Source: Mytilinidion resinicola
Lineage: Eukaryota > Ascomycota > Dothideomycetes > Mytilinidiales > Mytilinidiaceae
Direction of reading: 5' to 3'
Length of the DNA: 64,000 bases
Assembly: GCF_010093595.1 (NCBI RefSeq)
Contig: NW_022985437.1
Location: 3,122,628 to 3,186,627, forward strand
Notes under the pieces: model-generated
Databases searched by the model: none
Told to the model about the DNA's origin: nothing
The model's input: only the letters and a program-made list of their open reading frames with translations
Shown: piece by piece, positions 1 to 64,000 of the stretch
Layout of the letters: every line of letters begins with the position of its first letter
Numbering within the stretch: position 1 is the first letter of the stretch
Program-made: the position numbers and the translations under genes

Positions 1-1
1 A

Positions 2-115
2 AAGACCAAGGGCTTCATGAAGCGCCGCCGCAGGCACCCGCCGAAACTTTCCTTTATGAAGTACCAGCGACGCTCCGAGAAGTATCGCAACTCCAAGACG
101 CGAACGCGCGACTAG
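2..115 (+). CDS. 3' end of a gene with a basic C-terminal tail (partial)
   Basis: From base 2 there is one open frame of 37 codons ending in TAG at 113-115. The encoded tail is strongly basic (an RRRR run, then many K/R residues up to the final TRD). The start lies left of the window. Its composition is unlike the repeat that follows, which suggests the last exon of a separate plus-strand gene, for example a nucleic-acid-binding protein, but no family can be named. The frame is short enough to be chance. Confidence 0.3.
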   Translation, partial: KTKGFMKRRRRHPPKLSFMKYQRRSEKYRNSKTRTRD

Positions 116-129
116 AACGAGCTGTCGAC

Positions 130-1080
130 GCGCCTGAATGACGACGAACTCAAGTCTCAAACCGTGCGATGCATGTGGTGTCCCCTCCTGCCAGTCTGAC
201 TCTGGTTGCCCGATCAGCAACGTCATGCCCCTGGGGAGCGAGCTCGTCTTCCGAGCCAGGGAAGGATGCGCTCAACCGCTTGTTCATGATTGTTCCCTTC
301 TGTCAGTGCGACTCCGGATGCCCGATCAGTAACATTCCCGTGGAACGAGCCCGTCCTCCAAACCAGCGGAAGGACATGTGTCTGTCATCGCCAAGGATGG
401 CGTTGGAGCTGCATTCAGCGATACTTCCACGCCAGGAAGGAATGAGCTCGTCATCGCCAAAGACGGCGGAGATGCTCTCAGCGATACGTCCCGCATCATG
501 AGCCATGTCGAGCCCGCTGCCCGATCAGCAATATCATTTTCCTGCGGAACGAGCTTGTCTTCCAGAGCCAGAGAAGGACGCGCTCAACCGCGTGCCCACG
601 ACTGTCCCTTTTTGTCAGTGTGAATCCAGCTTCTCCGCCGGCAATATCACTCCCGGAACGAGCTCACCCTCCAGAACTGGTGGAAGGCCATCTTGCCCGT
701 CATCGCCAAAGACGGCGTTGGAACTGCCCTCAGCGACACGTCCCGCACCAGGAGCAATATCGAGCCCGCTGCCCGACAAGCAAGATCATGCCCAGGTGGA
801 ACGGGCTTGTATTCCAGAACCAGTGGAAGGACACGTGCCTATCATCGCCAAGGACGGCGTCGGAGATGCCCCCAGCGACACGGCTGGCGCCGGGAGAAAA
901 CGCGCCTGTCATCGCCGAGGAGGGCGTTCGAGCTGCCCTCAGCGACATGTCCTGTGCTGGAAATAGATGTGCCCGTCGTCACCAAAGACGGCGTTGGAGA
1001 TGCCCTCAGCGACACGTCCTGCGCCAGAAGCATCGCCGAGGCCACTAGCGGAGGCACATTCGTCGGAGTCACCGGGTGAT
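130..1080. repeat. Degenerate tandem repeat, open on both strands
   Basis: Two alternating sub-motifs recur about every 100-120 bp. One resembles GATCAGCAATATCAT...GGAACGAGC...CCAGAACCAGTGGAAGGACA. The other resembles ATCGCCAAGGACGGCGTTGGAGATGCC...AGCGACACG. Plus-strand frames repeatedly give VIAKDGVGDALSDTS-like peptides (near 395, 695 and 980). The minus strand gives GISNAVLGDD-like peptides. No single frame stays open through the array, so it is either a decayed repeat protein or a minisatellite. Clear copies begin near 200, 313, 520, 637 and 766. Confidence 0.7.
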
Positions 1081-1082
1081 GA

Positions 1083-1262
1083 TAAGGAAGAAAACAACAT
1101 GCCGTTTGTGAAGATGGTCGATATTGGCCGGAAAAGCGAGCGGGGAAAGTCGTGCCTGAGGAGTCGTTGGGCGACCATGAAGAAGGAAACAACATGCCGT
1201 TTGTGAAGATTGTCGATGTTAGCCGAAGAGAGCTGCGGGGAAAGTCGTGTTTGAGGGTAAGT
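1083..1262. repeat. Two-copy direct repeat of about 80 bp
   Basis: The segment containing AACAACATGCCGTTTGTGAAG near 1094 recurs near 1189, each followed by GATNGTCGATNTTNGCCG and GGGGAAAGTCGTG. The period is about 97 bp. It directly follows the degenerate array and may be its unrelated 3' neighbour. No gene is recognised between here and about 1900. Confidence 0.65.
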
Positions 1263-4200
1263 TCCACCGAGACCTCAGTCTTCCGCCTTGCTGACATGTG
1301 TGCTTCCAGGTTGGGTCGGGTGCGGGTAAGGAATTGGCACAGGAACTGAATTCGTTAGCAATGCGATATTCGGAATGTTTGCTGCCAACTTGCCTGCTGC
1401 TAGGTCTTTGTGCGCGTTGATTGCTCTGCTTGATGCTGCTTGATCCCTCTGCTTCATGGTGTCTGCTCCTTCTCGCTCTTTTGACGCCCTTCCCAGCGAT
1501 CATTACCCCGACGGTGCCAAAGGACAGAGAGCGATGAGCAGACCAAGATGTCAACACGCAGAGGATGCTGCTTACGAACCAGAAACACTCCATGGCAGCC
1601 AAGCACGCAGGAACAGACCAATACATTATGAGAAACGCCGAGAAGTAAGCATCCCATGAAAAGCGCTATGTGAAATGAACTGTTGCTGACACCAAAATAC
1701 TCCATCGGAGCCAGAAACGAAGAACCTCGAGAAGCCACGACCCACTCGCATCGAAACAAATGGAATATCTACCTCTTACCCTCCTGCTTGCTTACCAGCC
1801 TCCTCCCATCCCACCCACGCCGAACTCCGCCTACCCTTCGCAAGGCCATGCCACTGCCTGACGAGCCCCGACGCACTTACTAGCTCCGCAAAGGGCCGCC
1901 GAAGAGAGCGCCAACCCTGAACAAACTTCCAAAACGTGAGCGATAATGACAGTATTGAGCGTTAGCAACGAGGAAATAATGGAAACTCCTCGCCTTACCA
2001 AGCGAGGCTGATTGAGAGACCTGGAGGGGATTTGGGAGCGGAAACCTAGATGCCGTGGGATGATTCAAGTGCGGAGATGAGCGATACCCTTACCTTGGTG
2101 AGTGAAACTGCACCTACTGCTATGGACTTCGACAAGGACAGAAGCTGACGGATTGCGGATGAACATGAAAAACGACTTGAAGATTGCAACCAGAGCTACC
2201 GGAAAACACCTACGACTCAAAAAAAAAAAAAAAGCGACACTCCAAGCAGCTCAGTTCAAAACGTGAATTACAAAAAAGGTCCTACCGCTGCAAGGAAATT
2301 GATCGTTTGAGGAGGAATGAAAACCGCCAACTGCTCGAAACGGCCTACCCGTCATTGGAGAAAAAGACACCATTTGAGAGCTGAGTGGAAATTGTGGATA
2401 CCAACCTGATTGAACGAGATACTAACTGAAATCGCAGACTGGTCTAGACAATGAAAGCCCCAAGGAGAATTGCGCCAAAACCATTTACCTTTACAAGAAA
2501 ATTGAGCAGACGAGCGCGAGCGGAAAACGGCAACTTTACGAAATGACTTACCAGTGGAATTCCTCCCATCCATCATTATTGAAAAGGAACTTGAGGACAG
2601 GAAAGACTGTCGAGGAATCGAACATGAATATGGCTGGGATAAACCCGATGAGGAGTTGAGTATGAGACACCCACCTTCGCAAGATGAAAATGATATGCGA
2701 CAAGCTGACTCCGAAGTCGAAATGCCTACCTTAAGCATTGCGGACTTAACACATGGAGTGGCGTGGAATCCAAAAATCTTTATGACAGGCGCGAAGCTGA
2801 TATGAGAAATGACCTACAGTATGCACCCGAGCCGCCCATCAATAGCGAGAAAAGAACTCTAACGTAGGGAAGATTGCTGGGAGATTGGAGGCTTATCTAG
2901 CTAGGATGTGTCTGACAGGGTCGTGGGATCGAGAAACCTACCGTTCAAGGAAATGTGACGAGCGAAGAGCTGAGTATGACCGGAGAAGCCTACCTGGACA
3001 TGAGCTGATCTGCATTGCAGGCCCAAACCGGCATCGCCAGCAACAATGCGAAAAGAATGCTTGCATGCGTCGTACCTGTTCATCCCCCACCCACCCATCA
3101 GGGAAACATAGACGTTGACTTCAGAACATCTGGAAAGACGTGAATGAAAGCTAAGCAAAAGCGGAGAGACCCACCTGGGTATTGGCTGACTTGACTTGAA
3201 GACTCAAAGGAAGATACACAAGGAAATTGCAAGAGGAGGCTTACCTGGAGCCTCCCTACTCCCTTTCTTCGGGGGTGAACTGAAAGGTGCTGAAATCAAA
3301 GGATATCACATAAGGCAGAATTGAAAGCTGAGTGATAGGCGCAAGCTTTGACCTGAAGCACTCACCTCTAGCAATCACTGACTGGAGTTCCAGATTCATG
3401 ACAAGATTAGAAACGCTATCGCAAGAGAAGAACCTACCGGGACTAACATGCGCGCCTCCCGCCCACCCATCAGTGGAAGAGAAAAGGTTTCAAGCAATAG
3501 GAGATCGCAGGAAAAACGACTGGAAGCTGAGTAGAAATCGCGACACCTTGCCCCGAGTGACTGCTGACTTGACTATGTAGACTGATCTGGAATCGAAATG
3601 GAAGGAGAGGAATCAAGTTAAGACGAGGAAACCAGTAAATTGCCTACCTTTCTGAAAGATTTGATGAATTGGAGGCTGACTTGGAAGCGGACTTGGAAGC
3701 TGGCTTGGAAGCACGAACACCTACCTCGAGGAAATCCCGAGTCCACCAAAGCTGCAGCAGAAATCGAAATGCCAAAAACGAGCCGATGCCCCGAAAGTAC
3801 GTTGAACATAGGAAAGTCCTACCGTTGTTGAATGGAAGTTGACGCGCTGACAGCAGGATGCAAAGTACAGGACATTTACTGGATGACGAAGATGAGGTAG
3901 AAAGAGATTGAAGGATCTTTACCTAAGCGGCGACGATAAACGCAACTCTGAAATAGCTTACCGATAGCGAAGAGAGGATGTGAGAAAGACCAGCCTGAAA
4001 GCAGAAGCACCTACCTTGGGCAGCAGAAAGCAGGGTTCGACGGACTTGGAGATAGAAAAGGCGAGACGAGAGAACTGAATACAGGTTCGAGACTGCCTAC
4101 CTTCTTGAAAATTGAGAGATGAGGCTCCATATCCAACACAGCAGCAATGAAACTGAGGAGCACTTACCGTTCCAAAATCACTGACGAGCCAAGGCGATGC

Positions 4201-5840
4201 TGGAAAAAGACTGCGAGATGAATGAGAAGATCAAACCTTCGAAGGGGACAAGTCGGATCGGCGTGGGCAATGAAGGGAAGCTGCACCAAACCTTGAAAAA
4301 GAAAAGAAGTGGAAACCGCTGACGTTGGCATTGCCCTAGACATAGGAAATTTGCGCCAACCACCAAGATCAACATACCTTTCAAAGACTCCGAGTGGGAT
4401 GACGACGCGTATCTGAAAGACAACCTGAAAGTGAGAGGTACGGTGTGCCAAACCTGAGAAAGAGGATGAGAGCTGACTCGGCATTGCCGCGGCCATAGGA
4501 GATTCGAGCATGATTCACTCACCGTTGTGATGGAATTGAAGATCGGCCAAGACGTGCGAGAGCTGAGGCTTGTATCGAGATGCACATACCTTGAAGACAT
4601 TTTGAAGAGTAGAAAGTGGGTGAGTACAAATCTTGGATAAAAAACGAGGACTGCTGACTTACTATTGATAGTAGGAAGTGAACCCAACGGCATGATAAGA
4701 CGAAAGCTGACTCGGCATAGCCACGGACATAGGAGATCGAGGTTGGATCCACCTACCGTTGGGCGGAAATGTGAACATCGAAGAAAAATTGAGAGTTTGA
4801 TCGATATCCAACTACCTGCAAAGAATGATTGCAGATTCAAGAAGAGAGTGAGCGTACCAGTGCGAGGGTTGGGGATCAAACCTTTTGGGAAAAAAGACTG
4901 CTGACTCGGCATCGCCGGACACAATGAATGTAGAAAACCATGGATACGCACCTACCGTTAGCTGAGAAAATTTTGGAGCGACGAGGAGATAGGTCCAAAC
5001 CTTGATGGAAGAAGGAGCTTACAAGTCCGCATTGCCGAGCCTAGTAAATGCGGAGTTCCAAAATTTCCAAGAAGATGAGCCTACCGTTAGCTGAGAAAGT
5101 CTTGAGGAAATAACTAAGAGGGGACAGCACACATTTGATGAAAGCCTACCGTAGCTGAGAACAGCTTGAGTGAAACGCGGGCAGCATGCATTCGCAGAGA
5201 TGAGTGGAACCAATTTCGAAGGGCCAGTCGGGCATCGCTGACTTGGCAAGCATGGCCGTGGACATAGAAAATTTTCTACCGTTCATGAGAGACTAATAAA
5301 GCTACGAAATCACGAAGGGGCGGCGCCCTTGAGACAGAAGAGATTACCCACCGAGTGCCAAAAGGCGAATTGACTGGTACGCAAGCACAACGCAAAGAAG
5401 AAGCCTGACACGAAGAGATTACCTTGGGTTGAAACTTGAGCCTTGAAGAAGAGAACCAATCAATGCAAGAACAGAAGGTAACGAGACATAGGAGATCACA
5501 TACCAAGTGCCAAGAGGTCTCGCTGGCTTCAACACAAGGACAAGGCAGTTGACGTCTGCTGGGGACATAGGGAATTGCCTACCATTCAGAGAAATCGACG
5601 AAGAAGCGAATGGAGCGATGAAAGTAGGGCCCGCAAGAACAGATGCTGAAAGCAAGACAGATATGCAAGGGCAAAGCCCGACGGGCAAACGAGATCACTC
5701 GCCAGGTATGCGGAACTTGGAGAAGAAGCTGAACTGGGCGCAGAAGCGGAGAGCGCGGAGATTGATATCCAACACGGAAAGCCTACCTGCGGCGCGAAGA
5801 GTTGATAGCGAAACGATCGGCTCGGTGGAGAAGATCATGG

Positions 5841-6215
5841 AAACCCTACCTGTGGAGCGACGAGTTGGCTGAAGCGCGAACGAAACAGTTGTGGAGGGGG
5901 GTGAGATGAAGGAGAGCACATACCAGGTATACGAAACTTGGGAAACGAGGCTTCGCTGACGGTAGAAACGTAGAGATCGCCATCCAACTTGAGACCCTAC
6001 CTCATAAGCGAACGACAAAAAAGACCAAGCATGTAAACCCTACCTGTGGAGCGACGAATTAACTGAAGCGCGAAGAGAGTAGTTGCAAAGGCAGCTGAGA
6101 TGACGGAGAGCACATACCAAGCACAGAAAACTTGAGAAACGAGGCTTCGCTGACGGTAGAAAATGCAGAGATCGCTTCTCCAACTCGAGACCCTACCTCA
6201 TAAGCGAAGACGCAG
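5841..6215 (-). repeat. Tandem duplication of an exon-intron block, period 194 bp
   Basis: The block beginning AAACCCTACCTGTGGAGCGA at 5841 recurs at 6035, and identity continues through the 32-nt exon to the CCTCATAAGCG segment (about 6010 and 6205). The copies are clearly homologous but diverged by many substitutions and small indels, and donors and acceptors are kept. This shows how the array grew: by duplicating units with two exons and two introns. Confidence 0.8.
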
Positions 6216-6443
6216 CTGATGAGTGCCGGCAATAACGGCCAAGACCAACCATACCAAGGAGAGTGCCTACCTGGAGTTCGAAATGGACGGATTGCGGAGA
6301 AGGAAACTTCAGGAAGCGCACCCAAATGCGAAAATCCTACCTGCTCATGAATGAATCTGAATCACGACGGCAGCAATGGCAGAGGCCAGCGGGACCAAGG
6401 AGACCACTCACCAGGTATACTGAACTTGAGGACCGAAATTTGG
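5850..6443 (-). CDS. Core micro-exons of the array (alternating 32 and 19 nt)
   Basis: Predicted minus-strand exons, in transcript order, are 6412-6443 (32 nt), 6341-6356 (16 nt, 19 minus one codon), 6197-6215 (19), 6118-6149 (32), 6044-6062 (19), 5924-5955 (32) and 5850-5868 (19). Each starts after TCAG and ends at G|GTAGG, G|GTATG or G|GTGAG. Introns after 32-nt exons are 55 nt; those before them are about 47-52 nt. Read in one phase, the 32-nt exons give EASFLKFSVL, EASFPKFRIP and QISVLKFSIP, conserved as S-[FV]-[LP]-K-F. Each 32+19 pair gives 17 codons. One expected 32-nt exon near 6269-6300 lacks a clean acceptor. Branch points are weak. The exon boundaries are inference and need transcript evidence. 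Confidence 0.45.
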
Positions 6444-7849
6444 CTGACTGCGAAGAATGACATGCAGAGATCGCACTAGGACTTGGAGATCCTACCTTTG
6501 TGGGAACGAGAGTGACTGAAAAACGAGAACAGTAATGGCACAGGCCGGTGAGTCAAAAGAGATGCCCTACCCAGAGGTTCCAGATGACTGACTACAGACA
6601 TGAAATATCCAACTAACGCAGAGATGGCACTTGAGAGCGGAAACCCCACCTTCGAGCGAGCACGTGACTTGAGAAATGAGACTTCAAAATGACGGAAAGC
6701 CGGAGCGGAGAAAGGAGAACTCACAATCTTGGTATTCGGATGAGCAGAAAACGAAGGAAAGTCCAGACCCAAAACGTGAAGCGCAATAGCGAGGCTAACA
6801 TGTGACATGGGCCGATGCCCAGAAGACATACGAGATTGGAGAAGCTTACCGGCTCAGCATGGGCCAGGTCGAAGAAAGCAGACATAACGGAAGACTAGGG
6901 AGATGATGCGATGGCTAAGCCAGAATGGCGTTCAAGCGCCTACCTTGAATGCGGACACGTTTGATAGGTCGATTTCTGAGAAACATGAGACACTAACCTT
7001 GCTCAAGAAAGATGCGACATTGAAGAAACGTACGAGACCCTCACCTTTTTCCAGGAAGATCCGACGGTGATACGAGAATGAAACATGAGCCTTATCCAAA
7101 AGATATAAGGAATTGGTTACCTTGTTGAAGAAATTTGAGACTGTGGGAAGGCAACTAGGCCAACACCCCGAGGACATAGGAGATGCTTACTGTATCGAAG
7201 GAAAAAGCGACTGCACAAGAAAGATGCGGCGATAGTATCAAAAGGAGACCAAGGACGAAGCCCAGGATACACACCAGATGCTTGCCATATCCGAGATGGA
7301 TGTAAGCAGTACGAGAGTTGACCATCGGTCAATCTGGAGACAAAGGAGACGCTCACCATGCTAAGCAGAAGATGCGACGTGGATAAAAGGAGCGACAAGG
7401 GACTATGCCCAGCAGACGTATGAGATGCTCACCGTTCTTATATGAAGGCGACCTCAATGAGAGCGAAGAGCAAGGAGCAAGAAAGATTGGTTGACGCCGG
7501 AAAGACTCTCAAGAAGCACTCACCTGGTCTAGCTGCAGAGAATGATTCAACGACGACGCACAGTACGATAGACACTCACTGTTTCTGGAAAGCGACATGT
7601 AGCAAAGACTCGACGAAGAAGATTTGCCGAAAGGAGTACGGGATTGAGAAGTCGGGAGCGGACAGAACTCACGTGACTCGGGAAACGTGACTGAAGTGGG
7701 AGCATGCTCGACCGTGAAGCAAACAGACGCGAATCGAGGAGATGGAGTATTGCAAAGAGCAAAGAGAGGTACGTGACCCAGAAGACATGATGAAAGAATA
7801 TCCAACTGACACAAACCTTGCCTACCTGGGCGACAAACCACGGGACCGT

Positions 7850-8590
7850 TCAATGGTAGACACAACATGAAGCACGCCGAGCTGTGAGACAGGATGAGTA
7901 TTGCGAATTAGTGAAAGATCGAAGGCGGTGACAACTGGTGTCATCCGAAACATATCCAAGGGTAGTAGCTGACTTGCCACAGAGCTCCAAGGATCCAAGC
8001 AGTACTGGATGAGAACAGAAGTCCGATGGTGACGAACAAGCCCGCAAGTATCCGAGTTCATTGCGAAGTCCGTGGGTCCATGGTGAACGGGAGAGGCGCC
8101 AACGAAAAGACCTCGCCGACCCAGGATCAGACGAGAATGCTGAAAAGGAAAACACATACTCCACCATGACCTTGGCCATGGATGACCAAAGCCCATATCC
8201 GCGACCTGGGTGTCGAAAGCACGGCAGTGTTGGGGAGCCTTTCATACCAGCAAACGCCCACGGGGCCATTCGCAACCGCCACTGCAGGGACGCAGCAAGA
8301 CATTTCCAGGACAGCTCTGCACACTGAGTATGTATTTCATCGAAGAGGCTAGGAAGATCGAACGAGATTCGTCGAGGCGGCTCGACCGGAGAGGAAATGG
8401 GGATGAGGTCGAAAGTCAAAGACTGCAAACCAAGATTGATCAGTACGAGATGGCGAAAATGCAAGAAGTTGGAGCTTACCAAGATCAAGAGTTGTTGCAA
8501 AACTGGACCAAGCTGAAGCGGTTGTTCGAGGAAGCCCGCGACTGTATTGTCGAAGTTCGCTGACCTGCGCGTCCCGCGACATGAAAGCAC
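7850..8590 (-). other. Long open frame at the 5' side of the donor array
   Basis: The minus strand is open here for about 246 codons, with a donor-like CTTG|GTAAGC near 8478 and an acceptor-like TACTCAG near 8333. On the opposite strand, 8210-8563 encodes a very hydrophilic helix-like peptide rich in E, K, R and Q (for example YFIEEARKIER and KIDQYEMAKMQE). Either strand could be coding. Continuity with the array favours minus, peptide composition favours plus. No family was recognised. Confidence 0.25.
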
Positions 8591-8699
8591 GGCCCGCCAT
8601 AGGAAGGCCGCCTGCCCACTTCCTGGGTATCATGACCACCATGTCCTCAGGCAGGGTCAGCGAAGCCCGAGGGTTCTCCAAGGCTGTACTACTTTTTGT

Positions 8700-8925
8700 T
8701 GACGCCCGGCCCTGCACGGCCAGACCAGGCGTCGTACTGAGCTCCGGCATCCGAAGGATGATGCCGAAGACGCCCGGCCCGAGGAGTCAGACCAGGCATC
8801 GTACTGAGCATCCACGATGAGGGACTTGGTGTTGAGGACGCCTGGCCAGGCATCACGACCGGCCAGGCATCGGGCCCCAGCCCGACACGGCCAGACCAGG
8901 AGTTGTTCTGAAGGGGTATACTTCC
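8700..8925. repeat. GC-rich short tandem repeat
   Basis: Units built on GACGCCCGGCCC, ACGGCCAGACCAGG and CATCGTACTGAG recur three to four times, as at 8700-8745, 8768-8815, 8835-8870 and 8880-8910. The repeat is GC-rich compared with its flanks. It has no clear coding frame. Confidence 0.6.
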
Positions 8926-9722
8926 CTATTCCCAGAGCAAGGGGTATCATGATCGAAACAGTTGCCGAAGGCACTCGAGTGCTGCCGAGGGTCGACGTCG
9001 TGGGCACCGCCACACAGCTCAGGCGATCAAGAAGCCATCCAGGAACGAGTCATTACAGATCTGCCAACTGTCAGCCTATGAATCGAAGCAGTGAGAAGGG
9101 GAGAGCACTCACCAATACTGCTGCCGTGGTGTGTGGTGTTGAGAATCGTCTCGAGCCAGCCACTGCTTGGACTCCAAGGATTGCCGCCAAGACCGGTCGG
9201 CAGGTGAGGAGAGTCATCGAGCCGTTGCCCAATGTCGAAGCCGTGATGCATCTGCACCTGTTAGACGATGTTTGAAGAGGTGGTGAGGTGGTGAGGTGGT
9301 TAGACGGCGAGGGCAGACATTGCCGCCCTGGGGTGGATGGGGCTGAGGTCGCCGCTGCTGCCTCTCTACAGCCAGGACGCCCCTGGCCTCAGAAGAGGGC
9401 GGCAGCGACGTCCAGACACGGCGAGGAGATGAAGGAAGATGACTTACTGGTGCTGGAAGCTCTGCCGATAATGGCAGAGGCGATGAGGATGCGTTGAGGA
9501 CGGCTGTCGAGTGAGGTAACTCGAGGAAGCCGGCCCCCTCCACGTCCGCCCCTGAGGCCTGCCACAGGCCAGAGACAGCCGGAAGGGGGTCAAGACGAGC
9601 TGGAGATGAGGCACAAGATGATGAAAGAGGTATTGCGGATGCGTTGTCGTGATGAGATGGGGGTGGAGGAGGAGGGTGAGGTGGTGTTGAGGTTAGGTTT
9701 GGGTTGAGGGCCAGAAATTATT

Positions 9723-10325
9723 TTGGCTTGGCCACGAACGCGAGGGGTAGCGGCCCCCCTCGCTGCCCGGCATTGTATTCACTACCCTCTGCTGACCCAT
9801 CCGGAGGCCGGTATGCATGGAGCATGCCCATATCATCCTCTGCACCGAGTTCCGAAGATGCCGGAGGGGGTGGTGGAGGTGAAGGAGTCTCGCCGGGCAT
9901 CGAGAAGAGGGACAGCTGGCAGCAACACCATGGCAGGGGAGCTTGAGCTTAGGCCGTCCCCGCCTCTTCGGCAGCCTCAACACCACGGCCATGAGCTCAA
10001 GCAGCAGCAGAGGGAGCAACTGGAGCTTCAGGAGACCCAGGGCAAGCTCGTATGGGCATCACTAATAGCAAAGGGCAGCTACAGACGACTTTCGATCCCG
10101 CAACACCGACGGGCAGCAGGACAGTGCGCTCGACACCCCCTCCTCACCTCCCTCGAGTCCCTCGCCTCCTCAAGATGGCCCTCCTATACCTATGAAACCT
10201 CGGGGGAGGACATGATACCTCCTACCCGAGCTCAGGAGGCGGATGCCCTTGTGTCCCGGAGGCCTTTGAGGCTTCACAGCGACTTCGACACCACCTCCTC
10301 TGCGACGAGCCTTTCACCGGCCTGA
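9723..10325 (+). CDS. Hypothetical protein, weak call
   Basis: A plus-strand frame is open for 200 codons with ATG at 9723. It has a Q/E-rich stretch (ELKQQQREQLELQETQGK) near residues 90-110 and is otherwise rich in P, S and R. The GC-rich, low-complexity context keeps other frames open too, so this may be a shadow. No domain was recognised and no splice evidence was found. The bases before it (9276-9700) hold GGTGGTGAGG-type simple repeats. Confidence 0.2.
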   Translation: MAWPRTRGVAAPLAARHCIHYPLLTHPEAGMHGACPYHPLHRVPKMPEGVVEVKESRRASRRGTAGSNTMAGELELRPSPPLRQPQHHGHELKQQQREQLELQETQGKLVWASLIAKGSYRRLSIPQHRRAAGQCARHPLLTSLESLASSRWPSYTYETSGEDMIPPTRAQEADALVSRRPLRLHSDFDTTSSATSLSPA

Positions 10326-10399
10326 CCGCCCACACACACCAGCAAGATACCTCTAGAGGCAGCTTGATAGACCATTCGAACTCACAAACCTATGCACTC

Positions 10400-11990
10400 G
10401 GTCCGCCGGGACGATGCAGCCACTTGCAGTACGACCGCAGCAGAAAACCGAACCCTCGGTGTCCCAAAATCTACATACCTTTCCCGAACCTACCTAGACC
10501 GAATCACCCTCCCAGCCGAGTCCCTGTACCCTCATAACCTCTTGAGAAGTCGCTGGAGACGCCGCCTATTCGAGCTTCATCCCCTTGGGAATAAGCAACG
10601 GACAAGGAGAGCGTCAAGCGGCGAAATTGGCACAACAACGGCACTGGGAAGGCACACAATTGATTCAATTGGTTTGTAGGCATAGCTGCAAATAGCCTGC
10701 AAGGCTTTGGGGGTCGTTGGTAGTGAACGGGTAAGGGGTGTTAGGGCGTTGACGTGACAACAAGCAGCATTTGCGCCGGTGAATGGATGGGCCATGGGTT
10801 GAAAATTGGCTTAAATGCTAACGTTTATCAATTTCAGGAAGTTTGTAGGCAGTCTCGTCACGAAAAAAGGGGAGGTGATTGCCGATACAAGGCAAAGGAC
10901 AATATCGTAGTGGGTCAGGCTTCGAATTGGGAGGTAAAGGACATTGCCAGGTTGCAATTGACCTCCGAGGGCGGCGAATGGGGAGATTGGTATGGGAGGA
11001 TAGAGATCTAGTGGGATCAGGGTAGTTTCACATACGCAAGGTAGGTCTTGGCGCTGATATTGCGGTGGCATAGCAGAGAAGTTGATATCACGTGAGTAGC
11101 GAAGTTCCAATCAACGAGCTCATCCAACCCCAGAGAGTGTCTATATATCGAATTGCTCCGCTCATATTTGTCTTATGGAACTCATGCGGGCATGTGACAC
11201 TCGCGTTGGAACGGGCTGGGTACTTGTCGGCGCATGAAATTTTACATCACGTGAGCGTGACAATCGTCGGGCTTGTCACTGCGAAGCTCCTCACTTTCTT
11301 TCCTAACGTGATCCTACAATCAACAGGGCTCTGGAACTTAAAGTCTGTCTCAGTATTGGGATGGTTCTGTCAACGCTAGGGCGCTGAGGCTAATGTCACG
11401 TGAGTGGCAGTCTCCAGCCTACTCACCAAAATCGTAAAGACAGATCTACTTTTCTCCTCCTCCTAGACTTGAGTTCGTCGTAGTAGGATGTGACGTGATT
11501 GCTTGAAATATCACATGAATTGACATGACCTCTTGAGATATATGATCTAGCCCCGAGTGGAGCTAGTCGATCCCCACAATCACCCCAAAGTTCTCCACCA
11601 CGGCAATTCCGGTTTGCAATGGCTCGATAATAGCCAGATTCATGCCTTACCATAGTTCCTTGCCCCGAAATAAGCCAAAATCCCAGATTCCCATGGCTCC
11701 ATCCGGCTGGAACCTCCTCAAATCATGGTGTCCCTTACATCCGCTCCGAATTTAGCACAGTTTAATACTTTCGCCAATTGCTTCCTCTAATGGTTTTTCT
11801 TTTACTTAATTACCCTTCGCTCGACAATCGAGTATTTAGACACCATCCCATCCGCCTTTCTCAATGCTCTAGTCTCACCTGCAATCCTCTCACACTTCCC
11901 AAATCAAGTTTAGACGACGCAAGTAATAGAGCCTGTCAATCCATCTATCCCGCTTCGCATCCCTTATCTTCTTGAAACCCCCGCCGCAAA
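10400..11990. other. No supported gene; three spaced CACGTGAG sites
   Basis: I see no coding frame with protein-like composition. CACGTGAG occurs near 11090, 11249 and 11397, about 150 bp apart, each preceded by an AT-rich step. This could be the remains of a repeated promoter-like block upstream of the small gene at 11997. Confidence 0.4.
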
Positions 11991-11996
11991 TACGCC

Positions 11997-12227
11997 ATGA
12001 GGACTCGCCAAAGTATCTTCAAGAGCCTGGCAAAAAGTGTCGGAAAGTTTACATGCAACGTCGTGTTCTGGACAATCGGCGCCTGCTGCATCTGGTGGAT
12101 GCTCCCCTATGTCCTAATTGACGAACTGCACGACGATGACCGGACTATGCGGCCCGAGAATTATGACCGCTACAACAACCCGAAGGCCAAAATGGACAAA
12201 GACGCAAGGAATCGCAGGCGCCAGTGA
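11997..12227 (+). CDS. Small single-pass membrane protein (76 aa)
   Basis: The ATG at 11997 (context CGCCATGAGG) opens 76 codons. The N-terminus is basic (RTRQSIFKSLAKSVGK), followed by one hydrophobic segment at about residues 20-43 (FTCNVVFWTIGACCIWWMLPYVL), then an acidic and basic soluble tail rich in D, R, K and N. The layout of short basic start, one Cys-rich membrane span and charged tail resembles the N-termini of the DUF7730-like genes at 14059 and 15947. It may be a truncated relative or a free-standing N-terminal module. Function unknown. Confidence 0.5.
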   Translation: MRTRQSIFKSLAKSVGKFTCNVVFWTIGACCIWWMLPYVLIDELHDDDRTMRPENYDRYNNPKAKMDKDARNRRRQ

Positions 12228-12259
12228 CGCAGCCGCAACATTTTCTCAACCTCTGGTTC

Positions 12260-13578
12260 TTACGGTATATGCTTCTGACTGCCCTCGATACGCCACGTCT
12301 TGCCTCCGATCTCTACCGACCCGACGCTTGGATACGGCACCCTGAACCTGAACTCCGTGAGAGGCGTCGTGAGTTTGCGCACTGGAGCGAGGATACGGCC
12401 TTCATCCGCCGCAAGCCTTTGAAGCCAGAAGTCGCTCCACCAGTCACACAACGTCAAATCAACGCAAAGAGAACGCAACCCCTGCATCCCTGCGATTACT
12501 CTCCACACACGGTGCCAATCGCGTTCATCATCAGGGCCGTCGTCGCCCTCGGCAATCGGTGCCGTCTCGAGGGAGACACTCCAGGGGGAGTACTGGAAGT
12601 TTAGCGAGCGGATTTGGTGGAGCCGCTGGGGAACGAGAAGGAGGGGGAGTTGCATAAGGGGCTCGGCGCCACGGAGGCAGAACGTGTTGCTGGTGTAAAG
12701 GAGGTCGATGGACTCGGTGTATCTGCAATGTAGCGTTAGCATATAGATGATTAGGGTTCTCCCGCGAATCTCAAAAGCTCGACGCGATGTCAAGTCTCAG
12801 TGAGCGTGATTTGAGTTGCCTTTTGACTAGCCGGCTTCCTTTCGATTGGGCTCCTCCTGAAAGTGTCAATCGAGCTTCCAACGTGTCCCTCAAGTCGTAG
12901 CACATCCGTGAGCACGTCCGTGCAGCATGTGCCCAGATTTATGAGCTAGTACTGTACTCACATTTGACGACAGATCAGCAAGAAGTGCAGTCGATTCAAG
13001 CCCAGCTTCCTCATCGTCCCGTGAACCTCCCCGCAAAGCAACCCCTCCTCAGCTACGCATTCGCAGCTGTAGAACCATCGATAGTACGACCCCACCAACC
13101 GAATTCCCGAGTCGCCAACGACGAGACGGAATATCTCTTGGCGAAGCTCAAAGGGCAGCTTATGCAGCAATGCTGACGCCACCTGCGGGTTCGGATCACC
13201 AATATTTGCTGATGTTGGCCTATACGGTTCGGGATTTCGAATGCGCGTCTGCCGCTCCCTCGCCGCCTCTTCGAATTCCTGCTCGATCGACTTTTTGCTT
13301 GCTTTCCCCCTTTTGCTAGGCGACCCGTACCCGAGGAAGCTCAAAAGATAAGCCGTCCAGCCTTCTTCTTCTTGTTTGTCTGATTCGATGCGCGGAGAGA
13401 CCGTGCTGTACTTTTCCCAGTAGTCTGCACTATTTCTTCGACCCTCATGATAGGTGACATTTTCCCAGACTGATTTGTCGGGCGGCGAGAGCTGGATGCG
13501 GCCGATGTAGTATCGTCGCTCTTCTTTAGTTAGGCCCGGATTGTTTCGTAACCAGGTAACTGCTGGTATATTGTTCAT
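12260..13578 (-). CDS. DUF7730-type protein, two exons (paralog A)
   Basis: Exon 1 is 12962-13578 and exon 2 is 12260-12722, joined across a 239-bp intron (GTGAGT donor, GCTAAC branch, TTGCAG acceptor). The splice keeps frame and gives 359 residues. An N-terminal region rich in charged residues leads to the family core: LHKLPFELRQEIFRLVVG, then LLICRQ|IYTESIDLLYTSNTF across the junction, then a VIAGMQGLRSLCVDL strand-like motif, and a C-terminal TTPLTEFRFRVPYP block. Such proteins are common in fungi, often in many copies. The LPxELR helix resembles an F-box-like start, but no biochemical role is established. GTGGCG...CACGTGA lies 117 bp upstream of the ATG. Confidence 0.8.
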
Positions 13579-13682
13579 GCCGGAGGTGGTAAAGTTGGTA
13601 GAAAAATTTGGGGTGGGATGAGGTTTTGAGCAGGCAACCTTCGTCTGGGGACCTCCGGGGGGTGGCTCGGGCGGCGCAGCAT

Positions 13683-13701
13683 GTGGCGGTGCCGCACGTG
13701 A
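13683..13701. promoter_or_regulatory. CACGTGA site upstream of paralog A
   Basis: CACGTGA at 13695-13701 is preceded by GTGGCG at 13683-13688. It lies 117 bp above the paralog A start. The same pair occurs before paralogs C and D with tighter 8-bp spacing, which supports a regulatory role for this bHLH-type E-box. Confidence 0.45.
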
Positions 13702-14058
13702 CTATTCCGACCCAGGCCCTCTTCACGACTCGGAACACGACACTCACCGCAGCAACTCCATTGCATCTATCACCCAATATTTGTTTCTTTTTTTCATAGC
13801 TAAATAACACTAGCATTGTCCCCATCCCCGGAATCTAGTGCACGTGACCATGCAGTCTCGAATTCGCCGCACCGTAGCGCGACCCCCCCAACACATCATC
13901 TGTCCTCAACGCTCCCAAGATCGCATCTGACAGTTCTTACAGAAATTCTGGGCACGCCCGTACGGGACCACGTGACTGCCCAGAGCCGCTTGCTGTGCCG
14001 CAATCTCAATGCCCTTCGTCTCTCACCTCTTGACTTCCATCTCTACATCTTCACGAAT

Positions 14059-14395
14059 ATGGCGGACCCATTCTTCCTCCTAATCGAATCCAACAGCCAA
14101 AATAGGAAGCCGCTGGAGACGATTGGAGAAAAATTCAAGCACGGGCTACGATGCACCCTTGGCATTTGCTTCTGTGTACCTTACGTGTGCATATCTTCTT
14201 GCGGTGATTTCTAGGAGAACAAGATCAAGAGAAAGCCCGGCCGGAGAGGCTGGTGTGGCACTAGCAAAGTCGGAGCTGGCAGTCGACAGAGGTCAGAGAA
14301 ACGGCCGCAGGAACGCCGAGAAGCAGCTGGCACTCATCGCGAGTTTTAGTATGAAGCACTTTTCAAGATGGATCCTCTTCTAGCTCCTCCATTGT
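14059..14395 (+). pseudogene. Truncated DUF7730-family N-terminus
   Basis: ATG GCG at 14059, 84 bp after a CACGTGA site (13969-13975), starts a frame with a hydrophobic Cys-rich stretch (LRCTLGICFCVPYVCISSC). It stops at 14212-14214. Another frame then continues with a charged segment (QRNGRRNAEKQLALIASF) resembling the QRRRKAAEDEEKQIQLAARAA linker of paralog B. No LPxELR core follows before 14770. The shared promoter site and the layout suggest a fifth family member broken by a frameshift and deletion. A short independent membrane protein is the alternative. Confidence 0.4.
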
Positions 14396-14771
14396 ACCCA
14401 CATCGCCTTGTAAGAGAGCGCAAATTGGCTATGCTGACTGGTTCAGAGGTTAAGGCGAATCACGACGTCATTGGCCGATTGCCTTGCATTAGATTTGGTG
14501 TGGTCCGACATGCAAATCTCATGTAGCTTTTTAATAGCAACGCGAAGGGCTCCAAACGGTTTCATGAGTGCCGTTGATTAATATTCCCCTCGTCATTCAG
14601 ATCTAGAGCCGCAGAAATACGACTTTGCTTTTAGGTTTCTCATGAATTCATGAAGGACCTCAAACGATGGCAACACAGATCCATAAGTTCATTTCCAAAG
14701 TCCCGAACTCAATTCGATTGCTCTAGTGCCCCTTTTGCCAGACCCATTTCGGAGCGTGGATAAGCTGCTTT

Positions 14772-15773
14772 CTATTCTAAATGGTACGCTTTCTCCCCAA
14801 CTCTCACCACTTCTTCGGACTCCCAGGGTACCCTCATTCGGAAAGACTTTAGCGGAGTAGGTAGGGCCTTGACGGGCTCAAGAATCTCAGCCTCCCAGTC
14901 AGCGTATAGCTGCACAACGGTCTCTCTTGACATCAAGGAAGAGTCCTTATCAAGCACTAAATCAACCACAAGATGCCGCAGTCCACGCAACGCAGCAACG
15001 TTCTCCCACGTCCACTTTATGGCTCGCAAATCCTTGTCTATGATGACCACTATGGTAGTAGAGAGGTCCTCAATATCCGGATTCAGAGTATATTCTATGC
15101 GGATAGACCGGATTGCTTGACGACGCTCAGCTATGACAAATGTGACTATATTAGGGAAGGGATTGCGGTAGCCTTGCTTGATGCTTACGCAAAAGGTGTT
15201 GCTAGAGTAGAGGGATTCAGCGGCCTCGGTGTAACTATGATGGACAATCAGTTTCATATGTTGGAAGGTACACAGGGTTAGCTTGTTTAGGACTTACATT
15301 TGACAGCAGGTTAGGAGAAGAAGCATTCGCAATAGGAATGGTTCCGCTCGTTGATGCTAGGCGCACGTGCAAAATGGCTCATCTACATCTGACCAGCACT
15401 CGCGGCTTCCAACCTCCTTAGTCACAAAACCCCAGACATGAATTGCCGAGCCACCCAGAGCATATTCGGAGATCTTTCGGCGGAGCTCGAGGGGTAGCTT
15501 TTGGAGAAGTGATGACTGTGACTGGCCAACTGGCATACCAATGCGTGGTGGTAGGAGGCGAGCTGCGCGAGCTGCGAGTTGGATCTGCTTTTCTTCATCT
15601 TCTGCCGCCTTCCTCCTCCTCTGGCCTGGCCATTGGTATAGAATGAAGCACGGGTAGTAGAGGAAGCTGACGATCAGCTGGAAGATTTCGGATGGACTCA
15701 TGATGGCGATGTTTTGTGAGTTGAACAAACTTACGTTCAAGCAGGACGCAAGCGGTTCAAAGTCAGACAACAT
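14772..15773 (-). pseudogene. DUF7730-type gene with in-frame stop (paralog B)
   Basis: Exon 1 is 15298-15773 (ATG at 15773 or, more likely, 15701) and exon 2 is 14772-15233. The 64-bp intron has GTAAGT, GCTAAC and CATAG. The family core is clear: LLQKLPLELRRKISEYALG, then CCQ|IYTEAAESLYSSNTF across the junction, then AALRGLRHLVVDL and a final SFRMRVPWE block. A TAG at 15357-15359 interrupts exon 1, yet the same frame continues for 20 codons to the correct donor. That is the mark of a recent nonsense mutation (or a sequencing error) rather than wrong framing. An N-terminal hydrophobic segment (IFQLIVSFLYYPCFILYQW) suggests membrane anchoring. It is divergent with paralog C. Confidence 0.75.
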
Positions 15774-15826
15774 GGCCGCTAATGATGCACCTTCACTTTC
15801 AGGAAACGAGAGTGTTGCGCGAACAT

Positions 15827-15841
15827 GTGGCGTTCACGTGA
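15827..15841. promoter_or_regulatory. GTGGCGTTCACGTGA element between paralogs B and C
   Basis: This 15-base element is identical to the one at 17678-17692 upstream of paralog D. It sits 106 bp before the paralog C ATG and within the intergenic gap shared with divergent paralog B, so it may serve both genes. Confidence 0.5.
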
Positions 15842-15946
15842 CCTTCGCCACGCGCCAATTGCCCAGGCGCTGTGCCGCACGCAACCCCTCCATCACTGAT
15901 CCCGACACCTTTGCGAAAGAACCACGTCGACACAACATCTTTGACC

Positions 15947-16992
15947 ATGGGTGGGAGGAACGTCCTGAGGTCAGCAGGCGCTGCCATTTGCAATGCAGCT
16001 GGATTCTGCGTGGGTGCGTGTATAGTCATACTCGTTCTTGGCTTTATCGCCGTGAGAGACTCGCTGGAACGTCGAAAGAGAAAAAAGCAACACTGCGATC
16101 GCTTTCAGAAGCGATGCGAAGAGTTAGCTATTGTGCCCCCGTTACTCCAGCCTCGGCCACCGAGGAAGCGCAGATTGACATCGCCGTTGGTGGACGAAGC
16201 AGCCGGAGATCAGCAAACCGACGCCCAATCTGACTCGATTTTCTTTTGTAGCTTAAGTTTAGAGCTACGCATAATCGTCTACGAGATGGTGTTAACTGGC
16301 AGAATATTCCACGTCGAAATCGAGAACGAGGATCTCGACCCTCGCATGTCCGCATTCGAGTGCAGGAAACTCCGCAATCCTGTTTCCCACAGTCATCCAT
16401 GCTGGACGCATGACCACGAAGCCAAAGGTGAGCCTAACAGCCTACTCTCACTGCTTCTATGCTGCCGGCGAGCGTACGTATACCATCCCCGGAAATTCAA
16501 GCTTGATATCCTGAGTAACGGTTTCATCTGTGCAAGTATTCAGAGTCAATCAAAATCCTTTACTCCAATACGTTCGACTTTCGGGATCGAAGAGAATTTC
16601 TCAAAATACCTCGCGTACTCATACCAGCAAGATTCAACGCCATACGCTCTTTGAAGCTCGCCTACTGCATGGATGCGGACCGTACCTTTGGCGGTCAATG
16701 GGACTTCCCATTTCCGCTTTGGGAAGTCCTTGCATCGATGGAGGGACTTCGATTCGTTCACGTTACGTTCTTCATTTCTATATCTCACAAAGCATACTGG
16801 CTACGGTTTCAAGACCACTATCTGCAGCCTTTGCGAGACGCGGGCATTCGTGCATATGTAACATTGGTCATGCCGTTTCCTGATTGCCCCCCTGCAAATA
16901 TGGACACTTCCAACTTTAAGATCGTCATCCCCAAGAGCTCTATGGTGGGATTTGGAGGACTTAAAACGCCATTGCTCGGCAGCTTCATATAG
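15947..16992 (+). CDS. DUF7730-type membrane-anchored protein (paralog C)
   Basis: The start is 15947 (ACCATGG, a good fungal context). Exon 1 is 15947-16477 and exon 2 is 16537-16992. The 59-bp intron (GTATAC, GAGTAACGG, GCAAG) keeps frame and gives 328 residues. Residues 11-36 form one membrane span (GACIVILVLGFIAV), followed by a basic linker, then LSLELRIIVYEMVLTG, then CCRRAY|YSESIKILYSNTF across the junction, and ASMEGLRFVHVTFF. The alternative donor GTACGT two bases upstream would break frame. The likely topology is a short N-terminal segment, one membrane helix and a soluble family domain. Function unknown. It shares the B-C promoter. Confidence 0.75.
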
Positions 16993-17677
16993 ACGAATCC
17001 TGGTGTACGCTTAGAATGTCCGCTAGTAAGGCATCGTTGCTGAAGACTTCGACACTGATCATGTCACTTCATCGATGACAGTACACAAGCATCATTGTTC
17101 AAACCTCAACCTGCAACAAAGTTCGAATTGCTATGAGTCAAGAAAAGCCAAAACCGTTCCACCCCGACGGCCCCAGCTAACAGCATCAGCTCGTCGTGCC
17201 ATTTAAGGACTGCGCTGTACCTGACATGGGAAGCTCTAATTTCCGAGTCGTTAGACTGGAAGAGGACGGATGTTTGAAGCTATACACGCGACCTTATCCT
17301 ATTCAGTAAATGTACTGAAGCTTTCCGTATCTCTCTATTTCTCCGCCTAGATTTGGGCGCTCGATCTTTCGCATTGTAAATAGACTCTTTGTAGAAAGTC
17401 GGAAGAAGTCAACTCTTATTGAAGCACATTGTTGCAGCATTCTCCCAGATACAGAACTTTCCCTCATATCACATAGACAGTTCACGCCCTCACGCCCATG
17501 ACATCCAATTTTCTACTCCTCTCCACGGTCCAGGGCACCTCACGTAGATTCCTATATCTGCAACCACAACCCCAATATTCTTCAATTCACAGTGCGTGAT
17601 AGCTTGAATCATAAAAACGTAGCTGGGTCTGGCCACGAGTGGATGATCTCCCAGAATTCGGCGGTATAGCACGTGAT

Positions 17678-17692
17678 GTGGCGTTCACGTGA
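17678..17692. promoter_or_regulatory. GTGGCGTTCACGTGA element upstream of paralog D
   Basis: It is identical to the element before paralog C. A second CACGTGA overlaps just upstream (17670-17676). It lies about 180-200 bp before the paralog D start. Confidence 0.5.
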
Positions 17693-17870
17693 TCTCAGCC
17701 ACACAACCCCTGTCGCATCCGTGCCGCCGGCAATCTCTAAATCAACCTCCGCTCTTCCCATCCCAGCTATCTTCTATCATTTCCAACACCAACAACATGA
17801 TGGAAAGCAGAGTGTTATTTAGTATCTTTTAGACTAGCATCGTCAACCTCCTCCCGACGAAGGAAAGCCT

Positions 17871-18803
17871 TTGACGTGCTCCGTAATGCCGATCTTTTCC
17901 CGCCTCCGCATCGGCGCGTCAGAATCCTCGTTACCCTTTCGTCCACGCAAGACATTAAGAAAGAATAAGAAGCAGATCGAACTCCCAAGTGTAAAAGAAC
18001 CAGTAAACGAATGTCTTTTCCTGCAGAGGCTGCCCTTGGAACTCCGACAAGAGATCTATCGCCTAGTCCTAGGCGACGCCACAATGCATCTGGACTACTC
18101 CCCGTACAGATGTTTTTCAAGTTACGAATGTCAAGCTCCTCCCTCTTGCTTCAACGGAGACGATACATGGTGTTCTTCCCCTTGTTTCCGCAAAGATTGC
18201 GTGACGCCCCGTTGGAGCCGTGTCCCTCTTCTGCTCTCCTGTCAGCAGATGTAAGCTGATAATGCCTTCGGGCCCTCCAAAATTCACAAATGCAGACTTG
18301 GACAGTAAAGCAATGGTGAGTTGAAGCTAACACTAAATCGCAGACACTCTGAATCTGTAGACCTTCTCTACACAACCAGCAACTTCTGCCTCCTCGTCGG
18401 CGCCGCCGAAAACTCGTTCCTTGAGCTCACCAAACGCCTCTCGCCCCGAAACCTTAATAGCATTCGGTCTATTAGTATTCACTGGGCGTTCATGAATGTG
18501 ATCGATGACGTTTTCAGCCTTGGCAATATCGTGCCGAACCCGTGGAAAAGAACGAATTGGGATCGGCTTTGGGAGAGTATCGCTGGCATGCAAGGTCTTC
18601 GCCACCTTGTCATCAATCTGTATGATAGTGGCAGCAAGGTTGAATGGCCGAGGGATCTAGTGGAGAAGGATCATCGAGTCTTTACGCCTTTGAAGAAAAG
18701 GACGGCGCCGTTGGAGTCGTTCAGGTTGATTATGCCGCATCAGCTGGCTGAGGAGGTGGAAGTGGGCGGGAAGGTGTACGCTGTGCAGCCCTGGTTGTCG
18801 TGA
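17871..18803 (+). CDS. DUF7730-type protein (paralog D)
   Basis: Exon 1 is 17871-18250 and exon 2 is 18344-18803. The 93-bp intron has GTAAGC, AAGCTAACAC and CGCAG. The joined frame has 279 codons from the first ATG (an internal ATG at 17886 is also possible). There is a short basic N-terminus without a membrane span, then LQRLPLELRQEIYRLVLG, a Cys-rich loop, LLSCQQ|IHSESVDLLYTTSNF, SIAGMQGLRHLVINL and a C-terminal ESFRLIMPHQ block. All core motifs are intact, so this copy looks functional. It is the most compact of the four. Confidence 0.8.
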
Positions 18804-19129
18804 AGCGGGCGAGATTCGTGCTCAGATTGCCGCTAGAATTGAGGTGGGTAATTTTCGTCACGGTTTCATTGCATCATTTCTGCAAAAGTCCATCCATTCG
18901 GCAAAATACCATGAAATGGTAATACATATCATATCAGTAATACAATCATATAGGTGAAAGGGTGGTATATCTCTGGTATGTGATTGACCAATTGCGAAGC
19001 GTATCTTTCTATGTAAATCCTATATTAATCTAGCTCCCGTATAGAATATCCTTGCCCTATTGCTACCAGAAGTATTGCATCTCATCTAGAAGCGTACCTC
19101 GAACGTGACAACTCCACCCTCACAGTCTC

Positions 19130-20350
19130 CTAACTCGCGTCGGGCCCGGCTGGGTGCTCTTCTCCTGCAAGCGGCTTACTGAACTTGGGCGCGCTCTTAG
19201 CTAGCTGCGTTGGCTGGGGGTTTAAAAATGCAACTGGAATACCGGCCGGCTCCCGGGCCCAATTGGGCTGGTTACTTGCCGAGAATGTATTGATGAACGT
19301 TTCTCGGTTGTACAGGCCAGGCTGGGTTGATCGGTATCTTCGCAACTCCCCAGTTGTTGGCTTGCGGTACAGGGTGTACCGCTCTCTTGGCGTGGGAGTC
19401 GCACCTGGCCCAATCCAGTCACTAGCAGCGTCTTTTCTCCGTGTTTGCTTCAAGACGCTCCTGAGATCGCGTTCCGGGGTTTTCGGCGGCGTCCTCGGTG
19501 GCGTCGTTGGTGGAGGTCCAAACGAGTGGAGAACGTCCCTGGCCTTCGAGAGGCTTCGTTGGAGTGCATTCCCTTCTTCGGCTTCTTTGAGTTGGGCCTG
19601 GAACTTGGGCGAGTAGTAGGAGGGGTCGCGGTACCAGCTCGTATCCTCCCACCCCTCAGACCCTTCTGGTGCAGCGTACTTCCCCCGCTCGTAGGCCGGG
19701 TGATTGCGGCAGAAGAGACCGTTCTCCTGGCGGGTCTGCTTCTCCTCGCCCTTGGGCAGGACAAAGCCGACTGTTTTCGCCGTCGAGGGGTTGGTGTCGG
19801 CAGCCACGGGGTGAGGAATCTCGCCGTCTTGGTCGTACAGACTATCCACAGCCTTTCGACACATCTCCGCAGCCATCGCGGCGGTGTTGCACATCGAGAC
19901 GTCAACATCCCGATGTTCCGCCTCCCAGGTTCGCTCCTTTTCCACTTGCCCGTCGCAATTGTTTACGTAATTGGCCACCCAAATACGCGCCTTCCGGATC
20001 GTCCCTCGGCGTGCCAGTTTCGCATTCTTCCCTTCGAACGGGGGTGGGAGGATTCGGAGCTTGTTGCAGAGATTGGGGACAAGCTTGACCGCAACGCAGA
20101 TGGGGCAGATCTTGGCGCCTGCCGGCGACGCTGGGTGCAGGAAGTGGGGGCAGAGTCGTGCTTTCTGTACTGATCCAAGGGTTCTAGTGCCCCTGGGCAG
20201 AAACCTCATGACGGGGGTTGGGGCAGGTGCTCGCAGAGGAGTAGCACGGACAGCCTCTTTTGGTTTCGACGAATTCCAAGATTGATACTTGTTCTGGGCG
20301 TCCAGGAAGGCTACCGGGTCCAGTTGGGGGGGCGAAGGTCGGATACACAC
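19130..20350 (-). CDS. Hypothetical protein, 406 aa, single exon
   Basis: This is the longest uninterrupted frame in the window with balanced protein-like composition. A Cys cluster (CPHFLH...KICPIC, residues about 67-86) could bind a metal. A KARIWVANYVNNCDGQVEKE segment follows, then a WYRDPSYYSPKFQAQLKEAEE helix and a disordered P/T/R-rich C-terminal third (GPPPTTPPRTPPKTPERD). No catalytic motif was recognised. The start may be the given ATG (20350) or a downstream one at MRFLPRG. GC is higher than in its flanks, consistent with a real gene among decayed sequence. Confidence 0.65.
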   Translation of the reverse strand: MCIRPSPPQLDPVAFLDAQNKYQSWNSSKPKEAVRATPLRAPAPTPVMRFLPRGTRTLGSVQKARLCPHFLHPASPAGAKICPICVAVKLVPNLCNKLRILPPPFEGKNAKLARRGTIRKARIWVANYVNNCDGQVEKERTWEAEHRDVDVSMCNTAAMAAEMCRKAVDSLYDQDGEIPHPVAADTNPSTAKTVGFVLPKGEEKQTRQENGLFCRNHPAYERGKYAAPEGSEGWEDTSWYRDPSYYSPKFQAQLKEAEEGNALQRSLSKARDVLHSFGPPPTTPPRTPPKTPERDLRSVLKQTRRKDAASDWIGPGATPTPRERYTLYRKPTTGELRRYRSTQPGLYNRETFINTFSASNQPNWAREPAGIPVAFLNPQPTQLAKSAPKFSKPLAGEEHPAGPDAS

Positions 20351-20659
20351 CGCTGGTTGAGCAAGGCGTGAGGATGTGGACGAATTTGATGCGTAGTCCG
20401 CTGAGTGGGTGTGGTGGTTTGAAGACTAACGCGGATCGTGGGTGTGTGGGTGGGGTGTTCCACTCGAACGGTGTGTATCTTGATGAGTGTCAGAAGTTGG
20501 ATGCTCTGAGTCGGGTTTCGCAGACCGAGGAGTCTGCTGGGACGAATGATGATTCATTTGGGGCAGTGAATTCGCTGACGAAAAGGCAGGCTGATTGTAT
20601 GAAAGCGCCAAGCCGGTGAAACCCCATGTTATATCGGCATTATATGTAGCCACAAGAAT

Positions 20660-22100
20660 TCACGTTGTAGTAGAATGGTGCTTTATAATCCGTTTTCCCC
20701 TATCGGCCACACATTGTGTTGCTTGCTATCGATTTCTTTGTTGAATTGTTCGATAGTAGGGGGCTTGACAATGAGGCATCCCGACCTTTTGAAACTCGAG
20801 GAGAGGCCAGAGCCTATTGCGTATGATTAGTAGCTAAAGAGTATGTAGAAGAAGGCATCTATAATGTCGATGGCTGCAAACGGCTATGTAGGTTTGCCCC
20901 ATGACTGGAAAAGTACTTCTATTAGATGAAATAGCTTTGTGATAAGAAAAAGAAAATACACTATGCAGACTCTCGCTACAGTCATGGGAGCTCTCTTATA
21001 CCGCTTCCCGCGAGAAAGCCAAGATCAAATAGAGGCGCAATCATTTGCTGGATTGTTGGCAATGGTGGAATATGACTGATATCAGATTTTGGAGAAAAGG
21101 TTTGATGAGGTGTACGAGGTATAACAGGGAAATCTACATCAGTTGGTGCTATGGCCGGGAGGGGCGTAAATCTACTGGAAAATGATAAGTGAGAAAATAC
21201 GGATCCTAGGGGAGTCACAATCGTTGTTCGCGAAAACGGCCATTGAAAAAACTACCCTAATGCCGTCCCACCGCTGAGATGATCGACGGTTGCTGCTCGG
21301 TTCCCTCCTGCTGAGGAGAGTAAGTCTACTATCTTCAAGCACGTTGACCTTGCTATCGAGGCTCTGTCTGAGCCATCTCTACTCCGAACATCAAAGAGTC
21401 TGAAGGCGAAGCTCGCTACCAACTACGGAGGGACCTGTTTAGAAGAGGACAACGACAAGAAGCATGGGGAATGGAGCTCTCCGAAATGGCCCTAGTGGGC
21501 TTCGATCAAAGCTCAAGCTAGGGATGAGTGGGTGCACGGCCGTGAAAACAGGGGGTGATTAGCAGCATACGGCGACAATACAAGACGAAGGTATCATGAA
21601 GTCGATCAGGAAAGCGTGGCCAGTAATCCGATCAATCTAGAGGACATTCAATCCTTAATTAGATTAAGAAAGAAATTTCCGATGGAACGAGCTATATTCA
21701 ATACCGTGCCCCCCTTTACGTTTACGTTCCACTTATATCCCCTTTTCTATACCTGCCTGTTACGGCAGCATTGGCGGTACATCTAGGTGGATTAATCTGG
21801 ATTAATAAACTCTCTTCATCCGTCCAATCAAGGGCCTTGAACTCCGTTGGCGGGATTACTGGCCACGTTGGATTAGGCTTGTCGTAGACCACCCTAAGGT
21901 CGACTGGTAGGACAGTCAAGCAGACGCGATCGGAAAACAAATCTATCCAGGAAAATTATCAACCCTCTGATAATACAAACGATCTCAGACTTTTGATGTT
22001 TCCAGAACCGCCGCCTAGCTCTACGCCATTGCTTTCGTGTCCCTCCTTACCCTACTTTACTGGATCATAAGCACCGGCACACGGATATTCCACTACTCAA
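20660..22100. other. Gene-poor stretch with weak fragments
   Basis: AT-richer DNA without a supported gene. A minus-strand piece at 20982-21218 (SHIPPLPTIQQMIAPLFDLG) and another at 21722-21940 (FKALDWTDEESLLIQINPP) read as protein-like but are isolated. They could be remnants of coding or transposon sequence. Confidence 0.35.
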
Positions 22101-22185
22101 TCTTTAATCTTGCTCGCTCGATACCATTGGAAGAAGCAGCCCAGACAGTCACTAGTTAGCCAGCCAAAAGGCTGCCTGGTATCCA
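22095..22185. repeat. Diverged copy of the 30.6-kb repeat
   Basis: CTTGCTCGCTCGATACCATT followed by GGAAGAAGCAGCCCA matches the unit repeated at 30.6-30.95 kb, 8.5 kb away. It is a short dispersed repeat without coding potential. Confidence 0.55.
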
Positions 22186-22602
22186 TTCTTTCAACCTTCC
22201 TATCGTGTCTAGAGTCCTAAAAAAAATCATCAGGGCGCCCCATGCAGTGACAGGACGAATGGACGCGCGCAAAAAATCTGCAAGGTGGCTGATCATGGTT
22301 CCATGGCTAGTGTTCGTCGTTGACCATAGTTCAGGACTGCGGCTCTTTCAAAGCTTTCAACCACGCTCCAATGTTCGCGAATATTTGCGGGGCCCGCACA
22401 AGAAAACGTTGCCTCCCAACTTTTTTCTTTCTTCACACAAACACTCTCACACGACTTCAGCAAGCAACTACACCACCCCTTCACCTGCATAGCCACCGCC
22501 GCAGGACAAACCCACTCTTGCGCTTTCTTCCAGTGCATTACGGGCCGCATCCACTCTACTCGCGATGGCGGATATATTGACGAAACGTGGCATTTATTTC
22601 GA

Positions 22603-22779
22603 ATGCGTTTTCCGCCATTCTACTCAAAGGACTTCTGTGCTAACTTGCGTAGCCCATCCAGCCAGGCCAACTCTCGACTTTACCAGCTTCTGCAGGAAAC
22701 CTGTGACCAGATCCTTGATCTCGTAGTCGAAGCGCGAACCTTACACTACGCTGAAAGATGGAATCGCGAAGTCAAGTGA
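22603..22779 (+). CDS. Short open frame, possibly an exon (58 aa)
   Basis: The frame from ATG 22603 to TGA 22777-22779 has helix-like composition (LYQLLQETCDQILDLVVEAR, then TLHYAERWNREVK). The same frame is open back to an acceptor-like TTCTTCCAG near 22530. It could be an exon of a larger gene or a small protein. Nothing is recognised. Confidence 0.3.
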   Translation: MRFPPFYSKDFCANLRSPSSQANSRLYQLLQETCDQILDLVVEARTLHYAERWNREVK

Positions 22780-23897
22780 TCCATCTGCAACCAGCTTTCC
22801 AGAAACTGCAGCTGGACGAACAGAGCACCACCTGTAGTATTGACTACCTGCACGGGATTTCTACGATACCCGGATATAGTCACTTCGCCATATACGGGCT
22901 CGGCGGCCGAATCTATTCCCCGTGTGTCAACCAAAACACCTCTTATACGGTTGAGGATACGAGGAAGCTGGCGGAGCAGATACGGGGGTTTGTGCTACGT
23001 CGTGTGCCGGACGAGACGTCTCGTGACGGCAGCGAAGGCGAAAGTAGGATCGAAGAGCAGGCGTAGATTGGTCCAGGGCTGGTTTCGAGGGTGGAGGTAG
23101 CCCTATCGGAGAGCCGTCGAGTGTGACTTTGGGTGGTCCTTTCAATCAAGCATGGTGCAAATCCGGTGAGCTGGCGAGTATTTCTTGTTTTGAGACCCCA
23201 TCTTGCAATCATCACCAAGATCGCCGACGGTTACTTCAATCGACTATGAATGATTATTATAACTTCAATGATCCTCGAGCTTACCAAATATGCTTCTCGT
23301 GGCAGTGACAAGGATGAACTAGCCCCAGGACAAATGTTAAATCAAGGCCAGCCTGCAAGCAGCTTCTCCCGATAGAAGATTTCAGCCGCAAAGATAGGTC
23401 CGGTGGCCTGTTCCTGACCGATGCTTGGAATCTCGTTCGGACGGGCCTCAAATTTCTGCGTTCAGCACCTGTTCTGGGCGAAGACTTGGGCAGACAGAGC
23501 ATGGAGAGGTTGGTTCAGTCTACCCCAAACACCTGATAGCCTGAATACAGATCACATTTGTGCATATACAAATGAAAGCGAGCTTTGGTGCTGCTATGCA
23601 TGTCTCCCAAGCCCTCACTATCGGAACTTGCCGAGTTGGCAGTCCTCGCCGGCCCCTCTTACATGCAAATCGTACGCTACGTTGGATCCTTCTAGCACTC
23701 GTTGCTCCCCGATACGCGCGGGCCCTGCTGCCTGCTGCCTGCGCAGGTCCTGGTGATCCGGCGCGGCCACTGCCAAGCCGCTAGTAGATTTTCTCCTATA
23801 AGTAGCCCGCCCCCCACCAGTTTCTTTCGTTTCTTCGTGTGTCGCCTCGCCGTCGCCGATGGGTTGGTAAAACCTTCCCAAGTTGGGGTAGCTGAGC

Positions 23898-24780
23898 TCA
23901 TGAATTCAGTCTACCTGGAGAGACATTGCACACTGTCTCTCCATCGAACCTCTTCGGGGGAACGTCCGGCATAATTTTTGGAACCCGCTCTTTGAGCACA
24001 TCTTTTTGTCTTTTCATTGATTTTCTTGCCTTGTGCAGGAGATTGAAGAAGAGGTTTGGTGGTGAGGCCGGCGAGGTGGTTAATGTAGGTTTCTTTTGAT
24101 CTACATCACTATGCATGTCCCTGTTCGACACGGTTCTCTATCGCTGATGATCATGGTATTGGTGAATTTGATGATGTCGTGATGCATCTCATGATGAAGA
24201 TGGGGAGCCTGCTTGGTGGTGGAGGTGGCGCGCACAAGTGGTGATGCTAGCAGCGTTTCTAGCTAGCTCGACACCCGCAATCTTCTCAATGCCCATATCG
24301 ACCTCTCTCACACTGTGTACTTCCATCCCCAGCGGCGAGATCATCTTCGTCAACCCGTCTTGTCCCAGGACACCGCCGCAAGACGCCGTCGGCGAGGTTC
24401 TCCCAAGTCATGTCCACATTTCTTCGACTACAGTGTTTTTAGCAACCTCAGCGACAGACTCATATTTCCTATTAGTTTCCGCAGTTGAAAAAGATGCCTC
24501 CGGCTTCATATTCCTGACGACTCATCCCGCCAATCAGTGCACTCCTTGCGCGAGAGTCCATCTCCAGAGTTGAATCAGTAGTGACGGTACATCCCCAGCA
24601 AATCCATCTTCGACACGATCATTTCTGATATTCGCAGTTTCCCCAGCACCGCACAGCCTTTCAAAATAAGCCGCTACACCTCCTCCATGCCATCATCGTC
24701 TCCTTCGGCGTCGTATAACCCAGCCTTGACGGCCTCGCCTGCTCGCTGAATGCCGCATGCCAGCATTCCACCCATCGCCT
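23898..24780 (-). pseudogene. Decayed gene remnants
   Basis: Protein-like minus-strand pieces sit in changing frames with stops between them: AMGGMLACGIQRAGEAVKAG near 24760, EASFSTAETNRKYESVAEVA near 24500, GLTKMISPLGMEVHSVREVD near 24330, and a basic NLLHKARKSMKRQKDVLKER near 24040. The pieces are collinear, as expected of one gene with introns or frameshifts. An in-frame TGA follows VVEEMWT. No family could be named. Confidence 0.3.
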
Positions 24781-24787
24781 TTCGGCT

Positions 24788-25213
24788 ATGCGTGGGGACA
24801 TAGATGATTCAAGACGACTATACTCGAAACGCCACTCCTCAGATCATGCTCAGCTTCCCTTTGAGAATGATTCACGAGAGTGGGAGGTCCTTGGGGGCAG
24901 TCGTACTATGTTCAAGCCTTTCAACAAACCCCTTCTTGCCTCTTTGCGATATCGTACCGAATACGCGACAGAGAGAGAGCAGACAAGTCGAATGCACTAT
25001 GACGCAGACTCCAGGAAGCACTGCTCAGAAGAACAGGTCGAGCCCAACAACAGCGACTTCGACTCCCTCTTCGACCTCAAATTGAGCGTGCCGCATAACC
25101 CCAGCCAGCGCGTCCAGCGCCACGCCCCGGAGAAGCATGAGAACCAGCATGCACAACACCAGAGCCGACTGATTCAAGCCACTAAGATCCAGCAACCCCC
25201 GAGCCGGTTATAA
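24788..25213 (+). CDS. Hypothetical hydrophilic protein, weak call
   Basis: The frame is open for 141 codons and rich in S, R, H, Q and E, with a basic, Gln-rich end. It overlaps nothing better supported. Composition and the lack of hydrophobic core residues make it either disordered or a shadow. No splice signals clearly tie it to the downstream exons. Confidence 0.2.
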   Translation: MRGDIDDSRRLYSKRHSSDHAQLPFENDSREWEVLGGSRTMFKPFNKPLLASLRYRTEYATEREQTSRMHYDADSRKHCSEEQVEPNNSDFDSLFDLKLSVPHNPSQRVQRHAPEKHENQHAQHQSRLIQATKIQQPPSRL

Positions 25214-25476
25214 CCTACCACTTAGGCCAAGTACCACCAGCGGCCGCGTTCGACCGTTGCTCAGAGCGGACACCAGCGATCATTGGACCTCCGACGACTC
25301 AAGACGCATACAATCCGCATTCACGCACTGCACATGCCGTTGCCGGCCCCGTCTGTCACGAACCAGATTGACGCAATGGAAGCAAATTGCCGCCAGATTT
25401 GCAACATGCTGCGTGCCTCCCTCGAGATCGACGGCGGATAACGGACACCTGTTGAGCGAGACCGTCAAAAACGTAG

Positions 25477-25746
25477 TCGGCGTCGCCGTTTGCTGTTACG
25501 GAAAACGGCGAATGGATGAGCTCTGATCCCGCGAGCTTGATATTCGACAACTCTCCCTTGGGTACTCCCCTTGTCATGAGCGCTGGCTACGCTGTCCACA
25601 TCCCGGGGCTCGCTGAAGTGAGTAGCAGAGCAAAGCTTCTGGCATGACATGCTCATGATATGCTTCGTGAGCTAACAATATGTGCATAGATCGCTCCCGT
25701 CAACTTCCCCCCACAATTCTATTCGACGGAATCGCAGCAGACTTGA
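25477..25746 (+). CDS. 3' part of a spliced gene
   Basis: Exon 25477-25617 and exon 25690-25746 are joined by a textbook 72-bp intron (GAA|GTGAGT, GCTAAC, TGTGCATAG). The frame continues perfectly, reading SPFAVTENGEWMSSDPASLI, then GTPLVMSAGYAVHIPGLAE, then IAPVNFPPQFYSTESQQT and TGA. The upstream end is unresolved: a TAG at 25474-25476 precedes the exon. Another protein-like piece (VTNQIDAMEANCRQICNML) lies at about 25340-25440 in a different frame without a good donor. The gene is real or recently lost. No family assigned. Confidence 0.45.
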
Positions 25747-26129
25747 GTCAGAGTCGAATGTGTCGGAAGAGACATGCGCGAGGATCACCTCGACCACCCC
25801 GACTGCTCCGAACGCGCCCAAGACCGCTATCGTACCTCCTCGCGCCGAGACGACTGGAGAGACAATGAGAAGTATTGGAGAAACTCGCCTGGTATATTCG
25901 ATGACGAATAGAGCTGTGGGTCTTACCAATAGCCCTTACGGGTCCGCGGTTCGACTAAACGCACGCCGATGTATGCTATCATTTTTTGATCGCAAGAAGT
26001 GCTACATCATGGCAGAAGCATCCCGAACTCTATCACTGCAGACCGGCACAGTCCTAGACCCCAAGGATGACCCTACAGCGGGGCCAGATAGTAAGGGAGA
26101 TGTTTACGGCTACGACTTATGAGGGGGCA

Positions 26130-26970
26130 GTGTGAGAATTCGGGGGTATACGGATGATAATGATCAGGATTTGAGGTTAACTTGGACGATGCGGATGGTT
26201 TGGGACATAAGCAGTTGGGCTAGCAATCTGGAAGTATATTTGTTCTAAGGTAACAAGATTGATCTCGTGCTGTTTCTTTAATTGGGAATGAGGTATATCA
26301 TGTTGACACGTCATCTAGCTCCCAACGGCACTTTCGATTCTGTACCATCAATACCTACCTTCACAGTCATATTCATCCAGCCAGCCGATCGAAACCTATA
26401 CTTGATCTAGCGATCGAAGAGTTCGACATCACTACTCCGCGCTTTTTGGAAGATTGAGAGAATCCATATATCAGGGAGTCGGTTTGTCAAAACATCATTA
26501 TCAAGAAGTCAATTCATCATGCATGAAGCTGCCCTTCAGATCAGGTATGATCCCGAGAAGCAACAGTCTCTCCAACACTCGTGTCCTGTAGACGCTATAG
26601 GAAATTATGAGAGGTTGTTTATTGGAAGATTAAATTATATAAAGAAGCCATAAGACGTTGCAAATGGAAACGCCGAAGCTCTTGATATTGGTGTTGATGG
26701 CGCCAATCCGCCATGCTTCTATTCAATCTATGAAGCGCTAGAGAAAGCTGACCAACCGAATATCGGACAATGCTCTCTGATTTGGATCGATGTAAGCATA
26801 TCCTATCTCTCCTCTCTCTCGACATCTTAAATCAGCACTACTCCCTCTAAGCACGAACGTCTATCTTCACGGATTTCATCCGGGGGCGTACCAAATCATC
26901 ATATCCGCCGTCAAAGCCGAGGATAGATCTGATTTTCACGATCTAGTCCATCCCGCGATCCCCAGCAATC
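26130..26970. other. No supported gene
   Basis: Mixed-composition DNA with no frame of convincing protein composition and no repeat noted by eye. Confidence 0.4.
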
Positions 26971-26971
26971 C

Positions 26972-27313
26972 CTACATCAGAACCAGAGTTACGTGAAGCA
27001 GCCATCCGACAACGCCAGCCGACATAATAGCCGTCTTCGATCCGTAGCTCCAGAAGAGTGGTGCAAGACCAGCGAGAATCGTGCCCAACAGTACTGACAG
27101 ATGGCGATAACGTGTCCTCCGGTCAATGACTACTACGGCGCCCTGTCGAGCAACATCGTCCTCGTGTCCAGCGACCTCATCCTCTTTTCGAGCGACCTCT
27201 TCTCTTTGTTGAACTTCAACGACCTCGCCCCCTTGTCGAGCGACCCCATCATCTAGTGGAACGAGCCCAAGCCCTTCTCCCCGCCGCCGAGCCACCCCCT
27301 CCGGGCCCTCCGC
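26972..27313 (-). pseudogene. Detached membrane-tail frame of the RING gene
   Basis: In frame with the RING exon but beyond its TAG, this segment reads through EVVEVQQREEVARKEDEVAG repeats to two hydrophobic segments (LLGTILAGLAPLFW and IMSAGVVGWLLHVTLVLM) and a stop. A 102-nt intron from GTGCGT to GGGCGAG would join it in frame, but it lacks a clear branch site. The paralog at 28210 has RING plus helical linker plus two spans in one exon, which supports a once-continuous protein. Confidence 0.45.
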
Positions 27314-27755
27314 CTAGATACGCACGCGTTCCTTCATCTTCCGCGCCTGCTGACGGCGCAGATATAGCATCCTATCCGCCGCAACCATCAGCGCATCGCC
27401 CTCTTCATCGGCGGCGACGCGACGTCGGTGCAGGAGCTGATCCAGGGCGGAATCGGGGTCGATCTCATCAAGCATCGTGACTGTGCAGTACGGGCAGGTT
27501 AATTCTTTTTCTATTAGAAATTCTTTTAGTTTATGTTTAATCCAGAGAATTGCCCCCGTCGGCCCAGCGTTGCAGGCAGAACAGGCCCATTTCGTGGCCG
27601 CATCGGGCTTTGACGAGGATGTCGAGCTCGACGGTAAGTTTGGCGGGGTTGTAGCCATTGCTGGCGAGCTCGGTGGCGAGGAGCTGGCGGTCGGTGGGGG
27701 TGAGGGCGAAGAGATTTGTGCAGATGGGGCAGGTGTCAGATTTTGGGGGCACCAT
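27314..27755 (-). CDS. RING-finger protein with a 43-nt GC-AG intron
   Basis: Exon 1 is 27554-27755 and exon 2 is 27314-27510. The raw frame stops after GLFCLQRW. Removing 27511-27553 (GCAATT...CTAAA...TAATAG) restores frame and places CPYC exactly eight residues after the Trp, as in the plus-strand paralog at 28210. Zinc ligands are C9, C12, C52, H54, C60, C73 and C76, a RING-like set with a long first loop, so a ubiquitin-ligase role is inferred. The GC donor is non-canonical. After the TAG at 27314 the same frame stays open to 26972 and encodes E/V/R-rich repeats plus two hydrophobic segments, matching the paralog's membrane tail. The full gene may therefore extend to 26972 through another intron, or be truncated. 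Confidence 0.65.
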
Positions 27756-28209
27756 TGTGGGAAGGGGGGTTGTATGGGTAGATGGTGGTTGAAAGAGTAA
27801 GGGGAGGAGTTGGGTGGTTGACGAGTCGGAGCAGAGGAGGGATGATTATATAGGGGTGTATGCAAAACAGCACGGGAGCTTACACTTTCATGTTTGGCTG
27901 CTGCTTTGACAGTTTCACTACGCCTTGTTCTAATCAGCAAACACAATGTCGCTGTACTGTGAATGGTAGCGTATGCGCTAAGAAGGGGTAATAATACCGA
28001 ACAATGATCATTGTGTATAGTCGTTGACGGCCATACCTGGTGAAATTCCCTGCACTGTACACCCCCAATGCCAAAGTGAATGTGAGACTGTTCTCAATTC
28101 CAACTCTTAAAAGCCCTCTCGTACCCGAAAAGACCAACTCAATCACCGCCCCCGTGACTTCCCAGCGAAGCCCCTTTCATCCCCTCCTACCCCCAACGCT
28201 ACCGCCACA

Positions 28210-28830
28210 ATGCCCACCGACGAAGTCTGCCCCATCTGCCGGGACCCCTTCGCAACCACCTTCGCCGAGCGAAAGCGGTTCGTCGACGAGATGACCGCGA
28301 ACGGCTTCGACTGCAACGCGTATTTCGGCTTCGACATCGCCTACAAGCTGCCCTGCGGCCACGCCATGGGGTTGCTGTGCACGGAGCGCTGGCTCCACAC
28401 TGACGTCGATCTCGTCTGCCCCTCCTGCACGCAAGATCCGAGGACCCCCATCCATGGCCTGGACGAAGATAAGTGGCCCATCGTTTTCGATACCGTCTGG
28501 TGCGAGGCGGACCCAGAGTATCACGGCGATCCCACGTATTATGAGAGAATTGCACACGTGGTGGGCGGATTGGCAGATGTGAGGATGCGGCATTGCCGGG
28601 AGTTCGAGGAGCGCGAGCGATTGGAGCAGCAGGCGCTGCTAGAGGCCGCGAGGCGCGAGCCGGGGTCCAGAATCCGTGTTTGGGCGTTGGCGATTGGAGT
28701 GGTGTCGGTCTTTGGTGGTGCGATCTTCGAGATTGTTCGCCTGGAGTACTTGAAGTTTGGCCAAGTCTGTGCCGGGTTAGTTCTGGTGGTCCTTGGCAGG
28801 TTCGTTCCGCAGGACTTTTGGCAGATTTGA
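28210..28830 (+). CDS. RING-finger membrane protein (206 aa)
   Basis: The ATG at 28210 (ACAATGCC context) opens a single exon. Residues 7-73 form a RING-like domain: C7-P-I-C10, a 38-residue loop, C49-G-H51, C57 and C70-P-S-C73. A charged helix (EFEERERLEQQALLEAARRE) leads to two hydrophobic segments at about residues 159-178 and 186-203. Likely a membrane-bound E3-like protein, by analogy with fungal RING/TM proteins. It lacks a signal peptide, so the RING faces the cytosol. It is divergent from its minus-strand paralog with about 455 bp between starts. Confidence 0.75.
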   Translation: MPTDEVCPICRDPFATTFAERKRFVDEMTANGFDCNAYFGFDIAYKLPCGHAMGLLCTERWLHTDVDLVCPSCTQDPRTPIHGLDEDKWPIVFDTVWCEADPEYHGDPTYYERIAHVVGGLADVRMRHCREFEERERLEQQALLEAARREPGSRIRVWALAIGVVSVFGGAIFEIVRLEYLKFGQVCAGLVLVVLGRFVPQDFWQI

Positions 28831-28899
28831 GCGACGCAGTTGAGTATGTGTTGGCAGCGTAGGGGGCGGTCTGACGGTGTGAACGCATGGGACGTCCAC

Positions 28900-29560
28900 T
28901 AACCCCCTGATGCTGATATTGATTATATGGGGAAAGACGAAAGCATCCCTAGAAAAGGTTTTTGGACTGAACAAAAACGCGTACTGACATCCTGTTCCAC
29001 GCATAACCTTAAAGTCAGCCTTCGCTAGCATTCCTGCAGGGAAAAACGACATATAAAGACAAGACACTAGTTGACAGGAGATAATCTCCATAAATGGCAC
29101 ACTTGGTATTCCTCCGCCGCGGGTAAAGAAGATATGCTGACTATGTGGTTTGATAGAAAATCAATATAAAGAAAGATGCCTTTGAAGCTGTTCCATATAA
29201 TGAGACAAGTGATGATATATACGATAGGTAATGCTGTTGGTTTCCTTCTCTAACGCTGCTGTGAGTTTCAGGGATATGTAGATCTGATTCCTGAATGCGT
29301 CTCATTGGAAAGCTTATAGCGCTGTCTGAGGCGGCCCACCGAAATTGTAAATTTGGAGAAACCCCATCATGTTATGAACCTAAATTCATGTGCAGGGTGG
29401 AATCCAAGTCAAAGAGCGCTAGATTCTAATCCGGAATGCCCAGACCTTGCCAAGTCGTGAAAGGCCAAGGTCCTCAAAACTTTCGTCGCCGCCTCAAGCT
29501 GGACTGCCCTAGTCATAACATCCACTCCGGCAACCTTGCTCTCAAGCCAGTACCATCCGC
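28900..29560. other. No supported gene
   Basis: No protein-like frame was seen. The stretch contains a run of AT-rich sequence (29140-29240) and the promoter side of the next spliced gene. Confidence 0.4.
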
Positions 29561-29564
29561 CACC

Positions 29565-30384
29565 ATGAATCCCGAAAAACAAGCTGCGGCACGTACCTAT
29601 CACTCCCTGTTCTTCTAGCTCGCCTCTCTCGCCCACGTGTGCTGGTACGAATAGCGGCTATCGCGGCATCACCGACCTGGTGATTGCGGAGCTGCCATCA
29701 CGATGGGCACACATCATCGAGATTACTTACGTTCTTCATGTTGTATCCACTATTCTCCTTCGTCATTGCACTAACACTGCGTACAGAAGACCAATCCGAA
29801 GAGTGTGTCCGGCGCCCTGGCCTCTTTCCTCCAAGGCCCCGGCCTCCCGAGACGTCGAGAGGTTGGTGAAACCGTTCCGGTACGTATCCACGGCACTCTA
29901 TCCCCTCAATAAACGTTTCCTTGCGGCCATGGCTGACTCTAGCCACTTAGAACGCGCCACTGAGCGGTACCCGTGCCGTCGCCACCAGCTCCCAGCAGGG
30001 TCAGGCCGTCGCGGACGTAGCGGGCCGCCCGGGAGAACCTGTTGAACAACACGTCAGCCCAGTAAACGATATGGCAGGATCCAATTGAAGCAATAGCTAA
30101 ATACGTAGAATCAGAGCCCTGCCCCTGCCGTGTCCGAGGCTGCGAAGCCCACCACCAAGTCGAAGCGGAAGAGCGGCACCACGCGCAACCCGCGTGCGAA
30201 GAACTTCGTCAAACGTCCGCCCGCGGGCCCAAGCCCCCACACTTCCGTCGGCCCTGCTCCGCTGTCAGCACCGCAAGCAACTGGCAGTGCCGTGGATTCG
30301 TCCACTCGTCGTGGTCTCGAGCCGGGCTTGGACCCCCGTGCCGCCGTCTTCGTCCCCCGCGCAAAGCCTGAGCATACGTCATAG
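29565..30384 (+). CDS. Spliced gene with basic, Pro-rich C-terminus
   Basis: Three consecutive exons fit perfectly in phase 0: 29787-29879 (after CACTAAC...TACAG), 29951-30061 (intron GTACGT...GGCTGAC...TTAG, 71 bp) and 30109-30384 (intron GTAAAC...GCTAAAT...GTAG, 47 bp), ending in TAG. They encode SVSGALASFLQGPGLPRRRE, then TRAVATSSQQGQAVADVAG, then a K/R-rich NLS-like KPTTKSKRKSGTTRNPRAK and a P/S-rich tail. A plausible start is ATG 29565 (CCACCATGAATCC, encoding MNPEKQAAA), but the exon between 29592 and 29787 is unresolved. Disordered and possibly nuclear; no family known. Confidence 0.55.
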
Positions 30385-30594
30385 AGATAACCTGAGACTG
30401 AATCCTAAAGAACGATACCCCTAAATCAGTAGCTATTTGTTGTTGTGGTGATGTGATGCTGGCACTGTTTGAGGCGGCGTAATGAGTTTCAAAAATTTTG
30501 ACATCTACTTGCTGAAGTGGACTAGATTCTAACCGTCCCTGAATTCTGTCTGGCACAACACCAGGTTACCGGTTGGGCACGTGGATATATCAAT

Positions 30595-30950
30595 GCTCGG
30601 GCTCCAGTTCTGCTTGCTCGATACCATTGTAAAGAGGAGCCCAACTGGTAGGTAATTGCTCAGTAAATAGGTAGTCTGAATTCCACTGCATTGCTCTTTC
30701 AATCATGCTTATAGTATTCAAAAACTGGGCACCTGGATATTAACTATCTACGCTATACTCCTGCTTACTCGATAGCACTGTAAGGAGCAGCCCAGCTGGT
30801 AGGTAATGGTTAGTAAATACGTAGTCTGAGACCCACTGCATTACTTATTTAGAAAACTGGATACTGGATATCTCACTATCTACTCCATACTCTTGCTTAC
30901 TCGACAGCACTGCAGGGAGTGGCCCAGCGAGCACGTAGCCAGTCGGCCAA
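30595..30950. repeat. Three tandem copies of a ~140-bp noncoding repeat
   Basis: CTGCTTRCTCGATAGCACTG plus TAAGGAGCAGCCCAGCTGGTAGGTAAT occurs at about 30608, 30760 and 30890, each followed by a GTAGTCTGA...CACTGCATT segment. A fourth, more diverged copy is at 22.1 kb. It has no open frame. It could be a small non-autonomous element or a segmental duplicate. Confidence 0.65.
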
Positions 30951-30954
30951 AAGT

Positions 30955-31285
30955 GCTATACTCCTCACACTCCTCCTTCACGTCTTCGGTTGGCACCGGC
31001 GGTGTGCGGGTTCTCCATCCGGGCGAGCTTGCGCATGAGGGAGTCTCGGGAGTAGTTGTAGAAGTTGACGCCCGCAACGTCGGTGCCGTCAAGAGCACTA
31101 GCTCCATCCTACTCCTTGGATTCTTCCTTCACGTCTTCATTTGGCACAGGCGACAGGCGGGTTCTTCATCCGGGCGAGCTTGCGCATGAGGGAGTCTCGA
31201 GAGTAGTTGTTGAAGTTGACACCCGCAACATCATCGGTGTCGTCGAGGGCACCGGCTCCACCAGCTCCTCCGCGGTCATTGTCTC
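30955..31285 (-). repeat. Two tandem copies of an RNA-binding-type gene segment
   Basis: Two ~160-bp copies (about 30960-31120 and 31125-31285) are nearly identical over GGCGAGCTTGCGCATGAGGG and its flanks. Read on the minus strand, they encode DDVAGVNFNNYSRDSLMRKL and GTDVAGVNFYNYSRDSLMRK. The first copy follows an RGG-rich stretch (GRDNDRGGAGGAG). RGG plus NYSRDSLMRKLAR suggests the linker of a fungal RRM-type RNA-binding protein. Both copies run into stops, so these are partial duplicates of a coding exon. Confidence 0.55.
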
Positions 31286-31310
31286 GTCCTCTGGTGCGAT
31301 CAAAACTGCT

Positions 31311-31903
31311 GCCAGCAACAGCAGCGTGGACACCGCGACCTCCGCGTCACGCTAAACGACGACCTCAAATGTAGTCGCGCATGCCTGTTGATGCAACGCA
31401 GGAGATCGGCGGTTGATTCGTCCAAGTACGGACCCGGAGGTTTGTCGCGCTCATCAACGAGGATGTAGTCTGTGGCCGTGAAGTTAGTGACAGACCGAAA
31501 CTATGTCGTGGGATTGGCTTACCTCTCCAGTTTGCTCGCAACGTCATCGATGGCGGGAAGAAGGTGAAGCTCTGCGGGTGCGAGGCAGTAGCGGGAACCT
31601 GGTCCGTATTTCGCAGCTTCCCAGTGGTAGAAGACAGTGAGGAGAGCTTGTTATAGTTCGGATAGAGCTTAGCCGGATGTGGTACCGTTGGAGTCGCACC
31701 GGGAGGTGAATACAACAAGAATGTCGAAGAGAAATCCGAAAACATCTAGGCTTTGATCGCTCATGCTTCTTGCGTTCTTCTTCAATTTTCTTGGTCGAAG
31801 CAGGCGTCTGGAGCAGCTCTTTGCCATGCTCATCCTCAGCGACATATTGAACTGGATCCCATTCTTCTATTTCCGCTTCGGTTGTTTCGTAGAGTTGTTG
31901 CAT
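31311..31903 (-). pseudogene. Spliced gene fragment with shifted frames
   Basis: An acidic N-terminal exon (MQQLYETTEAEIEEWDPVQY) begins at 31903. A second frame from about 31740 ends at donor GAGAG|GTAAGC (31525). It splices over a good intron (CACTAAC, CCACAG) into DYILVDERDKPPGPYLDEST and stops near 31311. No donor links the first and second frames, so a frameshift is likely. The adjacent RGG/NYSRDSL repeats may belong to the same ancestral gene. Confidence 0.3.
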
Positions 31904-32229
31904 GGTTCATTGAGCAATGCCTCTCCGTGCTTTTGGTTCTCCCTAGCTCTGACCTTGTTCTGATGCCGCCTGAACAGTTCTTGCCGCGCTCAGGAGTATC
32001 CATACCAAATCGCCTGTCCGGATCGAAGGAGCCGTGACGGCTGTCCCTGTCTTACACGCTTTGTTCCGTCTTCGATGGTCTCAGGCTCTCCGGCAAAGAA
32101 CTTCGCTCGGCCTAGATGAGGGCGTCGAATGCCTCGATCGTTGGGTGGAGTTTGCCGGGCGGGGGTTGATCTTCAGGCAGACCGAGTGGGAGAGCCATCG
32201 TCGGGTCGGCTGCCGATGGGAGGGATTCG

Positions 32230-33010
32230 GTGGCTTCAACACTTGCGGATCAAGCCTTTCGCATGCCCTTGGGGAAGAGCGTGCCCGGCCGCACGTCGGT
32301 CGTCCACGAATCGGTCGCGCCCCAGAACTCTCACTCCCGTGAGGAGATGGACTCCACGGTGGTCCGGCCCCATGACCTGGTACTCGCCGTCTTCTGCTGG
32401 TACGTCGTGATGGTCTGGCGTCAACTCTCGCGCCTCAGAACTCTCGCATCCATGAGGACATGGACTCCACGGTGGTCCCGCACATGACCTGGTACTCGCC
32501 GTCTTCCACGGGTGCGTCGTGATGGTCCGGCGTCGGCTGTCGCACCTCAGAACTCTCACTCCCACCAGGGGAGATGGGATCCGCAGTGATCTGGCCTTTC
32601 GCTCGGATTTGGGGAAGAGCGTACCCCATCGCGAGTTGGTCGTCCACGAATCCATCGTGCCGCAGGACTCCCACTTCCGCCAGGCGAGATGGGCTCCACG
32701 GTGATCTGGCTTCTTGACCTGGTGTTCGCCGTCTTCCGCGGGTGTGTCGTGACGGGCCGGCATCAGCTATCAGCTCATCTTCGTCGCCGGGGAGATTCGT
32801 CTTGGAAATGTCGATGTATCCTGGCTGTCTCGCAGACTTGCGTGCGGGACACAGTGATCTGACTGCTTGATCTGGCCTCTCAATCTAGTACTTGTCTGTC
32901 TTCGCGGACACATCGTGACGGTCCAACGTGAGCTGTCACCTCATCTTTGTCTCCAGAAAGATTCATCTTGGAAATGTCGATGTCTCCCGGCTATCTCGAA
33001 GACTCGCGTG
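32230..33010 (-). repeat. Complex tandem repeat encoding PDHHD-EDGEYQV modules
   Basis: On the minus strand, copies of PDHHD[AV]P[AV]EDGEYQVM occur near 32420 and 32530, and a variant RHDTPAEDGEHQVKKPDHRG near 32755. They alternate with GVRVLGRDRFVDDRRAAGHA-like blocks. A related ATTCRTCTTGGAAATGTCGATGT block recurs at 32795 and 32960. Frames change between copies. Likely a decayed repeat protein gene. Confidence 0.6.
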
Positions 33011-33111
33011 CCCGGCCCGCATGTTTGGAAGGTTTCGTAGCCGTGGTGCAATATCCTAGCGCAAACTTGAGGGTCGCTGATGTCGGGGTATCAGGCGTAC
33101 TGCCTCGACTG

Positions 33112-33400
33112 CTAACTTTGACGGAGAGACTCCAGCTCGACCGGGCCCACGAACTCCATAGGCAGCAGGACGAGCTCCGCGGGGAAGAAACGCTCGTTGC
33201 CCTCGAGCTTCTTCATGTCCCATCCTCTGTCGGCTTTCCGGGTCCATTCCACTGAGACTGTGTTGATGCCCTTGACGTTGCCGGCGCCGTCGTCAACAAA
33301 GTCCGCAGACATAACACAGTATTCTCCCGGATCTTTTCCCACATGCGTCTTAACCTCGCATGACCGTAGTCAACGCGGAAGATTCGAAGATAGACTTGAC
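33112..33400 (-). pseudogene. Glutamate synthase (NADH-GOGAT) fragment
   Basis: The minus strand reads FRVDYGH near 33370, then after a one-base frame change EVKTHVGKDPGEYCVMSADF. The frame continues through NVKGINTVSVEWTRKADRGW and ERFFPAELVLLPMEFVGPVE to a stop at 33112. This matches the C-terminal small-subunit-like (FAD/NADPH oxidoreductase) part of fungal glutamate synthase, which normally exceeds 2000 residues. Only about 90 residues survive and the frame is broken, so it is a non-functional fragment. It is flanked by a proline-rich frame and by repeats, indicating a rearranged gene graveyard. Confidence 0.75.
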
Positions 33401-33763
33401 GCGGCGAGGCAACCTCCCAGGCCAGAGTCGCTCATCTCGAGGGTTGAGAGCCTCTGGAATATTCCATCGAAGAAGTAGGCTCTTGAGGAGGGCTCCGTGC
33501 GGCTGGAAGTTGGCGGGTCCACCATATCCGGCATTTGACTGAGGTGGCCTTGCGGGGAGACCAGCAGGTGGCGGCGGTAGTGGCGTACTCGACATAGGCC
33601 GTTGCTGGTGTGGCGGCGGGACGCTGTCGAAGTTGCCGTGGTGAGGAACCATTCGAAAGCCAGCTGGAGGGCCTGCGTTCATGCGACCGTCGCCCAATAA
33701 CGTCGCGGAGGGTGCGGGAGGTGCGAACATGAAGAGTAAGGAAAGCCAATCAAGGTGATGCAA
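33400..33763 (-). CDS. Proline-rich frame, probably a gene fragment
   Basis: The open minus frame encodes GLPARPPQSNAGYGGPANFQ and other P/G/S-rich sequence, as in disordered tails of fungal RNA-binding or adaptor proteins. It leads directly into the glutamate-synthase fragment without a splice signal, so it is more likely a rearranged piece than an intact gene. Confidence 0.25.
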
Positions 33764-33959
33764 ATAACATTCCAGTGGACTTCTCCTGCGCCCCAGAATC
33801 CACCTGCGCGGAGAATGGTCGTACGACTGGTTGGACGTTGTTCTTCCAGGCCTGTGCCGAAGCCAGCTCGGCTTGAGCTGATCCGTGCACTCAGGTTGAA
33901 ATTGATGTGAACTCTGATTTCTATGGGTGTCTAGCTCGTTGTTTATATACTAGGGGAAG

Positions 33960-35700
33960 GAGGGGGGCCAGCCCCGGGGGCATAACGTGGTATCTCTTCC
34001 TGACGCGTTACTTGATTCATCCTGTTTCCTGATACAGTACTGATACCGTGCTGCAGCACTGCTGTTGCACTACCTGTTACTTCCTCTTGTATCAGCATGT
34101 TATCCTGATACGTTACTGCATATGAGTTGCTGACCCTAGGTTGTAGTGCTGCAACCCGAGTCGTGCAGTATCTTCAAGATTCCAAGGTCGACTGATAGAG
34201 TCGTTGCTTGGGTGCTGGAAAAAACGTGGTCCAAGAAAATCGGAGTGGTGTCAGGGTGAGGGTTTGGTGTGGAGGGCTGTCGGCTAACAGTGATGAAGAT
34301 CTCGCGGACCGTTTCTCAGCCCGGGGTCAAGCGCACGTGACATATGCAAATGGTTTCAGAACTCAGCATGAGGACGACCGCCGTCAACTTCAGGCCTCTC
34401 TACAAGTAGATTTGCTGGGCCTAAGATACCGTTTCAAGGAGCTCAGTATGCCTATCAAGAGATAGAGCCTATGTATGTTAAACCCATCCTGATCTTCACA
34501 ATGCAATTCAAGCTAGGCTGAAACTGCTGCTCCAGTCTGTACTCTGAGGTTCCTCGGACAACAAATTTTTGGAGAACGCTATCACTTCGTGGCAACACGA
34601 TCTCCCCTCTTGCGAGCGGTTGCATGCAGAGGATGAAAATACTCCAGCAAGGGATGAGTACGGCAGGTCGCCACGGGGATGGCCTGTTAGGTGCGCTCAG
34701 ACAGTCTCCGCGCCCCAGGCGCCTACTAACTCAGTGACCGGCGGAACAAGATAAGCTGTAGCTGGATAAAATATATGAGAGCCTTGACAGACGGCCGGAC
34801 ACAGTCTTCCCAAAATATTTAAGGCCTCTCAAGCATGACTAAACACAGAGCAATGCCCTACAGCTATCTGCCGTGTAAATACTGAGAAGGTGACTAATAC
34901 TGGATCTTCATCAAGTAACCGCAATACTATAAAATGAAAGTGGGAGCAGTTGGGCTGGACCGGATGCTCAATAGACAGATTAAATGCATTGGGCGGCCTG
35001 CCACCTGAGAGCCAAAAGATCGGAGGGAGCTTTCTTCTGGACTGGCAGACTGCAGGTGGAGTGAGACAGCGTGTGTGCGCTGGACAGGCGAGGAATGACG
35101 TCGAACGTAGCCCAAGATCAGACCGTGCTTGGCGACAACCGGTGGCCGATATGCGGCTCGAGCGTAGTCCACGGCCCGCTAATACAGTGAGAAGGTTCTT
35201 CAAGTCGGGGTATATGTATCTTATTATTCAGACGTCCTTCCGCCCTTCGGGGTACCACTCGGGTAGTGGTTAGATAGTTAGATAGCTTGCTTGTTTGCTT
35301 GTTCCTTTGTCGCTTTCAATCCTCAAGGGGTCTCGCTAACATAAGCTCAAGGGTTCAAGTCGTCCTCCGTCCGAAAAAAACTGCCCGGGGTTTTCTTAAC
35401 ATATCGAAGTTAAGTTTTTGCACTTTTTTTGCTCTTTATCTCCACCACGAGCTCTACATCCTATTCCTTCTGCGTTAAAGCCAGCCTAGGATCAAGATCA
35501 TCCAGCTCTCATTGCCTACTCTATCCCGCTTCTCGGCGTACTCCATTCGTGCACCCCTCCATGTTCCTCCCTTCGCCTGCTTCCCTCGAAATTTAGGTTA
35601 GCTGGCCTCCGGGGGTTTACTATTTTTTGAAGACCTCGGCAAGCACTGTGTACATGCGTCTGCAAGAGCTTAGTCCGCGTCGTCGGGATTCAGACTCAAA
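33960..35700. other. No supported gene; short CTGATAC/GTTACT repeats
   Basis: Between 34000 and 34140 the words CTGATAC, GTTACT and CACTGCTG recur as short imperfect repeats. Beyond that I see no frame of protein-like composition and no structure. Confidence 0.35.
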
Positions 35701-35709
35701 CTCACACCC

Positions 35710-36146
35710 ATGCTAGTAAGTCCACGGGCCTGGTGGCTTGCTCAGTCACCCTGGACGGAGGCGTCTGCCATCTCCGCATCATATTTTTCTAACCAAAGGA
35801 GGAGTCTCGCACGCCGTTCCAGCCCCTCGAGCCTGCTGCACTCTACCTCGCTGCCCCTGCGTCTGTTCAACAGCGAATATCGAAGAATAGCCCGCGTTGC
35901 TTTTCGTACTCTCTCCTCCCAATGACTATATCACCCGAAGAGGCAGCCCACCAGGTGCGGTATCCGCGACGAGAGTGGCAGTTGGTGCTTTGGTACCGTC
36001 TCGCGACCAGACACCTTAGACACCTCTCCAGCGCGAGGCACCGTTTTGGGCGAGGTGGAAATTGGACACAGTTAGGAGTTTCCGGGCACACATACGCAGA
36101 TTTTGAGGGATTCGGTGATACCGGCACCGCGGGCAGCACGGCCTAA
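35710..36146 (+). CDS. Small protein gene with a two-codon first exon
   Basis: Exon 1 is 35710-35715 (ATG CTA) and exon 2 is 35799-36146, joined by an 83-bp intron with GTAAGT donor, TTTCTAACC branch and CAAAG acceptor. The result is 117 residues in frame, starting MLEESRTPFQPLEPAALYLA, then MTISPEEAAHQVRYPRREWQ, a basic RLATRHLRHLSSARHRFGRG region and a Gly/Thr-rich end. Exon 2 alone is open for 116 codons but has no early ATG, so the tiny first exon explains its start. No domain recognised. Confidence 0.5.
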
Positions 36147-36677
36147 TATCCTACTGCATTCAGCCGTTCAGGTCGGTGGCTGTTCGCCAGTCTCTCAAGT
36201 AGAAACCATTGACTAGCATAGGAAACTCTCGAGGCCGCTCAGAAGCCGGCATAGGAAGCCCCTTTGAAAACCGCTATTCATCGCGTTCGAAGTCGCAAAG
36301 ACCAGCGGGCGCCTGCCGTAGCCAGATACTCCCACGTAAGGATCTGAGCGCGCCACGCCAACTTCTATGGAGGACACGCTGCCCCGGCGACAGTCAGGCG
36401 AGCCAGCGAGGGCGTCTTAACACTTGTCCAACATACCAGACCCATGCAGCGATGATGTTGCGGGCCAGCAAGCGTCTACTTTCGATCGAACACACATCTA
36501 CAATAAGTCCACCACAAGCTGTATTTTATGAGCTAACCTCGCCCAGGAGCTGGCCCAGTCCGCCCTCCACCACAGCAGACAGCGCAGTAGTACCCGCAGA
36601 TCTCACCCCAGGGCAGACTACATCCTCCCACCTCCCATCTTCAATACACAGCAGGAGAAGACAAGAGAGGAAGATAG

Positions 36678-36947
36678 GGAGGAGAGAGAGGGAAGGAAGT
36701 TGCGGAGCAGCCGCTGCCTGGGAAGGGTTGGGAGAATAGGGATACGGAGGAGGCGCTGGATGTGGAGGAGTGGAGCGGCGAGGTACGGATGAGGTTGTAT
36801 GTCGGGATGGTCGCAGAGGACAGTCTCCCTCTCCATCATCCCCTTTACCACCACCGAGAAGGGACTCGGCAGCACCGGGAGCCAGATAGAAGCGGTCGTC
36901 GAAACGTCGAAGTATACAAGCGAGTCTCTACCAAGGTCCTGCTCTGA
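36678..36947 (+). CDS. Exon of an unknown gene
   Basis: After an acceptor-like GATAG (36674-36677) one frame stays open for 90 codons to TGA. Its first half is strongly protein-like (EALDVEEWSGEVRMRLYVGM), while the second half is His/Arg-rich. There is no ATG at the start, so upstream exons are needed; none could be fixed. A second protein-like frame (FDLHGKNFDRQDDTLISFVG) at about 37398-37574 may be another exon. Confidence 0.35.
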   Translation, partial: GGERGKEVAEQPLPGKGWENRDTEEALDVEEWSGEVRMRLYVGMVAEDSLPLHHPLYHHREGTRQHREPDRSGRRNVEVYKRVSTKVLL

Positions 36948-37579
36948 GATGAACATCATCGCGTGTCAGGGATTCTATCATCGTACCTGTTGGATGCAAC
37001 GCGTGCTATCTTTCACGACGTGACAAGCGGAGAGCACGATTCTTCCGACTAATCCTTGGAGGTGGCATCAACATGATTTCGTGATATTCAATCCGCTTCC
37101 TCTGGGTGCCGAGGCGCAGCCCAAGTTCTGGATATTTCCAGCCTGACTTGACTCATCCCTTCTAGGTGGATTGTGTGTCGGGATGTCTCCTGGCGTAGAG
37201 ACGGACAAAACGTTCCCATTGGAAAAGAAAGAGAAACTGAAAGGTGAGGCGGATTCGCTGTCCGATCGGCACGAAAACTGAGACTACTAGGCGAATGATG
37301 AGTGTGTAGTGGGTGAAGAAGAGGCACGCCGCTGGGTACATGCCAGACAAGCGGCGAATGGCATTTCTAGTTGAGGCTCCCAGCCACGCCACTCCGGATT
37401 TCTGGCCGCGGAATCCGCAAGCCCCACCCTGCAAATCTCGTCTTCGATCTGCACGGGAAGAATTTCGACCGGCAAGATGACACGCTTATTTCATTCGTCG
37501 GCATGGACGAACTCAAGAAGACCATACGCTCGGAGGACCATCTATCCATAGAGAATGACGCAGCTCCCAGGTAGGGGTG

Positions 37580-38700
37580 CGAAAGAAGAAGCCGTTCTGC
37601 CCGGATTTACCCTCAAGTATTCCTCACGGACCTCCATACTTGCTTCAGTTGCTGGGGCAAAGATCTTGCCTTAGCGGCGGAGCATTAAGGGCGGCAATTC
37701 TCGATAATGACTATACCGCCTACATCTGATACGGCCTAGCAGCAGCAGTATGTGACCGAAGGATGAATTAGGAAGAGAAGAAGTTTTGGAAAGGGCAATG
37801 AGTCCCTCAAAGGCGTCCGTCATCCATTCACCACGGGGACAGCGATGCCTTCTTGGGGTGATCAGCGTGGCCCTTCTCTCGGGAACGGCATGTGAGACAA
37901 AAAGACTTCCCCTCTACCTTGCAGACAGCCTAGAGTGGGGACGATGCTGGCACACGCGCAAGAGAACTCTTTCGCGACACGGATGCTCTTTGGCACCCCA
38001 GGAAACAACATTCGTTTAGTAGAGGCGCATGGGAAGAGGAGGTTCGAAGCTTACATATTGGGCCAAAGAAGGTGACGTTCGGCCTCAAATCTTCAAAACG
38101 TATTGAGGTGCTTTATGCAGTAGCATGCGAATGCGCGCAGAGACGTGTATTCAGACCAATATAGGTGAATCGATCCAATTATGCCTATCAAAGCCCTTCC
38201 ATCAGACCACGACGCCATTCAGAGCCCATTGAATGTGACATGCGATTCCCATTCCAAATAAGATGCCAGGACACCTCATGCAGTAGCAGGAGGTGATGTG
38301 CTAGGACGACTTGTCTTTCTAAATTAGGGCAAGCGAGCAAAGCCTAGTTCTCTATGTACGCCTTTTGGACTGCAACAAACAATGCGGTTTGGAAAATGTA
38401 TCTTTATCTTTGAATTTTAGAGTATCTTGAAGGACCCCACACAGCATCAAACAATTGCGAGCAAAATGTTTGATCGTTCCCCTAAGAATCTACAAGCCAT
38501 CTTCGTTCAATCTATCTCTAAATCCCCTCCCGCTTCCCTGTTTCTGCAACCTATAGTATTCCTCCACACCGTTCCATCCTGCCTCCAACTGCTCCAACCA
38601 AGAGGCTCATCTGCAGTGCCATCTCAAGCTACTCGTTGCGCGCCGCCTAACTTTAGTCCTGGATATGTCTCTTTCGAGTCGGCCATCTATATCAGCGATT
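37580..38700. other. No supported gene
   Basis: No protein-like frame or repeat was noticed in this stretch. Confidence 0.4.
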
Positions 38701-38765
38701 AGCATGTGCGCTTTTGCCTACTTAGGAGGATAGCTCGAAGCTTGCCTTCATCGTCTCGTTGGAGC

Positions 38766-38915
38766 TCAAACGTCAAGATATGTAGTGATGAATTGGACGG
38801 ACTCGGGCTCATCGGCATTGGCACGGACAGCTTTCCAGATGCGGTAGATAATGAAGGGGAGTGCGACTCCGGCAAAGAAGGCGGCAAGGATGAGGGAAGG
38901 GGCGTCGTAGGCCAT
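38766..38915 (-). CDS. ~49-residue single-pass membrane protein (family copy 1)
   Basis: ATG at 38915 (CAACCATGGCC context), TGA at 38766. It starts MAYDAPSLILAAFFAGVALP with a membrane span at about residues 7-24 and ends in a soluble DEPESVQFITTYLDV tail. Length, span position, the aromatic/basic boundary (IYRIW) and the acidic tail match the proteins at 45679 and 56225. It has no signal-peptide cleavage logic, so a membrane micropeptide is likely. It is too short for routine gene finders. Function unknown. Confidence 0.6.
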   Translation of the reverse strand: MAYDAPSLILAAFFAGVALPFIIYRIWKAVRANADEPESVQFITTYLDV

Positions 38916-39359
38916 GGTTGCACTAGTTGTTCTAGTGGTTTGGGATATTGTAAGGTTGCGAGCTTGTAGATGAAATTGCTCGGGCGGAAATAGATATGTG
39001 AAGATGAAGTGAAGGAGGGTGAAGGGTAAGGTGAAGCCGCAAGCACGTAGTGAGTTGGAAGCAAGGCAGGGCTAAGGGAGGACCAACCACAATTTTCACG
39101 TCTGGATTCACTGTGTATAAGAGAGTTCCAACGGTGGAAGGTACGCCAGAGGAGATCGCGAGAGAATCTGATTTCAGGAGAAAAGCGATTTTGGAATGCG
39201 GGCGAGGAAGTATCGGTGCTGTTGTAGAAAGTGGAGGAAGGGAGGATTCTGCGAGATAAGTGCGCTGTCTTGAGCCATGTTAGCCACTTTATCATCATCA
39301 ACCACGGTGTTATATACGGAACAGGTAATTGGCTATTAACAAGTATAATAGATTGTAGA

Positions 39360-41869
39360 CGTCCTAGATGAATGAGCGGATAGCGCCTTCGTTTGACAGT
39401 TCGGCGGTAGCATTCCAAAAGCAGCTCCGCAAGTACCTCTGCGCTTCCCTCCTCCTTGTCCACAAGCTTCCCAGGTATCATTTTGATGACAGGCACACCG
39501 GACACGCCATAACTAGACGCATTGTTGTCGTTCTAGTTGTAGCTAAACTAAGTTAGTAAGAATACAGAACAAGAGTGCTGAGCAAATAGTAGGGGATAAG
39601 GACAACTTACTGGAGCACAGGCTTAGGCTCAGCATGTGCAGCTCGCTACCGAGCAGCTCGATGATGCGTTTGCAAGTCGACGGCCGGCACGCGAGCAGGA
39701 TCAGCTCGATCGGACGGTTGTCGTTGCCGGTCGTGTCAGGCATCTTGACCATTTTGATCACGAGGCTCGCCTCCTTGTTCCAGCGCGAGGTGGGCAGGTC
39801 GCCGGTGCCTTCGCCGCCTTCCTTTACCGAGGGTTCTGCTCTACTTCCATGTGCACGAGTTGTAGCGGTGGGCGGGTTTGTGCGAGTTGCCGGAGCTCGT
39901 GAAGAGGGTTCCTGGGGATGGTGGGGAGGAGGCCACGGTTGTCTATTGGTCCTAATCATGATGTGCACACGAGATCCACTCGCGCATCATAGACACCGTC
40001 TTTGATGATAGATCATCCGGCAGGGCCATCACGAACCGCGTCGTTGTCGTTCTGGCTGTATCTGAACCGAGTTAGCAGAAGCACAGAGCGAGACTGGCGA
40101 ACCAATCGCAGGAGATAAGGACCACCTACGAGAGCATTATATTGTGCACACAATTTCTCGAAAATTGCACTGGAGTGCCATAGACATCGGCTTCAACAAC
40201 GGGTGCACCAGTACCGCCATCGTCATACGCATCGTTGTCGTTCTAGCTGTCTCTGAAGAAGAAGAATCAGCAGAGGTTTCAAGAAAGTGTAGAAGGCGAA
40301 CCATGAGAAACGCAACATACCCGGAACATCATGATGCGCACACGGCATCTCTGAAAACTGCACTCGAGCGCCATGGACATTGTCTGTGATGATGTGCCCA
40401 CCGGCAGCACCATCATACGCATCGTTGTCGTTCTGGCTGTTCCTGGGCCGGATTAGCACAAGTTCAGAGCGAGTGCGAATGGTGAACCACAATTGAGGAG
40501 GTGCAACATACCCGGAGCATGCATCATGATGCGTACACGATATCTTCCAACGAAGACGCACCATAGTAAGACTGGTGTACAGGAGTCGAAGCGCGCGACA
40601 TCGTCGCCATACGCGTCGTTGTCGTTCTGGCTGTGGCTGGGCAGGGTTAGCAAAGATCAACAAGCCATGCAAGCTTTAGGGCTAAGAGGTCTTCACTTCG
40701 TGAGAGTATAGTGGGAGGACAGGGAATTTGCGACGGAGGAAGCATGTTTTGTGTTGGCGCGAGTGTGGGCGGCCACCTTTGGGGTGAAGGTCAGAAGCTG
40801 CCACTTACCGGAGAATGATGGAGCAGGAACGGGTCGGACCCAGTCCTGTCTGCGCTTTGCCAGCTTCATGTCCTGGAAGGAGGATGTTCATGAGTGAGGT
40901 TGAGGAATGGTGTTGTGGAGTGGAAGGTTGTGGGGTTCTGCGGTCGATAGAAAGGGTGATGGTGCGGGCTCGGAGACCGGCTGCCGGTTGCTCGAGGATG
41001 GGGGCCGAAGTGGAGCCGCAGGGGACCGGAGCTCGAGGACGGTGGGATTTCTGAGTGCTGGTAGCTATATTTGTGGATATGAGCTATCCTTGAAGTCTCT
41101 TCTTCCTGCAACTTACCACTCAAGCGCCAGGTGAAAGTGTTGAGTGCGGTGGGCGGCCGTGTGAGGTCAACGCGTAAGGGAGAACTTGGAGAGGCATAGA
41201 CAGCAGCGACCTTTTTGACGGATGCAAGGTATGCTACCTTGTGGTCGTAGGTGCATTGTAGCCGCAAGTGGAGATGTTCTGCAGAAAAGTAGAGGGCCTT
41301 GTTCCACCCTGGAGATGAGTTCGCGATACGAGCGCCCATCGGGCTTTGGCATGGAGACTTCGAGTTCGCACAATCGCGCGTGGGACTTTCCCTTGACTAT
41401 ATAGCCCGATAGGTAATGCAGATAGCGCTCAGTTAGCGCTGTGATGACGGGCACCTTCGTCTAGCTCGTTAGGGAGATCTGTGGTGGTGCCGTCTTCTAT
41501 ACCGGCGCCAGGAAGAGCTTCTCGGGGTCTAGCTCTGGAGATCGGGGTGTGTGATAGGCGCAGCGAGGCTTTTTCATAAGCTTGTGTTGAGTTCATATAC
41601 TGGATGAGTGTCGGGGAGCGGCATGGGCTTGATCCTCTGGAGGATGTCTTCAACCCCGTCCGCGCTGCGTCCGCGGGCGGTAGCCTCATAAATGGCGAGG
41701 TAGAAGGCAACTGCTTGCGGAAATAAGTCTCGGAGTATCTCTCCGCAGCGGTGTTACATACGCAAGAGCGACTGGAATGGCGCTGGTCAGAGTCCTGCAT
41801 GGGCGCGCGACGCGTCTGCATCACAACAACACCACGGCAACGCATCCAGCACAACGTGGGGTACAACAA
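39360..41869 (-). CDS. Multi-exon gene with tandemly duplicated exons
   Basis: Minus-strand pieces follow each other across good splice sites. A first exon (41869 to about 41463, ending DLPNELDE) splices by GTGCCC...GCTAAC...ATAG into VKGKSHARLCELEVSMPKPD. A later exon ends at 40807 (ILR|GTAAGT) and splices (GCTAAC, CCACAG) in frame into QNDNDAYGDD. Four exon copies beginning (S)QNDNDA lie at about 40632, 40440, 40250 and 40055. A further exon is ELILLACRPSTCKRIIELLG (ending at CA|GTAAGT, 39613), and the last begins NDNNASSYGVSGVPVIKMIP. Copies 3 and 4 carry in-frame TAG and TGA, and one junction is out of phase. So either alternative exons exist or the gene is decaying. No known family. Confidence 0.45.
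39510..40632 (-). repeat. Tandem exon-intron repeat, ~190-bp period
   Basis: The plus-strand word CGTCGTTGTCGTTCTGGCTG (variants CGCATCGTTGTCGTTCTAGC) recurs near 39515, 40035, 40226, 40416 and 40610. Spacing of the last four is 190-193 bp. Each unit contains a complete intron (GTATGT or GTAGGT donor, CTAAC/CTGAT branch, ACAG acceptor) and an exon whose conserved peptide is NDNDAYDDG...II.D.VYG..VQFS. The unit of duplication is thus one exon plus one intron. Confidence 0.75.
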
Positions 41870-41999
41870 AATAGCTTCATTTTATAGCTAATAACTAAGC
41901 AACGAACGCATAGCAAGATAGATCAAAGGCATGCAGAGTCTTGAGATCATCCTCAAGCACACGCCAGAGACCAGTCTCATCATCACTAAGACCAAGCAG

Positions 42000-42170
42000 C
42001 TTCTTCTTCGATCACCCAGACCAGCTGAGTCAATCAATGAAAAAAGATTCGCGTTCGCCCGAGGCAGTGCAATACGAGCAACACAGTGTCCCCTGACATA
42101 GGCAAGCCCAGCGGCCAGCGGACGGTTTCCAAAAACAGCCCCGAAGCCAGAAGGCAACGAAGCGTAGTGA
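42000..42170 (-). repeat. Dispersed repeat copy (shared with 53.2 and 56.6 kb)
   Basis: GTGTCCCCTGACATAGGCAA and flanking sequence match 56620-56690 closely. The CTTCTTCGANCACCCAGACNAGCTGAGT block also matches 56523 and 53204. On the minus strand one conserved frame reads FGNRPLAAGLAYVRGHCVAR here and FGNRSLAAGLAYVRGHSVAR at 56.6 kb, so a coding segment was probably duplicated. The full gene is not resolved here. Confidence 0.65.
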
Positions 42171-42411
42171 GTCTTCCAAAATTTCAATGAAAGGCCCCTG
42201 CACTGGAGAAAAAAGAAGAAAATTTCAAAGGCGAGAATGAGATTGAGATCTTATAGGTGACAGACCGCGCTAGTGGAGGTGAATGACTCATCAACGCTAA
42301 GCGTTTTAACTAGGTCCAGATCCAACTATTTAAATCGTGTCGTGGATGCTGCGTGGCACGTGACGCCTAAGGCGGCGATACTCACGAGACAGGCTCTGTG
42401 AGGGTGCACAT

Positions 42412-43290
42412 TTAGCTATTACCAAAAATGTGATATTCATAGTACAACGTCTTAAGTACTTCATCGCTCAATTCGTCAATGTCAATGACTACAAGTGCTA
42501 AGTACATAGTCCAGCCACTACTCCGCTCCACATCTGATGCTAGGGAGTGGATCCCAAATGCACGCCCGGCTGACCCTATTACTCCAACAAGCTCGTCCCG
42601 TTCCAAACTATGTCCACCGGAAGCGAGAGAACTGTGGTTTACCTGTATGCAGCACCATCGGGCGCAACTGTTCGCTAATTTCCTGCAAGTGAGGAGGTTC
42701 GGACACAAGAATGGGTCGTCGTCCGACGATCTGTACTTGTGTGAGTAGATCGATTTGGCGACATTTGAGATTAGTATCTTGCGGGTTGGACACCACTTCT
42801 TCGTTTCCCCAGTGCTAGGAGTCATCTCCTTACTGCCGCCCGCCATGGAGCAGGGGCTCCGCCTTTCAGAGCTGAGTGGTAGGTAAAACTCTTTGGGATC
42901 TGGAAGTCGGCCTTGGGCATCAAGCGACGTGTCGTTGGGCCTAGGTCGGGCTGGAGTCAAAGGTCTGGGCCGAGAGGAGCTTGCAAAAGGTCGTTCATTC
43001 CACAATTTGGGCTTGCGCGGACGTTAGTCTGACGTGGGCTAAATCCCTTCTTGGTGTACCGCTTGGTGATGTACTGGCCAGGCGTGCTCTCCAGGAACTC
43101 GCAAAATTGGCTAGTCGGGAGCCCGCCGGCCCGGCCTGGCTCCTGCGCAGGTAGTGAACACGTCCCCATCGCGTCTGTGCGTGACGGGAACGTCGGGAAA
43201 TCCCCATGAAGGAAGTCCTGGCTGTCGATATGGGCGTTGTAGATCGCCGCTGTGATAGGAGACTCAGCTTCAGTGTGGACCTGTATCTAT
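42412..43290 (-). pseudogene. Gene split by a frame change
   Basis: From about 43290 one minus frame reads AIYNAHIDSQDFLHGDFPTF, then QFCEFLESTPGQYITKRYTK and KGFSPRQTNVRASP, stopping at 42957. Just before its stop another frame takes over at about 43010 (LWNERPFASSSRPRPLTPAR). It continues for some 190 codons through DPKEFYLPLSSERRSPCS and CRKLANSCARWCCIQVNHSS to VLKTLYYEYHIFGNS and stop at 42412. No intron fits the overlap, so a single-base indel (or a sequencing error) is likely. No family recognised. Confidence 0.45.
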
Positions 43291-44015
43291 ACGCTTTACC
43301 CTCACCTAGCTTCATCCCCTTCACAAGCCGCATTCCATGAGTTGGAGTATCTTATAAGTATGAAGCGACGAAGCCGCCAGATTTTCGCGAGAGGAACTGC
43401 CCACAACTGCGGCGCTGATGCAGGCAGATTATCTATCGCAGAGCTCGGAACCAGTCCTGGATTATACCGGGAGTATGATGGAGTGCTGTACTGAGATTAT
43501 GGGGACATCGGCGTAGAGTTGTGGTCTAGAGGTTGAGCGTGCATTTGCTGAAGGGGTGTCGGTGGCGATGCTTTCTTTCGGTAAAGGGTTCGCCGGCGCT
43601 GGAGGATGAGGCACGATTGCTGAAGACGGGGTAGTCCAGGACATACAAGGTGACTGGGTCTCAAATGTCAGCCCGATTTCTTGATTTAGAAGATGCTGTT
43701 CTTTTGCGGTACGGTCAATTCTTACCTAGAAGTCCCTCCGCTCTAAAACACCACTATACATGATCTTCTCCTCAACATGCAGCCCGCCAAATAATCGATG
43801 TTGCGGAAGAAGAACTAATGGCCATGGAGTCATAGAGTTTTAGCTCTTCCAACGCAGACCACACTTAGCTCCTCACTTTGGATACTGTTCTGAGGCTTTA
43901 CTGGCTAGCGTGGGTACTGAGGGTACAGTACACAAATTTACTTGCAGTCTTGGACTTTGATCCGGTCGAAGAGGTGAGTTGCAGCAAAGCCCTTGCGCCG
44001 TCGGGAATCCCACCT

Positions 44016-44800
44016 TTACCGAAATCCCAAGCGATGGAACTTGCTCTTTATATATGGTGCCTCGTATTCCCCCGGCTCAGCATTGTAGTCCGTGTCCTCG
44101 TTGTACCTCAGGTAAATCCGCTCTTTCTCGACCATGATAGCTTGGCTGACGTACCAGGTAGTAGCCAGAGGGACGAAGTTGAAGCTCTTGACGCAGTCGG
44201 CAATCCACCCGCCTGCACAAACTATCGTTCCGGGCCATCGAACCTTTAACGTCGATCGAAGAGGCAGACATAAGTCCTTCTCTTGTGTCCGGCCACGCAG
44301 TCCTTCTCTCAGTGGCAGCCGAAGCACAGCCGTCCTTCCTCAGACATAATGACTTGGTCGATGTGCCAGCTCGCGGAGCTAGATATCAGCGAAGCTGTTG
44401 GGGCAGTCGGCAACCCGGAACAGGATCTTGTCTTAGGTCATACAGTCCTTGCGCTCAAAGGTCACTAGATGGAGAAGGTCAGCTCTAATGCTCCCTTAGA
44501 AAGATACTGTTGGTCTCTTGCAGGCTCGGTCAACTTACCAAATACCTCCTTTATCTGAATATTACCAAGGGAGATCTGCTCGTGCAGAGGTAGATAACGG
44601 TGAAGTTTGCGGCGCGGTAGGTCCTCAGGGATGATCCGGTCGGTGAGCAATCTAGACGGCAGAGGAAGTGACAGCAGAACTCTTGGCGGGGCCACGACTC
44701 AATCATCTGCAACAGAAACACAACACCGTCCTTGGCCCAGGCAGGCGCGTGTACAGCCAATGATATCACCCTCAAGACCCTGATTTGTTGACTAGCGTGT
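44016..44800 (-). pseudogene. Spliced gene with a duplicated internal module, partly broken
   Basis: Exon LTDRIIPEDLPRRKLHRYLP...NIQIKEVF ends at TTTG|GTAAGT (44539). It splices (GCTGACC, CATCTAG) into VTFERKDCMT, followed by a TAA and then DKILFRVADCPNSFADI. A second, intact module downstream reads TIVCAGGWIADCVKSFNFVP and WYVSQAIMVEKERIYLRYNE, ending at 44016. The ADC..SF and W..xQxIM..E motifs appear in both, so the module is duplicated and the first copy has acquired stops. Confidence 0.45.
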
Positions 44801-45174
44801 CTATCGGAAGCAAGAGGCGAGAGGGCTTTATACCAGCTGACTACAGGGCCTTTCGGAGCGATTCGCGGTCGATTGTTAAAGTAAGGAGCTGCAGTTCAGG
44901 CGGACGTGGATAGAGTCTTTCACCTCCTTTTCCAACTCTTCAATCCTTTTTAGGCAGGTCTCCAATTTGGTATCCGTGGTAGAGGCATAAGGAAGGGCAG
45001 CTGCTCTTGCGCAACCAATTGCGCGAGCAGCTAATTCTGGGTCGTGGAATACCCGTTGGGTACGGCAACCTGGCGTTCCTTAAGCTCTTGTCGTCCTCGG
45101 TCTTGTTCTCTGCCTACGCCCTCCAGTAGGTAGATATATCCGCTCTCACTCGTTACTGTTTGCATTTCTATTAG

Positions 45175-45390
45175 TGGGCATGTCCAACGCCCAAGCAACC
45201 ACCCGCTTGCACTAACCAGCATCGGCGTCATCTGTAGGTTTGGCTGCTTCTTTACCCCGATCGTCAATCCGCTGTATTTTACCCAACGCTGAAGCGACTA
45301 CCCGCTGGCGCTGGCTGGTATCCACGTCACCTGTAGGTATTACTGCTTCTCGGCTCCGGACATCAATCCACTGTATTTGATCCAGAGATC
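45175..45390. repeat. Two-copy direct repeat, ~107 bp
   Basis: AACGCNNAAGCNACNACCCGCT...GGCNTCANCTGTAGGTNT...CATCAATCCNCTGTATTT occurs twice in succession (starting near 45187 and 45292). Divergence is moderate. Confidence 0.55.
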
Positions 45391-45678
45391 AAGAGTCGCG
45401 TGCCAGATCGATCTAGCGTAGGCTATTATAAGGAAAGAGGGGGCGATGGAGAGAGAGGATGTAGAGGAAGAGGGTGAAGACAGCGGACAGTAGGTGAGGC
45501 TGTGTTTGCTGTCGGCCCTTGGCGCGCCTTGGCCAACTACACGTGACAAGTGAAGTTGAAATAAGGACAATATACTTGCCCTTTATTAAATGTCGTCTTA
45601 ATGTCACCTTACTGTCACCTCACCTCTGCCATCAGACGGCCCAGCAAAAGCTTATCAAACCTCAAATACATAACCATC

Positions 45679-45831
45679 ATGACCGACGACGTCCCCACCC
45701 TCCTCCTCACCACCCTCTTTGCCGCTGTTGTGCTCTGCATACTGCTTCCTCGCGTCTACGACGCCTTTACTATGGAACCTGAAGAATACTACGCGAAACA
45801 TGGCCTCCCCGCAACGTACATGAACGTTTAA
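45679..45831 (+). CDS. 50-residue single-pass membrane protein (family copy 2)
   Basis: ATG at 45679 (CATCATGACC context), TAA at 45829-45831. It starts MTDDVPTLLLTTLFAAVVLC, with a membrane span at about residues 7-24, then PRVYDAFTMEPEEYYAKHGL and an aromatic end. It is clearly homologous to the minus-strand protein at 56070-56225 (VYDAFTMEPEEYYAKHGLP versus LYDALTLDEDEYFAKYGLP) and more distantly to 38766-38915. The conserved D/E-E-Y-[YF]-A-K-[HY]-G-L-P tail argues for a real, selected small protein. Function unknown. Confidence 0.7.
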   Translation: MTDDVPTLLLTTLFAAVVLCILLPRVYDAFTMEPEEYYAKHGLPATYMNV

Positions 45832-46481
45832 GTAGCATACTTCATAAAAAGGTATATAGAAGCATTATCACCATACTTCACAGGGTGTGTACACTAATCT
45901 AATGTCCTTGATATAGACGGCGCACGACAGATAGCTTAATATAGAGTCACATATTAAGCGAGGTGCTGGGCTGCTAGAGCATAGTACAGCATGTAGGAAT
46001 ACTGGAGGCTGAATTCTTAGGAAAGTGTGAAGGCTTGGTGTTTGGAGTTTTGGATACTTTGCAATAATAAAGCCTGCTTAACCGGATTGAGAACCAGAAC
46101 CTCTATACCTCTACATCTGCGATACTCTTCTTAGACTACGTTGGTACACTTGGGGTCTATATACCTCCACTTGGCGCCGTCTGGAGTTCTTCACTAGGTT
46201 TTACTAAAGTGAATTCCAGCCCGCCTTCCATTAACGCCAAGAGAAAAAAGAAGACGTTTACCTGTTAGCTGTACTCGCCAGCCTGACAGTGCCACCCTCA
46301 CCCCCATCGTCCTTAAAGTCTTCAGGGCCTTATTCTTTCAACTTTGAGTCTTTGAAAAAGCTTTTCAGTTGTCCGACATTACATACCGCTCAGCTGTCGC
46401 AATGTCGTGTCGAACGGCATTATGCCCCTTTAGAATAACCGAATTGTTAGAGAAGGATTAGTGAGATCCGTGAGCTTGTTG

Positions 46482-46768
46482 TTATTTATCATAGACCTTC
46501 GACATCATACTCGGGGTTCCGAGCGCATTGCTAAGACGCTTCTCCAAAACCTGCGTTTGATTCTTCGGTTTTACGTCTTGGGCAGTGACCTTGCGAGCTC
46601 GTCTCCAGGCTCTTGTAGATCTTATTGCGGACTCACTTGCTTGGAAAGCAACATTGCTCCGAAAGCGGTCGAAGTTGTGGGATTCCCTGTCAGGATTCGC
46701 TGGATTGCCTCATCTTCAGAGAAAATGACGGGCTGTTCTCCGGATGTAGACTTGGTGGTGAGGCTGGT
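46482..46768 (-). CDS. 3' exons of an unknown gene
   Basis: Exon 46637-46768 (open after a TGA at 46769; reads STSGEQPVIFSEDEAIQRIL then TGNPTTSTAFGAMLLSKQ) splices by a 47-bp intron (GTGAGT...CGCAAG) to 46482-46589 (VTAQDVKPKNQTQVLEKRLS to KVYDK stop). Phase is 0 at both sides. The upstream exon is not fixed. The N-terminal start is missing, so the gene is either longer or truncated. No family named. Confidence 0.45.
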
Positions 46769-47396
46769 TCATGGAATGCTCTTGCGGCGGCGCGCTCGCA
46801 ACCCTCAACCAAGAGGGGTTCCCAATGGACGTTTCTCTTCACGCTGCCCCCAGGACGACCTAGTAGCGCGCCGTTTGTCCTCCGACTCGCTCTCTTTTGG
46901 CTCTCAGCCTACGCTTAGTCGACCATCTGTTCGGCACTCGCTCACGGGTCTTAGCAGCGACTAGTAGACTCCAATTGCCTTCATGCATCTCAGTCGAGCA
47001 GACGCGAACACTACCCCTCGCACGCGGCGCGCAGCAGCGACGTCACCTGTCAAGTGTGTAAAGCCATGGTACCGGTCCACTGCCCCTCGTGAGCACACCA
47101 GAGCGAGCGGCTGGCCCATGCACGCACACGCAACTTGTCGCTCTTCTATCGACCAAGATGCTACTGTAGGTTCCCCTGGAGCTGCAGTCGGTCGGGCCAT
47201 GCTGCTGCTGTTGGTGTTGTGCGGGTGATATGGCATCGTTCTCCTGGACGTAGAGGCTACTACTATGGTGACACCAGTGTGAATACCGTTTCAAACCCCG
47301 TACACTAGTCCATGAAATCCAGGTGGCGACTTGGATATATGAGCTGCATTCCGCGACTTCGTATGGCGAATACTCTGAGTCCTCTTCATTAGGATG

Positions 47397-48100
47397 TCCG
47401 AGGAATGTTCGCTGCGAGATACGTTGTCCTCGGGAAGCAGTGGCGGTTAGCTGAGCAAAATGAGTGGAGAATCCTGTCTTCGGGGTAAAAGTCATGTGCG
47501 AGGCGCGCCGGGAAGAAGCGCTTGCCCAAAAACTCGGCGTGGTCAAACAGTTTCAGCCGCTGTGTAACGCTGCACTTGCGGAGAAGAAACTTCCGAGGCT
47601 GGTAACATTAGCAAAGTCGGGAGTCGGCTCTTTCTTCACAGGAGGAAGGTAAACGGCGTTGTCTTCTTCCTCAGGGGAAACGTCGTGTTCTTCTTCGGGC
47701 TCTCCAGTTCGGATGCAGTCGGAAAGCCAGCGGACTGGTACATGAAGGCCTGGAGACAGCTCGGGTTCATGCGCTGAATGCGGAGTATGCCAGGAAGAAG
47801 TATGTACCCAAGAGCATAGCATAAGCAAACCTTTCTAGCCGCTGGGTAATGCGACACATGCGGTGAAGGTCTGTTCAAGTCCGGCCATACTAACGAGCCG
47901 GAGAGTGGGATCTCTCTCCACAGAAGGAGGGAGAGTGGCTTTGTCCTCATCTTTAGGGGATGGCACATGCACTTCCGGGGTTGCATAAGATCATTACTTA
48001 AGCTTGCCCGCTCCATAGGACCTAGTGTTGTCGTTGAGAAGAGAGCATTGAGCAAGTCCGGGCTCTTCGAGAGGATGGGCATGTAGAGTTGCTTTTGAAG
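47397..48100 (-). repeat. Tandem duplication of a coding module (~295 bp)
   Basis: A minus-strand module occurs twice. Near 47960 it reads EVHVPSPKDEDKATLPPSVE and MAGLEQTFTACVALPSG then stop. Near 47680 it reads EEHDVSPEEEDNAVYLPPVK and FFSASAALHSG then stop. DNA identity is visible at TCCCTCCTTCTGTG/TCCTCCTGTG and CCCAGCGGCT/CACAGCGGCT. In the second copy another frame, reached by a possible 41-nt intron (GTGAAG...GCTAAT...CCAG), reads RKFLLRKCSVTQRLKLFDHA and HDFYPEDRILHSFCSANRH. That is strongly protein-like. The gene boundaries are unresolved. Confidence 0.5.
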
Positions 48101-48500
48101 GACACTCAGCGATATTGGCACGATGATGGAGAGACAATGCGCTCTTCTTCCTATTCTTAAAAGCCGCCATCGCGATCGCTGCCGTTCCATCCTTCATCGT
48201 CTTTGATCGTCTCTGTGACCTGACAAAGTGTGCTGGGTATGAAGCTTGCGTGCTGTAAAGTGCCAACTGGAAGCTTTCAAAGAGACGTACTTGTTGCCAG
48301 GGCGAGGCTAACCACCGGATCTAGGGCATGTGATTGGCGTATTATGGCAAGGCGTGCTGATAAAATGACTGAAATCGAGCGCGTCCACGTCGTCGTCCTC
48401 GTCGATAGTAGGATGCCTCAGCGTAGTATAACAATATGAGCTAAGACTACGATTCAGAAGAGGGACTTGGGGTTGAAAGGAGCCGGTCTATGGTGCATTC

Positions 48501-48944
48501 CTAGAACTCAATGAAAGGGCGCTCAGCACCCGCAACCGTCGCCTCTTCCTGGCCCGCCTCTCTATCCCCATCATACCCATCCACCTTGCTGTGCTCTTTC
48601 TCTTTAGACTCAATCTCATTCTTCTCATTCTCTTCCCACTGCTCCATCTTCTTTCTATCCTCAATCGCTGGGTCCCTCGCGAATCCAACAATGAATCTCA
48701 GCATGGCCCCGAAATACTCCTCCATCTCCTTCGCTTCCACCACCCCTGGGAACTCAATCCAGAGATCCCCCTCCCCGGTATAGCACCGCACAGAATATGA
48801 CGTCCGAGGCGCAATGGGTGTGGCGACGTTTCGACCGCGCTCCCTCAGGCACGAGGAGGAGGGTCGGAACAGGGAGGCCGCAAAAAGGATTACGCGCGGA
48901 TAGTGAGGCGAGCCGTGGCAGGGTGTGTTGTCCGTAACAATAGG
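48501..48944 (-). CDS. Hypothetical acidic protein, C-terminal exon
   Basis: One frame is open for 148 codons after a TAA near 48947. It reads PRVILFAASLFRPSSSCLRE, then CYTGEGDLWIEFPGVVEAKE, MEEYFGAMLRFIVGFARDPA and a Glu/Lys-rich tail (KKMEQWEENEKNEIESKEKE). There is no ATG near the N-terminus, so an upstream exon is needed, or translation starts at an internal Met (MEEYFG). The middle looks like a folded alpha/beta piece; the tail is a charged helix. Not recognised. Confidence 0.5.
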   Translation of the reverse strand, partial: PIVTDNTPCHGSPHYPRVILFAASLFRPSSSCLRERGRNVATPIAPRTSYSVRCYTGEGDLWIEFPGVVEAKEMEEYFGAMLRFIVGFARDPAIEDRKKMEQWEENEKNEIESKEKEHSKVDGYDGDREAGQEEATVAGAERPFIEF

Positions 48945-49415
48945 ATCTTAGAGCTCGTCGTCGACGCTCTCATTGTAGAGCTCCTAGACGGCGCAGAAGC
49001 TGGGCTTCACGGACTAAAGACGAAACGTGTGCCGGAAGACGTGCTTGCTACCTGGGTGGCCCGGATGAGGCTGATCGCGGAAAACGGAGCGCGTTGCATG
49101 CGTGTTTAGTGGGCAACGTGCCATACTACTAGGTGGTGCATGCTGAAGGAAGCTTCCCAAGCTTCTCGTCGATCGTGAAATATTCCACATTCTATAGCGG
49201 GACGTACTGGGAGAATTGTGGCATGCTGTGATGCCAGGAACAATGGGGCAGTAAAGCTTGTCATCGACGGTCCTCTTGTGGAGAACCTGGACGGCGCTGA
49301 GGGTCGGACCCACGTCTTCCAAACTAGGCGTGTCCAAGGTGACGTGCTTATCGCCTGGGTGAGGCTGATCACCGAAGACGGAGCGGGTTATGGGCGTGCC
49401 ATATACCGGCATTAA
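48940..49415 (+). repeat. Two tandem copies of a ~160-bp coding module
   Basis: Copy 1 (48940-49109) encodes ILELVVDALIVELLDGAEAG and PEDVLATWVARMRLIAENGA. Copy 2 (49242-49412) encodes AVKLVIDGPLVENLDGAEGR and QGDVLIAWVRLITEDGAGYG. The shared pattern is L-V-[IV]-D...L-V-E-x-L-D-G-A-E...DVL.xWV...RLI.E.GA. Copies start about 300 bp apart and each ends in a stop, so they are either exons or small tandem genes. Both frames lack a well-placed ATG. Confidence 0.55.
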
Positions 49416-49789
49416 GAGGGACTCGAAAGGCGGGCTCCACTATCTCTTCGAGAACGCGCGGGAAGACGTGCTGAGGCACCTGGGTCGGCGAGAGAGTATC
49501 GACTGCAACCATGTTAGTCTCCAGGGAGCTTGGGAAAATACGCAACATTTGACATGACTGACATACCTGGGCGCATCGCTAGAGATTCCTTCAGCGTAAG
49601 GCGCCTCGCGGGGATGGTTGAGAAGGGGGTAACGACTGCAGGTCGGGTGACGGAGGATAGGACTCCGGGTGGTAGAGAAAGAGGCACCGTGGAGCTGGTA
49701 GTGGGAGTGCTGTCTGGGCGGAGAAAGACTCCGGGCACGGCTAAGCCGAAAACGCCGGAAAATGCCGTCTTGATACTATTTTAGACTAG

Positions 49790-51890
49790 AACTTCTGCCA
49801 GGCAGTTTTTGAAGCGATTTACCTCGAGCGAACTCAAATTTCCTCAAAAATGCTGGCTGTCCGCGTGTTTTTGCCACGCCTTTTCATTACTGGCCGGATC
49901 TACCCTAAGAGAAGCAAAAAGAGGACTACATGATTAATATGTTAAGACCTAATAGCGACTAATGCTAAAAGAAGTACAAATAAAACTGAAGGACAAAAAA
50001 AAGGTTGCCTCGTAAGGTCTTAGGGTTTCGAACCCGGCTCCCCCCTTTTGTGCAATGGGAGAGTGTGAAGAAGACTGGCCAAGATGTTAGCGAGGTTCTT
50101 AACCACCCTCACCAGGAACGGGTGAGGGCGAAAGACGGTCGAACTTATTGCTATTATGTAGCCCAGGTAGGAAATAAGTTAGTGCGGGGTATTAGTTTAG
50201 CTGTAAGTTTGTTTTGTCTGGGCAACGCCCATGACGTTTCAAAGTCATATGAAGATGGAAAGCTTGATGCCCTTCAAATTGGGCTAGCTCTCCAAGGTTT
50301 TTCTTGACTGGGGACTAATTTGGAGACCAGTCGGAAGTCGCAAGTAGATATAGAAAGAATCGTGTACTCAAGCCTATGAAGCTCTGCGCATCCAAGATCA
50401 TGCGCATGTCCTACCACTACCACCACCTTCCTGCAAAAGGGCTGTCATCAGCCTTGGAAGCCACTGCTGACATGATTTTCATCTCCTTCCTGACCTCGAG
50501 GTCGTCTCGAATTTGCCCTGCCCCTTCTTGAAGTCTTTGCGAGTCTCTCATATACAGTCCAGAGGAATAAGCTTGGGCACTCTCTCTTACCACTACTTGG
50601 GGTACGTCCATGGACTTTCTGAAGTTCAAAATACAGTAGACGTCGACGCAGTGGAATTCAGGCCATATTTTGACTACCTCAACACCTGCGAGTTAGGCTA
50701 CATCTCGCGATGGTGTCGGGCAGTCAAGAACTGGACCAATGCAATGGTACATTCGGGCTCCTGGGCTCATGACCCAGTACTGTGCTGTTAGATGAGAAGA
50801 TGCACCCGGAGATTTCCGTACAACTTGAGGATCTTGCATGAAAGAAGACGTATCAAATTTCTACGAACCTGGAGTAGGTAATGCTCCGCATCTTTTGCAT
50901 GAGCAGATCTTCGCATAATGGGTTCTAAAAGATGGACCCAGGGAACTTTATTGACGGGTTCATAAATGCCAGTCGCCATAGCCAGCACCAAAATTGAGCA
51001 GAAAACAACCTATTCACTAGCTAGAAGGCTCGAATCAGCCCATCGCCAATTCCCTTTTGCGCCTTCTCAGGCCTATACAAGATCTGCTTCAATCGGGTGT
51101 CAACATAGGAAATCCGCCCCGCCAAACCTACTCAATTGCAGAGCCAGTTCGATAGAGAGATCTGTGTCACCTCGAGGTCTTGGAAGAATCTCCCAAGAAC
51201 CCCTCCTTCTCCACAAAACATTACAGGGCCAATTAAGACTCGCTCTGTGGTGCCCGGCGTTGTCGCAGTATTGTCCAAAAACCTTCCTCAGAGCTTTCTC
51301 GATGGGCCCTCGACCCCAATCCAACCCAGACCATTCCCGCTACATCAACCCTCAGTGCTTGTCGGAAAAGGTAGACCCAGGGATCGCCGCGGGCGCTGGC
51401 TCCTTCTGACTGGGGCGGTCAACCGTTCGCGGTCTTTCAGAAGGATGAATGCTGTGAGCTCTAAATCGAAGCCATTCTAATTTACAGTGCCTTGTCAAAA
51501 ATCCGGGCACACTTGCCCACCACCTTCGGAGGCACTTCAGCGGATTCTGACAGTTCTGATAAGACGTAAAGTCCCTAAGAGCTCAAATCAGGCAGATTTC
51601 TCATACTGATAGTCGGCCCACTTGCCGGTGTTTATGGTGCTTCAGTGCCTCGTCATTAATCGGGACTGAATGAAAAACGGCGTGCCCAGACTTTTGCCTT
51701 GATACTGTAGAGGCAGATTCCACGGTATCGGAGTGACCTTCTCAATTCGCAAATGCTGAAATTGCCCACGTTTAAAGCGCGGTTCGTCTTATTGGACTGT
51801 ATCCGTTCGCTCTGGGCCTTCCTCGATCTCTCTCTAATCTTTAGCCAAACGTCAATCATTTCTTTGAGCAACTCGACCACATTTTGCGTC
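49790..51890. other. No well-supported gene
   Basis: A plus frame at about 50005-50307 (RVRAKDGRTYCYYVAQVGNK) is protein-like but lacks an ATG. 49880-50020 is AT-rich with an A-run. The segment GGTTTCGAACCCGGCTCCCC at 50024 resembles a tRNA T-arm but has no cloverleaf. The rest shows nothing clear. Confidence 0.35.
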
Positions 51891-51898
51891 TCTCCTCC

Positions 51899-52538
51899 TT
51901 ATGTTCCAGCTTCGTTACCGCCGCTATTGTCGGCGGCAGCGTCTTCACGTGCCCCGGTCGAGTGCAATGGTTCCTGCGAAGCGTCTTGAGAAGCCGTAGC
52001 GCTAGGCCAGTAGATGCGGTCCCGATGCTTCGCTAGACGATGTTCAAGATATTTCCCCGATATTGAGGGCTTTGCCGCTGTGGAGAATGGGAGTGGAATA
52101 GGCTGCGATCCGCAAGAGCGAATACCGCTGAGGAAGCGGTTGGGTCGGTGTCGTGGTTGTGTGGAGGGGGTGCGTACGCGTACGATGATGGGAGGAAGCG
52201 CGGTGAGGTTTAGATTCGCATGATCGTCGTTGTCGTCGTCCTGAGAGCTCAATGCACTGGGAGTGAGATTAGCTTTTGACTAATCTACTGCCTGCTGAAT
52301 GGGATTCCTACCGGTGCTGTCGTTCGGGCAGGAGTTGAGTCCAATCAGTAGGATATCCATCGGGGTCGGTTGGCAGGGAGCAGATACTGAAGCATACGAT
52401 ACGGACTTTTGAAACGTTATACAGCGAGCGGAGGGGACAATGGATGTGGCGCCGGAGGTTTTCGAGTCGAAGTTGTTGATAGTAGTACGAATGGAGTCGC
52501 GGTCCTGCTGCAAGAGTCAGGACCCCCGCGGAGCACAT
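51899..52538 (-). CDS. Two-exon gene, 194-residue protein of unknown function
   Basis: Exon 1 is 52312-52538 (ATG at 52538) and exon 2 is 51899-52256. The 55-bp intron has GTAGGA, AAGCTAATC and TCCCAG, and frame is kept exactly (CG|T). The protein reads HSYYYQQLRLENLRRHIHCP, then CSLPTDPDGYPTDWTQLLPE, then an acidic SSQDDDNDDHANLNLTALPP and a disordered P/S/R-rich end (KYLEHRLAKHRDRIYWPSAT). Exon 2 has no usable ATG of its own, which supports the splice. The start could lie further upstream. No family identified. Confidence 0.5.
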
Positions 52539-53195
52539 ATCACATCACGGTATTTCAGTCCAAAAGCAGTCAAAGTCCGAAAAGATGTATGCGCTCGAAG
52601 TCACCTCCACCGTAGCCACTGAGCGTCTTCGCGTCAAGCTTATGGCTACGTGGTATCGTCAAGACAGCACAAGCCCTGCAGAGCGAGAAGCATTCTGGTC
52701 TGTACTCTCCAGCGGCGCGGCGCCGGACTTGATCTATTGGAGTACCCAGAGCTTTCTTCGTGCAGACCTTTCAATCCCTCTGAGCCAGCCTTGTCCACTG
52801 GGAGCTTGAGTACGGAGGTGGTCAATCGAGCTCGTGGTGGGGATGGCATGGGGAGAGAAGCAGCCGGCGGCCGCCGGAAGAGAAGATGCTGTGGGCGAGG
52901 TCAGTGCACCCATACCGCTTCAGCCGGACAACCAGGCTTCGTTGAATGTTGAGTGGGAGCCTACAGCCATTTCGGAGGTCGTGTCGCCAAACTTCAGATC
53001 CTGAGGCATATACTCTCTCCAGACTTGTGTGTAAACTCGTCTAGCACTGCGTGTAAGGTCCCTTAGTGCATCATCAAAAACTGCAAAGCCACAGTCTAGC
53101 TAGCCCGAGCGCACGTACAACGCGTCAACCATCCTCAAAAGTCCAGCGTGCAGAGGCCAGAGGCCAGAAGTTAATTAGAATGAGGAGTAGAAAAC

Positions 53196-53265
53196 TTCTT
53201 CTTCGAGCACCCAGACAAGCTGAGTGGATCAATGAAAAAGGAGGGGGTTCTCACCCCTTGGGGTT
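53196..53265. repeat. Partial copy of the 42/56-kb dispersed repeat
   Basis: TTCTTCGAGCACCCAGACAA followed by GCTGAGTGGATCAATGAAAAA matches the 56.52-kb and 42.0-kb copies. The second half of the repeat is absent here. Confidence 0.6.
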
Positions 53266-53726
53266 CCAAAAATTGCCTCAAGCCAGACGGCAAGAGGACG
53301 AAACTACCGACCGACCGGTGTAGAGAAAAGGTAACAGTGAGGGGGAGGCTGCTCATATATACTCGACAGAGATTCGTGCCAAGCAACACTAGTGGTAGGC
53401 CAGGCTTCCGATTGGAGGAGCATGTAGCGCTAGAAGGTCGTGGAAGGTCTGTTGACTGCAGCCTACCTAGGTAGGCTTGTGGCGTGTTCAGTGGTCGGAT
53501 AATCGGCGTTGGGAGTGGGTGGAGGTACTCAGGCGTGGCTCAGTAACGAGGCGGGTGTGGCTCAAGAGCGCCGGTGGCGACTACCTACACCTGCAGGCGC
53601 CCAGACGGGCATTCATGGATTGAAGTTTAAGAAGATTGATCGATTGACCATGTATGCCTGCGAATGCAAGGTCCGTTATCCAACAATTTCCCTTTGCAGG
53701 AAGCTTACAATCCACTTTTGCCGACG

Positions 53727-54843
53727 TCAGTCCAAGACATCATTTTCTGGCCTTTTCGGCGTTGTATTGTCCGCCGATTTCACGTCCTCATTAGCTGGTA
53801 TAGGGTTAACATCCGTAGTGAGACCGAGGGATGGTACGTGGCCAAGCTGCTCGATGGGACCGACGGTGGGAGTTTCGGTTCTGCTCCGGTTCCCATCAGT
53901 TAGCACAAGGAAATGGGAAACAAGGGCATTTACGGTCCCCGGTATTTCCCTGCAGGGTCCAGAGATCGCGACAGGGCTCCGCTCCGTTGGCGTAGAAAGC
54001 TGTTTTAGTGGTTCGAAGAGTGGAAAGACCTAGATGACTAGACGGAATTTCTGTTTAGGTCCTTTGCTGCGTCATTGGGGTACTGCCTTCGGATGAGCCT
54101 GCACGACAGGAAGGAGACGCTTGTATCTTCGAGATGATTTTCCGCCGCTGAGCGTTCGAATTGCCATTGAAATTGCCGTTCTCGGGCGGGCCAAAGCTGA
54201 CAACCTTGGGTCATCTTCTTCCAGTATCCATACAACGATGCATTGTACCAATGCGTTAATTGTAGGCCTGGGCTCTGACAGCATTGTCCTAAGGATTCGA
54301 GTAGATGACGCCATTCCGGCTTCATCATAGACTTTTGGGCCAGTATGAAGCGAGGGTTGTATGCCAGTAAGATGAAAGAGATGACAGGCTGTGCAACCTT
54401 ACTTCGTTTATCAGGGATGGTAGTCGCGGGGTGGAAGCGCATGTGAGGCCAAGGCGAATACGAGTAGCTATTCCTCAAGTGGTCAGCATTACGGCCCAAG
54501 TGGAAGAACAATATTTACGAACCTCAAGTTTGTTCATCTGTTGGCAAGGTAGCCCTACCATCAGCTCTGGCGACGATACCAACATAAAAATCCGATAGAT
54601 CCATGAAGTCGAGGAGGCGGAAGCTAGCGAGCGGCCTGTGTCGACAACTGAAGACAGTTCTTCGTCAAAGAAGCGGAAACACGGATCCTCAAATATGTCA
54701 AGGCTGTATTTGTATGGACGTGCTACAATGCCTTCCACATCTGCAACGACATGATAGAGGCATTTGTGGAAGAACGAGTCGGATGGAGGCGGGAGAGATG
54801 CCGTACGTAAGAGAGGACGTTTTGTAGTAAGCGGGAAAAACAA
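53727..54843 (-). CDS. Multi-exon gene of unknown function
   Basis: The 3' half is well supported. Exon 54084-54331 (EAGMASSTRILRTMLSEPRP, NALVQCIVVWILEEDDPRLS) splices by GTACCC...CCTAAAC...ATCTAG in phase 0 to exon 53727-54029 (VFPLFEPLKQLSTPTERSPV, VNALVSHFLVLTDGNRSRTE), which ends in TGA. Upstream exons are probable: 54343-54475 (SYSPWPHMRFHPATTIPDKR, donor GTAAGG) and up to 54843 (ARPYKYSLDIFEDPCFRFFD), but their junction phase is unresolved. The STRILRTML plus long alpha-helical style resembles fungal F-box/LRR-free regulatory proteins. This is only an impression. Confidence 0.5.
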
Positions 54844-55246
54844 CTCCGTAGGGAAGCTGATGTGGATCTTCTGGACACCCTTTTTAGCTGGAGACTCTAG
54901 TTGCGGTCAGGATTTCGTGGTCGTGGGACTTAGGGAGGGCGCTTGTGGATACATACTCGAGCGTCAGTGGCCTGGAAAATCATCTCTCATCCCCCTAAGC
55001 TTTCTCGTCCTACTGGGAATCGCGATATGTTCGTGGCCTCCTTTGCGCACCGCATAAGGTTCTCCGCTACGTTCTTAGGAATGGCAAAGCGGCAGGTTCG
55101 ACACGCCTGAAAGCTCTCCGGGCCCCCTCAGACAGTGTCAACAGACTGCCGCTGACTATTCAAATGAGCCCAAGATCGAGAATCTTGAGCCCCATGTCTC
55201 TCTCTAAGACATATTGGAACCACCTCGGCGAAGCTGCCCTTGAATC

Positions 55247-55726
55247 TCACCATAATCCGAGAGCTCGTGACAACAGATTGGAACCCTTGAGTCGAGAAGT
55301 AATGCCGTGGCATGAGCCTGCGAGAGGTCCTTCCCTGTTAGCCTTAGCCGTATTCGTACAGCCAGCCTGCTTCGGCCTGGTTGATAGCTGACGCCTCGGC
55401 CATGCCGTCCTCACTTTACCCACCGTCGGGACACATCGCCTTCCCCTGATTGTAATGTATTCCGCGGGCCTGGCCGCTTGAGCAGCTGCGTGGGGTCGCA
55501 TCGTCGAAATAGGTAGAATATGATGAGGATTGAAGACCGTGTAGGTCGCGGCGAGGCGGTTGTAGTGGATGTGGCGGTCGGGTTGATGTCCTAGTGCGGC
55601 ATGCGTCGATGTTGAGGGCCTGCATGTGTTCCTTCTGTAGTCAAGAAGATGCTGGATTTGGGTTGAGCGAGGTGCTCGGAGGTCAGTCTCGGAATTGGCA
55701 TGAGGCCCTACGATGCGTGTTAGCAA
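55247..55726 (-). CDS. Hypothetical protein frame, weak
   Basis: An open frame of 159 codons follows a plausible branch/acceptor (TTGCTAAC...CATCGTAG). It is His/Arg/Thr-rich (DLRAPRSTQIQHLLDYRRNT, HIHYNRLAATYTVFNPHHIL). It has no ATG at the start. Possibly an exon, possibly chance. Confidence 0.25.
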   Translation of the reverse strand: MLTRIVGPHANSETDLRAPRSTQIQHLLDYRRNTCRPSTSTHAALGHQPDRHIHYNRLAATYTVFNPHHILPISTMRPHAAAQAARPAEYITIRGRRCVPTVGKVRTAWPRRQLSTRPKQAGCTNTAKANREGPLAGSCHGITSRLKGSNLLSRALGLW

Positions 55727-56069
55727 TAGAATTTTTGAAGACGAGGAGTAGCGCCGTCCGTGCGATGGAGCTGTGCGAAAGGTTCACGCGTGCGGGTTCA
55801 CAGCTACACCATAGAATTCAAGCACGCGGAGGCGCGAGCGGATCGTTGTTGACTTGATCAGAGTATCATTATTGCAAGCTTCTGAAAAAACCAAAACTGC
55901 AAAGGGCCCGGCCCGCCCAAGTCCCTATTCCTACATCCCGTGCCATCTTGAGGTACTCATTGTGCGCGGTTGCGACGCTGTCTCTATCGGAAGCTTTGAA
56001 TTAGCATATAGGCGCTTTTACAGTAGAACAGTATACTACAGGGTACCTTCTTGTGAACAATTCTGCTAC

Positions 56070-56225
56070 TTAGAGATCGACGAACATTGTGGGTAGTCCA
56101 TATTTCGCGAAGTATTCGTCTTCGTCGAGGGTTAGGGCGTCGTACAGCTGGCGAAGCACGATCGGCAAGGTTACAATGACAAGTAGGCTGAGTAGGATGA
56201 GGCTTGCGACGTCGAAGCTTGCCAT
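56070..56225 (-). CDS. 51-residue single-pass membrane protein (family copy 3)
   Basis: ATG at 56225 (CATCATGGCA... read on the minus strand), stop at 56070. It starts MASFDVASLILLSLLVIVTL, with a membrane span at about residues 7-24, followed by RQLYDALTLDEDEYFAKYGL and an aromatic/acidic end. It is the best match to the 45679 protein. The AATTCAAATACACAAT upstream is similar to the TCAAATACATAACC upstream of 45679, a shared leader. Function unknown. Confidence 0.7.
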   Translation of the reverse strand: MASFDVASLILLSLLVIVTLPIVLRQLYDALTLDEDEYFAKYGLPTMFVDL

Positions 56226-56394
56226 GATGAGGATTGTGTATTTGAATTGTGGTGTAGTGAAGTGCGGTGCGGTTCTGTGAGGCCGCCCAAAGACAATTGT
56301 GAGATGATTGTGAGGTGAAGCGGAAGTGAAGTAGAGGTCAAGTCGATCAGCTATTGTTAGGAAGACCTGTGCAGCAGCGAGGCGGGCGTTGACG

Positions 56395-56960
56395 CGTCGC
56401 ATCATCAGTAAACAACAAGGCAAATCACTAACAAGGCGAGTCACATCACCACCAAGGTAGATACCAAAAGCCATCATCACAGACAAGCAAGACGAAAGAG
56501 ATATCAAAAGGGAAAGAAGCCTCTTCTTCGAGTACCCAGACAAGCTGAGTAGATCAATGAAAAAGATAAAAAGATTGAACAAAAATGTTCGCGTCAGCCC
56601 GAGATAGTGCAATACGAGCGACACTGTGTCCCCTGACATAGGCAAGCCCAGCGGCCAGGGAACGGTTTCCAAAGATTTCCCCCCCAAGCCCGCGCCCTCG
56701 CGCCTCAGCGTCCCACAAGCCCTGAATGCCGGCACAGCTGAGCTGCGGTGAGCTTCCGGACTAACATACCGCGGTACAGAGTGGGACGCTTGCACTCCTG
56801 CAATACTGGAAGACAGTTAGTGATGATCCGAAGAAGTGATCAAAGGATGGGGACTTACAAGTCTGGGCAAAGGAGGCTGAGTTGCAGAGGTGTCAACCGT
56901 CAAATATTTATACGAGACGACGGAGAGTCGCTTAGCTACTTACTCAGCAATTACTCATCA
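56395..56960 (-). CDS. Spliced gene containing the dispersed repeat
   Basis: A TATAAATA box lies on the minus strand near 56910. Two leader introns follow: GTAAGT...CACTAACTGTCTTCCAG (about 56810-56863) and GTATGT...CATTCAG (about 56726-56775). The next exon reads GIQGLWDAEARGRGLGGEIF then GNRSLAAGLAYVRGHSVARI. An overlapping frame with an ATG (MSGDTVSLVLHYLGLTRTFL) encodes a hydrophobic protein over the same bases, so which frame is used is open. The 42-kb copy preserves the first frame better. Confidence 0.4.
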
Positions 56961-57594
56961 ACGCTAAGAAAAGTAGGCAGGTCGAATACCCACGGAGTGT
57001 GGACGGGCCGAGCAAGAAGGCTTTAGGCATGTGACGCGCGCGGGGAGGGGTCGGGCAGCTGAAGAGAGCCACGCCGGGTCAATTTCGGATCACCAGCCCA
57101 CCTTGGCACTCGTGCGTCGGTTTACAGGTCCACTGGGATACGGTGGGCCGCTTTGGGTGGGCTCCGATGAACCAGTGAGGTCGAGGGGACTAGAATTGTT
57201 GGATGCAGTTTCAAATTACATGAACACGCATGTAGCTCTCTTCGTCACTTTGCCATGGCATATCGTTCCTGAGCTACTGCTAGCCTACGTCGTTGGCAGT
57301 ATAGCTGGTACATTGCGCTAGAAGTTATTAGATTTGGCTCTGCTGGCGTGCTTAGGGTGGCGTTGTTAGAGAGTTGAGCTCTGAAATTTCTTGAATTATG
57401 ACCGTGCTTCCACTCTCAGTTTATGCAAGCACCGTGTGGAATGCATCTAATTCTGGCCCTAAGCCTGCCTTGCATTTTGCCGTGAGGACCATGGAGGCAG
57501 CGAACGGCCAAGGTTGCATTAGATGCTGTGTACAAAATGTTAAGCAAAACGTCTTTTGGAGAATAAAAAGTTCATGTTTAAAAGGTGACATAAG

Positions 57595-58393
57595 TCAGAA
57601 GCATGTTGATTCTTTTGCTGCCCTCACGACAGCACGGAGTAGTCGTTGTAATCTAATCTCCACCGTAGCATTGAGGAGCACGTGGTGCTTCGGCTTGCTG
57701 AACACCTGCGCATTGAACACCTTCTCATCGAATGCTTTTCCGTTAATGACCACTTTCGCCGAACCCACCGTAGAACTTGTGCCAAAATTCGCAAGGCTGC
57801 TGCTGTGCCCATCTTGTCCGCATTCTATCCGCATGGGCAGCATTGACATTCAAGTGACCACCGTCTTCTCTTTTGCGCTAACCTTGCCGGCATCCACAAG
57901 ACCACCACTCTCCGGGAGGAAGGACGCGAAGCCGATCGCACCATCTTCCATTGAGACTAAATTTGGCAGAGGATCGCGGACTGATTGGTCGTATTGGTCG
58001 AAATGGTCTTCCTATTGGAGTATGGTACGCTTCGCCTACCGACTCGCAACCATGGCACCACAGGGGCGACGATCCACGGCGCCATCGCACGCCGCCGCAA
58101 AAGCTTGTTTCAACGTCGAAATTCAGACGACATTCAAGTTGAAAATCGTCCTTGTACTCGTTGATGTAGATTACGAAAGGCGAATTCCGATCACGGTGCA
58201 CGCGGCGAAGTTCTGGGGTATTGCTGCACAAGTAACGTGTCTTTTTGCTGCTGGCCCCCCCATAGACGTTCTGCGAGTCTGACAGTCGCGCGCGGTGGAC
58301 ATTTTGGACGCCCTCGTAGGCTTCACGGGCGGCCGCGAGGGTGAGGATAGCGGCGGAGATAGGGTAAGAAGGACGAGACGAGGGTGAGTTCAA
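57595..58393 (-). CDS. Spliced or frameshifted gene of unknown function
   Basis: Three collinear protein-like pieces occur. From 58390 there is an N-terminal frame (ISAAILTLAAAREAYEGVQN, VIYINEYKDDFQLECRLNF). After acceptor CCAATAG (58012) comes EDHFDQYDQSVRDPLPNLVS then EDGAIGFASFLPESGGLVDA. Then comes a frame ending at 57595 (SAKVVINGKAFDEKVFNAQV, KPKHHVLLNATVEIRLQRLL). The opposite strand holds a 294-codon frame of poorer composition over the same bases. I prefer the minus strand. Junctions are not all resolved. Confidence 0.4.
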
Positions 58394-58704
58394 AGTGAAA
58401 TGTGAGTTTTCTAGTATGGTTAATCGAAGTGGATTGGTAAATCGAGTTGAGTCGCGATACTAGAAGGTTATGAAGCACGAAAGCTGCCAGGACGCGCAAG
58501 TGTAAGTAATCAGCCCGCCTCACTAGAGGACAATAAAGTGAAGTCATCAAGTAAATGGACTGCGAAGACAATAAGTTTTTAGAGAAAAGAGAACATAAAA
58601 GATGAATCGAAGTTGAATTTGCTACCTGGGCCCCGTGGCGGGGTGCCCATGGCTTCACCCCACTCGACATCTCCCGTCCCTCCGATCAACAGGAACAAAA
58701 TCGC

Positions 58705-58960
58705 CAAGTCGATTGCAATTCAACCTTTCGTTCGCCGGTTAGCTTGTCGACTTTCACAAACGCCTTGTAGTTCACACAGCAGCGGCAACTCGATTGTAGT
58801 TCAACCTTTCTTCTCCGGCTAGCTTATCGACCTTAACAAATGCCATGTAGTCCACGGAGCAGCGGACATCGTCGATTGCAATTCGACCATTTGTTCGCCG
58901 GTCATCTTGTCGACTTTTACAAATGCCAGGTAGCCCACACAGCAGCGGACACTGTTAGGC
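58705..58960 (-). repeat. Three tandem copies of an ~82-bp module
   Basis: Copies centred on 58746, 58826 and 58909 share GTCGACTTTNACAAA and CACANAGCAGCGG. Minus-strand translation gives CCVNYKAFVKVDKLTGERKV, CSVDYMAFVKVDKLAGEE and CCVGYLAFVKVDKMTGEQMV, so the module is coding-like. The spacing of 80 and 83 bp means the frame is not kept through all three. Confidence 0.65.
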
Positions 58961-59289
58961 TCGGGCCCAGATAGGATGACAATGGTCGTAGACATGTTGA
59001 ATGGAATGGGATTGGACGGGCTGTTGGAGGAAGGTCAAAGCTGCCGGAGGTGATAGGAAACTGATGGCGGGGATGAAAAAGAGAGAAAGAAGAATAAATG
59101 TGTGACGGAGAAATCGGCGCAGAGCATGCAACAGCGTTTTCCATGCCCGGTTGAATAGGTGCATAGGCGTGCACCGCAGATTGTACCGCTCAGGACCGCA
59201 ACAGGTGCCGTTTACGACCGCGAGGTACCGCAGGTGGGGCCCTTTCCATGTTATTCACCACGCCGTCAGCTCTGACTTCGTCAATTTTG

Positions 59290-59877
59290 GCTTCTAGGGC
59301 TGCGATTTCGTCGGTCTAGAGCAGGAGGATGCACTGAAACTGGAGTGGTCGAGAGGCTGGCTCTGTGTTGTGACTCAGCACACCGACGCAACCCATCGGA
59401 GATCCTCGCACTGGTGCCTGAAACGGAGGGGGAGAGTATCGTGGGCCGTTGTTCCAAAGTTGTCTCTGACGGCGTTTTCCCTCCGAACACTGCATATCGT
59501 TTTCGGATCCCACGTCCCGGAACGCTTTTTCCAAATCCTCTGACGAAGAAGCTCATCCAGAAAGTCGTCGTGATGACTCGAGAACGTCTACCCTTGTGCA
59601 TGGACCCTACAAGCTCCTAGGCTGCGATTCTGTCGGTCCGAAGAAAGACGATGCGCTCAATCTCGAAGACTTGAAAATCCAGCTGATTCTGCGGGGCGAA
59701 GAAATCCCTCGGAGTGCCATTGTACGGCACGGTAGAGGATACAGGCGCTTGAGTGTTGTCCTGACTGGGCGGGTGAGGATCGCGGTCTTGGGAATGGAGG
59801 CAGGTCTAGCCATGGGCCGGGGTAGCGTTGTGCGCATGAAGGAGGAGGATTGGTCGTCCTTCATGACCGTCCGGTAG
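59290..59877 (+). repeat. Two-copy coding module, ~330-bp period
   Basis: TAGGGCTGCGATTTCGTCGGTC at 59296 and TAGGCTGCGATTCTGTCGGTC at 59619 start two homologous copies. Translations are GCDFVGLEQEDALKLE and GCDSVGPKKDDALNLEDLKI. Copy 2 stays open to 59877 (RGEEIPRSAIVRHGRGYRRL, MGRGSVVRMKEEDWSSFMTV). Copy 1 shifts frame and then reads NPSEILALVPETEGESIVGR. No ATG start is evident. Confidence 0.5.
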
Positions 59878-60844
59878 AGAAGGGTTGTTACGGTGTCCTA
59901 GACGAACGGCACGACGAACGGCACGACGTGAGCCTCGAGCCGTTTTCTTCCCGCACGGCCACGGCGGAGGTGCCATGAACTCCAGCCGAGTGCCTTGAGC
60001 AAGGAAGTAATGCATCTGCGTCTGAGGCGGCGTGGAGGAATAAAGACGGCTGCTTGCGCCTGCTTCCTTGGTTGATCTACGAGATTATCGTCAGCTCAAA
60101 GTGATCGACTAATAGAACCAATGTCGGGCGACTTACCCTCCGGTTTCTGCATGTTGTCGAAAGTTGTGATGAGCCCGCTCTCTCGTCTAGCGTTCCCATA
60201 TCCCACGACGCTTCTCCTAACCTCCTAACAATTGGGGCTCCTGAGGAAGTTGTTCGTGCTGCTTAAGAAAGCCTCTTGTTATACCTGAGTGCCGGGAAGT
60301 CTGTAGGAGCATCAGGCTCCATTAATACCACCCCATGGTACCGAAGCAGATCATTCAGATCGGGATTCTTTCGGTCTGACATCCTCCCTACGAGATCTAC
60401 AAGCCGGGCAGAGAGATTCGTCACCAAGAGCGTCGTCCAGGCGGTTCTCGTTACGGAGAAACTTTTCTTCCCTAATGTTTACACTCGTTAGCCATTACAG
60501 ATGTCTCCGAGTCTTGGGGGCCCTGTGCCGCCATGGAGCAGAATAGTACTTACGGATATTGGAGAACGGAGAACAGCAGGCCCCACCATCTTAAGAAAGA
60601 AATGCTGCCCATCGCTCTCTCATCCATAACGCTTAGAACACACGTTCATGTGAAGTTCGGGCAGACAGTGCAGAGAGAGTGCCATCCATGCCAATGGCGA
60701 AGCTTCAAGCAAAGGGATCTTTAGGAAAGTCATGACACATGTGCCGTCGTTCCTTCGACTCCTTCACCCACACTTCCTTCCGAGCCCTTCCTCTCATCTC
60801 CCATTCCCACGTCTTGTAACGCCTCCTCTAGTCCCCTCTGACGG

Positions 60845-61050
60845 ATAGACTTTTTGTCGGAAAGGTGTCCATGCCGCTTCAGAATGCGTCCTGGTGAGCC
60901 TGCGCGTTCGCGAGTCCAGTGAGAGCAATGACTTCCGCTGAGTTGAGGCCTAGCTCGCATTTGGTTGCCTGGATTTGGCGGGTCGCGTCCATGCCGTTCA
61001 TTTGTGGCATGGAGATGTCCTGCAGCCTAGGTCGGATTTTCGAGCCTTCG
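60845..61050 (-). pseudogene. Response-regulator receiver fragment of a hybrid histidine kinase
   Basis: The minus strand reads LQDISMPQMNGMDATRQIQA, then SAEVIALTGLANAQAHQDAF, then TGA, and the same frame continues SGMDTFPTKS. This is the core of a receiver domain: the phospho-acceptor D in DISMP, the conserved T in ALTG, and the K of the TK pair. The usual A before SGMD is replaced by a stop. Only about 60 of some 120 receiver residues survive and there is no kinase core, so this is a broken fragment of a fungal two-component sensor. Confidence 0.75.
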
Positions 61051-61557
61051 TAATGAGAGCACTTATGGATACCGGAGGACATCGGCCCTCACTATTGTGG
61101 GATTGGTGATGGTGCCAGGTGAAGTGAGGTAGTAAAGGTTGGATGGTGGTGGATGGAGGATGGAGAAGGTTGGGAAGGAAGCGGGGGCGATGATAGCAGG
61201 CCAAACGTCACCGGCAGGATTTGGCAGGCGACTGCATTCCCACCTCAAGCGGTCATCCCCGACGACCACTCCTGCATCATCTTCACTGCTACCTCGAAGG
61301 CATTCCTCTTTGCTCTCACTGCCCTCAGACAGCTATGCAATCCCTTCTTGCCACCCGGATGCCCGTTCTGGCCACCCCAGCAGCCCGGTGTTACCCATCT
61401 ACCTCTGCGATCTAGACCAGGTCCCTGACTTCAAGCAAATGTATATATCCTGCCCCGCCTTGCGCCTCTACCGCAGAAGGAATCGCAGCTAACTGCGATG
61501 CTCTTTGAATAGGTAGAGTACTTGAGTAGGTTATTGTATATGAGGGTGTTATTGTAT

Positions 61558-61589
61558 GGCCCGTGCGATTAGTAAGCAGGAACATCAAA
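61558..61589 (+). repeat. Left terminal inverted repeat
   Basis: Thirty-two bases starting GGCCCGTGCGATTAG are the exact reverse complement of 63969-64000. Confidence 0.95.
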
Positions 61590-61655
61590 TCACTCCGAGA
61601 TGCGTATTTACGCTGGAAACAACCCACATAACCACGTTCAAATAACAAATCCAAC

Positions 61656-63803
61656 ATGCCCAGAATTCGCTGTGGGCCTAGCAAAGGCGAGAGAATACAG
61701 CAAGCTATTAACTCGTACAGAAATCATCACCATCCAAGCGCTACAGCTACCGCAAATGCGTATGCCATCCACCCACAAACCATCCTTGATCGGCTCTCTG
61801 GCAAGCGCACAACCTCACGGCTATCACACCAAAAAGATCAGAAATTAACCCTAGCTTCGGAGGCAGCAGTTGAGCGCTATTGCACAATACTAATTAAGAA
61901 TAGCTTTCCATTAAAGAAGGTTCAGATTTATTAAATTGCGCTTACAGTGTACAAGAGACAGCTGCATAAAGATAGTAAAGATAATTCTAATGCTATACTG
62001 GGTGTTAGATGGGTGGATTAGTACTTAAAACGCCATCTAAACTTCCAAATTTAATACGCCCGCTATCTGGAAATAGATAGATCTACAGCTAATAATAATA
62101 CTATAGCATATAAAAGGTTCTTTAATAAGTTAGAGAATACTCTTATAAAATATAATATTAAAGAATTGGACCTCTAGAATATAGATAAGACGGGCTATTA
62201 AATAGGCTACGTATATAATTATAAGAAAGTAACACTCTATAGCAGCTAAAAGTATTCTTTTTTATTACCTGGTAATAGAGAATAGGTTACAGAAATAGGT
62301 GCTATATCTGCTGGCGGTATTTCTATTTCCTCTTACTTTATCTTTAAGGGGAAAGTAATAACTAAGAATATAGGTATAGAAGCTTTTAATTCTGTTCTAG
62401 ATTTAGAGATTAGAGTTTCTATTAATAGTTAGAGTAATTAGTAATATACTGCTGCGTGGATTAACTATTTTAATATATAGACTTAATAAGAGGATTATTA
62501 GAAGGATATCTATAAAAATAGAAAATCCGCAGGAGAATAATATAGTTACCGGCTTCTTTTAATAGATAGCTATATTTCTTACCTTTTTCTGGAATTTATT
62601 ACTAAATATAAAGAGGCCAGGATTATCCTATTCTATTTGCCACCCTATACTACTTATAATATCCAACCGCTAGATTATTATCTTTTTTCTATCTTAAAGA
62701 AACAATATTTAGATAAGATTAATAAGTATATTAGCCTTTAGCGACGTGGTATTAACTGTATAGTGTTCCTAGAGCTCTATAGACAGATTTATAATAATAT
62801 ATACACCTTATAATATATTAAAATAAGCTTCTTAGCAGCAGGAATATAGCCTCTTAATGCCCAAAAAATTCTATAGAAATTAAAGAAGCCTAATTAATCT
62901 AAGCGCTATACAACTTAGTAAATTTAGATTGGAATGCTAGCTCTCCTTTTATCGCTAATATATCTAAAAACTCCGTTAACATAAGATAATATATCACGTT
63001 ACCGAACATTAATTTCTTATGCCTCAGCTATGCAGGCCACACGTGATGCAGCTACTAGCAAGCTATACGCTATAATTAATTCTCTATAAGCAGAACTACA
63101 GCTTGTTAATAATCGAAATTGCGAGCTTGAAACAGCTACAGCTACACAAAAATATAAGCAATTGAAAAAGAACTTAGTGCTTATAAAATCACACTATATT
63201 TCCACAACTAAAATCCGGAGAATTCTTAATACCCAGGCTGTTGCTGCAGCTAAGAAACAACACGCTAAGGAGCTTCGAGAGGCCGCCAAGTTACTTAAGA
63301 AGGAAGCTAAAATAGATAAAGATGAGAATAAGTAGAAGAGGAAGGAAGCCGTCGCCAAGCGTGTCGAATTGCGTGTGTATAAGCTAGCCAAGGAGAAAGA
63401 ATATAAAGCTATACAACGTCAACGTAAATAAGTGCAAAAGAAGTACGATAACGCTATTATAGCCGACAGCCAGAACGGCAGCTAAATTACGAAAAACGCT
63501 GTTAAGAAGCTTTATAAGGCTTTGTTAATTGCTTTAAGTGCTAATGCAATTGCTAAGATAGCCGTTGATGAAGCTATATCAGCATGGCAGCATGCCTGCG
63601 TGCATGTGGCCTCCCTACAGAACTCAACACAGAACTCAACACAGAATGCAGGGGCTGATGAGATGGAAATTGATCAATTCGATGAACAATTCGATGAACA
63701 ATTTGATGAGGAATTTGATGAGGAAATGGATGAGGAAATTGATGAGGATGGGGAAATGGATGGGAATCGCGTGCTGGAGAGTGTTGAGGAGGGCTACTAT
63801 TAA
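61656..63803 (+). pseudogene. pogo-type transposase remnant
   Basis: The ATG at 61656 opens an intact N-terminal part: SKGERIQQAINSYRNHHHPS then IHPQTILDRLSGKRTTSRLS (Psq-type HTH) and EAAVERYCTILIKNSFPLKK (CENP-B-type HTH), stopping at 61932. Downstream, interrupted by stops, are DKTGY (first DDE Asp) near 62190, LLLIDSYISYLFLEF (second Asp, normally DGHxSH) near 62555, and FYLPPYTTYNIQPLDYYLFS (third Asp) near 62640. A coiled-coil K/E/A-rich C-terminus (AKKQHAKELREAAKLLKKEA) and a repetitive acidic tail end at 63803. The order and spacing match Fot1/pogo transposases. Stops at former CAA/CAG/TGG codons make it inactive. Confidence 0.85.
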
Positions 63804-63968
63804 GTGAACAAAGTGATATTATAGGTGAACGAGTTGGAACAAGTCTTAACACCATGTTACAGCTTGTATAGATAGATGTTGTATCAATTTCTAGCTTCAA
63901 AACGATACAGATGTTGTTACGTGTTGATTTGCATGAGAAATCGCTGCAAAACGGCAATCTCCGTCACT

Positions 63969-64000
63969 TTTGATGTTCCTGCTTACTAATCGCACGGGCC
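63969..64000 (-). repeat. Right terminal inverted repeat
   Basis: It ends ...CTAATCGCACGGGCC at the last base of the window, and is the exact inverse of the left end. Confidence 0.95.

Follow-up and report, generated by a model that had tools for sequence, protein, structure and literature searches.

Why would a fungal genome carry, on one strand, dozens of closely set motifs that resemble 5' splice sites? The question is raised by one end of the window (the whole stretch of Mytilinidion resinicola DNA analysed, 64,000 nucleotides of contig NW_022985437.1, whose own numbering is used below), where an initial annotation had noticed about 60 splice-donor motifs in a minus-strand array and had proposed a gene built from dozens of micro-exons. 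The array is real, and it and its immediate surroundings show the following features:

2078..7832, minus strand: array 1, with 58 GGTRNG motifs resembling 5' splice sites (from counts against shuffles, degeneracy and U1 pairing)
Array 1 donors, minus strand (window coordinates, G of GT), part 1: 7825, 7523, 7432, 7356, 7274, 7044, 6943, 6849, 6649, 6570, 6495, 6411, 6340, 6321, 6270, 6254, 6196, 6117, 6043, 6000
Array 1 donors, minus strand, part 2: 5923, 5849, 5786, 5582, 5503, 5351, 5149, 5084, 4955, 4951, 4857, 4756, 4589, 4522, 4377, 4167, 4100, 4014, 3961, 3822
Array 1 donors, minus strand, part 3: 3724, 3647, 3466, 3437, 3365, 3244, 3174, 3094, 3090, 3075, 2993, 2941, 2729, 2674, 2551, 2348, 2285, 2093
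2001..8000, minus strand: pyrimidine-rich strand coincident with array 1 (plus-strand purines 59-63% in each 1-kb bin)
8247..8479, minus strand: a few scattered donors beyond the array (8479, 8247), plus an intron of conventional appearance that contains CTGAT (8479-8423), uncertain because they lie opposite an annotated plus-strand frame

Specifically, 58 GGTRNG occur on the minus strand of 2078-7832 against a mean of 6.2 and a maximum of 13 in 200 dinucleotide shuffles (58 vs 6.0 when rerun with 300), an excess of about nine-fold rather than the four to five times first estimated, and GGTAGG occurs 27 times against 0.6 expected (maximum 3; 200 dinucleotide shuffles). The excess is confined to this strand, the plus strand of the same interval being at chance under dinucleotide shuffling (GGTRNG 9 vs 5.7, GGTAGG 0 vs 0.4). 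In 2-kb bins, the minus strand of array 1 contains 18-20 GGTRNG, while every other bin of the window contains at most 8 on either strand. The median donor-to-donor gap is 79 bases, with 22 of the 57 gaps at 63-86, so the earlier estimate of about 75 bp for the core is a fair description.

Part of array 1 is built of tandem repeats, of which two stretches can be delimited:

5640..6660, minus strand: two-donor tandem repeat of ~150-175 bases, six copies aligned (self-alignment)
4240..4860, minus strand: second repeated stretch, a GTAGG or GTGAG donor followed by TCTCCTATG and GGCNATGCCGAGTCAGC (self-match, 68% over 164 columns)

The repeat copies are 60-71% alike, one copy of the two-donor repeat has GCGAGT in place of the GT donor (about 5699), and in a search that skipped very common words array 1 matched itself alone in the genome. 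Owing to this ancestry, the 58 donors do not represent 58 independent events and the shuffles overstate the surprise.

The motif varies in the manner of a 5' splice site. In arrays 1 and 2 (the latter is described below), enrichment of single-letter variants of GGTAGG is limited to positions at which a 5' splice site can vary (GGTAAG 6+13, GGTATG 6+4, GGTGGG 7+3), and variants changed at -1, +1 or +5 reach z values of 2.0 or below; the exception is at +2, where GGGAGG shows a slight surplus (3+3, z 3.0), which counts against recognition by U1. Among aligned repeat copies (n about 51), identity at -1, +1, +2, +3, +4 and +5 is 98, 92, 84, 76, 76 and 88%, with flanks at 71%. Moreover, when arrays 1 and 2 were scored for pairing with the 5' end of the fungus's own intronless U1 gene, 35 sites in array 1 reached -9 kcal/mol or better against a mean of 2.5 and a maximum of 4 in six shuffles, and 20 sites did so in array 2 (mean 2.3, maximum 5), the other strand giving 6 and 8. 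The reversed U1 end is near chance on the donor strand at -9 (6 vs 3.5 and 3 vs 2.8), and its 13 and 21 sites on the purine-rich strand are unshuffled counts from a composition that favours it. The idea of a variant U1 adapted to the arrays was considered and rejected, as none of three variant ends showed an excess at -9 kcal/mol; with the threshold at -7, an excess was seen for two of them in array 1 (16 vs 5.0, 18 vs 6.8) and for one in array 2 (13 vs 4.2). The Nrd1-type termination motif is GUA plus A or G, and it was rejected because GGTGGG, GGTGAG and GGTATG are enriched too and G is held at +5.

Two further arrays of like style lie elsewhere in the genome, namely array 2 on contig C23 (5.9 kb, in the region 190-198 kb, 41 GGTRNG vs 5.9; 300 shuffles) and array 3 on contig C2 (2.1 kb, in the region 882-886 kb, 14 vs 2.2; 300 shuffles). 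The donor strand bias agrees across all three, two of them have no alignable sequence to the third, and arrays 1 and 2 match weakly (64% over 180 columns, E 5.6e-5); a translated search found no gene common to their flanks. In one part of array 2, C23:193001-194000, donors are commoner on the opposite strand (8 vs 3), which is counted against the U1-binding reading. Array patterns searched over the whole genome returned 217 hits against 626 in the control in a version that proved too loose, and none against 1 in one that proved too strict.

A micro-exon gene would require exons of 0-35 nt, whether coding or noncoding, to alternate with introns some 50-60 nt long whose branch points are degenerate. 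Signals of this kind exist: in arrays 1 and 2 combined, GTCAG peaks 48-59 nt downstream of the donors (8 vs about 1.3), CAG in these arrays is thinned at 12-47 nt (30 vs about 50) and somewhat raised at 48-71 nt (43 vs about 33), TCAG is retained in five of the six copies of the two-donor repeat at 16-20 bases ahead of the next donor, and some repeat pieces resemble similar peptides by eye. The CAG placement looks intron-like and counts against U1 binding without splicing, although array 3 lacks the thinning, and the acceptor-like signals at 48-71 nt keep a spliced reading alive. However, TCAG as such is at chance in array 1 (56 vs 53.2 by shuffle), so that the proposed alternation of donors with TCAG acceptors holds only loosely, and neither YAG nor CTRAC stands at a set distance ahead of the donors, apart from a slight rise of YAG at 0-7 nt in array 2 (21 vs 15.3). 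CTRAY, the branch-point motif, is underrepresented in array 1 (5 vs 14.2; 0.7% of 400 shuffles as low), whereas two introns located independently, through the gap between actin-profile segments, do have CTAAC and CTGAC. The shortage is less clear in array 2 (11 vs 14.5; 17.7% of shuffles as low) and array 3 (3 vs 6.1), and its restriction to array 1 is held against the U1-binding reading. Also held against that reading are the slight YAG rise in array 2 and the outcome of an intron scan, which returned five overlapping candidates with three acceptors in array 1, four of the five using CTAACGGTAG. As for coding potential, 20 rule-based splice models contain 14-39 stops in every frame (raw, unshuffled counts; other splice choices are possible) and none joins its exons into an open frame, the repeat copies have no three-base codon rhythm, and a 257-aa minus-strand frame has no protein relative at E 0.1 among 874 word-sharing candidates; with the longest plus-strand frame within array 1 at 121 aa, a coding gene was rejected. 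Thus, the one-strand donor array, its 5'-splice-site degeneracy and its recurrence at two further genome sites stand, the dozens of micro-exons lack support, and the micro-exon idea, judged from the sequence, is weakened but not refuted and now appears unlikely.

A relic or DNA-level feature, that is, an old tandem repeat in which GGTAGG is an ancestral leftover word, or a protein-binding site on DNA, would fit the visible tandem ancestry and the weak match of arrays 1 and 2. Nevertheless, neutral decay would scatter changes over all six positions, whereas those observed fall at +3 and +4 alone; no other hexamer of array 1 comes near GGTAGG (the next unrelated one, GTCAGC, has 15 vs 3.3), the tolerated changes match those of U1 pairing, and the three arrays agree in their strand bias, which leaves this explanation improbable. 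Less probable still is a trap in which early spliceosomes come to a halt at donors that lack workable branch points, and the transcript is thereby sent to RNAi or heterochromatin. The make-up rich in donors and poor in branch points (clearly so in array 1 only) suits it, and RdRP and Piwi-domain genes are present in the genome (7 and 12 matching segments, respectively), but RNAi genes are common in fungi and hence add little, and nothing here links the arrays to small RNAs. Stalled spliceosomes on transposon transcripts trigger siRNA and RNAi in Cryptococcus according to PMC6643885; the array donors likewise would load and not finish splicing, yet the targets described there are known from transposon transcripts.

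The best explanation, to which we assign a probability of about 0.42, is a noncoding minus-strand RNA, grown partly in tandem, to which many U1 particles would bind and which would not be spliced unit by unit. It is based on the motif excess, its strand, the 5'-splice-site degeneracy, the fit to the fungus's own U1, the branch-point shortage of array 1, the missing codon rhythm and the two further loci. The locus would be a noncoding transcription unit that grew partly by tandem duplication and whose many 5' splice sites were kept by selection; its pyrimidine-rich RNA would offer U1 snRNP some 58 sites at which to land, and most of them should load U1 and leave splicing uncompleted because branch points are scarce and acceptors out of register. 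The product would probably serve as a multivalent U1-binding RNA that either is kept on chromatin through U1 or titrates U1. Two traits expected of a U1-tethered noncoding RNA are apparent in the sequence, namely many 5'-splice-site matches on the presumed transcribed strand in three arrays, and no coding sequence by rhythm, protein relatives or stop-filled models. No known RNA was recognized in the window (no Rfam match at gathering score, no tRNA), plasmid records gave no match, and small hairpins conserved per unit, plausible by eye, were dismissed for want of excess. Introner-like elements have stable secondary structure, unlike arrays 1 and 2, in which stem-5 hairpins fall below expectation (14 vs 25.8, 20 vs 25.6) and fold z values are +0.23 and -0.18.

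The closest parallel is MUSHER of Arabidopsis, a U1 snRNP-tethered lncRNA with four putative U1 sites, whose chromatin placement needs U1 (PMC12354759, which cites Yin et al. 2020 for mammalian U1-tethered lncRNAs). In both cases U1 sites would lie in an RNA for which no splicing is detected, the RNA of the array being a predicted one; in contrast to the four putative sites of the plant RNA, array 1 has 58, in a fungal putative transcript. Schistosome micro-exon genes share the many close-set donors on one strand, but the arrays have no acceptor excess or coding signal, and branch points are depleted in array 1. The introner-like elements of Dothideomycetes, as portrayed in PMC4457414, are likewise multiplied, intron-related units in a dothideomycete host, but they are near-identical introns spread through many genes, whereas the array units, only about 60-70% alike, form three local arrays. 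Stwintrons also place several donors inside one intervening sequence, and differ in being two nested introns removed consecutively (PMC9024468). Literature searches confined to open-licence PMC papers brought up no description of such an array. If the U1-binding reading is true, this would be a natural fungal RNA in which U1 sites number in the dozens while matching introns are too few, and a compact system for asking what bound U1 does when splicing is impossible; if spliced unit by unit, the locus would represent an extreme case of a micro-exon gene, in a group in which, according to PMC11121469 (2024), no functional microexons had previously been described.

Lastly, M. resinicola may possess a class of at least three noncoding loci acting as multivalent U1 sponges, each with 14-58 selected 5' splice sites and few branch points, a generalization that we regard as doubtful. 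Such sponges could mark loci for silencing, or could link free U1 with the maturation of U1, in a genome whose U1-like genes seem for the most part to depend on splicing for the restoration of their own recognition sequence. Among the 13 U1-like loci, 7, perhaps 9, appear split by an intron within that sequence.

On the minus strand of array 1 (2078-7832), GGTRNG motifs resembling the donors of 5' splice sites occur 58 times, whereas 200 dinucleotide-preserving shuffles average 6.2 and never exceed 13, and the commonest form, GGTAGG, occurs 27 times (shuffles 0.6, maximum 3), so that the donor excess described in the initial annotation stands, with tandem copies counted as independent in these statistics. 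The plus strand is at chance level (GGTRNG 9, GGTAGG 0), and none of the remaining 2-kb bins of the window approaches array 1 in donor count. The donor strand is 61% pyrimidine, and the median interval between donors is 79 bases, with 22 of the 57 intervals measuring 63-86. Two further arrays are found in the genome of M. resinicola.

Arrays of donor motifs and outlying donors
2078-7832, minus strand: array 1
8479, 8247 and 1998: outlying donors, outside array 1
C23:190951-196900, plus strand: array 2 (locus L032), GGTRNG 41 vs 5.9 expected on the donor strand, 15 on the opposite strand
C2:883000-885150, minus strand: array 3 (locus L010), GGTRNG 14 vs 2.2 expected on the donor strand, 1 on the opposite strand

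Were GGTAGG an arbitrary repeated word, similar numbers of each of its one-letter variants would be expected. In arrays 1 and 2, respectively, GGTAAG (6 + 13), GGTATG (6 + 4) and GGTGGG (7 + 3 vs 1.0 + 1.1 expected) are enriched, variants of GGTAGG changed at -1, +1 or +5 reach a z of 2.0 at most, the +2 variant GGGAGG has a small excess (3 + 3, z 3.0), and GGTACG shows no clear rise (2 + 0, z 1.1); the motif thus tolerates changes where a 5' splice site does, and its G at -1 is strict. Across aligned repeat copies, identity at positions -1 to +5 is 98, 92, 84, 76, 76 and 88%, against 71% in the flanks. Predicted pairing with AUACUUACCUUG, the 5' end of the intronless U1 gene at C8:97477-97621, gives 35 sites at <= -9 kcal/mol in array 1 and 20 in array 2 (2.5 and 2.3 in six shuffles), and 6 and 8 on the respective opposite strands. 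We regard a relic or a DNA motif as an unlikely reading of the arrays.

The genome holds 13 U1 snRNA-like loci (L048-L060, on C8, C1, C7, C15, C13, C2, C23, C16, C39 and C6), scoring 60.5 to 28.3 bits with Rfam RF00003, all below the gathering score of 69.5, among the 41 of 777 candidates that were scored. In seven of the 13, the recognition sequence ATACTT/ACCTTG is split by a predicted intron of ~55 nt that contains a branch point. A fungal U2 gene with an intron is already known, judging by the title of a paper, and no report of an intron in a U1 gene was found in the literature searched.

U1 snRNA-like loci
L049, L050, L051, L052, L054, L056, L058: split by a predicted intron
L053, L059: split, ends altered
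L048: intronless, canonical
L055: intronless, end changed
L057, L060: odd

The initial annotation viewed array 1 as a possible micro-exon gene with donors alternating with TCAG acceptors, an alternation that is at best loose, TCAG being at chance level in array 1, and we regard micro-exons as unlikely. Upstream of donors at least 30 apart (52 in array 1, 36 in array 2), YAG and CTRAC keep no set distance, except for a slight rise of YAG 0-7 nt before donors in array 2 (21 vs 15.3). The branch-point motif CTRAY occurs 5 times in array 1 (14.2 expected; 0.7% of 400 shuffles equally low), 11 times in array 2 (14.5; 17.7%) and 3 times in array 3 (6.1), a shortage that is clear in array 1 only; in arrays 1 and 2, respectively, YTRAY (17 vs 30.4 and 24 vs 32.4 expected) and CAG (104 vs 113.8 and 75 vs 101.6) are likewise below expectation. 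Two introns of M. resinicola, located through a segment gap in an actin profile, have the branch points CTAAC and CTGAC; more introns chosen by eye also carry CTRAY, but the choice itself leaned on the motif. More in keeping with splicing, past the donors of arrays 1 and 2 CAG is thinned at 12-47 nt (30 vs about 50 expected), unlike in array 3, and occurs 43 times at 48-71 nt (about 33 expected), with GTCAG at 48-59 nt found 8 times (1.3 expected); in the array-1 repeat, five of six copies retain TCAG 16-20 bases upstream of the next donor. Conventional-looking introns flank array 2 on both sides and precede array 1, and an intron scan yields five overlapping candidates with three acceptors inside array 1, four of the five using CTAACGGTAG, and none inside array 2. 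As for coding potential, 20 rule-based splice models built for arrays 1 and 2 contain 14-39 stops in each frame (a count made without a shuffled control), and the mismatches between repeat copies (1086, in 110 blocks) show no codon-like periodicity: the fraction of close pairs spaced by a multiple of three is 0.309, against 0.321 at random (sd 0.006). Some pieces resemble each other as peptides by eye, to which little weight is given, and one 257-aa frame has no protein relative found.

RNA structure in the arrays does not exceed that of shuffled sequence. Many donors, few branch points, no excess structure and no coding signal are consistent with an RNA that would load U1 without being spliced at each site, and a U1-binding noncoding RNA is our tentative reading of the sequence, with a probability of about 0.42. 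Against it count the shuffles that treat tandem copies as independent, the confinement of the clear branch-point shortage to array 1, and the stretch C23:193001-194000 of array 2, in which the other strand has the more donors (8 vs 3). The U1-binding reading has a likeness in MUSHER of Arabidopsis, which carries four putative U1 sites, has shown no sign of splicing and depends on U1 for its placement on chromatin (PMC12354759). In Cryptococcus, siRNA production can be set off by stalled spliceosomes (PMC6643885), and RdRP and Piwi-domain genes are present in M. resinicola; we consider it quite unlikely that the arrays serve, as a separate use, as an RNAi trap.

Across the genome (47.1 Mb, 44 contigs; Dothideomycetes, Mytilinidiales), a search with array 1 DNA, in which very common words are skipped, returns self-matches only. 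A pattern of two MGGTAGG spaced 40-70 bases has 90 matches (control 163), and three further patterns place 10 of 22 (control 21; C2 contributing none), 8 of 26 (control 22) and 9 of 37 matches (control 54) in the three arrays. The totals are not above controls, and the distinguishing mark of the arrays is the clustering of matches, which elsewhere are, by eye, single or within repeated elements. Arrays 2 and 3 were recognized by reading individual loci, and the tally is a lower bound, as sparser arrays may have escaped. Between arrays 1 and 2 there is one weak match (64% over 180 columns, E 5.6e-5) and another that is weaker still (E 0.02), and array 3 matches neither of them. Inside array 2, at about 3086-3860 of its locus (C23:193.1-193.9 kb), lies a five-copy repeat carrying CTTACCG and CTCACC, which resemble donors when read from the opposite strand. 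Several pattern matches also fall in T-rich sequence at C3:801.7-802.0 kb.

Elsewhere in the window, the frame at 8210-8563 (plus strand) is part of the annotated M. resinicola orphan protein BDZ99DRAFT_514138 (174 aa), its sole match at E 0.01 among 8 candidates. DUF7730 matches lie on both strands, two pieces within 12958-15293 (minus) and one at 15872-16654 (plus). Tandem repeats with units of 67, 112 and 83 bases, in 2.2-3.0 copies, occupy 842-1029, 32315-32564 and 58708-58951, and at 62001-63000 the G+C content falls to 28.5%, well under the rest of the window.
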